This document shows, one piece after another, positions 1 to 29,637 of a stretch of DNA of 29,637 nt (the first letter of the stretch is position 1; every line of letters starts with the position of its first letter). The DNA is taken from the IMG/VR virus record IMGVR_UViG_3300036985_001562, positions 1-29,637 of that record; one strand, given 5' to 3'. Both the position numbers and the translations under genes were made by a program. The DNA is from a virus. The notes under the pieces were generated by a model. It was not told the DNA's origin. It searched no databases and saw nothing but the letters and a program-made list of their open reading frames with translations.

Positions 1-1160
1 ATTATTTGACCGTGTTTTTTATGGTGTACAAATCCCTCAACTGCTTTAGGAGCGTGTTCGTATCCGTTTCTATGATGCCAACTATCTGTACCGCTTGGAG
101 TTCGTAACGCTTCTACACAAACACTCATATAATCTTTGCTAATTTTGTGGTGAAAGTGATGGATATAAAAATACTTATGTTTGCATTTAACCCAATCTTT
201 ACTTTCGTGAGCCATTAGCATTGGCAAGTCTTGTTGCTTTGCTCCATCACCGTGAGAAGTTCCTATTAAATTTTCACCATATACAAAGTATTTTCGGTGT
301 GAAATGCTACAATCAAACTTTACATTTTCACAATTTCTAAAATGCGTTTCAATTAGTTGTGCCAAAAAGAACCCATTTGTATAATCGTGATTACTTGGAT
401 TGAAAACTACTTCTACATCAGCAACACAAATTAACTTTTCAATAATATCTACATACAACTGTTTCGCTATTAAAAAATTACTGTGCCACATTCCATCAGT
501 ATCTTGTGGCGTTCCACTTGTTGTTGTTCGTTTAGGGTTATCGATGTGTAAAATATCGTTACCAATAACAAAAAGTATTTTATCAATATTCAAACTACTT
601 ACTTTGTCAAGTATTCCATTTACACCACTTAAAACTCTTTGTACCGCTATTTGATTATCGTAACTTTCGCCAACCTCAAACGCACTGCATAATTTACCGA
701 TATGTATGTCTGCTGGGTCTATAACTAACAAATGAGCCTCTTTTTGCTTTTCTCTTTGATAAGTATTGTATTTTGGAGAATACTCTCTTAAATCGGCTAA
801 AAACAATTTATGTAAATCCTCAATTTCCTTTTCAACGTTTATACCTTTTATAGGCTCGGTAATTACCCATTGTTGTTTTGTGGAAACATTTGTAGATACT
901 CTTTTTATTATGTGATTGTTTGGAATATCAATTAAAGCATCAGGGACTAGCTTTTCAATTTTAGATATTACTTCGCCATCTTTGTTTAGCGTTCTTTTAA
1001 TCTCTTTAAAATTAGAATTGTGGAAATCTCTAATTTTGTCTAGTTGTTTTACATCGCTTTCGGTTAAACGATATTTCGGAAATCCTTGTACATAATTTTC
1101 TTTAGCTATAACTTCAAATCCTAACGCTATTGCTTCGTGTGGTTTAAGTCTAATTCGCAT
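1..1160 (-). CDS. Calcineurin-like metallophosphoesterase, 3' end cut by window edge
   Basis: The frame is open from ATG at 1160 to the left edge (386 codons, no stop). Motifs of the two-metal calcineurin-like phosphoesterase fold appear in the right order: DIH at 151-153, GND at 200-202, S-N-H-D at 256-259, SHGD near 302-305 and a His cluster H-H-F-H-H at 334-338. The first about 140 residues are charged and look like a separate N-terminal domain. In this family such an enzyme hydrolyses phosphodiester or phosphomonoester bonds, often in nucleic acids; the substrate here is unknown. The gene lies downstream of the lysis genes, but an intrinsic terminator and its own TAnnTTTG box precede it, so it is probably transcribed apart from the late operon. 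The start is the first ATG after that box, with an AT-rich leader. Family assignment is fairly sure; role is not. Confidence 0.8.
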   Translation of the reverse strand, partial: MRIRLKPHEAIALGFEVIAKENYVQGFPKYRLTESDVKQLDKIRDFHNSNFKEIKRTLNKDGEVISKIEKLVPDALIDIPNNHIIKRVSTNVSTKQQWVITEPIKGINVEKEIEDLHKLFLADLREYSPKYNTYQREKQKEAHLLVIDPADIHIGKLCSAFEVGESYDNQIAVQRVLSGVNGILDKVSSLNIDKILFVIGNDILHIDNPKRTTTSGTPQDTDGMWHSNFLIAKQLYVDIIEKLICVADVEVVFNPSNHDYTNGFFLAQLIETHFRNCENVKFDCSISHRKYFVYGENLIGTSHGDGAKQQDLPMLMAHESKDWVKCKHKYFYIHHFHHKISKDYMSVCVEALRTPSGTDSWHHRNGYEHAPKAVEGFVHHKKHGQI

Positions 1161-1180
1161 AAATATTTTGTTTAGTTTTT

Positions 1181-1188
1181 CAAATGTA
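1181..1188 (-). promoter_or_regulatory. Putative promoter -7 box for the metallophosphoesterase
   Basis: On the minus strand this reads TACATTTG, an exact match to the Bacteroidota -7 consensus TAnnTTTG, about 20 nt before the ATG at 1160. A TTTG at the -33 position is not evident. The same octamer precedes the leftward operon at 20943-20950. Confidence 0.5.
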
Positions 1189-1216
1189 TAAAAAAAGTAG
1201 TGATAAACACTACTTT
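1185..1216 (-). terminator. Intrinsic terminator after the lysis cassette
   Basis: Minus-strand transcript: perfect 9-bp stem AAAGTAGTG/CACTACTTT (1194-1202 with 1208-1216), 5-nt loop, then an uninterrupted T run. It lies 37 bp past the endolysin stop and separates the late operon from the metallophosphoesterase. The stem resembles a palindrome at 24380-24404. Confidence 0.8.
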
Positions 1217-1252
1217 AATTTACTATTTATTATTATTATGAATAGAATGTAT

Positions 1253-1729
1253 TTAAACTAATAATAGTTTTTTATATTCAGCAAGTAATCTTTTTCTATC
1301 TTCAATACCATTAAACCCTCCATTTATACGTTTTGTTATTGTAGAAATATTATCTTCATCAGCATAAATATTCAATCCTTTTTTTTTCCAATACCAACAA
1401 GCAGAAGTTATGGCGTTTGCTTCTTGTTCTAATAATTCGGGTTTATTTACAAAATCAATTTTTAAATCTTTACTTAATTCCGTATAGTTTGCACGACCTG
1501 TAATTTGTATAAATCCACGACCTTTATATTTTAATCCATCGCCTTCAATAACATTTCCTAAATCTTTTCGACCTTCGTATTTTTTAAAATAAGTATTGTT
1601 TCCTAATTCTTTTAAATGTTTAAAACCCGCACTTTCGTGTGATAATTGAGCCATAAAGTGAGCAGTTCTTAACGGTGTATTAATTCCGTTTGTTCTTAAC
1701 AAAGTGCTATATTTTTGGTCAATTCTCAT
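1253..1729 (-). CDS. Endolysin, GH19 chitinase/lysozyme-like
   Basis: 158 aa. It carries the compact GH19 core used by many phage endolysins: the helix F-M-A-Q-L-S-H-E-S with the presumed general-acid Glu32, a second Glu at 41 as candidate base, and the substrate-cleft signature Y-K-G-R-G-F-I-Q-I-T-G-R (about 68-79). GH19 endolysins cut the beta-1,4 glycan backbone of peptidoglycan. There is no signal peptide, so release would depend on the membrane proteins encoded just upstream. The start overlaps the preceding spanin-like gene by 4 bp (ATGA), which fixes the start and suggests translational coupling. It is the last gene before the terminator at 1185-1216. It could act on a chitin-like polymer instead, but the context makes peptidoglycan far more likely. 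Confidence 0.85.
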   Translation of the reverse strand: MRIDQKYSTLLRTNGINTPLRTAHFMAQLSHESAGFKHLKELGNNTYFKKYEGRKDLGNVIEGDGLKYKGRGFIQITGRANYTELSKDLKIDFVNKPELLEQEANAITSACWYWKKKGLNIYADEDNISTITKRINGGFNGIEDRKRLLAEYKKLLLV

Positions 1730-2193
1730 TTCGCTGCTTTTTTATGTTTATCAAAATCATCTTTTAACTTTTCGTAAAGAGCCTCCAAACTATTATATTT
1801 CGCTAATAATTCTCGGTGTAACTTTTCCCAATTTTGAGATTGCTCAACTTCTTTTGCATACGCTAATTGAATAGAATTAAATTGGTCTTGCATACTTGAT
1901 GCTTGTTTTTTCAACTCGTCAATTTGCGTTCTTAAATATTCTCTTTCGCTTTTAAATTCAGTAATTATAGCATCTTTATCAAGTTTTAAAGACTCTTTAT
2001 CTTTGTTCGCTTGGTCTAATAAACTTTCGTACAACTCACGAACTTTAACAGCGTAATCAACTTCTGCTGTTTCAATCTCAACATTACCTTTTTGTAGTTG
2101 TTGATTTTTTTCTTGTCTACCTCCTAAAAAATACATTATTGGTGCTGAAAGAAAACCCATTAATGTCAACCAGTTGTCTGCTAAAAAATTCAT
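1726..2193 (-). CDS. Inner-membrane anchored coiled-coil protein, spanin-like
   Basis: 155 aa. One hydrophobic segment near residues 8-24 (W-L-T-L-M-G-F-L-S-A-P-I-M-Y-F-L) is followed by about 125 residues rich in Glu, Lys, Gln and Leu with heptad-like spacing, consistent with a long coiled coil in the periplasm. This is the layout of an inner-membrane spanin subunit, which links the membranes and causes outer-membrane disruption in Gram-negative lysis. It sits between a polytopic membrane protein and the endolysin, overlapping each by 4 bp. No separate outer-membrane spanin lipoprotein was seen next to it. The function is inferred from layout and position rather than from a conserved motif. 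Confidence 0.55.
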   Translation of the reverse strand: MNFLADNWLTLMGFLSAPIMYFLGGRQEKNQQLQKGNVEIETAEVDYAVKVRELYESLLDQANKDKESLKLDKDAIITEFKSEREYLRTQIDELKKQASSMQDQFNSIQLAYAKEVEQSQNWEKLHRELLAKYNSLEALYEKLKDDFDKHKKAAK

Positions 2194-2549
2194 TTATTCT
2201 TATTTTTATTCATTAAATACACATATCCAATAACCGCTAAAATTGATACGATAAAACCGTAAGTGGTAATAAGTGTTAAGTCTTTATAGAAAGTCGCTAA
2301 AACACCGCCTATTGCACCACCAACAGCAGTGTAAACAACATCGTTTATATGACCTTGAATTTTAAACAAGTTATTTTGAAATAACTCCCAAGCACCACCG
2401 ATAAATACTAAAGATAATGCACCGCCCATAAACCCTAAAAACCAAGCGTAATCGTTTATGGTGTAAACATCGGTTAGGTTTAAAATGCAGTAGCCTAAAA
2501 TAACTCCTATAAATACGTGAGCAATATTGCCTATTTGATTAAAGTTCAT
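2190..2549 (-). CDS. Polytopic membrane protein, candidate holin
   Basis: 119 aa with about four hydrophobic stretches (roughly 8-25, 35-52, 70-86 and 92-112) and a basic tail ending N-K-N-K-N-K. The middle segment, with W-E-L-F-Q-N-N-L and a Gly-rich A-V-G-G-A-I-G-G, recalls VanZ/DUF2279-like membrane proteins. It lies directly upstream of the spanin-like and endolysin genes with 4-bp overlap, so a holin role (timed permeabilisation of the inner membrane) is the simplest reading. No holin family signature was recognised, so this is a positional inference. Confidence 0.45.
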   Translation of the reverse strand: MNFNQIGNIAHVFIGVILGYCILNLTDVYTINDYAWFLGFMGGALSLVFIGGAWELFQNNLFKIQGHINDVVYTAVGGAIGGVLATFYKDLTLITTYGFIVSILAVIGYVYLMNKNKNK

Positions 2550-2724
2550 TTTCTAAATTGTATTGATTAATTTCTTCTTGTGTAAAAAATTCTCTATTGT
2601 AAACAGTTCCATTTGCTATTAAATAGGCTTTGTAAAGTTCAAATGTAGGTTCGCCATCTGACATAATTACAACCTCGTTTAAATCATTAAACGTTACTAA
2701 TTCCGATGTTATATAATATTTCAT
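2539..2724 (-). CDS. Small phage protein between fibre and lysis genes
   Basis: 61 aa, acidic, with no hydrophobic segment. The second half (E-P-T-F-E-L-Y-K-A-Y-L-I then F-F-T-Q-E-E-I) is of the kind seen in short proteins encoded just after tail fibre genes, some of which help fibre assembly. It starts 2 bp after the fibre stop and overlaps the next gene by 11 bp, so it is clearly part of the operon. Family not recognised. Confidence 0.5.
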   Translation of the reverse strand: MKYYITSELVTFNDLNEVVIMSDGEPTFELYKAYLIANGTVYNREFFTQEEINQYNLENEL

Positions 2725-2725
2725 T

Positions 2726-4963
2726 TTATGTAAATTTTGTTAATTGCATACCACCAAAATCCAAAGCGCATATTGCAGCGTTAAGATTGTTACTACATCC
2801 AGCAGACATTCCAAGCAAAGTTGAAGCAGATACTAAATTAGTAGTTACTGTTCCTGTAACAGTATCGCCTGTATTTAATCTTGTTAATGTGTATTTAATA
2901 TTTCCGCTTACTGTTTCAATAACACCATAATACATATCAGTAGAAACTACATTTGCTGGAAATGAAGCACCTAAATCTATTGCAGTAGCAGTACCCGTAT
3001 TATCATTGTGAATAAATTGCCAATTATTATTACCATCTATTCTTGCAAAAGCCATACAGTTTATAAATGTAGTTGGGTCTACATTTGTTACAATAAAATT
3101 TGCTACAAAAACACCTATTGAATATCTAACATTTGTATTTGTGGCACCCGTTGATGCTCCAAATTTAAAGGATGCCTTAAATCCACTATTTATACTAAAA
3201 TAGCCTACAACTTGTCTAAATCCAAAAACATTAGCTGGTACAATAGTAGTTTCTAAAGCCACTCTTGTTGTTCTTGTAAATAAATTAGTGTCTGTAATTG
3301 TTCTTATGCTGGGAGTTCCACTAAGAGTTAAAGCAGTTCCTACTACATTATTGACAGTAGTAAGTCCATTACTAGGCATATTAATAGTAATGTCTTGAAA
3401 TAGTATATCGTCAGTAGTTGCTATCGTTTTATTTTTCCATAATGAACTAGCACTATCATAAGACAAAACTTGTTTATCAGCAACACTTGTAATTAAAACA
3501 TCGTGTATTTCTTTTAATTCAAAACCGTTTTGAACTCTCACAAATATTTCCCCAACCGTTGCGTGAACTCGACTAACTACACCTATATAAACCAAATGTG
3601 CTGGTGCTACGGGTTTACTCGCTAATCCATATATTAAGTTCCCACTTGTGCCTAACCAAACAGGGTCGCCAACCGTAGCAGTTGAAGTATCTAACCCATC
3701 TAATAAACCGCTAGTAACTACTTCTACAATATCATTTGTTACACCCGTAGTTGCAAGTAAACCAAGCGTTTTGCTTGACGTTGCTTCTGAAGTATTTGAT
3801 GCTTTAGAAACGATTATATTCGTTCCTGTTGCGCTTGAAATGTAAACAGCTTGACCTTTGGAAATTCCTAAAGCTAATTTAACTGTAACTTTATCAACTG
3901 CATCGGTATTGATATTTGCTAAATCAGTTGCTAACGTTGATAATTGTGTAAAGTCTGCGGGTTGTAACAATCCAGCATCAGTTGCATCGGCTAAAGGTAA
4001 TGTCGCATCCGTTCCTGTTGAACTTGTTACAATTCCGTTTGTTGGACTTGGAGTATATGCTAAATCTGTTGCACCGCCACCGCTTTGATATGAATATTTT
4101 TGTATGCTTAAAAGATTAGGTTCTAGTTTTGTAATTTCTAAAGTTTCCCCATAAGCTACTGTAAATATTGGTAAATCTGGAATTGTAGCTATTCCCGAAG
4201 CAGTCGCATCAAAAAATGCTTCAAATGTAGATGGAATTATATTTTTAGCTATTAAAACATCGCCTACTTCAAGTTCAGAATCAATAATTACTAATTCTTG
4301 TGCTAAAGTATCATTTCCTATTTCTACAATAATGGCTTTATTTGATACATTAAAAGTAAAACTTGAAGTTCCTGTTTGGTCATTAACATAACGACCTCCA
4401 ACATCTAATACATCTGCTAGTCTTTGCGCTGCTCTGCTTGTTCTATAATTAATAATGCAAGTATCAACATCTGTTGTTAAAATATAAGCAGTTGCCTTAT
4501 TATCTACAATCAATGTACTATATGATGAACTACCTCCTGTTGGTAGTATAACTACAATACCATCAACAAAGTTTGATATTTGTATTTCATCACCTAATGA
4601 AAATAAAGATATATCATAATTTATATACATATTTTCATCACCCAATAATACTATTGATTTGTTTTTATCAGATTCTAATACAGTATAATCACCAGCGGAT
4701 GCATATACTATTTTAATTTCACGACCACCAACATTTAATACTTCTGCTAGTGTTGGAGTTGCACCGCCACCACCGACTAAATCAGATAAAGCAACGTCAA
4801 GTGTTGTTTCTGTGGATGTAACAGGATTGTTAACGGTTATGTTTGCACCGCCATCGTCATAAACTTCTAAAAAGTTATCGTTAATCTTGTCAAAGGCAAC
4901 CCTTAACGCATCACCTGTACCATCGTTTGGTGCTGAACCAATATTAATTGTCTGTCTTGCCAT
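2726..4963 (-). CDS. Tail fibre / receptor-contact protein
   Basis: 745 aa. The N-terminus has the common fibre-base motif around N-D-G-T-G-D-A-L-R-V-A-F-D-K-I-N-D-N-F (residues 13-31), which in other phages attaches fibres or fibre-like proteins to the tail. The rest is rich in Thr, Ser, Gly, Ala and Val in short beta-like stretches, as in elongated trimeric fibres. The phrase L-A-(D/E)-V-L-(D/N)-V-G-G-R occurs twice, about residues 77-86 and 182-191. The region about 360-500 looks like a compact beta-rich module, and the last 180 residues may be the receptor-binding head. It lies between the connector gene and the lysis genes. Which receptor it binds cannot be read from sequence. Confidence 0.75.
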   Translation of the reverse strand: MARQTINIGSAPNDGTGDALRVAFDKINDNFLEVYDDGGANITVNNPVTSTETTLDVALSDLVGGGGATPTLAEVLNVGGREIKIVYASAGDYTVLESDKNKSIVLLGDENMYINYDISLFSLGDEIQISNFVDGIVVILPTGGSSSYSTLIVDNKATAYILTTDVDTCIINYRTSRAAQRLADVLDVGGRYVNDQTGTSSFTFNVSNKAIIVEIGNDTLAQELVIIDSELEVGDVLIAKNIIPSTFEAFFDATASGIATIPDLPIFTVAYGETLEITKLEPNLLSIQKYSYQSGGGATDLAYTPSPTNGIVTSSTGTDATLPLADATDAGLLQPADFTQLSTLATDLANINTDAVDKVTVKLALGISKGQAVYISSATGTNIIVSKASNTSEATSSKTLGLLATTGVTNDIVEVVTSGLLDGLDTSTATVGDPVWLGTSGNLIYGLASKPVAPAHLVYIGVVSRVHATVGEIFVRVQNGFELKEIHDVLITSVADKQVLSYDSASSLWKNKTIATTDDILFQDITINMPSNGLTTVNNVVGTALTLSGTPSIRTITDTNLFTRTTRVALETTIVPANVFGFRQVVGYFSINSGFKASFKFGASTGATNTNVRYSIGVFVANFIVTNVDPTTFINCMAFARIDGNNNWQFIHNDNTGTATAIDLGASFPANVVSTDMYYGVIETVSGNIKYTLTRLNTGDTVTGTVTTNLVSASTLLGMSAGCSNNLNAAICALDFGGMQLTKFT

Positions 4964-5045
4964 CTTTGTCTAATTTTGCTAAAAATATTTGCAACTTTTT
5001 TTCATTTTCTAATCTCGGTTTTGTCGGTTTACTAATCTTGCCCAT
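4944..5045 (-). CDS. Possible 33-aa basic protein bridging connector and fibre genes
   Basis: A short frame starting at ATG 5045 inside the end of the connector gene and ending 20 bp inside the fibre gene. It fills the 68-bp gap between two genes of an otherwise tightly packed operon. The product is Lys-rich (about a quarter of residues) with a short amphipathic stretch and no membrane segment. Overlapping start and stop positions resemble the other coupled small genes here, but nothing else proves that it is translated. Confidence 0.35.
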   Translation of the reverse strand: MGKISKPTKPRLENEKKLQIFLAKLDKDGKTDN

Positions 5046-5565
5046 AAGTATCTATTTGTTCGTTACCACAACTTGAATTACCACCAAAGTACCAACTACC
5101 ATAATTAACAGGTTGTCTATTTACTATCTCGTTAAACGCATAATATTCGGGTATTCTATTTCTAATCAACCACTTTTTCATACGACCTCCATAAACTTCG
5201 CATTTACTACGTTGGTTTGTGTACAAATAGTCTATTTCACTTTTAGAAATACCCTCGCTATTTTCAGAAGTATGTTTAGTAATACCACCGTTATTAATTT
5301 GGTATGCTCCAATAAGAAAATAGTTCTTTGCGCTTGCGTGAATTAGAAATGGTTTGATATAATCCTCGTATAATGTTAAGTATAAACCTGCTAAAGTTTC
5401 ATTTTCATAGTCGGTTGCTATTTTAGTATACAAAGCCTCACCAAGTAAAGGCTCTAAATCGGTAATTTGAGCATCTAAAACGCAAGGCAAAAACTTGTCT
5501 ATGTCTACATTACCGCCTATTGGTGTGTATTTTACTATGTCGGATTGTCTTATAATTGCTTTCAT
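5032..5565 (-). CDS. Head-tail connector/adaptor-like protein
   Basis: 177 aa, mostly helical in character, with the segment F-L-P-C-V-L-D-A-Q-I-T-D-L-E-P-L-L-G (about 25-42) typical of the DUF6712-like head-completion proteins found in Bacteroidota phages. Proteins of this kind form a ring beneath the portal and prepare the vertex for tail joining. Its place directly after the portal gene, with a 4-bp gap, fits. The C-terminus is Gly, Asn and Tyr rich. The family name is from recall of the pattern; a role other than head completion cannot be excluded. Confidence 0.55.
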   Translation of the reverse strand: MKAIIRQSDIVKYTPIGGNVDIDKFLPCVLDAQITDLEPLLGEALYTKIATDYENETLAGLYLTLYEDYIKPFLIHASAKNYFLIGAYQINNGGITKHTSENSEGISKSEIDYLYTNQRSKCEVYGGRMKKWLIRNRIPEYYAFNEIVNRQPVNYGSWYFGGNSSCGNEQIDTYGQD

Positions 5566-5569
5566 ATCT

Positions 5570-7384
5570 TTATATATCGTGTGGTGCTATTCCTGCTATG
5601 CCTGATGCTCTGTCTTTTTTAGCATCTTCAATCGCTATTGGTGATTTTGTATCGGGTTTTACATCTTTAATTCTATAAGTTAATTTTTCCCAATAATGTT
5701 TACAAGTTCCTGCTGTAAAAGTCGAACTTAACAAGCCACCGCCCTTAAATTTCCAAATAGAATACGGCTTATTTGGGGTTGGATGCATACCGAAACCGGG
5801 ATTAACTTGTACTTCTCCCATCGCTTCAATATCTTCTCGTCTGTAAATTTTTTTAGCGTTAATCATATTTTTACAAAACTCTCTTTCGGGGTTTTGATTT
5901 CCTGCGTATCTGTAACGGAAAAGATAAAAATCAGTATCATAAATACTTTTACGATTTGCGTTTGCCGTTCCCGTAGTTGCAAAATTATAAGTTAACTTTT
6001 CTTCTTCTTCATAGTCAACAGGTTTACATTCTACTAATTCGTAATCAGTTAAATCCTCATCTTCGCCTAATTCTATTAATTCAATACCTATCTTTTTTTT
6101 TTCGTTTGATAGTTGTTGCACTTGTGCTTTTGCGCTTGTAAACATAGCAATAGCAACTTCTTTTGGTAATTGTAAGAATTGAACAAGAAAAACAATCGCT
6201 TGTTCTTGGGTTAAAATACCTTCTTTTACTTTTGCAACTATATCAATAGCACTTGATATTTGAGAACCATTATAACTGTTTGCGTTTGCATCTAATTCAG
6301 TACCTACATTTGAACCTCGCAACGGAATAAACTCTAATTGTAAACTATTATTGTTTTGTCTTAAAACAAACATTAAACCGTTTAAAATAACTTGTTGTTT
6401 TGGTACAATTACATTTAACATTGTTTCATCAAAGGCAGTAGTAATTTCATCAGCGTTTGAACTGAAACCGCTTGCATTATCTAAACCAAACATTTTAGGA
6501 GAAATCACTTTATGTGAAACCATTAATTGTCGCCTAGCCTCTTCGCTTAAAAATTGATATTGTTGATGCGCATCTGAAATCTCGATGGCTTCAACAGTAG
6601 TAGCGTTTTCTTTGTTTGAGTTAAAAGATAATATCCTTTTACCACTATTTGTCGCTCCCGATAATTTACGGTCTATATTGCGCTCTATTTGGTTTTTAAC
6701 TTCTAAATCCGCTTCACCATCATTAAAATTAATTATATGTCCTGCGCTTAATCCGTTCTTAATATGATTAACACAATAGATTGCCACTTGTTCTTCTAGT
6801 TCAGCGTAATTTAAACCGCTAAAGTAACTTGGTCTTGTAAAGTAAAAATCTGAAATACTATATTTTCTAATTATAAAAACACTTCTTTTCTCTTTAGTAT
6901 CTAAAACAAAAGCAGGTATTTCTTCGGGTGGATATTTACGAATATCGCTCCAATCATAGCTGTACCAATAAGAAGAAATTTCCCCATTTTCATCGACAAT
7001 ACTTGGCATTACTTTTTCCTTTGGTAAGTGGTTTATTTGTGCAATAGTATTTCCCGATTTGCCTAATATTATTTCAATACTTGCCTCTTCAAAAATTGCA
7101 AAATCTTGACATATTTTTTTAAGTTCTTCATCGCTTATAATAGAAATTATTTTTGCCCATTCTCCTGCTTGTGAAACGTTGTATTTTGCAGTCAATCCTT
7201 TGCCAAAAATATAATTTGCATAACTATCAATTATTGCTGAATTTGTAGGACTGTATTTGTATCTGTCTATAACGTATGTATAACCCTCGTTATCTCGCCC
7301 GTTAAGCATCCAATTTTTTTCCTTTGTAGGTTTAAAAATAGGACTTTGATGTGAAGATAAATTAACTATTCTTATATCGCTCAT
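5570..7384 (-). CDS. Portal protein with C-terminal extension
   Basis: 604 aa. The first about 430 residues behave like an SPP1/HK97-type portal: N-terminal wing region with S-P-T-N-S-A-I-I-D-S-Y-A-N-Y-I-F-G-K-G, a basic and aromatic centre, and a late segment with S-H-K-V-I-S-P-K-M-F-G. The portal forms the dodecameric ring for DNA entry and exit and docks the terminase. From about residue 480 there is an extra domain (F-R-Y-R-Y-A-G...F-C-K-N-M near 490-512 and N-P-G-F-G-M-H near 530) resembling the MuF-like minor head region that many Bacteroidota phages carry, here fused to the portal. The stop lies next to the connector gene and the start overlaps the upstream gene by 4 bp. The gene is far from terminase, which is unusual. 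Confidence 0.8.
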   Translation of the reverse strand: MSDIRIVNLSSHQSPIFKPTKEKNWMLNGRDNEGYTYVIDRYKYSPTNSAIIDSYANYIFGKGLTAKYNVSQAGEWAKIISIISDEELKKICQDFAIFEEASIEIILGKSGNTIAQINHLPKEKVMPSIVDENGEISSYWYSYDWSDIRKYPPEEIPAFVLDTKEKRSVFIIRKYSISDFYFTRPSYFSGLNYAELEEQVAIYCVNHIKNGLSAGHIINFNDGEADLEVKNQIERNIDRKLSGATNSGKRILSFNSNKENATTVEAIEISDAHQQYQFLSEEARRQLMVSHKVISPKMFGLDNASGFSSNADEITTAFDETMLNVIVPKQQVILNGLMFVLRQNNNSLQLEFIPLRGSNVGTELDANANSYNGSQISSAIDIVAKVKEGILTQEQAIVFLVQFLQLPKEVAIAMFTSAKAQVQQLSNEKKKIGIELIELGEDEDLTDYELVECKPVDYEEEEKLTYNFATTGTANANRKSIYDTDFYLFRYRYAGNQNPEREFCKNMINAKKIYRREDIEAMGEVQVNPGFGMHPTPNKPYSIWKFKGGGLLSSTFTAGTCKHYWEKLTYRIKDVKPDTKSPIAIEDAKKDRASGIAGIAPHDI

Positions 7385-7683
7385 TGTATTAATCCGTTAC
7401 TTAATTTATAATTCTCTAAATCTGTTGTATCTGTCGCAAATGCCTTGCCTCTAAAGACTACATTATTGTCATCGTCTTTTAATTCTAGATTAAAACTTTC
7501 AGTTTCTAAAACCGTTAATTCAAAAGTCATAGTTAAATAGCCAAATGAAAAAGTAGGTTCGACTTCAAAAGTATTTAGCACTTGCGTTTCTTCGTTTAAC
7601 AAAGTCAAAGTACCAATAGCAACTTCATAACGTGGTATGATAGTTATAGTTTGATTTTCTAAAGATGGTCTTAATATTGTCAT
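7381..7683 (-). CDS. Small structural protein upstream of portal
   Basis: 100 aa if started at ATG 7683. A longer frame begins with GTG at 7731, but that start lies within the terminator hairpin at 7719-7748 and adds 16 residues of poor quality, so the ATG is preferred. The sequence alternates short hydrophobic and polar stretches (T-I-T-I-I-P-R-Y-E-V; F-S-F-G-Y-L-T-M-T-F-E-L), suggesting a beta-sandwich. It sits between tail tube and portal genes and overlaps the portal start by 4 bp. Possibly a head-closure or tail accessory protein; family not recognised. Confidence 0.6.
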   Translation of the reverse strand: MTILRPSLENQTITIIPRYEVAIGTLTLLNEETQVLNTFEVEPTFSFGYLTMTFELTVLETESFNLELKDDDNNVVFRGKAFATDTTDLENYKLSNGLIQ

Positions 7684-7718
7684 ACTATAATAACGATGTA
7701 AATTGATTTTGTATTTAA

Positions 7719-7748
7719 ACAAAAAAGCCACCCGATATGGATGGCTTT
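7719..7748 (-). terminator. Intrinsic terminator after the tail tube gene
   Basis: Minus-strand stem AAAGCCA/TGGCTTT (7742-7748 with 7724-7730), extended inward by two G-C pairs past a mismatch, followed by a T run. It lies just beyond the stop at 7771. Partial termination here would raise tail tube mRNA relative to portal. Confidence 0.65.
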
Positions 7749-7770
7749 AATGCTCCTTTCTTTTATTTAC

Positions 7771-8304
7771 TTAATCATTAACATACACATCCGAAACGAT
7801 TGCTAAAAGCGATGTTTTAGCCGATGGAGATAGGATAGGAGCGGTGTCAGGTTCTAATGATTGGAATGTCATTCTTAAACCGTAGAAACCACCTAAATCT
7901 CCAGCTATTTCTCTTGTTCCTGTTGTTTTGTCAACACCGTTGGTAATACCGAAAGCGTGAACTAAACCGTTGTTATCTTCTAAAAATAAATTCATTCTAT
8001 CACGAGAAAGCAACTTGGCTTGGTTTACAAGCGGTGCGCTTAATCCTGTCAAAACTAATTCAATCGATGCATCGTAAAAAATTGTACCATTATCTCTTGA
8101 AGCAGTTTCAGTTTCTGTTGGTACATTTCCTGTATTTTTAAGTTCAAACTTAAAAACTTCTGCAAGTGTACCGATTGCAGTTAGTTCGGAGGCAGTTATT
8201 GTAAAACCGTAATCTTGCCAAGGAGCAAAATATGCGCTTTTTAAACCACCTGTAAAGTTTTTACATTCGAGCAAACGCCCATTTATGATAAAATCACAAG
8301 CCAT
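7771..8304 (-). CDS. Probable major tail tube protein
   Basis: 177 aa, soluble and predicted beta-rich, with phrases such as E-V-F-K-F-E-L-K-N-T-G-N and Y-D-A-S-I-E-L-V-L-T-G-L. A single small beta-sandwich of this size next to the capsid gene, with a dedicated terminator on each side, fits a high-copy tail tube subunit that polymerises around the tape measure. A capsid decoration protein is the main alternative. The assignment rests on size, composition and context; no diagnostic motif is visible. Confidence 0.6.
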   Translation of the reverse strand: MACDFIINGRLLECKNFTGGLKSAYFAPWQDYGFTITASELTAIGTLAEVFKFELKNTGNVPTETETASRDNGTIFYDASIELVLTGLSAPLVNQAKLLSRDRMNLFLEDNNGLVHAFGITNGVDKTTGTREIAGDLGGFYGLRMTFQSLEPDTAPILSPSAKTSLLAIVSDVYVND

Positions 8305-8318
8305 AATTATATTTGTTT

Positions 8319-8346
8319 TAAAAACCGCTCTCGTTAAAGAGCGGTT
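8319..8346 (-). terminator. Intrinsic terminator after the capsid gene
   Basis: Perfect 9-bp stem AACCGCTCT/AGAGCGGTT on the minus strand (8338-8346 with 8323-8331), a 6-nt loop, then five T. It is the most GC-rich hairpin in the left half and directly follows the major capsid gene. Confidence 0.85.
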
Positions 8347-8360
8347 AAATTATTAATCTA

Positions 8361-9272
8361 CTATGTGAAAGTTGTATATAATACAATTTCGTTTCCTCTT
8401 ACATACTGAACACCTGCTGTGTAAACCATTTTGTAACGTACTGTACCGCTTAAGTCAGTTTCATCCATATCTTTGATACGTACTTCGTTATGGTCGCTTA
8501 AAAGACCTGTACCGAAATAAAGATTTTTCTTTTGGTAAACTACCATTGTTGCAGGTGGTAAACCGTTGATAACTTCCATTTTGTAAGTACCATATTGCAA
8601 AACCATATCAGCACCACCAAAACCGTTAGAAATTCCTGCTCCTACTAATGCTTGTGTATAAGCTAAAGCAACGTCTGGAGAAACTGCAAATACTAAATCT
8701 GTTTTTCTTCTTAACGCTATCGGCACTGCATCCAATACGCTTTCGATTTCAGCAATGATTGTTGCTTTTGCAGGAGTAATTGGTGTAGCTACATCGATAA
8801 CCGTTGCATCAGCTAAAAACAAAGGAATAAATCCATCAAATTCTCCATCGTTTGTTGCATCACCTGTCCAAATGTTTGCATCTGTTGCTTGTGCAGTATC
8901 AGCTAAAATTTCAACTAATAACGCTTGCTCTTCGTCAACAGGCATATTGTCATTATGAGCAGAAAAACCCATTGAAGCAGTATCCCAAACATTACGGAAA
9001 TCTTCTTTACAAATTTCTGCCTCGTTTTTGATTTTCTTTGGCTCTAAAACTACTTCTGCTAAAGTAACAGAACCAGCAGGAGTAAACCCACAAGAAAAAT
9101 CTTGACGACCATTTCCATAGTCTATTTTACGAATTGAAGTTTTTACGGGAATGTTAGGTAATACTGTTACCAAACCTTTTGCGATAGTATCAGCCTCTTT
9201 AAAAGCTTTTCCTACGATTTCTCCAGCAACCGTTCCGTTGTAGTTACTGTTTACACTTACTGTTGTTGCCAT
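8361..9272 (-). CDS. Major capsid protein (HK97-fold type)
   Basis: 303 aa. Size, position right after a protease/scaffold gene and a following strong terminator all point to the major capsid subunit. The sequence shows the usual blend of an N-terminal arm, a central acidic helix region (D-E-E-Q-A-L-L-V-E-I-L-A-D-T near 112-125), and beta-rich P- and A-domain segments ending with V-R-G-N-E-I-V-L-Y-T-T. Codon use looks regular and there are few rare features, as expected for a highly expressed gene. No separate decoration protein is identified unless the 177-aa neighbour has that role. Confidence 0.8.
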   Translation of the reverse strand: MATTVSVNSNYNGTVAGEIVGKAFKEADTIAKGLVTVLPNIPVKTSIRKIDYGNGRQDFSCGFTPAGSVTLAEVVLEPKKIKNEAEICKEDFRNVWDTASMGFSAHNDNMPVDEEQALLVEILADTAQATDANIWTGDATNDGEFDGFIPLFLADATVIDVATPITPAKATIIAEIESVLDAVPIALRRKTDLVFAVSPDVALAYTQALVGAGISNGFGGADMVLQYGTYKMEVINGLPPATMVVYQKKNLYFGTGLLSDHNEVRIKDMDETDLSGTVRYKMVYTAGVQYVRGNEIVLYTTFT

Positions 9273-9275
9273 TTT

Positions 9276-10394
9276 TTATTTGTTTTTTAAATTGTTTAAA
9301 CTCTCTACTAATCTACCTCTTGAAGTAGTAGCCATTTTTACTTCTTTTTCAATCGGTGCTACCGTTGTTTTGGTAACTGCTGGTTGTGCGCTTAATTCTA
9401 CTTTTAACGCTTCAACTTCTTTTTTGTTTTCGTTAAATTTTGCTTCAATTTGTGTTGCAAAATCTGCTTTTAAATCTTCACCAAATTTTACAAGAATTGA
9501 AGAAATCATATCTTTCATTGCTCCTGTTTGGTCTAGCGAAGTCGTTGGTTCAACTTGCTTAACTTGTTCAACTTCTACTTCAACTTCTGCCTCTTCTTCT
9601 TTTGCAGGTCTAACTTCTGAAATCACACCTTGGTCTACAATGATAATCATTGTACCATCTTCTAATTCGTGTTCTCCAACAGGAGCAGGAATGTTACCAT
9701 CAGGAGTTACTAAACTAATAGTTCCACCAGCCATAGGCATATCGCCCTCAAATTCTAAAGTTACACCACCCTCTTTCAAGTTTGCTGTACCTAGTTTGAC
9801 AGTTTTAGAAAACAAACCTTTCAATCTGTCTACTATACTATCTTCTAATTGTTTTAAATCCATCTTATTAACTTTGTTTAAAATTACTTTTTCACTAAAA
9901 ACACCCTCTAAAGAAAAACCCGTACCATTTTCAAGTGCTTTATTATATTGCTCTTCGCTGTCAAACTTCATCGTTCCAACCCAATCCCCAACTTCTGCAC
10001 CTAGATTGTAAACCGCTGACTTGTCTTTTTCTGTATCTTCTACAATCCAACTTTCAACTAAATACGCTTCAAGTAAATCTTCTGAATTGTGTTCAACATT
10101 AAAGTTAGCTTGTTTGTTATTTTTAAAATACAACTCGCTTGCTCTTCTTACCGTTTGCTCACTAAAAAAAACTTCGTACTCTTCTTTGGTTTGTTCGTCG
10201 TATCTGTAAATCTTTTTATTAGGTTTCATTATGATACCCATTAAAATCTTTTTCTTTTCGTCAACCTTTGCAAAGACTTGTTTTTGTTTTTTAAGTGCTA
10301 TAAATTGACTTTCCATTGCTGGTTCACCAACTACTGAAATGGCATTAATACCATCTTTCAACTCGTCATTTAAAAACAGTTCGTACACTCTCAT
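9276..10394 (-). CDS. XkdF-like prohead protease with scaffold region
   Basis: 372 aa. The N-terminal about 180 residues resemble the XkdF family (putative phage serine protease): start M-R-V-Y-E-L-F-L-N-D, then I-S-V-V-G-E-P-A-M, V-E-H-N-S-E-D around 98-104 with the candidate catalytic His, and G-F-S-L-E-G-V-F-S-E-K near 159-169 with a candidate Ser. A middle Gly-rich beta region (about 205-260) is followed by a Glu/Val-rich linker and a coiled-coil end, as expected of a fused scaffold. Such proteins guide capsid assembly and then digest the scaffold. It ends 3 bp before the capsid start. Confidence 0.7.
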   Translation of the reverse strand: MRVYELFLNDELKDGINAISVVGEPAMESQFIALKKQKQVFAKVDEKKKILMGIIMKPNKKIYRYDEQTKEEYEVFFSEQTVRRASELYFKNNKQANFNVEHNSEDLLEAYLVESWIVEDTEKDKSAVYNLGAEVGDWVGTMKFDSEEQYNKALENGTGFSLEGVFSEKVILNKVNKMDLKQLEDSIVDRLKGLFSKTVKLGTANLKEGGVTLEFEGDMPMAGGTISLVTPDGNIPAPVGEHELEDGTMIIIVDQGVISEVRPAKEEEAEVEVEVEQVKQVEPTTSLDQTGAMKDMISSILVKFGEDLKADFATQIEAKFNENKKEVEALKVELSAQPAVTKTTVAPIEKEVKMATTSRGRLVESLNNLKNK

Positions 10395-10430
10395 ATAACA
10401 ATAACGATTTTAATTTTATTTGTCGTATTT

Positions 10431-12452
10431 TTATCCAAATACAGAATTTGCAACTGCATTGCGGTCTAACGCTTGTTGTGTTGAAACTTGGCTACCTACT
10501 ACATACGTTTGTACAGGTCGATTTTGTTGCCCTGCTATTGTCGATGTTAATTGGTTTGTACTACTTTGACCTACTAAATTGAATTGCGGTGTAGCACTTG
10601 CGCCACCACCACTTGCGCCACCACCACTTGAAGCAGAACCACCACCACTTGACATTGGGTTTGTTGCTAATATTTGTTTTACCGCTTTAAAACCTGTCGC
10701 AGCGACAAATGCCACGTTAGCAACTTTCAATCCAATTTCGTAAGGTGTAACTGCTTTTGTTTGTAGTTCGGCTGTTATACCTTGGTAAGTATTCATTAAC
10801 GCTTGACCTACTGCAAAGGCTTTTCCTATCTTACTATTTTTGCCAGCTAACTCCGCAATTTTACCAAACGTTTGACCTACTATTGCAAGTTCTTGTTCTT
10901 TTAATATTTGCTTATCTTTTAACGCTTTTTCGTCTATTGCTGTTACATCCTTTGCTAATTGGTCTTGTAATGCTTTTTGCAACACAGCATTTCCCTCCGC
11001 TGACAAATATTCTTTTTCGTATTTTTGTGTAAGCAATAAAGTTTCATACTCTTGCTTACTCAAATTTAATTCTTGCAATCTTAAAAACTCGGCATCGTCT
11101 TTTTCAATCTTTTCTTGGTCTTTTTTTAATTTTTCATCCGCTAGTTTTTTATCTAAATCTTTTTGAAGTATTACATATTTTTCATTTAAAACGGTTGTTA
11201 ATTTTGCTTTTTCTTCATTTGTTTTAGCAAGTGCGTTAATTTCTTCTTGGTCTCTTTGCTTTTGCAAATCTAATTTTTGTTGCTCCGATACAGCGTTTAA
11301 ATCTTGATTGCCTTTTAAATAATTTTCATATAAACTATTTAATTTGTCAAGCCTTGCTTTTTCATCTTCTTCTGCTTTTTTTGCATCGGCTTCTGTTTTT
11401 TGTTTTGCTTTTTCTCCTGCTTTATCCCTTGCATCATTAATTTTTTCGTTATATTCAAGGGTTTTAGACAAGTTAAATTCTAATCCATCTTGTATAGCAT
11501 TGTTCCATTTTTGATTAGCAGAAAGATAAGCATCTTCTGCTTTTTTAATATCTTCTGCTTTTAATGTAGCGTTATTTTTTGCATCTTCATAGGCTTGAAA
11601 TTTTATTTTAGTATCATTAATATATAATTCTTCTCGTTTTTTATACGCTTTTTTTTCTAATTCTAATATTTCGGTTTCTGATTTACCAGCTATTTTAGCT
11701 CTTAAAATATCTAATTTAGATTTATTATCTATTGCTTTTACGTTTAAATCTAAAATCCTATTTTGTTCAGAAATAGTAGCGTTTAATCTTTTTTGAACAT
11801 CCTCGTAACTTTCTGTTGATTTGCTACTTGATAAAAGTTTTTCAACTAAAAACCCTAATGCAACAACTAAAGCGCCAACACCTGTGCTAACTAAAGCAAT
11901 TCTTAATGCTTTTAATGCTCCTGTTGTGCCACCAACTACCGCTGTATAAAGTAACTGCGCTCCAATTTGTATCTTTGTTGCTATTGTAGAAATACCAATC
12001 GCTAATGCACTTTCTTTTTGTAATGCGTTTGCGATTGATTGAATACCTACTGTCAAACCAATAGCACTTTCAACTTTTAACATTGTTTCTTGCAACTCTT
12101 TATTTTCATCACCCAATAAAGCACTTGCAGAAGTAGCAACTGTAAACGCACCGCTTAACGCTTGTGTGCCTTGAACAACTGCATCGATGTTTTTAGTATC
12201 GCTACCTAGATTTTTAATTCTAGTATTTATGTCGCCAATTTTGTCTGAAACTTCTCCAGCCTGTTTTGCTATTTTATTATATTCTGCCGAACCCTCGGGA
12301 AGTTGTGCAAGTTGTTCTTTTAACTTTCTTAACTCCGCTTTTAAAGATGCAGATTTTGTTTCAGTTTCTTGTAATGATTGTTGCAAAGCATCAAGACCGC
12401 CCATTGCTTTTACTTGCTCAACATCAATCTCAATTATTTTCTTGATAGCCAT
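10431..12452 (-). CDS. Tail tape measure protein
   Basis: 673 aa. The N-terminus is a coiled coil (Q-Q-S-L-Q-E-T-E-T-K-S-A-S-L), then come hydrophobic segments at about 110-215, a long Lys/Glu/Ala/Gln coiled coil at about 230-520, a second hydrophobic region and a Gly/Ser-rich linker before a conserved-looking end (V-V-G-S-Q-V-S-T-Q-Q-A-L-D-R-N). This is the usual design of a tape measure: it sets tail length and helps pass DNA across the membrane. At 673 residues a short to medium flexible siphovirus tail is expected. Unusually it lies after the tail-tip genes and before the head genes in transcription order. Confidence 0.85.
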   Translation of the reverse strand: MAIKKIIEIDVEQVKAMGGLDALQQSLQETETKSASLKAELRKLKEQLAQLPEGSAEYNKIAKQAGEVSDKIGDINTRIKNLGSDTKNIDAVVQGTQALSGAFTVATSASALLGDENKELQETMLKVESAIGLTVGIQSIANALQKESALAIGISTIATKIQIGAQLLYTAVVGGTTGALKALRIALVSTGVGALVVALGFLVEKLLSSSKSTESYEDVQKRLNATISEQNRILDLNVKAIDNKSKLDILRAKIAGKSETEILELEKKAYKKREELYINDTKIKFQAYEDAKNNATLKAEDIKKAEDAYLSANQKWNNAIQDGLEFNLSKTLEYNEKINDARDKAGEKAKQKTEADAKKAEEDEKARLDKLNSLYENYLKGNQDLNAVSEQQKLDLQKQRDQEEINALAKTNEEKAKLTTVLNEKYVILQKDLDKKLADEKLKKDQEKIEKDDAEFLRLQELNLSKQEYETLLLTQKYEKEYLSAEGNAVLQKALQDQLAKDVTAIDEKALKDKQILKEQELAIVGQTFGKIAELAGKNSKIGKAFAVGQALMNTYQGITAELQTKAVTPYEIGLKVANVAFVAATGFKAVKQILATNPMSSGGGSASSGGGASGGGASATPQFNLVGQSSTNQLTSTIAGQQNRPVQTYVVGSQVSTQQALDRNAVANSVFG
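10596..10640. repeat. 15-bp tandem repeat inside the tape measure gene
   Basis: Two exact copies of ACTTGCGCCACCACC (10596-10610 and 10611-10625) and a degenerate third. They encode the Gly-Gly-Gly-Ala-Ser linker near the tape measure C-terminus, so copy number could vary by slippage without breaking the frame. Confidence 0.7.
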
Positions 12453-12580
12453 CTTTTTGCTGTTTTAATTGTTTCTTTTAATGTGCGCGGGTAACGATAA
12501 GCACCCTTTGCAAACTCTATATTTTCACTCCCTTTTTTAAATTCTAAAGATTGTAAAAGTTCTATTACTTGTGTTATCAT
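12434..12580 (-). CDS. 48-aa basic protein between tail-tip and tape measure genes
   Basis: The ATG at 12580 overlaps the stop of the 786-aa tail gene (ATGA), and its own stop lies 19 bp inside the tape measure gene, so it fills the 124-bp gap completely. The product begins M-I-T-Q-V-I-E-L-L-Q-S-L and has a basic second half with R-Y-P-R-T-L-K-E-T-I-K-T-A-K-R-W. It is probably helical and has no membrane segment. Coupled start and stop strongly suggest a real gene. The function is unknown; a small tail assembly factor is possible by position only. Confidence 0.65.
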   Translation of the reverse strand: MITQVIELLQSLEFKKGSENIEFAKGAYRYPRTLKETIKTAKRWLSRK

Positions 12581-14937
12581 AATTGACCTTGTGTTACTGT
12601 TATTGTAAAAGTTTCTGCCCCAATTACTACATCAATATCCATTGACCTACTAGCGGTGTCGCTTGTTATTCCTGCTGTATATTTAGCTACATTTATTTTC
12701 ATATAATTTGTAGAAGTTCCACTTGCGTTCTCTAAAGTTATCCAACTTGTACCATCGCCTGTACTTATTTTTGTGGCTAAATAGTTTTGGTTTGCTGTTA
12801 TTTTGCAATCGTAATTTTGTGCGCTTGGTGTTGCTTGTAACGCTGTAAATTCTATACCATTACTTACGCTTGAATAAGCAGGAACGTACAACGAAATTAA
12901 ATCCGCAGTTAATAACGTGGTGTCCGCAAAATAATCAACAGTATCAGCAGTCAACATTATGTTATCATTTACCGAAGTAAAAGGAACTCCAATATAGTTT
13001 AACAATTCAAAATCTACTTTGCCACTAACTAAATTAATTTTCATCGAATTAATTACATACGCCCTATCGCCTATTTTTAACCTATCGTTTAAGTTTAAAT
13101 TAATTAAAACTCCAATAGGTAAATATGCGGTGTAAGTTGAAATCCTACGCTTTAAAGAATATAAATCTGAAATGTAGTCTTGCCAATAGTTTGAGAATAA
13201 ATTACGTGGAATTTCGCTATAAAGAAACGTACTTATATCAGTTGAAAAATTAACAGTATTAGAAACTTGATTAATGTAGCTATCGTTCTCGGTTGAAGTT
13301 AACCAAGTATAATCTAAATCAGCGTGTCCGTCTGCTTTTATTGGATTGTCATAAAATTGATAACCACTTCTATAAAAAATAAACGGTTTACCAATATAAG
13401 GTTCTAAAGTTTTATCAATAGATTTACCCACTTGAATATTAGTTAAATCACCATCTGACAAATCGCTTAATCTTTCAAAAACTAAATTCTCAAATTGGGT
13501 TTCAACTTTTAAATCAGTTCCATCAATATCGTATCTTGCACGTAAATCTCCGTAACCAATACCCCCGTTATTTTCTCTAAATTGTTCTCCTAATATTTGA
13601 CCTGTATTTTGGTGTTTAAAGTCTATTTGCTTAAACAACTTTGGTCTTTTAATAACTACGTCAGAAGTGTCAACAAAATCGCTTATATCAATTAATTTAC
13701 CTTTTGCATACCAATCGTCTAAAGGTAGCAAAGTAAATGTAGTAGAGTTAATCGGTACTAAAACCAAATTAAACATTTTAATAATAGAGGTAACGAAATC
13801 TCTAACTTTAAATTTCGGCATTACATCCGACATATTTACAAACCCTGTTAACGCTTGTACTGGTGTTGTAGTGAATCCTATTGTATTACCTATAAGTATT
13901 GTAAACCTCGTTACTGTTATTTTTGTTGTAAACTCAAAAGACTCGGCAGATTGTACTGTAAATTTATTTACATAACTACCATTTTCAATAGGGTTAAAAT
14001 TAAACGACTGCGAACCCGTGCCATCAGAAACAACTTTTTCCGTTGTGCCATCGTATATTCTTATTTTATAGTTAGCATTTTCAAATCCTGCTTCGGGTAT
14101 TATTTTAAGATTAACTTTATATTTTATAGTGTCCGAATTTGTAAAAGAGATTGTGTCATTTGTAGTATTTACTGTTGCGCCCGCAGGAATAGTGCCACTA
14201 CTTGTAATGTTAACCAATGTTTCATCTCCAAACGCTTGTATTTGTCCTGCATCTCTATTAATCCACATAAATAAATTGTCGAATACAGCACGATTTAAAA
14301 AATCTCTTTTGAAAGTTACACCATAATAAACCTCCATTGCATCAAATATTGAGTTTAATCGTAATGCTGGCTTTAATTCATAGTAATTTAATTGACCTAT
14401 TACGTTTGTAATATCATTTACGGAGGCATCACCAACAACTAAATTTCTTAAAGATGTAATTAATGGATAATATACATCGCCTCCTGCAATAGTTTCGTTG
14501 TATGTAGCATCAAAAATGCTCGCATCAAAGTTATGGTTGTATGCTGAAAGGTCTAAAACGCTTAATTCATCGTCAGTAAACAAGTCAGAAAGGTTTAATG
14601 TAGACGAAAAAAACCTAATTGTATAAGAATTTGCCCTTTGGTCTTTAATTTTTACATCTTCTAACTGAATTAATCCGTATCTATAAGGCAAAGAACCTAG
14701 TTCAATGTACCCTAAAACTCTAATATTTGGGTTAAAAGTACCATCAATATCAGTATTATAGTAATGTTGAAATATATCGTTGTTCTTGTTTGATGCAGGA
14801 ACGGTAAAACTTTGACTAAAATCGCTAAAAGTTTTAGAAATATCAGCAATATTTTGAACGGTTGAATTGATTTCGATTTGTTCATCTTTAAACAATTCGA
14901 GTTCTTTTCCCTCTACATAGATACTTACTTTTAACAT
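12577..14937 (-). CDS. Large tail-tip/hub-like protein with C-terminal BACON-like domain
   Basis: 786 aa. The N-terminal half, with the phrase Q-S-F-T-V-P-A-S-N-K-N-N-D-I-F-Q near 43-58, matches a type of large tail protein frequent in Bacteroidota phages and is probably a baseplate hub or tail-associated protein. The last about 85 residues (from about 700) have the layout of a BACON domain: S-W-I-T-L, then a Ser/Gly turn, K-I-N-V-A-K-Y, a basic/Ser turn and a closing T-V-T-Q-G. BACON domains are linked to carbohydrate or mucin binding in Bacteroidota and their phages. It overlaps the previous tail gene by 7 bp. Confidence 0.65.
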   Translation of the reverse strand: MLKVSIYVEGKELELFKDEQIEINSTVQNIADISKTFSDFSQSFTVPASNKNNDIFQHYYNTDIDGTFNPNIRVLGYIELGSLPYRYGLIQLEDVKIKDQRANSYTIRFFSSTLNLSDLFTDDELSVLDLSAYNHNFDASIFDATYNETIAGGDVYYPLITSLRNLVVGDASVNDITNVIGQLNYYELKPALRLNSIFDAMEVYYGVTFKRDFLNRAVFDNLFMWINRDAGQIQAFGDETLVNITSSGTIPAGATVNTTNDTISFTNSDTIKYKVNLKIIPEAGFENANYKIRIYDGTTEKVVSDGTGSQSFNFNPIENGSYVNKFTVQSAESFEFTTKITVTRFTILIGNTIGFTTTPVQALTGFVNMSDVMPKFKVRDFVTSIIKMFNLVLVPINSTTFTLLPLDDWYAKGKLIDISDFVDTSDVVIKRPKLFKQIDFKHQNTGQILGEQFRENNGGIGYGDLRARYDIDGTDLKVETQFENLVFERLSDLSDGDLTNIQVGKSIDKTLEPYIGKPFIFYRSGYQFYDNPIKADGHADLDYTWLTSTENDSYINQVSNTVNFSTDISTFLYSEIPRNLFSNYWQDYISDLYSLKRRISTYTAYLPIGVLINLNLNDRLKIGDRAYVINSMKINLVSGKVDFELLNYIGVPFTSVNDNIMLTADTVDYFADTTLLTADLISLYVPAYSSVSNGIEFTALQATPSAQNYDCKITANQNYLATKISTGDGTSWITLENASGTSTNYMKINVAKYTAGITSDTASRSMDIDVVIGAETFTITVTQGQL

Positions 14938-16328
14938 TGGTTAATCATATCAAATGAATACTTGAAATCAATTACATATTGTATTAACTTATCAACTAAT
15001 TTGGTTTTATATTCAATAGATTTTTTATCTACTGTTACAGGGTTTATAATGCCATCTTCAATAAGCCAAACTTGCTCCGACAATAACATTTGCTTAAACG
15101 TTTCATTTTCACTTTCATTTAAGTAATCGCTATTGCAACTAACTTTACTTCTACCGTTTGAGTTGAAAGTTTTATAAACGTGGTCGGTTGTGTTAAAAAC
15201 TCCAAACTCCGAAATCAAACCTCTATAATCTGAACTCTCAACTTCATCACTTCGCTTTTGTGCTTTGGTAAAAAACAACGATTGTGGTAAACCATATTTG
15301 TTTATGAATACGCAATTAATAACCTCGTACTTACATTCTTCTTTAACGGTATAAATAACCGTTCTTGTTTCTAAAGCATAGGTAAAAACTAAAGTTAAAG
15401 TAGTTGCGCTTGCATCGTAATCGTTTAGGTTTATTGATGCTACATTGTTATAGTTAAAATCGGTATCTAGTGAAACAGTTACAGGCGTACCATTAACAGT
15501 TAAGGTTGTTAAATCTCTTGTTAAAAAATGTATTCTATTATCATAACCTCTTAAATGTGTATGTGAATTGCCATCAATCAAAACGTTTGATGTTGGTTGT
15601 GGGTTGTATAATTCTTGGAAGTAACCGTAGCCATATAAACACAAATACAATCCCGTTTTACTATAAACTAAATCTTCACCATCGTAACACTTTGCATCGT
15701 AAAAACTCCAACAACTTTGGTCGTATGGTGTAGGTTGCAACCCTGTCAAAGTGTAGTTAGAAATATTAGGTTTTAATCCTGTTTTTGACAAATCGTTAAT
15801 ATCAAAATTAATAACGGTTTGACCTAATTGCACTACTTGTTTTGAAAGTGGATAACTTGGTTCGGGTGGAACATTATCTATGTCGCCACTCCAATTAAAT
15901 AAGTTTAACGTAGCGCTATCAAAACCTACATTTGGTATTAATCGAACTGACAAAGTAGAACGTACTAAACCTATTTCAAAATCGCCAGCAATAGGCAAAT
16001 CAACCTCTTCAATAGTGATGCTTGATTGACTAGAAATTAAAGTAGGAAATGAAAGGTTTGCATCAATATCAACATCAAAATCAAAGTAAATAATATTACT
16101 TGCCAATGTGATTGTTTGAATAGTATCTTGCCAAGCAGGAAAAGTTAAACCATTATAGTATGCAAATAAATTACTTGCTGTATCTTCTTTTGTTGCTCCA
16201 ATAGGAACGCTTACACTTCCGATTGTTGCTCCTACTACATTTGAAAAGGGAGTATAAGAAACAACTAAAACCAAATTTACAGTTGGTGTTGGATTGCTTA
16301 CAAATGTTATTTTAACTCTTTTTGCCAT
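14931..16328 (-). CDS. Tail protein, probably distal tail/baseplate
   Basis: 465 aa, beta-rich throughout. The N-terminal half reads like stacked beta-sandwich modules (T-P-T-V-N-L-V-L-V-V-S-Y; S-I-T-I-E-E-V-D-L-P-I-A-G-D-F). The C-terminal half has several Cys and aromatic-rich segments (D-Q-S-C-W-S-F-Y-D-A-K-C-Y, about 203-215; K-Y-E-V-I-N-C-V-F-I-N-K-Y-G-L-P-Q-S near 332-349), typical of baseplate proteins in these phages. It lies between the HK97-gp10-like gene (17-bp overlap) and the 786-aa hub-like gene. Specific family not recognised. Confidence 0.55.
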   Translation of the reverse strand: MAKRVKITFVSNPTPTVNLVLVVSYTPFSNVVGATIGSVSVPIGATKEDTASNLFAYYNGLTFPAWQDTIQTITLASNIIYFDFDVDIDANLSFPTLISSQSSITIEEVDLPIAGDFEIGLVRSTLSVRLIPNVGFDSATLNLFNWSGDIDNVPPEPSYPLSKQVVQLGQTVINFDINDLSKTGLKPNISNYTLTGLQPTPYDQSCWSFYDAKCYDGEDLVYSKTGLYLCLYGYGYFQELYNPQPTSNVLIDGNSHTHLRGYDNRIHFLTRDLTTLTVNGTPVTVSLDTDFNYNNVASINLNDYDASATTLTLVFTYALETRTVIYTVKEECKYEVINCVFINKYGLPQSLFFTKAQKRSDEVESSDYRGLISEFGVFNTTDHVYKTFNSNGRSKVSCNSDYLNESENETFKQMLLSEQVWLIEDGIINPVTVDKKSIEYKTKLVDKLIQYVIDFKYSFDMINQC

Positions 16329-16866
16329 TGTTTATTATTTGTTTTAAAAACGTTTCGACATCTAATCCAAACGCTTCAATTATGTCATCGGGTAATTTTT
16401 TAAATTCTTTTTCAAATGGTTTAGTAAGAAAGAAACTTGGTCTTAAACCTTTATTCCAAATACTTCTAACTATTAAAAAGGATGTTTGCTTGTAACTTAA
16501 AAATTGACCTTTAACCCCTTTACCCTCTCTTTGTCTAAACTGTATTCCTTTTTGCTTTACCCAAGTATTAATTCCTTTTGTAAGACCTCCACTTTGTCCT
16601 GTTCCTGTACCAAATCTAAACGGACTTTTTGAGTTTCCTTTTCTTGCGCTTGTTTTACCTTTAACTCCTAAATCCACAAACGAGGCATAATCTAAACCAA
16701 TTATCGATGCTTGAAAACTATTATTACTTACTTTAAAATCATAACCTAAACTATTACCTAAAGCACCTGTATTATCTTTCTTTGATAGGTTTGCTTTCGC
16801 TTGTACAATAGTGTACTTTAGAAAAGCCTCTAATGCTTTTTCAGTATGTTCTTGTTTAACAGACAA
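16312..16866 (-). CDS. HK97 gp10-like tail completion protein
   Basis: 184 aa. The central segment Y-A-S-F-V-D-L-G-V-K-G-K (about 60-71) followed by a Lys/Gly/Ser-rich loop is characteristic of the HK97 gp10/neck family, in which E-x-G-T/S-like turns and a basic surface line the tail-head interface. The N-terminal helix (T-E-K-A-L-E-A-F-L-K-Y-T-I-V-Q-A-K-A) fits. These proteins complete the tail or neck before head joining. It overlaps both neighbours (11 and 17 bp). Moderate confidence. Confidence 0.55.
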   Translation of the reverse strand: MSVKQEHTEKALEAFLKYTIVQAKANLSKKDNTGALGNSLGYDFKVSNNSFQASIIGLDYASFVDLGVKGKTSARKGNSKSPFRFGTGTGQSGGLTKGINTWVKQKGIQFRQREGKGVKGQFLSYKQTSFLIVRSIWNKGLRPSFFLTKPFEKEFKKLPDDIIEAFGLDVETFLKQIINNGKKS

Positions 16867-17311
16867 TGATTTCGTTGTTAGGAATTATCAACTCTAAATC
16901 AGTTCTCCACCCATCCAACAAATTGCTATCTTCAAAAATAATAGGTTGTAAACTAGGAGTGCCTACTAAATCAATTCCAAATTCATTATTGGTATTTCGC
17001 AATAGGCTAACTAATCTATTTAAAACAGCGTGGCAAGTGTTAAGATTATCCAACTCATTATCATTGCCTAAAAACTTATTATTTACAGGTTTCTTACTTA
17101 TGTTTCTCAAATCAACAACCGCAACCTCAAAAGTGAATGTTACATTTGAACTATCAACACTTGAACTTGTAACTTGCAAATGTGCTAAAGGAAATATATT
17201 TTTCTTATCGATGTCAACCGTTGACCTCAAACCGTGTGTAACTGTATGCACGTTAATATCATTGCCTAACGTGGTTTTTAAATAGTCAACTACTTTATAA
17301 AATTCTCTCAT
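16856..17311 (-). CDS. Tail-terminator-like protein
   Basis: 151 aa. The layout resembles lambda gpU/tail-terminator proteins: N-terminal helix (Y-K-V-V-D-Y-L-K-T-T-L), a beta strand with L-A-H-L-Q-V-T-S, then F-T-F-E-V-A-V-V-D-L and a C-terminal strand T-D-L-E-L-I-I-P. Tail terminators cap the tube and stop polymerisation at the length set by the tape measure. The start overlaps the stop of the -1 frame of the tail assembly chaperone (ATGA at 17308-17311), which supports both reading frames. Assignment by layout and neighbours only. Confidence 0.5.
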   Translation of the reverse strand: MREFYKVVDYLKTTLGNDINVHTVTHGLRSTVDIDKKNIFPLAHLQVTSSSVDSSNVTFTFEVAVVDLRNISKKPVNNKFLGNDNELDNLNTCHAVLNRLVSLLRNTNNEFGIDLVGTPSLQPIIFEDSNLLDGWRTDLELIIPNNEIIVC

Positions 17312-17562
17312 CGTTTACTTGCGTTTTTTATCATTTCTTTTGTTACTTCTGCACGGTCTTTTTCAAACTCCAACAATCTGTAAAACTTATGAATTGTGTA
17401 CTCTAATACTATTTCTTCTTCAACCTTATTTAGTTCCGCTAATGCTCTTACACTAACGTACCAACCCCACTTGTCGTTGAAGTGGTTTTCTTTTTTGTTT
17501 TGCTCACCAACTGTTTGGAATAATCCTGCATATATATTAACAAGTCGTTCCCTAAATTGTAA
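17308..17562 (-). CDS. -1 frame extension of the tail assembly chaperone
   Basis: An 84-codon frame reached by a -1 slip in the T9 run, continuing after V-F-F as L-Q-F-R-E-R-L-V-N-I-Y-A-G-L-F and containing F-N-D-K-W-G-W-Y-V-S-V-R-A-L and M-I-K-N-A-S-K-R at the end. No usable start codon exists at its beginning (the only Met is near the end), so it must be read by frameshift. Its stop overlaps the next start as ATGA. The fusion would be about 244 aa (160 + 84). The W-G-W-Y segment and the charged end look conserved rather than random, unlike the Lys/Thr/Ser-rich tail of the zero frame. Confidence 0.7.
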   Translation of the reverse strand, partial: LQFRERLVNIYAGLFQTVGEQNKKENHFNDKWGWYVSVRALAELNKVEEEIVLEYTIHKFYRLLEFEKDRAEVTKEMIKNASKR

Positions 17563-18041
17563 AAAAAAACCATTGCACCGAGATAATAATTACAACTTAC
17601 ATCTAGCATCATTTCTTCAAATGCGTTTTGTTCTTGATAGGGTAGTACATCGTACAAATCGTGAGCGTTTCTTTTAAACCAATTTCTTTTTCGTTTGGTT
17701 AATGGGCGATACAAAACCGCTAATGCTTTATTCCAAGTATCGGGTTTTTTTAAATACTCTTCTAAATGCATAAACTCGTTTGAAGTTATGACATCGAGAT
17801 TTGGAATAAAACCAAATGAAATGCCATCGTGTTTAAATATCTTTTCAAATGATACATCACCTTGCATTAATTCTTTTAAAATATTAATGATTTGGTTGTA
17901 TTCTTTTGATGGTAAAAGTTTAGGGTTTGCAAAATTGCAAAGGTGTATGATATAATCGTCGTATGTCTTATCGCTGTTTTCAAAAGCAATAAACTGTCGC
18001 ATCGTAATATCTTTTAATGATGTAGGTATGTTAATTTCCAT
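17448..18041 (-). CDS. Tail assembly chaperone-like protein, zero-frame product
   Basis: 197 aa. N-terminal acidic, helical region followed by R-N-A-H-D-L-Y-D-V-L-P-Y-Q-E-Q-N-A-F and Y-Y-L-G-A-M-V-F-F-Y. The gene lies between terminase and the tail module, where lambda-like phages carry the G/GT pair that holds the tape measure during tail assembly. As in that pair, a slippery homopolymer (nine T at 17561-17569) near codon 160 allows a -1 shift into a longer product. After the slip site the zero frame encodes a low-complexity Lys/Thr/Ser tail. The role is inferred from position and the frameshift arrangement. Confidence 0.6.
   Translation of the reverse strand: MEINIPTSLKDITMRQFIAFENSDKTYDDYIIHLCNFANPKLLPSKEYNQIINILKELMQGDVSFEKIFKHDGISFGFIPNLDVITSNEFMHLEEYLKKPDTWNKALAVLYRPLTKRKRNWFKRNAHDLYDVLPYQEQNAFEEMMLDVSCNYYLGAMVFFYNLGNDLLIYMQDYSKQLVSKTKKKTTSTTSGVGTLV
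17561..17570 (-). promoter_or_regulatory. Slippery site for -1 ribosomal frameshift
   Basis: Minus-strand reading GTT-TTT-TTT-TAC, a run of nine T. The P- and A-site codons TTT-TTT can re-pair perfectly after a -1 slip, giving TTA-CAA-TTT. Polymerase slippage on the same run would have the same effect. Confidence 0.65.
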
Positions 18042-18071
18042 ACCTTAATAACGACAAAAATTGGTTTTGTT

Positions 18072-19280
18072 TTAACGGATGTCGTACTTGCCTTTATTGA
18101 GTAAATGCTTTCTCGATTGAATAGCTAAAGACAAACTTATTACACTATCGTCGTGTACTCCTTGCGGTGCGCTGTATTGAACGTTTCTTGTAGTTTGGTT
18201 ATAGATATAAGTAAACGCTTCAAGTTCGTCTATAAGCCATTGTATGTCTAAAATAGTTATATCCTTTTGTTCAAACAAAACTGCTAAATCTTCAATCATT
18301 ATAGGCTTTGTTTTTGTAGTAGTCATAAACGGTTCGACTAATCGTTTGCATTTCTTTTGTAGCATCTCAAAGAACACATCACCTTGGTTGTTTACCTCTA
18401 CATAAGTCTTTGCTTGGTATTCGTTTATTGCGTTTGCAACCTTATCAATTATCTTGCTCCATTCGTCTTGCCTCCAGCGTTCACAATAAACAGTTTGATT
18501 GTTTTCGTTTACAATAGTTAGCACGGTGTAATCGTCTGCCCTACCAATATCCAAACCTCCAAAGTATTTAGTAGATTTTTTAGGTTCTGAAATGCAATCC
18601 CTAACGTTGGCAAATAAACCGCTTGCGTTATCTATAAATTCAGCTAAATATTCTTGTTTAAAAACGTGAGATGGCAAAGACCTTTTACGCTCCTCTAAAT
18701 CTAAAGCATTTATAAAAGGTGTATCGTAAGATGTAAAATGAAAGTACTTATACCTATCGTCATAGTTAGGTTGCAATGATAGTTTGTAAAAATGATTTTT
18801 ACCTTTTGGAGTTGATATAAACAAAACCTTTTTGCCTTTAACTAATACGGTTGCAGATAATACTTCGCTCCATAGTTCTTCACGGGTAAATGCATACTCA
18901 TCGATTATAAGATAGTCGAAAGTATTACCACGAATATTGTCAGGGCGTTCTCCACTAAAAAAGCTAATAGTAGATTTAAAACCTTTGACCGTTAATTCAG
19001 TTTGATTATATTCAAATAATCCACTATTAATTGTGGCTTTTTCAAGTTCTGAAAATACTTTCTTGCCTTGCTTATAAATTGGAGTTACCCAAGCGATATT
19101 GCAACCGCTATCGTTAATTGCCCAATCTAACATTTGATTAATACCTAGCATCGTTTTTCCAAACTGTCTGCCGATATTTAGTATGTAGTATTTATACGGT
19201 TCATTCCTTATTGAATGATGTATTGATTTTTGGTTTTGGTGTGGCTTATAACCTTTAATTGTATCACTCATCAAATTCAA
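18072..19280 (-). CDS. terL: Terminase large subunit
   Basis: 402 aa. ATPase domain: Walker A G-R-Q-F-G-K-T at 37-43, Walker B Y-L-I-I-D-E at 123-128, coupling motif I-S-T-P near 155-158. Nuclease domain of the RNase H-like fold: L-D-I-G-R-A-D-D with Asp244, E-V-N-N-Q-G-D near 295-301, and V-H-D-D at 376-379. Together these pump DNA into proheads and cut concatemers. The first ATG at 19280 lies 17 bp inside the small-subunit gene; a second ATG three codons later is also possible. Length is slightly short but all key motifs are present. Confidence 0.95.
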   Translation of the reverse strand: MNLMSDTIKGYKPHQNQKSIHHSIRNEPYKYYILNIGRQFGKTMLGINQMLDWAINDSGCNIAWVTPIYKQGKKVFSELEKATINSGLFEYNQTELTVKGFKSTISFFSGERPDNIRGNTFDYLIIDEYAFTREELWSEVLSATVLVKGKKVLFISTPKGKNHFYKLSLQPNYDDRYKYFHFTSYDTPFINALDLEERKRSLPSHVFKQEYLAEFIDNASGLFANVRDCISEPKKSTKYFGGLDIGRADDYTVLTIVNENNQTVYCERWRQDEWSKIIDKVANAINEYQAKTYVEVNNQGDVFFEMLQKKCKRLVEPFMTTTKTKPIMIEDLAVLFEQKDITILDIQWLIDELEAFTYIYNQTTRNVQYSAPQGVHDDSVISLSLAIQSRKHLLNKGKYDIR

Positions 19281-19668
19281 ACTTCGTAACCTTTACATCG
19301 GTTTGAGTTTTCTCGACTAGGTTGTTTAACCTTTGTGTAATTGATGGGTTGTATATTCCTGCCATACCTCCCTCAATTTGGTCTGTTCTAACTGCTTTTC
19401 GTATACGTGAACAGATAGTTGAATATTCGGAGTACTTATTGTCACTATTAGCAAAATAGTTACTTAAATCGCTTATAATCTCTTGGTCGTAACACCAACA
19501 TTCAAAGCCATCAATCGTCAATGGTTTTTCTTTTTCTCTATAAACATCGGTTGCATCTTTGCCTACCCAATCTTTAACAATAATAGGATTGCCTTTTACG
19601 TGCTTTCTATATTGTAAAAAGTAATCCCACAATAATTCGGGTGTTTCTATATATTTTTTTTTACCCAT
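19264..19668 (-). CDS. terS: Terminase small subunit / DNA-packaging protein
   Basis: 134 aa. The pattern I-E-T-P-E-L-L-W-D-Y-F near the N-terminus, V-K-D-W-V-G-K-D-A (about 32-40), P-L-T-I-D-G-F-E, and G-G-M-A-G-I-Y-N-P-S-I-T-Q-R-L-N (about 100-115) matches the Gp3-like packaging proteins common in Bacteroidota phages. The small subunit recognises the viral DNA and regulates the large subunit. It directly precedes and overlaps terL, which fits. Confidence 0.8.
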   Translation of the reverse strand: MGKKKYIETPELLWDYFLQYRKHVKGNPIIVKDWVGKDATDVYREKEKPLTIDGFECWCYDQEIISDLSNYFANSDNKYSEYSTICSRIRKAVRTDQIEGGMAGIYNPSITQRLNNLVEKTQTDVKVTKFEFDE

Positions 19669-19944
19669 TTATTGACATTCTATTTTATAATAGCTATTGC
19701 TATCTAATTGAACATATTGTCCTGTCGCTAAATTGCAATCCATTTGCGTTGCTGTTTCTTCTGCTATAAAAGTATAACCCCAAATAGGCTGAACTCCGCC
19801 CATACCCCAACCAACAACACCGTAATCGTAATACACCTTTTTACAAGTACAATCGTTTGTGCTTGGTGCTAGTGCATCGTCATTTGAGCAAGTGCTTGAC
19901 ATTAATGCAAATGCCAAAACACATAATAATAATTTAGTTTTCAT
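19669..19944 (-). CDS. Predicted surface lipoprotein
   Basis: 91 aa. A short basic start and hydrophobic core (L-L-L-C-V-L-A-F-A-L-M) lead to Cys19 followed by S-N-D-D, which fits the Bacteroidota lipoprotein export signal (Cys then Ser/Asp-rich residues) that sends lipoproteins to the cell surface. The -1 residue is Thr rather than Gly/Ala/Ser, so the lipobox is imperfect. The mature part is about 70 residues with four further Cys. It lies between a Cys-rich protein gene (11-bp overlap) and terS. A role in superinfection exclusion or host-surface change is possible; nothing in the sequence proves it. Confidence 0.6.
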   Translation of the reverse strand: MKTKLLLCVLAFALMSSTCSNDDALAPSTNDCTCKKVYYDYGVVGWGMGGVQPIWGYTFIAEETATQMDCNLATGQYVQLDSNSYYKIECQ

Positions 19945-20269
19945 AATCTAATTTGTTTAGTTTTTTTATAATTGATTTCCAAACACCACTACATCCCGTG
20001 CAAGGTACAAATGGTTTAACTTGATATATATCAAAATACATACCAATAAGTTCTGACTGTTGTTTTGTTGTGAGTTCGTTGTGTTCTACACTAAAGAAAT
20101 CTTGCAAGTATAACTTTTCTTCATCTGTCAACTCTCTAGTTCCAAAAGGTACTAATTTATTTAATGCATCTTGTCTTTTCTTACAACCCTCGCAAGGTTC
20201 AATTCCAACTGCATCTGTAATAGTTGCTATAACATCACCTAATCCTTTTATTTTTTTTGGTCTAGCCAT
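19934..20269 (-). CDS. Cys-rich phage protein with two CxxC pairs
   Basis: 111 aa. The N-terminus is basic (A-R-P-K-K-I-K) followed by G-L-G-D-V-I-A-T-I-T-D-A-V-G-I, a phrase recurrent in uncharacterised proteins of Bacteroidota phages. Two pairs, P-C-E-G-C near 26-30 and P-C-T-G-C near 90-94, could bind one zinc ion. The start lies 22 bp inside the sigma factor gene, and the end overlaps the lipoprotein gene. Nucleic-acid binding or a role in late expression is a guess from context. Confidence 0.6.
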   Translation of the reverse strand: MARPKKIKGLGDVIATITDAVGIEPCEGCKKRQDALNKLVPFGTRELTDEEKLYLQDFFSVEHNELTTKQQSELIGMYFDIYQVKPFVPCTGCSGVWKSIIKKLNKLDYEN

Positions 20270-20706
20270 AATCGTAAATCGTTTTTAGTTTTCTTAATTG
20301 TTTTATTTATAGTTTCAAAACTTATATCTGTTTGTCTTGCTAACTCTCTTTGGCTTATTACTTGTGTAACTTTTAATGTTTCTCTTTCAAAGTACGGTAA
20401 GCTATTAACCTCTTTTAATATTAGTTCTTTTAAGAAATCGGTTTCATTGCAATATATTTCGTCTTTAACTTGTATATTTTCAATGTCATTGGTTACCGTT
20501 TCAATCTTTCTTTTTTTTATGCTGTCTAAAAATAATGAACGGATTGCAAAAAATACATAATAATCGTTTAAAACCTTTTCACCATCGTAATTAGAGAATT
20601 TAAGATACATATCTTGAACGAGGTCATCGGCTGTCATTTTGTTACCGCATATTTGAAATGCCATTTTTCGCCAATCCTTATCTCTTTTTGCAAGTTCTTT
20701 TAGCAT
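20248..20706 (-). CDS. Small sigma-70 family (ECF-like) sigma factor
   Basis: 152 aa. Region 2 is visible at about 10-65, with T-A-D-D-L-V-Q-D-M-Y-L-K-F as the core-binding and -10 recognition helix; region 4 at about 95-148 has an HTH: S-Q-R-E-L-A-R-Q-T-D-I-S-F-E-T-I-N-K-T-I-K-K. No anti-sigma partner is seen nearby. It is the second gene of the leftward operon whose later genes build the virion, so redirecting host RNA polymerase to late promoters is the likely role. A cognate late promoter could not be identified by eye. Confidence 0.75.
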   Translation of the reverse strand: MLKELAKRDKDWRKMAFQICGNKMTADDLVQDMYLKFSNYDGEKVLNDYYVFFAIRSLFLDSIKKRKIETVTNDIENIQVKDEIYCNETDFLKELILKEVNSLPYFERETLKVTQVISQRELARQTDISFETINKTIKKTKNDLRLWLDQKK

Positions 20707-20925
20707 CTAATTAAATCCTAAAGTTTTTAATGCCAAAACATTTTTAATATGCTGGAATAGATTTTCGCTATATTCTAACTCATATATCTGACCGCTCAAA
20801 ATAACACCGATATAACCATCCTCGTTTACAAATACTCCCTGCGCTTGGTTCTCGTCAAAATGGAAGTCAGTTAAGTATTCATCCTCGTCTGTCAATCCGT
20901 ACATTAGTAACTTTGCGACTACCAT
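20707..20925 (-). CDS. 72-aa acidic protein, first gene of the leftward operon
   Basis: 72 aa, Asp/Glu-rich in the first half (D-E-D-E-Y-L-T-D), then a small beta-like region (V-F-V-N-E-D-G-Y-I-G-V-I-L) and a helical end. The gene starts 18 nt past the promoter box at 20943-20950 and ends directly before the sigma factor start. Family not recognised. Being first in a virus-wide late operon, it could be a regulator. Confidence 0.6.
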   Translation of the reverse strand: MVVAKLLMYGLTDEDEYLTDFHFDENQAQGVFVNEDGYIGVILSGQIYELEYSENLFQHIKNVLALKTLGFN

Positions 20926-20942
20926 AATTATATTAATTTAAA

Positions 20943-20950
20943 CAAATGTA
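20943..20950 (-). promoter_or_regulatory. Leftward promoter -7 box
   Basis: Minus strand TACATTTG, matching TAnnTTTG, with the ATG at 20925 only 18 nt further. Start of transcription would be about 11 nt before the gene. The -33 element is weak. This is the only TAnnTTTG match noticed ahead of the late block. Confidence 0.6.
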
Positions 20951-20993
20951 CAAAAAAAATACTTACTTATACTGTTTTATTGAAATAATTATT

Positions 20994-21001
20994 TATATTT
21001 G
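20994..21001 (+). promoter_or_regulatory. Rightward promoter -7 box upstream of the attenuator hairpin
   Basis: TATATTTG matches the -7 consensus, but no TTTG is present at the expected -33 distance. A transcript begun near 21007 would meet the terminator at 21036-21066 after about 60 nt. Confidence 0.4.
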
Positions 21002-21035
21002 TTGCTCATAGTTTTGAAGTTTGATTTAGTTCATT

Positions 21036-21066
21036 AAATGCTCGGTAGAAATATCGGGCATTTTTT
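21036..21066 (+). terminator. Intrinsic terminator/attenuator with GAAA tetraloop
   Basis: A 12-bp stem (21036-21047 with 21052-21063, two G-T wobbles) closed by a GAAA tetraloop and ending in six T (21061-21066). On the opposite strand no T run follows, so it acts on rightward transcription only. It stands between the two rightward promoter boxes in the divergent control region and would insulate the 21128 promoter from upstream reading. Confidence 0.75.
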
Positions 21067-21127
21067 GTCTAATAAACCCAATGAAATAAGGGAAAGTAAA
21101 AATAAATTGAAAATAAACTTGAAAAAG

Positions 21128-21158
21128 TTTGTGTAATCAAAATATGGATGTATATTTG
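21128..21158 (+). promoter_or_regulatory. Main rightward (early) promoter, exact Bacteroidota consensus
   Basis: TTTG at 21128-21131, a 19-bp spacer, and TATATTTG at 21151-21158 match the -33/-7 consensus exactly. Transcription would start near 21164 and produce a leader of about 40 nt with a weak hairpin (AGATAA/TTATCT, 21164-21169 with 21184-21189) before the first early gene at 21205. Its resemblance to the host consensus suggests it is read by host polymerase immediately after infection. Confidence 0.85.
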
Positions 21159-21204
21159 TACTCAGATAACAACAACGAAGTTTTTATCTTAAAAATTAGA
21201 AATT

Positions 21205-21417
21205 ATGACAACTATTCAATCACACAAAGCACATTCTAAAGTAGCAAACTTTTTAAGAAACGCAGGTTATAAAGCAACTTGTGTTTTTAATAAAGATTTT
21301 GATTTTAATCAATATGAAATACAAATAAAAGGTATTTCAGAAAATGAATTAAAAGAAGTATCTAATGTAGTGTTTGGGATTTTTAATAATACAATGATTA
21401 ATTTAATAAAATGTTAA
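21205..21417 (+). CDS. First early protein, 70 aa, unknown
   Basis: 70 aa. A basic N-terminal half (S-H-K-A-H-S-K-V-A-N-F-L-R-N-A-G-Y-K) and an alternating strand/helix second half (Y-E-I-Q-I-K-G-I-S-E-N-E-L-K-E-V) suggest a small alpha/beta fold. It is the first gene after the exact-consensus early promoter; proteins in this position often shut off or redirect host functions, but no family is recognised. Confidence 0.6.
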   Translation: MTTIQSHKAHSKVANFLRNAGYKATCVFNKDFDFNQYEIQIKGISENELKEVSNVVFGIFNNTMINLIKC

Positions 21418-21593
21418 TTATGTTTTGGAAAATAATAACTTTAATCTTAGTCTATATTATACAGGCTAAGATTTGGCACAAACTCGGAGAATTAGAAGCA
21501 AAAGAAAAACAAATCCACTCTAAAATGTTAGATGAAATTATAGCAAGAGATGCTATGATAAAAGGACTTGAAAAACATATTAAAAATTCGTAA
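21411..21593 (+). CDS. Single-span membrane protein with coiled-coil tail
   Basis: 60 aa. The first 20 residues (F-W-K-I-I-T-L-I-L-V-Y-I-I-Q-A) form a membrane segment; the rest is a charged helix. The ATG at 21411 overlaps the previous gene by 7 bp; a second ATG at 21420 lies just after the previous stop and is equally plausible. Unknown function. Confidence 0.6.
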   Translation: MLIMFWKIITLILVYIIQAKIWHKLGELEAKEKQIHSKMLDEIIARDAMIKGLEKHIKNS

Positions 21594-21596
21594 ACT

Positions 21597-21686
21597 ATGA
21601 AACACTTTCTACAACACAAAAAACCTCAATTAACATTTGCATTTATTATTTTAATTTATTTTTTAACTCAATTATCAAGAATATGA
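21597..21686 (+). CDS. 29-aa single-span membrane peptide
   Basis: Begins with a basic stretch (M-K-H-F-L-Q-H-K-K-P) followed by F-A-F-I-I-L-I-Y-F-L. The stop overlaps the next ATG as ATGA at 21683-21686. Very short, but the coupled arrangement matches other small genes of this operon. Confidence 0.5.
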   Translation: MKHFLQHKKPQLTFAFIILIYFLTQLSRI

Positions 21687-21922
21687 AAACAGCAATGCAA
21701 GAATTATTTAGCCAATTAGAAATTGAGCATCCAAATTTATTTAATACAAATACTTTAGAGGGTAGAAAGTTTATAAATGATTATTACAAATTTTTTGAAT
21801 TAGAAAAGCAACAGCTAATTAATGCTCACGGAAATAAAACTAAAAAATCGTGTGGAATTTCAAATACAACATATATTTTAACAGGAGCAGAATACTACAA
21901 CAAAAATTTTGAAATACTATAA
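21683..21922 (+). CDS. 79-aa early protein, unknown
   Basis: 79 aa, mixed charge, helical N-terminal half (A-M-Q-E-L-F-S-Q-L-E-I-E), with Y-Y-K-F-F-E-L-E-K near the middle and no membrane segment. It overlaps the preceding membrane peptide by 4 bp. Family not recognised. Confidence 0.55.
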   Translation: MKTAMQELFSQLEIEHPNLFNTNTLEGRKFINDYYKFFELEKQQLINAHGNKTKKSCGISNTTYILTGAEYYNKNFEIL

Positions 21923-21924
21923 TT

Positions 21925-22080
21925 ATGAAAAACACTCACGGAGGAGCAAACAGAAATCAAGGTCGTAAATCGCCATTTGCAGAACTAACTAAAACAACTA
22001 CTTTTCGCATCCCTATTTCACAGATTGATAATGTTAAAAGAATAGTCAAAGAGTATCTTCAACAATTTAAAAAACAATAA
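21925..22080 (+). CDS. 51-aa basic protein, possible ribbon-helix-helix type
   Basis: 51 aa starting 3 nt after the previous stop. The first half is basic and Gly/Asn-rich (G-G-A-N-R-N-Q-G-R-K); the second has T-T-F-R-I-P-I-S-Q-I-D-N-V-K-R-I-V-K-E-Y, where a short strand T-F-R-I-P leads into a helix as in ribbon-helix-helix DNA-binding proteins. It is the last gene before the promoter at 22121-22151. A small DNA-binding regulator is likely; the target is unknown. Confidence 0.6.
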   Translation: MKNTHGGANRNQGRKSPFAELTKTTTFRIPISQIDNVKRIVKEYLQQFKKQ

Positions 22081-22120
22081 TTTATAATCAATATAAACAA
22101 CGCTCAAAAGTAAAATAAAT

Positions 22121-22151
22121 TTTTTTATTCAATTCAATACCTTTAAATTTG
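22121..22151 (+). promoter_or_regulatory. Putative promoter for the ERF operon
   Basis: TAAATTTG (22144-22151) matches TAnnTTTG. The -33 position (22121-22124) reads TTTT, one base from TTTG. It lies in the 95-bp gap upstream of the gene at 22176. Confidence 0.55.
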
Positions 22152-22175
22152 TTTAACTAATTAAAACTAAACACT

Positions 22176-22430
22176 ATGACACAATACAAAAACAACCCAG
22201 CAGACGAACACGATTTACAAGGCGACTTTATTCCAAACGGTTTAAGTGCTTGTTTAGATTACTACAAAGATTTTAACGATTGCGAATATTTAGAAAATGC
22301 AATTTATGAAACTGATACTAAAATATCAAAAGCACTTGATGAAATACAATACTTAATTGACTACGCTAGAGTTGGTCATAATGATTTTTTAGCAAACAAA
22401 TTAATTAACTTAAAAAACACTTTGAAATAA
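22176..22430 (+). CDS. 84-aa acidic early protein
   Basis: 84 aa, acidic and mostly helical (A-C-L-D-Y-Y-K-D-F-N-D-C-E-Y-L-E-N-A; K-A-L-D-E-I-Q-Y-L-I-D). It is the first gene after the 22121-22151 promoter, and its stop overlaps the next start by 1 bp (TAATG). Unknown function. Confidence 0.6.
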   Translation: MTQYKNNPADEHDLQGDFIPNGLSACLDYYKDFNDCEYLENAIYETDTKISKALDEIQYLIDYARVGHNDFLANKLINLKNTLK

Positions 22431-22654
22431 TGAAAAAAGGAACACAAGTAATGTTAAACGTAAATTCTTGCATTGGAGATTTAATATTCTCAAAACTATC
22501 GGATGAGAATTGGAAACTAAATGACAACCCTATCGGTATGGTTGGAACGATTTACCAAATAGGAAATAAAAAAATGAACTCTTTACCTGTATTGGTAATG
22601 TGGGCAAATGGTTTAACTAACTCTTACGAGTATAAAAATCTAATTGAACTATGA
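22430..22654 (+). CDS. 74-aa protein, possible SH3-like barrel
   Basis: 74 aa with K-K-G-T-Q-V-M-L-N-V at the start, G-M-V-G-T-I-Y-Q-I-G in the middle and V-L-V-M-W-A-N-G-L-T-N-S-Y-E-Y near the end: the order of strands expected of a small beta barrel that presents a W-x-N-G turn. Coupled to both neighbours (1- and 4-bp overlaps). Function unknown. Confidence 0.6.
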   Translation: MKKGTQVMLNVNSCIGDLIFSKLSDENWKLNDNPIGMVGTIYQIGNKKMNSLPVLVMWANGLTNSYEYKNLIEL

Positions 22655-22770
22655 AACCACAAGATAAAAAAGAACTGAATTTTATATTAAAAACAGCCAT
22701 AAAGATATTAATCGCAACGGCAATAACAACAACAATAATTTACATAACTCTTAAACTTTTAAAACTATGA
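22651..22770 (+). CDS. 39-aa single-span membrane protein
   Basis: A charged start (M-K-P-Q-D-K-K-E-L-N) is followed by one membrane segment rich in Ile and Thr. Start and stop both form ATGA overlaps with the adjacent genes (22651-22654 and 22767-22770), which is good support for translation. Unknown function. Confidence 0.6.
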   Translation: MKPQDKKELNFILKTAIKILIATAITTTIIYITLKLLKL

Positions 22771-22967
22771 ACGATTTACTAAAATTTCAAGCAGAACAAA
22801 TACTAGCATTGCAAACTCGTAACGCTTATTTGGAAAATGAATTGATACAAGCTAAAAATATACTTCAAGACATCATTAATGATTGGGAAGTAATAGAGCC
22901 AACTACAAACGTACTTGATACGATGTTTGACAATCCAATGGAGCAACTAGATAACTTATTAAAATAA
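22767..22967 (+). CDS. 66-aa coiled-coil protein
   Basis: 66 aa, nearly all helical with Leu/Ile at heptad spacing (L-L-K-F-Q-A-E-Q-I-L-A-L-Q), acidic at the C-terminus. It ends 8 bp before the ERF gene. Could be a small oligomerisation or regulatory partner in recombination; not recognised. Confidence 0.55.
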   Translation: MNDLLKFQAEQILALQTRNAYLENELIQAKNILQDIINDWEVIEPTTNVLDTMFDNPMEQLDNLLK

Positions 22968-22975
22968 TTATAACT

Positions 22976-23500
22976 ATGAAAAACATTGCAACCGCTTTAG
23001 TAAAAGCACAGTCAGAAATGAGCAACCCAAAGAAAGGTAATACAAACCCTTTTTTTAAATCAAAATACGCTGATTTAAACGCAGTTCGTGAAGCAGTAAT
23101 ACCAATACTTAACGAGAATGGAATTAGCGTATTACAACCGCTTGTTCACGTTGATGGTAAAAACTTTGTCAATACTATTCTACTTCACGAAAGCGGAGAA
23201 CTAATGGAAAGTTTTACTGAAATAATATACAACAAGCAAAACGACGCACAAGCGCAAGGTAGCGGAATAACTTATGCACGTAGATACGGTTTACAATCCT
23301 TTGTTTGTGTTGGTGCAGACGATGACGATGGCAACAAAGCAAGTCAACAACCAGCTATTAATGTATCACGTTTAGAAGAAAAATTAAAAGCGTGTACAAC
23401 GGTTGATGAATTAGGTAAAGTTTACAAATCATTTACTACTATTGAACAAAGCGCAGTCGCTAAATTAACAACTGAATTAAAATTAAAACTAACTAAATAA
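22976..23500 (+). CDS. erf: ERF-family single-strand annealing protein
   Basis: 174 aa. Hallmarks of the ERF recombinase family are present: F-F-K-S-K-Y-A-D-L-N-A-V at 26-37, and A-Q-G-S-G-I-T-Y-A-R-R-Y-G-L (about 93-106) followed by an acidic cluster A-D-D-D-D-G-N. ERF proteins form rings that anneal complementary single strands and promote circularisation and recombination of phage genomes. The N-terminal domain is complete and the C-terminal part is short compared with P22 Erf. It is followed by a coupled gene (TAATG) of unknown type and by an SSB-like protein. Confidence 0.9.
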   Translation: MKNIATALVKAQSEMSNPKKGNTNPFFKSKYADLNAVREAVIPILNENGISVLQPLVHVDGKNFVNTILLHESGELMESFTEIIYNKQNDAQAQGSGITYARRYGLQSFVCVGADDDDGNKASQQPAINVSRLEEKLKACTTVDELGKVYKSFTTIEQSAVAKLTTELKLKLTK

Positions 23501-23946
23501 TGGGAGCAACAAGTGAAATGCACATAGCATTAAGAGCCGAAGAAATGGCAACAATGTACGAGCCAACTTTTACTAAAAAAGAGGCAGTACAAACAGGAGT
23601 GGAATTAGTAAACAATTTACTAGAAAGTGGTTCAGTAGACAAAATGCAATTTATGGCGAACCTATGTAGGTTGAAAGAAGTTGTTAATTCTGCTGATAGT
23701 GAAATGCGTAAACACTTACCACAAGAAAAATCAAATATTTGGGGAGTTGAATTTACACCTGTAAACGGTGGTAACACAATCAACTATGCAGATGATGAAA
23801 TCTACCAACAGTTAAAAGCTGATTTAGATGCGAGAGCCGATTTACTAAAGTTGGCTCAAACACAAACGATAATTGATGCTTATGGAAACGATGTGCCAAA
23901 AGTATCAACAACACCGAGAAAGTCATCGATAACAATTAAATTTTAA
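23500..23946 (+). CDS. Conserved-looking ERF-operon protein, unknown
   Basis: 148 aa, mostly helical, ending in V-P-K-V-S-T-T-P-R-K-S-S-I-T-I-K-F. The end (strand after a basic turn) recurs in proteins next to recombinases in Bacteroidota phages. No exonuclease motif is visible, yet its position between ERF and SSB is where a nuclease or a nuclease cofactor usually stands. It shares one base with the ERF stop, so the two are probably made in equal amounts. Confidence 0.6.
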   Translation: MGATSEMHIALRAEEMATMYEPTFTKKEAVQTGVELVNNLLESGSVDKMQFMANLCRLKEVVNSADSEMRKHLPQEKSNIWGVEFTPVNGGNTINYADDEIYQQLKADLDARADLLKLAQTQTIIDAYGNDVPKVSTTPRKSSITIKF

Positions 23947-23957
23947 AACAATTAAAA

Positions 23958-24329
23958 ATGGAAGTATTAGGAAAGATTAAAATGATTGACACCACAAAAG
24001 AAGTGGGTACAAGTGGGTTTAAAAAGCGTGATTTAGTAGTTACAACAGATGAAAAATATCCACAAGATATTCTAGTACAATTTGTACAAGATGGTTGTGA
24101 TTTACTAAATGGATTTAAAGTTGGCGAAAGCGTTACAATCGGTATCAATTTGAAAGGTAGAGAATGGATGAACCCAAAAGCAGAGTTGGTTTACTTCAAC
24201 ACTATTCAAGGGTGGAAAATTAGCAAAGACACTAACGGAATTGATGCTACAAAAGTTCCTAACGCATCGGAGTTTGAACTTGCAGGAAATGCTGGAGCGG
24301 ATGACCACGATGATTTACCTTTTAATTAA
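23958..24329 (+). CDS. DUF3127 single-strand DNA-binding-like protein
   Basis: 123 aa. The segment order G-K-I-K-M-I-D-T-T, K-R-D-L-V-V-T-T, D-I-L-V-Q-F-V-Q-D and G-E-S-V-T-I-G-I-N-L-K-G-R-E-W fits DUF3127, an OB-fold family of Bacteroidota thought to be SSB-like. The tail is acidic and ends D-D-L-P-F-N, like the C-terminal tip by which SSB proteins recruit partners. It follows the ERF unit and would coat single-stranded DNA during recombination or replication. Confidence 0.8.
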   Translation: MEVLGKIKMIDTTKEVGTSGFKKRDLVVTTDEKYPQDILVQFVQDGCDLLNGFKVGESVTIGINLKGREWMNPKAELVYFNTIQGWKISKDTNGIDATKVPNASEFELAGNAGADDHDDLPFN

Positions 24330-24379
24330 GGGTTTATAGTAATCCCTAAAGAATAAAACTATTAAAAATAAAATCTTAA

Positions 24380-24404
24380 AAAGGTAGTGATATTCATTAC
24401 TTTT
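24380..24404. repeat. Palindrome overlapping the -33 region of the 24408 promoter
   Basis: Arms 24380-24389 and 24395-24404 pair over 10 bp with two G-T wobbles around a 5-nt centre. The core GTAGTG-N5-CATTAC closely matches GTAGTG-N5-CACTAC at 1194-1216 (minus orientation), which also lies just before a TAnnTTTG box. It could be an operator, or a weak terminator for the DUF3127 unit. Confidence 0.45.
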
Positions 24405-24407
24405 GAT

Positions 24408-24415
24408 TATATTTG
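24408..24415 (+). promoter_or_regulatory. Promoter -7 box before RNA element 1
   Basis: TATATTTG, exact -7 consensus; no TTTG at -33, where a palindrome lies instead. Transcription would start near 24420-24422, at the first stem of the RNA element. Confidence 0.6.
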
Positions 24416-24419
24416 TGTT

Positions 24420-24508
24420 GTTATTAATTGCGCTAGTAACATTAAAAGACATTAATATAATCTAAACGTTAGTAGGAGCGCAATTCCGAAAGCGTTTAGA
24501 TTTTTTTT
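24420..24508 (+). ncRNA. Structured RNA element 1: kissing-loop pair, outer helix followed by U-tract
   Basis: Hairpin 1: stem GTTATTA/TAGTAAC (24420-24426, 24434-24440) with 7-nt loop ATTGCGC. Hairpin 2: ATTAA/TTAAT (24441-24445, 24452-24456). Outer helix: AATCTAAACG/CGTTTAGATT (24459-24468, 24493-24502), enclosing hairpin 3: GGA/TCC with 7-nt loop GCGCAAT (24478-24484). Loops 1 and 3 are perfect complements, so a kissing interaction of 7 bp is possible. Eight T (24501-24508) follow the outer helix, as in an intrinsic terminator, and the homing endonuclease ATG is at 24512. The architecture recurs at 26506-26599. It may be an attenuator, a short sRNA of about 88 nt, or a cis regulator. I do not recognise the family. 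Confidence 0.7.
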
Positions 24509-24511
24509 ATT

Positions 24512-25021
24512 ATGGAAATTTGGAAAGATATACCTGATTATAAAGCACTATATCAGGTTAGTAATTTAGGAAACGTTAAGACTTTAGAAAAGGTTGTTTT
24601 GAGGAATAATAAATATCCTTTTGTATCAAAAGAGAAAAACTTAAAGCAAAGAGTAAGTAGAAACGGATATAGTCTTACAACGCTTATTAAGGACAAAAAA
24701 GCAGTAACATATTCAACGCATAAGTTAGTAGCAATGGCTTTTTTAAATCATAATTCATCTTCTCGTTTTTTAGTTGTTAATCATATGAATAAAGTTAGAA
24801 ATGACAATAGACTTGAAAATTTAGAAATAATAAGCCAAAGACAAAATTGCTTTTTTAAAACCGAAAAAAGTACAAGTAAATATGTTGGTGTTTATTTAAG
24901 AAATGACAACAATAAATGGTCTGCTCAAATTACGGCAAACGGCAAACAAAAAACGCTCGGCAGTTTCTCAAATGAAATAGACGCTCATTACGCTTATCAA
25001 AATGCACTTTTAAATTTATAA
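24512..25021 (+). CDS. Free-standing homing endonuclease, NUMOD4-HNH-AP2
   Basis: 169 aa. NUMOD4 motif at the start (E-I-W-K-D-I-P-D-Y, then Y-Q-V-S-N-L-G-N-V-K-T), HNH core with His70, Asn90-His91 and Asn99/Asn103 (V-V-N-H-M-N-K-V-R-N-D-N-R-L-E-N-L-E), and an AP2-type DNA-binding domain from about 120 (Y-V-G-V-Y-L-R...W-S-A-Q-I...K-T-L-G-S-F). All three parts look intact. Such genes spread by cutting cognate loci lacking them. It is inserted between the SSB-like gene and the NinB-like gene (2-bp gap), with its own promoter and RNA leader. There is no sign of an intron around it. Confidence 0.9.
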   Translation: MEIWKDIPDYKALYQVSNLGNVKTLEKVVLRNNKYPFVSKEKNLKQRVSRNGYSLTTLIKDKKAVTYSTHKLVAMAFLNHNSSSRFLVVNHMNKVRNDNRLENLEIISQRQNCFFKTEKSTSKYVGVYLRNDNNKWSAQITANGKQKTLGSFSNEIDAHYAYQNALLNL

Positions 25022-25023
25022 CA

Positions 25024-25455
25024 ATGCGAGTAGAAGTAACAACCTCAATATCCAACGGAATATTTAACCGTAACAGAAACACCGTTTTAAGCGCAATAAA
25101 ATCATTCGAGGGTAAAGAGGTTGTTATAACTATTGATAAGGTTAAAAAGCAACGTAGCATCCAACAAAACAGATATTATTGGGGTTTGCTAGTTCCATTA
25201 ATGCAACAGGGAGCAAAAGATACTTGGGGAGAAACTTGGAGCATCGACAAAGCACATAAACACCTTTCTAAACTATTTGTCTTTCACGAAAGCATTAACG
25301 AAAAAAACGGTTTAATTACTCAAACACCAAAATCAACAACGGAATTAACTACAACGGATTGGGAAGTTTACACAACTGAAATTAGAATTTACTTATTGCA
25401 GGACTTTGATATAAATGCTCCTGAACCTAATGAACATTTAACTTTAAGATTATGA
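25024..25455 (+). CDS. NinB-like recombination protein
   Basis: 143 aa. The layout N-R-N-T-V-L-S-A-I-K-S-F-E-G-K-E-V-V-I-T-I, then K-Q-R-S-I-Q-Q-N-R-Y-Y-W-G-L-L and S-T-T-E-L-T-T-T-D-W-E-V-Y (about 108-120) fits the NinB family (lambda Orf), which binds single-stranded DNA and helps load annealing proteins in phage recombination. Its neighbours (ERF, SSB-like, RusA) agree. The stop overlaps the next small gene as ATGA. Confidence 0.75.
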   Translation: MRVEVTTSISNGIFNRNRNTVLSAIKSFEGKEVVITIDKVKKQRSIQQNRYYWGLLVPLMQQGAKDTWGETWSIDKAHKHLSKLFVFHESINEKNGLITQTPKSTTELTTTDWEVYTTEIRIYLLQDFDINAPEPNEHLTLRL

Positions 25456-25598
25456 CAGTAGATGTTTATGCGTTTCACAAAAAAGGATTGAAGCCAACTA
25501 TAAAAAAAACAATGTCTTATGGTGAGTTTTATAAATTAAAAAGCAAAGATTATTATTATAGAGCGTATGCTCTTGGATTTAACACAACGATTTTATGA
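25452..25598 (+). CDS. 48-aa basic protein between NinB and RusA
   Basis: Basic and Tyr-rich product (M-S-Y-G-E-F-Y-K-L-K-S-K-D-Y-Y-Y-R-A-Y). The start and stop form ATGA overlaps with the genes on both sides (25452-25455 and 25595-25598), so it occupies the whole 139-bp gap. That arrangement makes translation likely. Function unknown. Confidence 0.7.
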   Translation: MTVDVYAFHKKGLKPTIKKTMSYGEFYKLKSKDYYYRAYALGFNTTIL

Positions 25599-25918
25599 TT
25601 GAAATACCAATCAAACCACTATCAGTAAACGAAGCCTTTAAAGGTAGGCGTTTTAAAACACAAAAATACGACACGTTCATTAAGTCAATGCTTTTAATTC
25701 TGCCTAAAATAATTTTACCACAAGCGCCATATTCAATGGATATTGTTTTAGGGTATAGTAGCAGAGCAAGTGATATAGATAACGGTTTAAAATCGCTGTT
25801 AGATTGTCTAGTTAAAAAATACGGTTTTGATGACAGGGAAATTTACCAAATGAATGTAAAAAAGGAAATCGTAAAAAAAGGAAGCGAGTTTATAAAGTTC
25901 AAAATTAATAGCCTGTGA
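25595..25918 (+). CDS. rusA: RusA-family Holliday junction resolvase
   Basis: 107 aa. N-terminus P-I-K-P-L-S-V-N-E-A-F-K-G-R-R-F as in RusA, then the metal-binding core S-D-I-D-N-G-L-K-S-L-L-D with Asp60, Asp62 and Asp70, followed by D-D near 79-80 and a closing basic K-K. RusA dimers cut Holliday junctions and resolve branched phage DNA before packaging. The size is normal for the family and all acidic residues are present. Overlaps both neighbours by 4 bp. Confidence 0.9.
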   Translation: MIEIPIKPLSVNEAFKGRRFKTQKYDTFIKSMLLILPKIILPQAPYSMDIVLGYSSRASDIDNGLKSLLDCLVKKYGFDDREIYQMNVKKEIVKKGSEFIKFKINSL

Positions 25919-26196
25919 ATACCTATTCAACTTCCGATGGTACACGATTTACACAAAGTCAAATCGAGCGTAAAATTACACAAGCCAAAGCCAAAGCATT
26001 AGAAAAACAATTTGATGAATACCAATATAATTTTTGTGAGGACTGCGGAATATCGCAAGGCACTTATTTAGATTGTTCACACGAAATTTCAGTTAAGAAA
26101 GCAAAAGAGGAAGGCAAAACAGAGCAATGCTGGAACGTTGGAAACATTATAATCCGTTGCAGAAATTGCCATCAAAAACACGACAAATTAATTTAA
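25915..26196 (+). CDS. Small zinc-binding HNH-like protein (NinG/HNH type)
   Basis: 93 aa starting with GTG at 25915, which overlaps the RusA stop (GTGA). The C-terminal half has C-E-D-C at 41-44, D-C-S-H-E at 53-57, N-V-G-N-I-I-I near 74-80 and C-R-N-C-H-Q-K-H at 82-89: the CxxC / SH / N / CxxCH order of small HNH nucleases. The first 40 residues are a basic helix. Its place after RusA recalls the lambda nin region, where NinG is a recombination nuclease. Nuclease activity is inferred. Confidence 0.7.
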   Translation: MNTYSTSDGTRFTQSQIERKITQAKAKALEKQFDEYQYNFCEDCGISQGTYLDCSHEISVKKAKEEGKTEQCWNVGNIIIRCRNCHQKHDKLI

Positions 26197-26205
26197 AATA
26201 CTAAA

Positions 26206-26463
26206 ATGAAAAACGCAATCGATAAACCATACTCACTAAAAGAGATTTCAGCTATTCACAATATTTCTATTGATACTTTAAAATATAGATGTGTTAAGCG
26301 TAAATTAAGACCAACTGTATTGAATGGTACGTTTAAATACAATTTAAGCTATAACGAAATGATTTCAATATTAAATAGCGACAGTAAAGTATATTTAACA
26401 CCCGATATAATTTATGTTCATACAACTTGGCTTGTATTAGAAAGTAAAATGAATAAAAAATAA
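26206..26463 (+). CDS. Small helix-turn-helix protein
   Basis: 85 aa. Y-S-L-K-E-I-S-A-I-H-N-I-S-I-D-T-L-K-Y-R-C (about 9-29) is a clear HTH: helix, I-S-x-D turn, recognition helix, followed by the wing-like K-R-K-L-R-P. It resembles MerR/excisionase-like or helix-turn-helix group 17 proteins. It stands just before the promoter at 26498, whose activity it could control. Regulator or replication accessory; unproven. Confidence 0.65.
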   Translation: MKNAIDKPYSLKEISAIHNISIDTLKYRCVKRKLRPTVLNGTFKYNLSYNEMISILNSDSKVYLTPDIIYVHTTWLVLESKMNKK

Positions 26464-26497
26464 ATATTAAAAATTAGTTTATTTTATAATAATTTTG

Positions 26498-26505
26498 TAT
26501 ATTTG
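26498..26505 (+). promoter_or_regulatory. Promoter -7 box before RNA element 2
   Basis: TATATTTG, exact -7 consensus, ends at 26505. No TTTG at -33. Predicted transcription start near 26510-26512, inside the first stem of the RNA element, as for the 24408 promoter. Confidence 0.6.
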
Positions 26506-26599
26506 TTGAAGTAGAACATCCACCTACGTTAAAGATTATAGGTTTATAGAACCTTACAACCCTTAACCAATCGGAGTGGATGCCGAGAAGTTAAGGGTT
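26506..26599 (+). ncRNA. Structured RNA element 2: same kissing-loop architecture
   Basis: Hairpin 1: TTGAAGTAG/CTACGTTAA (26506-26514, 26524-26532, one A-G mismatch) with loop containing CATCCAC (26517-26523). Hairpin 2: AGGTT/AACCT (26540-26544, 26550-26554). Outer helix: AACCCTTAAC/GTTAAGGGTT (26558-26567, 26590-26599), perfect, enclosing hairpin 3: TCGG/CCGA with loop containing GTGGATG (26576-26582), the exact complement of the loop 1 heptamer. Almost no paired sequence is shared with element 1, but all helices are preserved and a GGA-N7-YCCGA stretch is kept. No T run follows, so this copy is not an obvious terminator. A weak CGGT/ACCG hairpin follows at 26619-26634, just before the ATG at 26643. 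Confidence 0.7.
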
Positions 26600-26642
26600 A
26601 TTTAATTTAATAGTTTATCGGTAACTTAAAACCGTTATTATT

Positions 26643-26855
26643 ATGGCAAAATATGATTTAAAGTTTTTAGATGTATCAGATGATACTAAAGCAGTTGTTT
26701 ACAAACCACTTTTTAGTAATAGCATACATATTGAATTAGAAAAAAATGAAAACCGTATATTAATTCAGTTAGATAAATCCACCGCTATAAAGTTTGCTAA
26801 AACTTTGCGTACTGAAATAAACAAAATTACAGAAAGTGAGGTAAACAATGGCTAA
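26643..26855 (+). CDS. 70-aa protein heading the replication unit, unknown
   Basis: 70 aa with alternating strands (V-V-Y-K-P-L; S-I-H-I-E-L; R-I-L-I-Q-L) and a C-terminal helix (S-T-A-I-K-F-A-K-T-L-R-T-E-I-N). It is the first gene downstream of RNA element 2 and overlaps the replisome-organizer-like gene by 8 bp. Not recognised. Confidence 0.6.
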   Translation: MAKYDLKFLDVSDDTKAVVYKPLFSNSIHIELEKNENRILIQLDKSTAIKFAKTLRTEINKITESEVNNG

Positions 26856-27516
26856 AGAACTTCCATACTTTAAGTTTGAACCAGCGGAATATTTAACAAA
26901 AAACATATCATTTTGTTCGTTATCCTCTCAAGGCTTGTTTGTAAATATTTGCTCCTACTATTGGCAAAGAAACTGCTCTTTAACTAAAGAACAATTATTA
27001 AGAAGATTGAACTATGAGGTAGAATTTAATGAGTTAGTTGAAGAGGGTATTATTGACTTAATAAATGATAATATTTCTATTAAATTTTTAGATGCACAAC
27101 TAATTGATGTTGAACAAAAAAGCTCTACTAATTCAGTTAATGGAAGTAAAGGTGGTAGACCTAAAAAAAACCCAACTCAAACCGAAATAAAACCGAACGC
27201 TTTTAAAAATGAAACCCAACCTATAAGCGAAACGAAAGGCATAAGAGAAGATAAAAGTAGAGAACAAGAAATAAAAGAATTAATAGATAAAAAGAAAGAA
27301 GATTTTGTCGAGGCTATAAAGCCTCATAAACAAAATTTTAATTCTAAAATGTTAAATGATTTCTATGAATATTGGACTGAAACAAAACCAAATAGCAAAC
27401 TAATACGCTGGGAACGTGAAAAGGCTTTTGATATGGCAAGACGTTTAGATTATTGGAGTAGAAATGATGGTAAATTTTCTAATAATAAACAACCTTTAAA
27501 AGTAGAAAGACTATGA
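26848..27516 (+). CDS. Replisome organizer / DUF4373-like replication initiator
   Basis: 222 aa. The N-terminal about 90 residues (Y-F-K-F-E-P-A-E-Y-L-T, then F-V-N-I-C-S-Y-Y-W-Q-R-N-C-S-L-T-K-E-Q-L-L) fit the winged-helix N-domain of phage replisome organizers (DUF4373-type). A basic, Lys/Pro-rich linker with G-G-R-P-K-K at about 99-104 follows, then a helical C-terminal part (F-Y-E-Y-W-T-E-T). These proteins bind the origin and recruit helicase. Its neighbours, including a RepA-like ATPase, fit a replication module. No obvious iterated repeats for an origin were seen. Confidence 0.65.
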   Translation: MAKELPYFKFEPAEYLTKNISFCSLSSQGLFVNICSYYWQRNCSLTKEQLLRRLNYEVEFNELVEEGIIDLINDNISIKFLDAQLIDVEQKSSTNSVNGSKGGRPKKNPTQTEIKPNAFKNETQPISETKGIREDKSREQEIKELIDKKKEDFVEAIKPHKQNFNSKMLNDFYEYWTETKPNSKLIRWEREKAFDMARRLDYWSRNDGKFSNNKQPLKVERL

Positions 27517-27989
27517 ACATAGAAAAATCATTTGAATGGTTATTTAAACGGATGCAAAACTCAACTATTAAACCTTGCGCTTTTGATATTGAATGTTTAA
27601 CATTTTTAGCTGAATGGGCAAATAGAGAAAAAACAAAATCAATTAGAGAAAATGAATTATTTGCTAAATTATATTGCCACGTTTTTATACAGGAAATACA
27701 ATACTACAAAGATTTTGAATTTGCACAAAAATCAATGAATGATATTTTAAGATTGCCGATTGAAACTCATTATAATATATTTACACAAAAGTTAAATGAT
27801 TTTGAATTAAACAGATATTTTTTATCGATTGGAATAAACCCTGAAAAGACATATTTTAATAATGATGAAGAACTAAAGAAAGCAGAAAAAGAATGTTTTT
27901 TAAATTTTGCAAGTGGCAAATGGAATGAAGAAAAAGTTTATAAAAGTTTAAATAACCAAATAACCGAAAGTTTAAATCGATTTAAGTAA
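27513..27989 (+). CDS. 158-aa helical protein in the replication unit
   Basis: 158 aa, helical, mixed charge, rich in Phe, Lys, Glu and Asn, with W-L-F-K-R-M-Q near the start and C-L-T-F-L-A-E-W-A-N-R near 29-39. It overlaps the replisome-organizer-like gene by 4 bp and the PP-loop gene by 1 bp, so it belongs to the same unit. By position a helicase-loader partner is conceivable, but no Walker motif or other signature is present. Confidence 0.6.
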   Translation: MNIEKSFEWLFKRMQNSTIKPCAFDIECLTFLAEWANREKTKSIRENELFAKLYCHVFIQEIQYYKDFEFAQKSMNDILRLPIETHYNIFTQKLNDFELNRYFLSIGINPEKTYFNNDEELKKAEKECFLNFASGKWNEEKVYKSLNNQITESLNRFK

Positions 27990-28795
27990 TGAAAACAGTA
28001 AACAGTATTAGTGGAGGTAAAACATCGTCTTATTTAGCAAAACATTATCCAGCGGATTATAATATTTTTTCACTTGTAAGAATTGAAGATATAAGATGTA
28101 TGCCAAAAGATAAAGGATTAATAAAATTAGTTTCTGACAAAATAGGAATAGATTTTATAGCATCTGCTGAAAGCGACAAAACTTTAAAGGTTGTTTTAGA
28201 TTTAGAACAATTAATTGGAAGTGAAATAACTTGGTTAACAGGAGAAACTTTTGAGCAAATTACATCAAAAGGTTTTTTACCAAATCAAAGAACAAGGTTT
28301 TGCACTACTGAAATGAAAATTAAACCTATTGCTAATTTTTGTCGTAATGAAATAAAAGAAATTGTTTTAACTCGTTTAGGTATTAGATATGATGAAGAAA
28401 ATCGAGTGAATTATGATAATACTGATTTTAAGTTTCACAATGGATATTCTAAAAATGGGCGCAATAAATGGGTTACTGAAAAATATAGAGAATTAGAATA
28501 TCCTTTAGTAAATGACAAAATTGAACATTATAAAATTTACCTTTGGAGTTTATCTACAAAATTAGATTTTCCAAAAGACAGTAATTGTGTAGGTTGTTTT
28601 CATAAACCTAAACAACAACTTCGTAAAAATTGGGATGACGAACCTTTAAAAATGCAATGGTTTGCAGAACAAGAAAGTAAAAAAAGAAAATGGAAACAAG
28701 GTACTTCTTATTTTAATATTCAAAAAATAGGTTTACAAAATGATTTTTCTTTTGGAGTTGGTTCAAGTTGTAATAGTGGAGGTTGTACAGATTAA
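27989..28795 (+). CDS. PP-loop ATPase of the PAPS-reductase-like superfamily
   Basis: 268 aa. The N-terminal S-G-G-K-T-S-S (8-14) is the PP-loop that binds ATP pyrophosphate. R-T-R-F-C-T-T-E-M-K-I-K-P-I (101-114) and L-G-I-R-Y-D-E-E (130-137) match the PAPS reductase/adenylyl group. Near the C-terminus C200-V-G-C203 and C261-x4-C266 could hold a metal or Fe-S cluster. In other systems such enzymes activate sulfate or modify nucleic acids (DndC, tRNA thiolation). A sulfur metabolic role is unlikely in a phage replication unit; DNA or RNA modification is a fair guess. No dnd partner genes occur in the window. Confidence 0.75.
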   Translation: MKTVNSISGGKTSSYLAKHYPADYNIFSLVRIEDIRCMPKDKGLIKLVSDKIGIDFIASAESDKTLKVVLDLEQLIGSEITWLTGETFEQITSKGFLPNQRTRFCTTEMKIKPIANFCRNEIKEIVLTRLGIRYDEENRVNYDNTDFKFHNGYSKNGRNKWVTEKYRELEYPLVNDKIEHYKIYLWSLSTKLDFPKDSNCVGCFHKPKQQLRKNWDDEPLKMQWFAEQESKKRKWKQGTSYFNIQKIGLQNDFSFGVGSSCNSGGCTD

Positions 28796-28812
28796 TAAAT
28801 AAAAAATAAATT

Positions 28813-29637
28813 ATGATAGAAATTCCAAAAATAACACTCGGAGAAGTTAAAAGCGAAATAATAGACTTTTCAAAGATTGAAAGTGAAAGTTACATTGATG
28901 CGAGTTTAGACATTAAACCACAACCAATAGCAATATCGCTAGGAGAAAAAGAATACAAAGGTATTTACTATCCAACACCGATTGGAAGTTATGGAGATTT
29001 CAGTTGTATTGTTGGAGCATCTAAATCAAAGAAAACATTTTTTAAATCAATGTTAGTTGCTGGTTACTTGGGTGGCAATGCAAATTTATATAGTAGCATT
29101 AAAGGGCATAACAACTATGATAAATTGGTTTTAGAATTTGACACCGAACAATCGCATTTCCATACGCAAAGAGTAACAAGACGAGTTATTGAAATGGTAG
29201 GAGTAAATGATGAACGTTATAAAACGTATTCCTTAAGACAGTACGAGCCTAAATTAAGATTTGAATTTATTGAGTATATGCTTTTAGAAAGCCAATTTAG
29301 AAACGATATTGGTTTAGTAAGTATTGATGGATTTGTAGATTTAGTTACCGACTTCAACAGTTTAGAACAAAGTACAAATTTAACTGAAAAATTATTGCAA
29401 TGGACTAGCAAAACTAAATGTCATATAACAGGAATATTGCATAAGAATTTTGGAACTTCTAAACCTGTCGGCCACGTTGGAAGTAGTATTTTGAAAAAAG
29501 CAGAAACAGTTATTTTTATTGAAAGAGAAGAAGAACTAACTAAAGTTACTTGTGAGTATAGCAGGAATATTGCCTTTGATGAATTTTATTTTGAAGTTGA
29601 TAAAAATCATTTACCTACTGTTATTGAATATACAGCA
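28813..29637 (+). CDS. RepA-like RecA-fold ATPase, 3' end cut by window edge
   Basis: ATG at 28813 and open through 275 codons to the right edge. The Walker A region reads G-A-S-K-S-K-K-T at 68-75; the third Gly position of the classical P-loop is Lys, a variant I associate with the RepA-like/AAA_25 helicase group of Bacteroidota elements. E-F-D-T-E-Q-S lies at about 111-117, and a Walker B-like stretch L-V-S-I-D-G-F near 172-178. Hexameric RepA-type helicases unwind DNA at phage or plasmid origins. Its position at the end of the replication unit fits a replicative helicase; the C-terminal part is not visible. Confidence 0.7.
   Translation, partial: MIEIPKITLGEVKSEIIDFSKIESESYIDASLDIKPQPIAISLGEKEYKGIYYPTPIGSYGDFSCIVGASKSKKTFFKSMLVAGYLGGNANLYSSIKGHNNYDKLVLEFDTEQSHFHTQRVTRRVIEMVGVNDERYKTYSLRQYEPKLRFEFIEYMLLESQFRNDIGLVSIDGFVDLVTDFNSLEQSTNLTEKLLQWTSKTKCHITGILHKNFGTSKPVGHVGSSILKKAETVIFIEREEELTKVTCEYSRNIAFDEFYFEVDKNHLPTVIEYTA

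Follow-up and report, generated by a model that had tools for sequence, protein, structure and literature searches.

The put RNA of phage HK022 is an RNA of about 70 nt belonging to the early transcript, with putL lying just past the promoter. The first base pair is near +1 (A3), two stem-loops are joined by an internal tertiary contact and a phage protein is unnecessary (PMC9378689). The stem-loops of put form a V with a minor-groove triplex and contacts to the zinc domain of beta', and put suppresses termination or pausing further downstream. In bacterial 5' leaders, attenuators using intrinsic terminators show the order promoter, structured leader, terminator-like helix with U-tract, and gene. 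The homing endonuclease genes of the T4 family (I-TevI, segB, mobE and seg43(25)) carry a structured RNA directly 5' of the gene; these hairpins are simple, and most sequester the ribosome-binding site and are bypassed by a late promoter, while that of seg43(25) is a stable hairpin just 5' of the ribosome site and not over it (PMC2988022). In addition, Flavo-1 (RF01705) is an RNA motif of the Bacteroidota, and STAXI (RF01728) is a pseudoknot RNA whose repeats occur close to genes for SSB, recombination and mobile elements (PMC2864571).

The window, that is, the whole analysed stretch of 29,637 nucleotides, contains two copies of an element which represents a family of structured RNAs of flavobacterial phages, probably 5' leaders, without a match in Rfam 15. 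Like put (putL/putR), it is a phage RNA placed close to or at the 5' terminus of an early transcript, with its first pairing near +1, here a predicted one. Unlike put, it has a kissing loop and a U-tract-ended hairpin, neither of which is described for put in the available part of PMC9378689; put occurs as two copies per phage, whereas the present element is multi-copy and accompanies homing endonucleases; moreover, the hosts and the promoter type are other ones, and antitermination, the action of put, is for this element a proposal. It has the order of an intrinsic-terminator attenuator, but a 5'-terminal hairpin holds the loop of the terminator, and neither an antiterminator helix nor a leader peptide was seen by eye. 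As in the T4 family, a structured RNA stands directly 5' of homing endonuclease genes, but here the promoter precedes the whole structure, which includes a kissing helix, and early genes of other kinds have many of the copies in front of them; unlike in a translational hairpin of the T4 type, the start codon is outside the helix, 9-20 nt downstream. The element shares the Bacteroidota with Flavo-1 without matching it at the Rfam gathering score, and shares with STAXI the repetition near recombination and mobile-element genes, although STAXI consists of tandem pseudoknot repeats of Enterobacteriales and no Rfam model matched the element.

Anatomy and covariation of the kissing-loop element

The anatomy of both copies is given in Table 1. 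From box to end of the U-tract the elements span 24408-24508 and 26498-26607, the RNA being about 90 nt long, and +1 was placed from the promoter box by the box-to-start spacing of PMC6847099.

Table 1. Features of the two elements and of the genes that follow them in the window
Feature	Position	Strand	Remark
Copy 1, -7 promoter box TATATTTG	24408-24415	+	predicted +1 at 24420; flavobacterial-type upstream A/T profile
Copy 1, hairpin 1, GTTA...TAAC	24420-24440	+	at predicted 5' end
Copy 1, loop 1 kissing strand ATTGCGC	24427-24433	+	
Copy 1, A-rich linker TTAAAAGACATTAAT	24442-24456	+	linker conserved over 59 representatives
Copy 1, terminator-like hairpin	24459-24502	+	outer helix 24459-24470/24491-24502
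Copy 1, interior of terminator-like hairpin			internal loop AGTA/GAA, inner stem GGA/TCC
Copy 1, loop 3 kissing strand GCGCAAT	24478-24484	+	
Copy 1, U-tract TTTTTTTT	24501-24508	+	
NUMOD4-HNH-AP2 homing endonuclease, 169 aa	24512-25021	+	led by copy 1; Pfam NUMOD4 1.1e-11, PHROG HNH 9e-26
Copy 2, -7 promoter box TATATTTG	26498-26505	+	predicted +1 at 26510
Copy 2, hairpin 1, GTAG...CTAC	26511-26527	+	
Copy 2, loop 1 kissing strand CATCCAC	26517-26523	+	
Copy 2, linker with TTAAAGATTATA motif	26528-26557	+	
Copy 2, extra small hairpin AGGTTtatagAACCT	26540-26554	+	within linker; FCL-2 has one too
Copy 2, terminator-like hairpin	26558-26599	+	outer helix 26558-26567/26590-26599
Copy 2, interior of terminator-like hairpin			internal loop CAA/GAA, inner stem TCGG/CCGA
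Copy 2, loop 3 kissing strand GTGGATG	26576-26582	+	
Copy 2, U-rich tail ATTTAATT	26600-26607	+	
Conserved hairpin CGG-TAACTTAAAA-CCG	26619-26634	+	just 5' of 70-aa start codon
70-aa protein, no assigned function	26643-26855	+	led by copy 2; PHROG 33177
Replication/primosomal-like gene	26848-27516	+	after 70-aa gene; PHROG 29280/9327

A sequence-only reading of the window had proposed two copies of an undescribed kissing-loop RNA with 7 nt of loop 1 complementary to 7 nt of loop 3. Both copies are present, and both complementarities were found at the very sequences it named; in copy 1 the kissing pair ATTGCGC/GCGCAAT can even grow to 9 nt. It let the elements begin at the TATATTTG boxes, which are real, but the starts that it gave, 24420 and 26506, fall just beyond them. 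A small hairpin 2, which it took for a helix common to both copies, was rejected after comparison of the elements of the family, since the corresponding part is linker in copy 1 and an additional hairpin in copy 2 and FCL-2. Consequently, of the helices in which it saw covariation between the copies, hairpin 1, hairpin 3 with the outer helix, and the kissing helix stand and hairpin 2 does not. The motif GGA-N7-YCCGA, which it had placed in an unpaired context, corresponds to the inner hairpin and, after it, the 3' strand of an internal loop of purines, which is AGUA/GAA in copy 1 and CAA/GAA in copy 2.

ViennaRNA independently predicted the outer helix with the inner hairpin for each copy (z = -2.1 and -3.8), and for copy 2 also hairpin 1; hairpin 1 of copy 1 was absent from a fold that began at 24422 and so lacked the first bases of this hairpin. 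MAFFT gave no usable alignment from the two copies alone. The copy 2 region 26490-26609 matched the covariance model with E = 6.6e-5 (filters off). A looser structure descriptor applied to the window alone is of modest specificity, with 0.65 chance matches per shuffled window, and the proof therefore rests on the homologues.

The covariance models (R1 and R2) were built without the kissing pairs, and loop complementarity of at least 7 nt was present in 95 of 117 unique matches; among mismatched pairs about 12% reached this length, and among shuffles 10%. The 59 representatives use 52 different kissing sequences, the kissing helix being 7-9 bp long, and helix positions show up to all four Watson-Crick types. 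In an alignment of 18 sequences, pairing amounts to 99.3% in the kissing helix and to 35-42% in slid controls of the whole structure, and none of 500 shuffles equalled the observed covariation. Furthermore, the kissing loops AA[GTGAGAAG] and [CTTCTCAC]AAYATA trade places, flanks included, between hairpin 1 and hairpin 3. The outer helix has a median of 11 bp; G-U makes up 11% of outer-helix pairs, so that the element works as RNA. Besides the helices, the A-rich linker and internal loops of two exchangeable classes (AGUA/GAA and tandem purine) are conserved across the family. Judged from these comparisons, the RNA structure, kissing helix included, has strong evolutionary support and is nearly certain.

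Distribution and placement in flavobacterial phages

About 100 further examples occur in flavobacterial phages, among them the cultured phages FCL-2, morran, filifjonk, mumin, Cellulophaga phi19:1 and phi18:3 and Olleya Harreka_1, of which mumin, morran and filifjonk infect Flavobacterium sp. LMO6/LMO9. Homologues keeping the same pairing, named beforehand as the check on which the proposal depended, are thus found in many related phages, with very strong covariation, and the claim of an undescribed RNA is borne out. At a descriptor score of at least 40, about 60 distinct elements were found in 1.69 Mb of fetched loci and zero in 404 kb of dinucleotide-shuffled sequence. Megablast found no closely related phage, and distant blastn with copy 1 returned chance matches only, but with copy 2 it led to FCL-2 and the hairpin downstream, which is separate from the kissing element. 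A pattern scan with this downstream hairpin gave mostly chance contigs, with 11 covariance-model matches at E <= 1 in the 80 loci scanned. Reverse-strand matches of R2 were discarded, as most were without kissing complementarity.

None of the 4227 models of Rfam 15, Flavo-1 included, reached its gathering score over the elements, the best relaxed match over copy 1 being 23S-methyl with E = 3. In locus L003 the only Rfam match is DUF805b, elsewhere in that locus. A description of the element was not found in the open literature.

The predicted promoter is of the Bacteroidota sigma-A type, TAnnTTTG, the upstream A/T profile of the elements matches that of flavobacterial promoters, and hairpin 1 begins at most 3 nt from the predicted +1 in 82 of 88 cases. 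Beyond the outer helix 5.7 of 8 nt are T (71%), against 30% in control sequence 5' of other starts; a stable hairpin followed by a U-tract is thus positioned between promoter and gene. Nearly every element with sequence after it has a co-directional ATG 9-55 nt downstream, the spacing being 9-20 nt for many genes and 40-50 nt in the class of the 70-aa gene, and the element often abuts the preceding stop codon. The term leading, by which the sequence-only reading described the position, is apt, as the element is directly 5' of a gene in nearly all cases. These are early genes, namely of replication and recombination and many free-standing homing endonucleases, the elements linked with the latter lying at several places of the early region; three junctions lack both the endonuclease and the element. 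For the 70-aa protein in the window, a structural model (pLDDT 75) gave no significant fold match in a PDB search, and a search of GTDB genomes found no homologue of its gene or of the leader of this gene.

In 11 of 11 multi-copy loci the loop sequences are unlike among the copies of one phage. Avoidance of cross-kissing was considered for this and dropped, because unrelated elements differ anyway.

Possible functions

Antitermination leader, attenuator, mRNA stabiliser and trans-acting sRNA had been suggested as candidate roles, and the evidence narrows this list, favouring a cis-acting leader over a free sRNA. That the leader controls early transcription elongation, as a kissing-clamped attenuator or a put-like antiterminator, has in our estimate about an even chance of being correct. 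Transcription would begin at the TAnnTTTG promoter, and the first nucleotides would fold into hairpin 1, followed by the A-rich linker, the long hairpin with its purine internal loop, whose inner-stem loop would form 7-9 bp with that of hairpin 1, and then the U-tract and the start codon of the early gene. From the anatomy, covariation, promoter profile, placement and U-tract, all of which are observed, we infer the action of the clamp: the nascent RNA may shut it as the polymerase arrives at the terminator-like hairpin, and thereby tune how much of the polymerase goes on into the gene, whether by terminating conditionally or partially or by put-like action on the polymerase. By eye, neither an alternative pairing excluding the terminator helix nor a leader peptide was recognised in the elements listed, and a classical switch is therefore not apparent. 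Against elongation control counts that a terminator 9-20 nt 5' of its own gene is odd unless readthrough is substantial, and that the U-rich stretch before the start might serve translation instead.

The latter point belongs to a rather unlikely alternative, a leader that stabilises the mRNA at its 5' end and/or serves translation, in which hairpin 1 buries the 5' end, the kissing fold blocks 5' decay and a single-stranded U-rich stretch is left 5' of the start codon for ribosome entry. The position of hairpin 1 at or adjoining +1 and the occurrence of a gene-independent element 9-20 nt 5' of many gene starts agree with it, as does the fact that flavobacteria have no Shine-Dalgarno sequences and tune initiation by mRNA structure (PMC6847099). 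A simple hairpin, however, would be enough for this, the helix with U-tract is unexplained and persists where the start codon is 40-50 nt off, as in the 70-aa class, and A, not U, is favoured at F. johnsoniae starts (PMC6847099). If instead the RNA were a free trans-acting sRNA of about 90 nt bounded by promoter and terminator, the next gene being a neighbour reached by leak-through, its own promoter, compact fold and terminator-like 3' end would be natural, such U-tract ends being common in sRNAs. This is improbable, since the element has the same direction as the next gene and adjoins it closely, no TAnnTTTG box occurs in the element-gene stretches listed, the loops differ among copies of one phage (all 11 multi-copy loci) and the element is gained or lost together with homing endonucleases.

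A ligand-binding riboswitch, with a terminator-controlling pocket made up of the kissing fold, the A-rich linker and the purine internal loop, would fit a terminator with compact tertiary architecture and two exchangeable internal-loop classes, but is very improbable, as apart from the A-rich linker there is no invariant nucleotide core, the internal loops interchange between classes and the downstream genes have no common metabolic theme. Complementary loops on one RNA permit in principle that loop 1 pairs with loop 3 of another molecule, as in oligomers like phi29 pRNA or ROOL, and ornate homo-oligomeric RNAs are known (PMC12286853). We consider this extremely improbable here, because several elements per phage with mutually different loops lead replication and homing genes, in place of the single packaging RNA gene of a phi29 pRNA-like system, and the linker seems long enough to permit pairing within one molecule. 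The least probable reading of all is a DNA-level signal, an origin or recombination site folding as single-stranded DNA; several copies do adjoin replication and recombination genes, but the G-U pairs of the outer helix, the strand-specific promoter and T-tract, and the elements 5' of homing endonucleases at several early-region places argue against it.

Knowledge of the regulatory RNAs of Bacteroidota phages is scarce, although this phylum is a major one in soils, waters and guts. The present compact and strongly covarying RNA family occurs in cultured phages (FCL-2, mumin, morran, filifjonk, and Cellulophaga and Olleya phages), so that its function is directly testable. If elongation control is true, the element would show how these phages, for which no antiterminator is known, time their early genes, and nature would offer in it a rare example of a terminator hairpin gripped by a kissing loop. 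Being gene-independent, the element would serve as a portable expression head that replication and recombination genes reuse and that travels with homing endonucleases. An unlikely but more specific form of this proposal is a new class of self-contained phage RNA acting on the RNA polymerase of the Bacteroidota host, with a nascent kissing clamp at +1 that might let it read through its own and later terminators, and spreading with homing endonucleases as such a head. The joint presence and absence with homing endonucleases suggests that mobile genes can bring their own RNA regulator.

A kissing-loop leader and its homologues

The window is a virus record of 29.6 kb. Its plus strand carries early genes (Erf recombinase, DUF3127 SSB-like, NinB-like, RusA-like and replication genes) and two copies of the leader RNA element, and structural genes including terminase are on the minus strand. 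In the element, hairpin 1 is followed by a linker and by an outer helix enclosing hairpin 3, and loops 1 and 3 form a kissing helix. The sequence-only reading gave the helices, loops and kissing complements correctly, but its small hairpin 2 is not supported as a shared helix and its coordinates were slightly shifted.

Positions of the leader elements and associated features
Feature	Position	Strand	Remark
Copy 1	window 24408-24508	+	3' end 3 nt short of endonuclease gene
NUMOD4-HNH-AP2 homing endonuclease gene	window 24512-25021	+	led by copy 1
Copy 2	window 26498-26607	+	precedes 70-aa gene, then replication/primosomal-like gene
Second small hairpin	window 26619-26634		also about 50 nt upstream of 70-aa gene in L096-L174, L003, L005, L002
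70-aa gene	window 26643-26855	+	led by copy 2
Replication/primosomal-like gene	window 26848-27516	+	after 70-aa gene
Four elements	L177 6284, 8308, 9636, 13467		before Erf, HNH endonuclease, 70-aa gene and 57-aa gene
Short endonuclease leader	L104 1999-2092
Short endonuclease leader	L128 3976-4056
DUF805b RNA (RF02914)	L003 12838-12872		phage morran9-1

BLAST with copy 2 matched Flavobacterium phage FCL-2 (75% identity) and, via the 50 nt that follow, a large number of flavobacterial phages. Homologues with the same pairing, which the claim called for, were found when these loci were read directly: the architecture is shared and the letters are mostly entirely different, the kissing sequences being CATCCAC/GTGGATG in FCL-2, GTACGAC/GTCGTAC in phi19:1, GTGGTGG/CCACCAC in Harreka_1, GTGAGAAG/CTTCTCAC in morran, CTTCTGAC/GTCAGAAG in phi18:3 and GTGGAACG in mumin. 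IMG/VR loci, which are metagenomic contigs without host assignment, were picked by protein-guided fetching and scanned with a descriptor. About 60 strong cases emerged, whereas 404 kb of shuffled sequence yielded none. Two covariance models (R1 and R2, the latter with some members loop-swapped and misaligned) raised the total to 117 unique matches; with E-values resting on short calibrations, copy 1 was retrieved at E = 2e-7, whereas copy 2, in which an inserted hairpin is present, needed the filters switched off (E = 6.6e-5 for a search of a 601-bp stretch, at 28.8 bits). A single phage locus, L177, has four elements, and each has a kissing sequence of its own.

Loop-loop pairs are absent from the covariance models, and a perfect loop-region complement of 7-10 nt occurs in 95 of the 117 matches; joining the 5' half of one element to the 3' half of another gives 12%, and shuffling gives 10%. 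Matches without it are mostly on the reverse strand. An 18-sequence alignment shows 99.3% pairing for the kissing helix, six of whose eight pairs have double changes. For the whole structure pairing is 97.2%, versus 35-42% when slid, and the covariation score was reached by none of 500 shuffles. A parse gave 88 unique elements, whose 59 representatives carry 52 kissing sequences, and every helix has positions with up to all four Watson-Crick types; because this parse demands an exact kissing complement, the independent proof is provided by the covariance-model matches and the alignment. Flanks travel with the kissing strand, since 'AA[purine-rich]' and '[pyrimidine-rich]AAYATA' loops swap between hairpins 1 and 3, which suggests that the loops meet in a common geometry.

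At the median, hairpin 1 comprises 6 bp with a loop of 10; the kissing helix has most often 8 pairs, the linker a median of 17 nt with the motif AAARAHATTWTA, the outer helix a median of 11 bp and the inner stem 4 bp; from the predicted start (+1) to the helix end the median is 90 nt. A purine internal loop separates outer helix and inner stem, and is AGUA/GAA(A), which we take to resemble the bulged-G (loop E/sarcin-ricin) motif, or UGAA/GGAU, UGAU/UGAU, GGA/GAA or AA/GA. Because G-U makes up 11% of outer-helix pairs, the composition argues for an element that would work as RNA rather than DNA. An element in L206, about 120 nt before an HNH start, has a TTAGTAGG-CTGTACT-CCGAAAG core identical to copy 1 and kissing sequences AGTACAGC/GCTGTACT, with no TATATTTG box in the stretch shown.

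Placement and the genes led

The flavobacterial -7 box spans -12 to -5 (PMC6847099). Hairpin 1 starts at most 3 nt from the +1 predicted from this box in 82 of 88 elements, the upstream A/T profile is consistent with a flavobacterial promoter, and in several phages the upstream unit closes with a terminator-like hairpin. Past the outer helix T makes up 71%, versus 30% upstream of other genes. The element is found between a stop codon and the co-directional start codon that follows. Its helix ends 9-26 nt from the ATG where the gene led is a homing endonuclease, replication, Erf, helicase or small gene; for the 70-aa gene, in front of which a further hairpin stands, the distance is about 41-54 nt. 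Gene-class proportions are biased, as most cases were fetched via the 70-aa or replication gene; the placement recurs in additional copies within these loci and in an independent fetch with the endonuclease protein.

The second conserved small hairpin (N3-TAWCTTAAAA-N3'), just before the 70-aa start codon (TTATTATTATG), has stems CGG/CCG, CCG/CGG, AGG/CCT and CAG/CTG, had no Rfam match in the window and resembles a translational operator. In the 70-aa protein the middle varies and the C-terminal helix (LDKSTAIKFAKTLRTEINKI) hardly changes; the AlphaFold2 model of the protein (pLDDT 75) has strands followed by a long helix. No PDB match is significant, a Pur-alpha repeat being weakly alike (E = 2.3).

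Among homing endonucleases, 12 of 34 distinct upstream regions passed the 99% shuffle threshold, versus 20 of 1500 for other genes, and inspection by eye adds about four more, which are short or contain G-U within the kissing helix, a pairing that a few endonuclease copies apparently use there. Endonuclease and element are missing together at three junctions (filifjonk versus mumin, L155 versus the window, L160 versus L128), which would fit promoter, RNA and endonuclease forming one cassette, the alternative being independent gain. Upstream of the HNH start in L215, L221 and L225, long-range pairing of 12-15 nt (for example GCAATGTTAAATACT/GGTGTTTAACATTGC) replaces the short kissing helix. The shorter leaders of L104 and L128, with hairpin 1 of about 3 bp or absent, keep a terminator-like helix and long-range pairing (CCGCCAAG/CTTGGCGG; TCGCTACAA/TTGTAGCGA).

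Possible modes of action and known systems

These comparisons show a gene-independent, promoter-proximal leader in cis whose end is terminator-like and whose tertiary fold is conserved; the leader may govern transcription elongation. Since no TAnnTTTG box was found between element and gene in the listed stretches, gene expression presumably needs readthrough past the element. For this reason, and because inspection by eye revealed no antiterminator helix that would exclude the terminator, the favoured readings are a conditional terminator with a kissing clamp and a put-like RNA acting on the polymerase, the two together having roughly an even chance. A 5' stabiliser or translation leader comes next and is rather unlikely, a free sRNA is improbable, and a riboswitch is more doubtful still, with further readings below it.

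HK022 put is an early phage leader of about 70 nt, protein-free, with its first base pair near +1 and a tertiary contact (PMC9378689), and is the closest known system in logic, but the folds differ, and antitermination by the element would be a predicted likeness. Hairpins of T4-family endonucleases are simpler than the element and mostly cover the ribosome site (PMC2988022). No family of Rfam 15 matches the element; by Rfam 15 and the open-access literature it is rated a new RNA family, and it is rated a new variant among phage regulatory leaders. Separately, the early region of phage morran9-1 contains a DUF805b RNA well above the gathering score.
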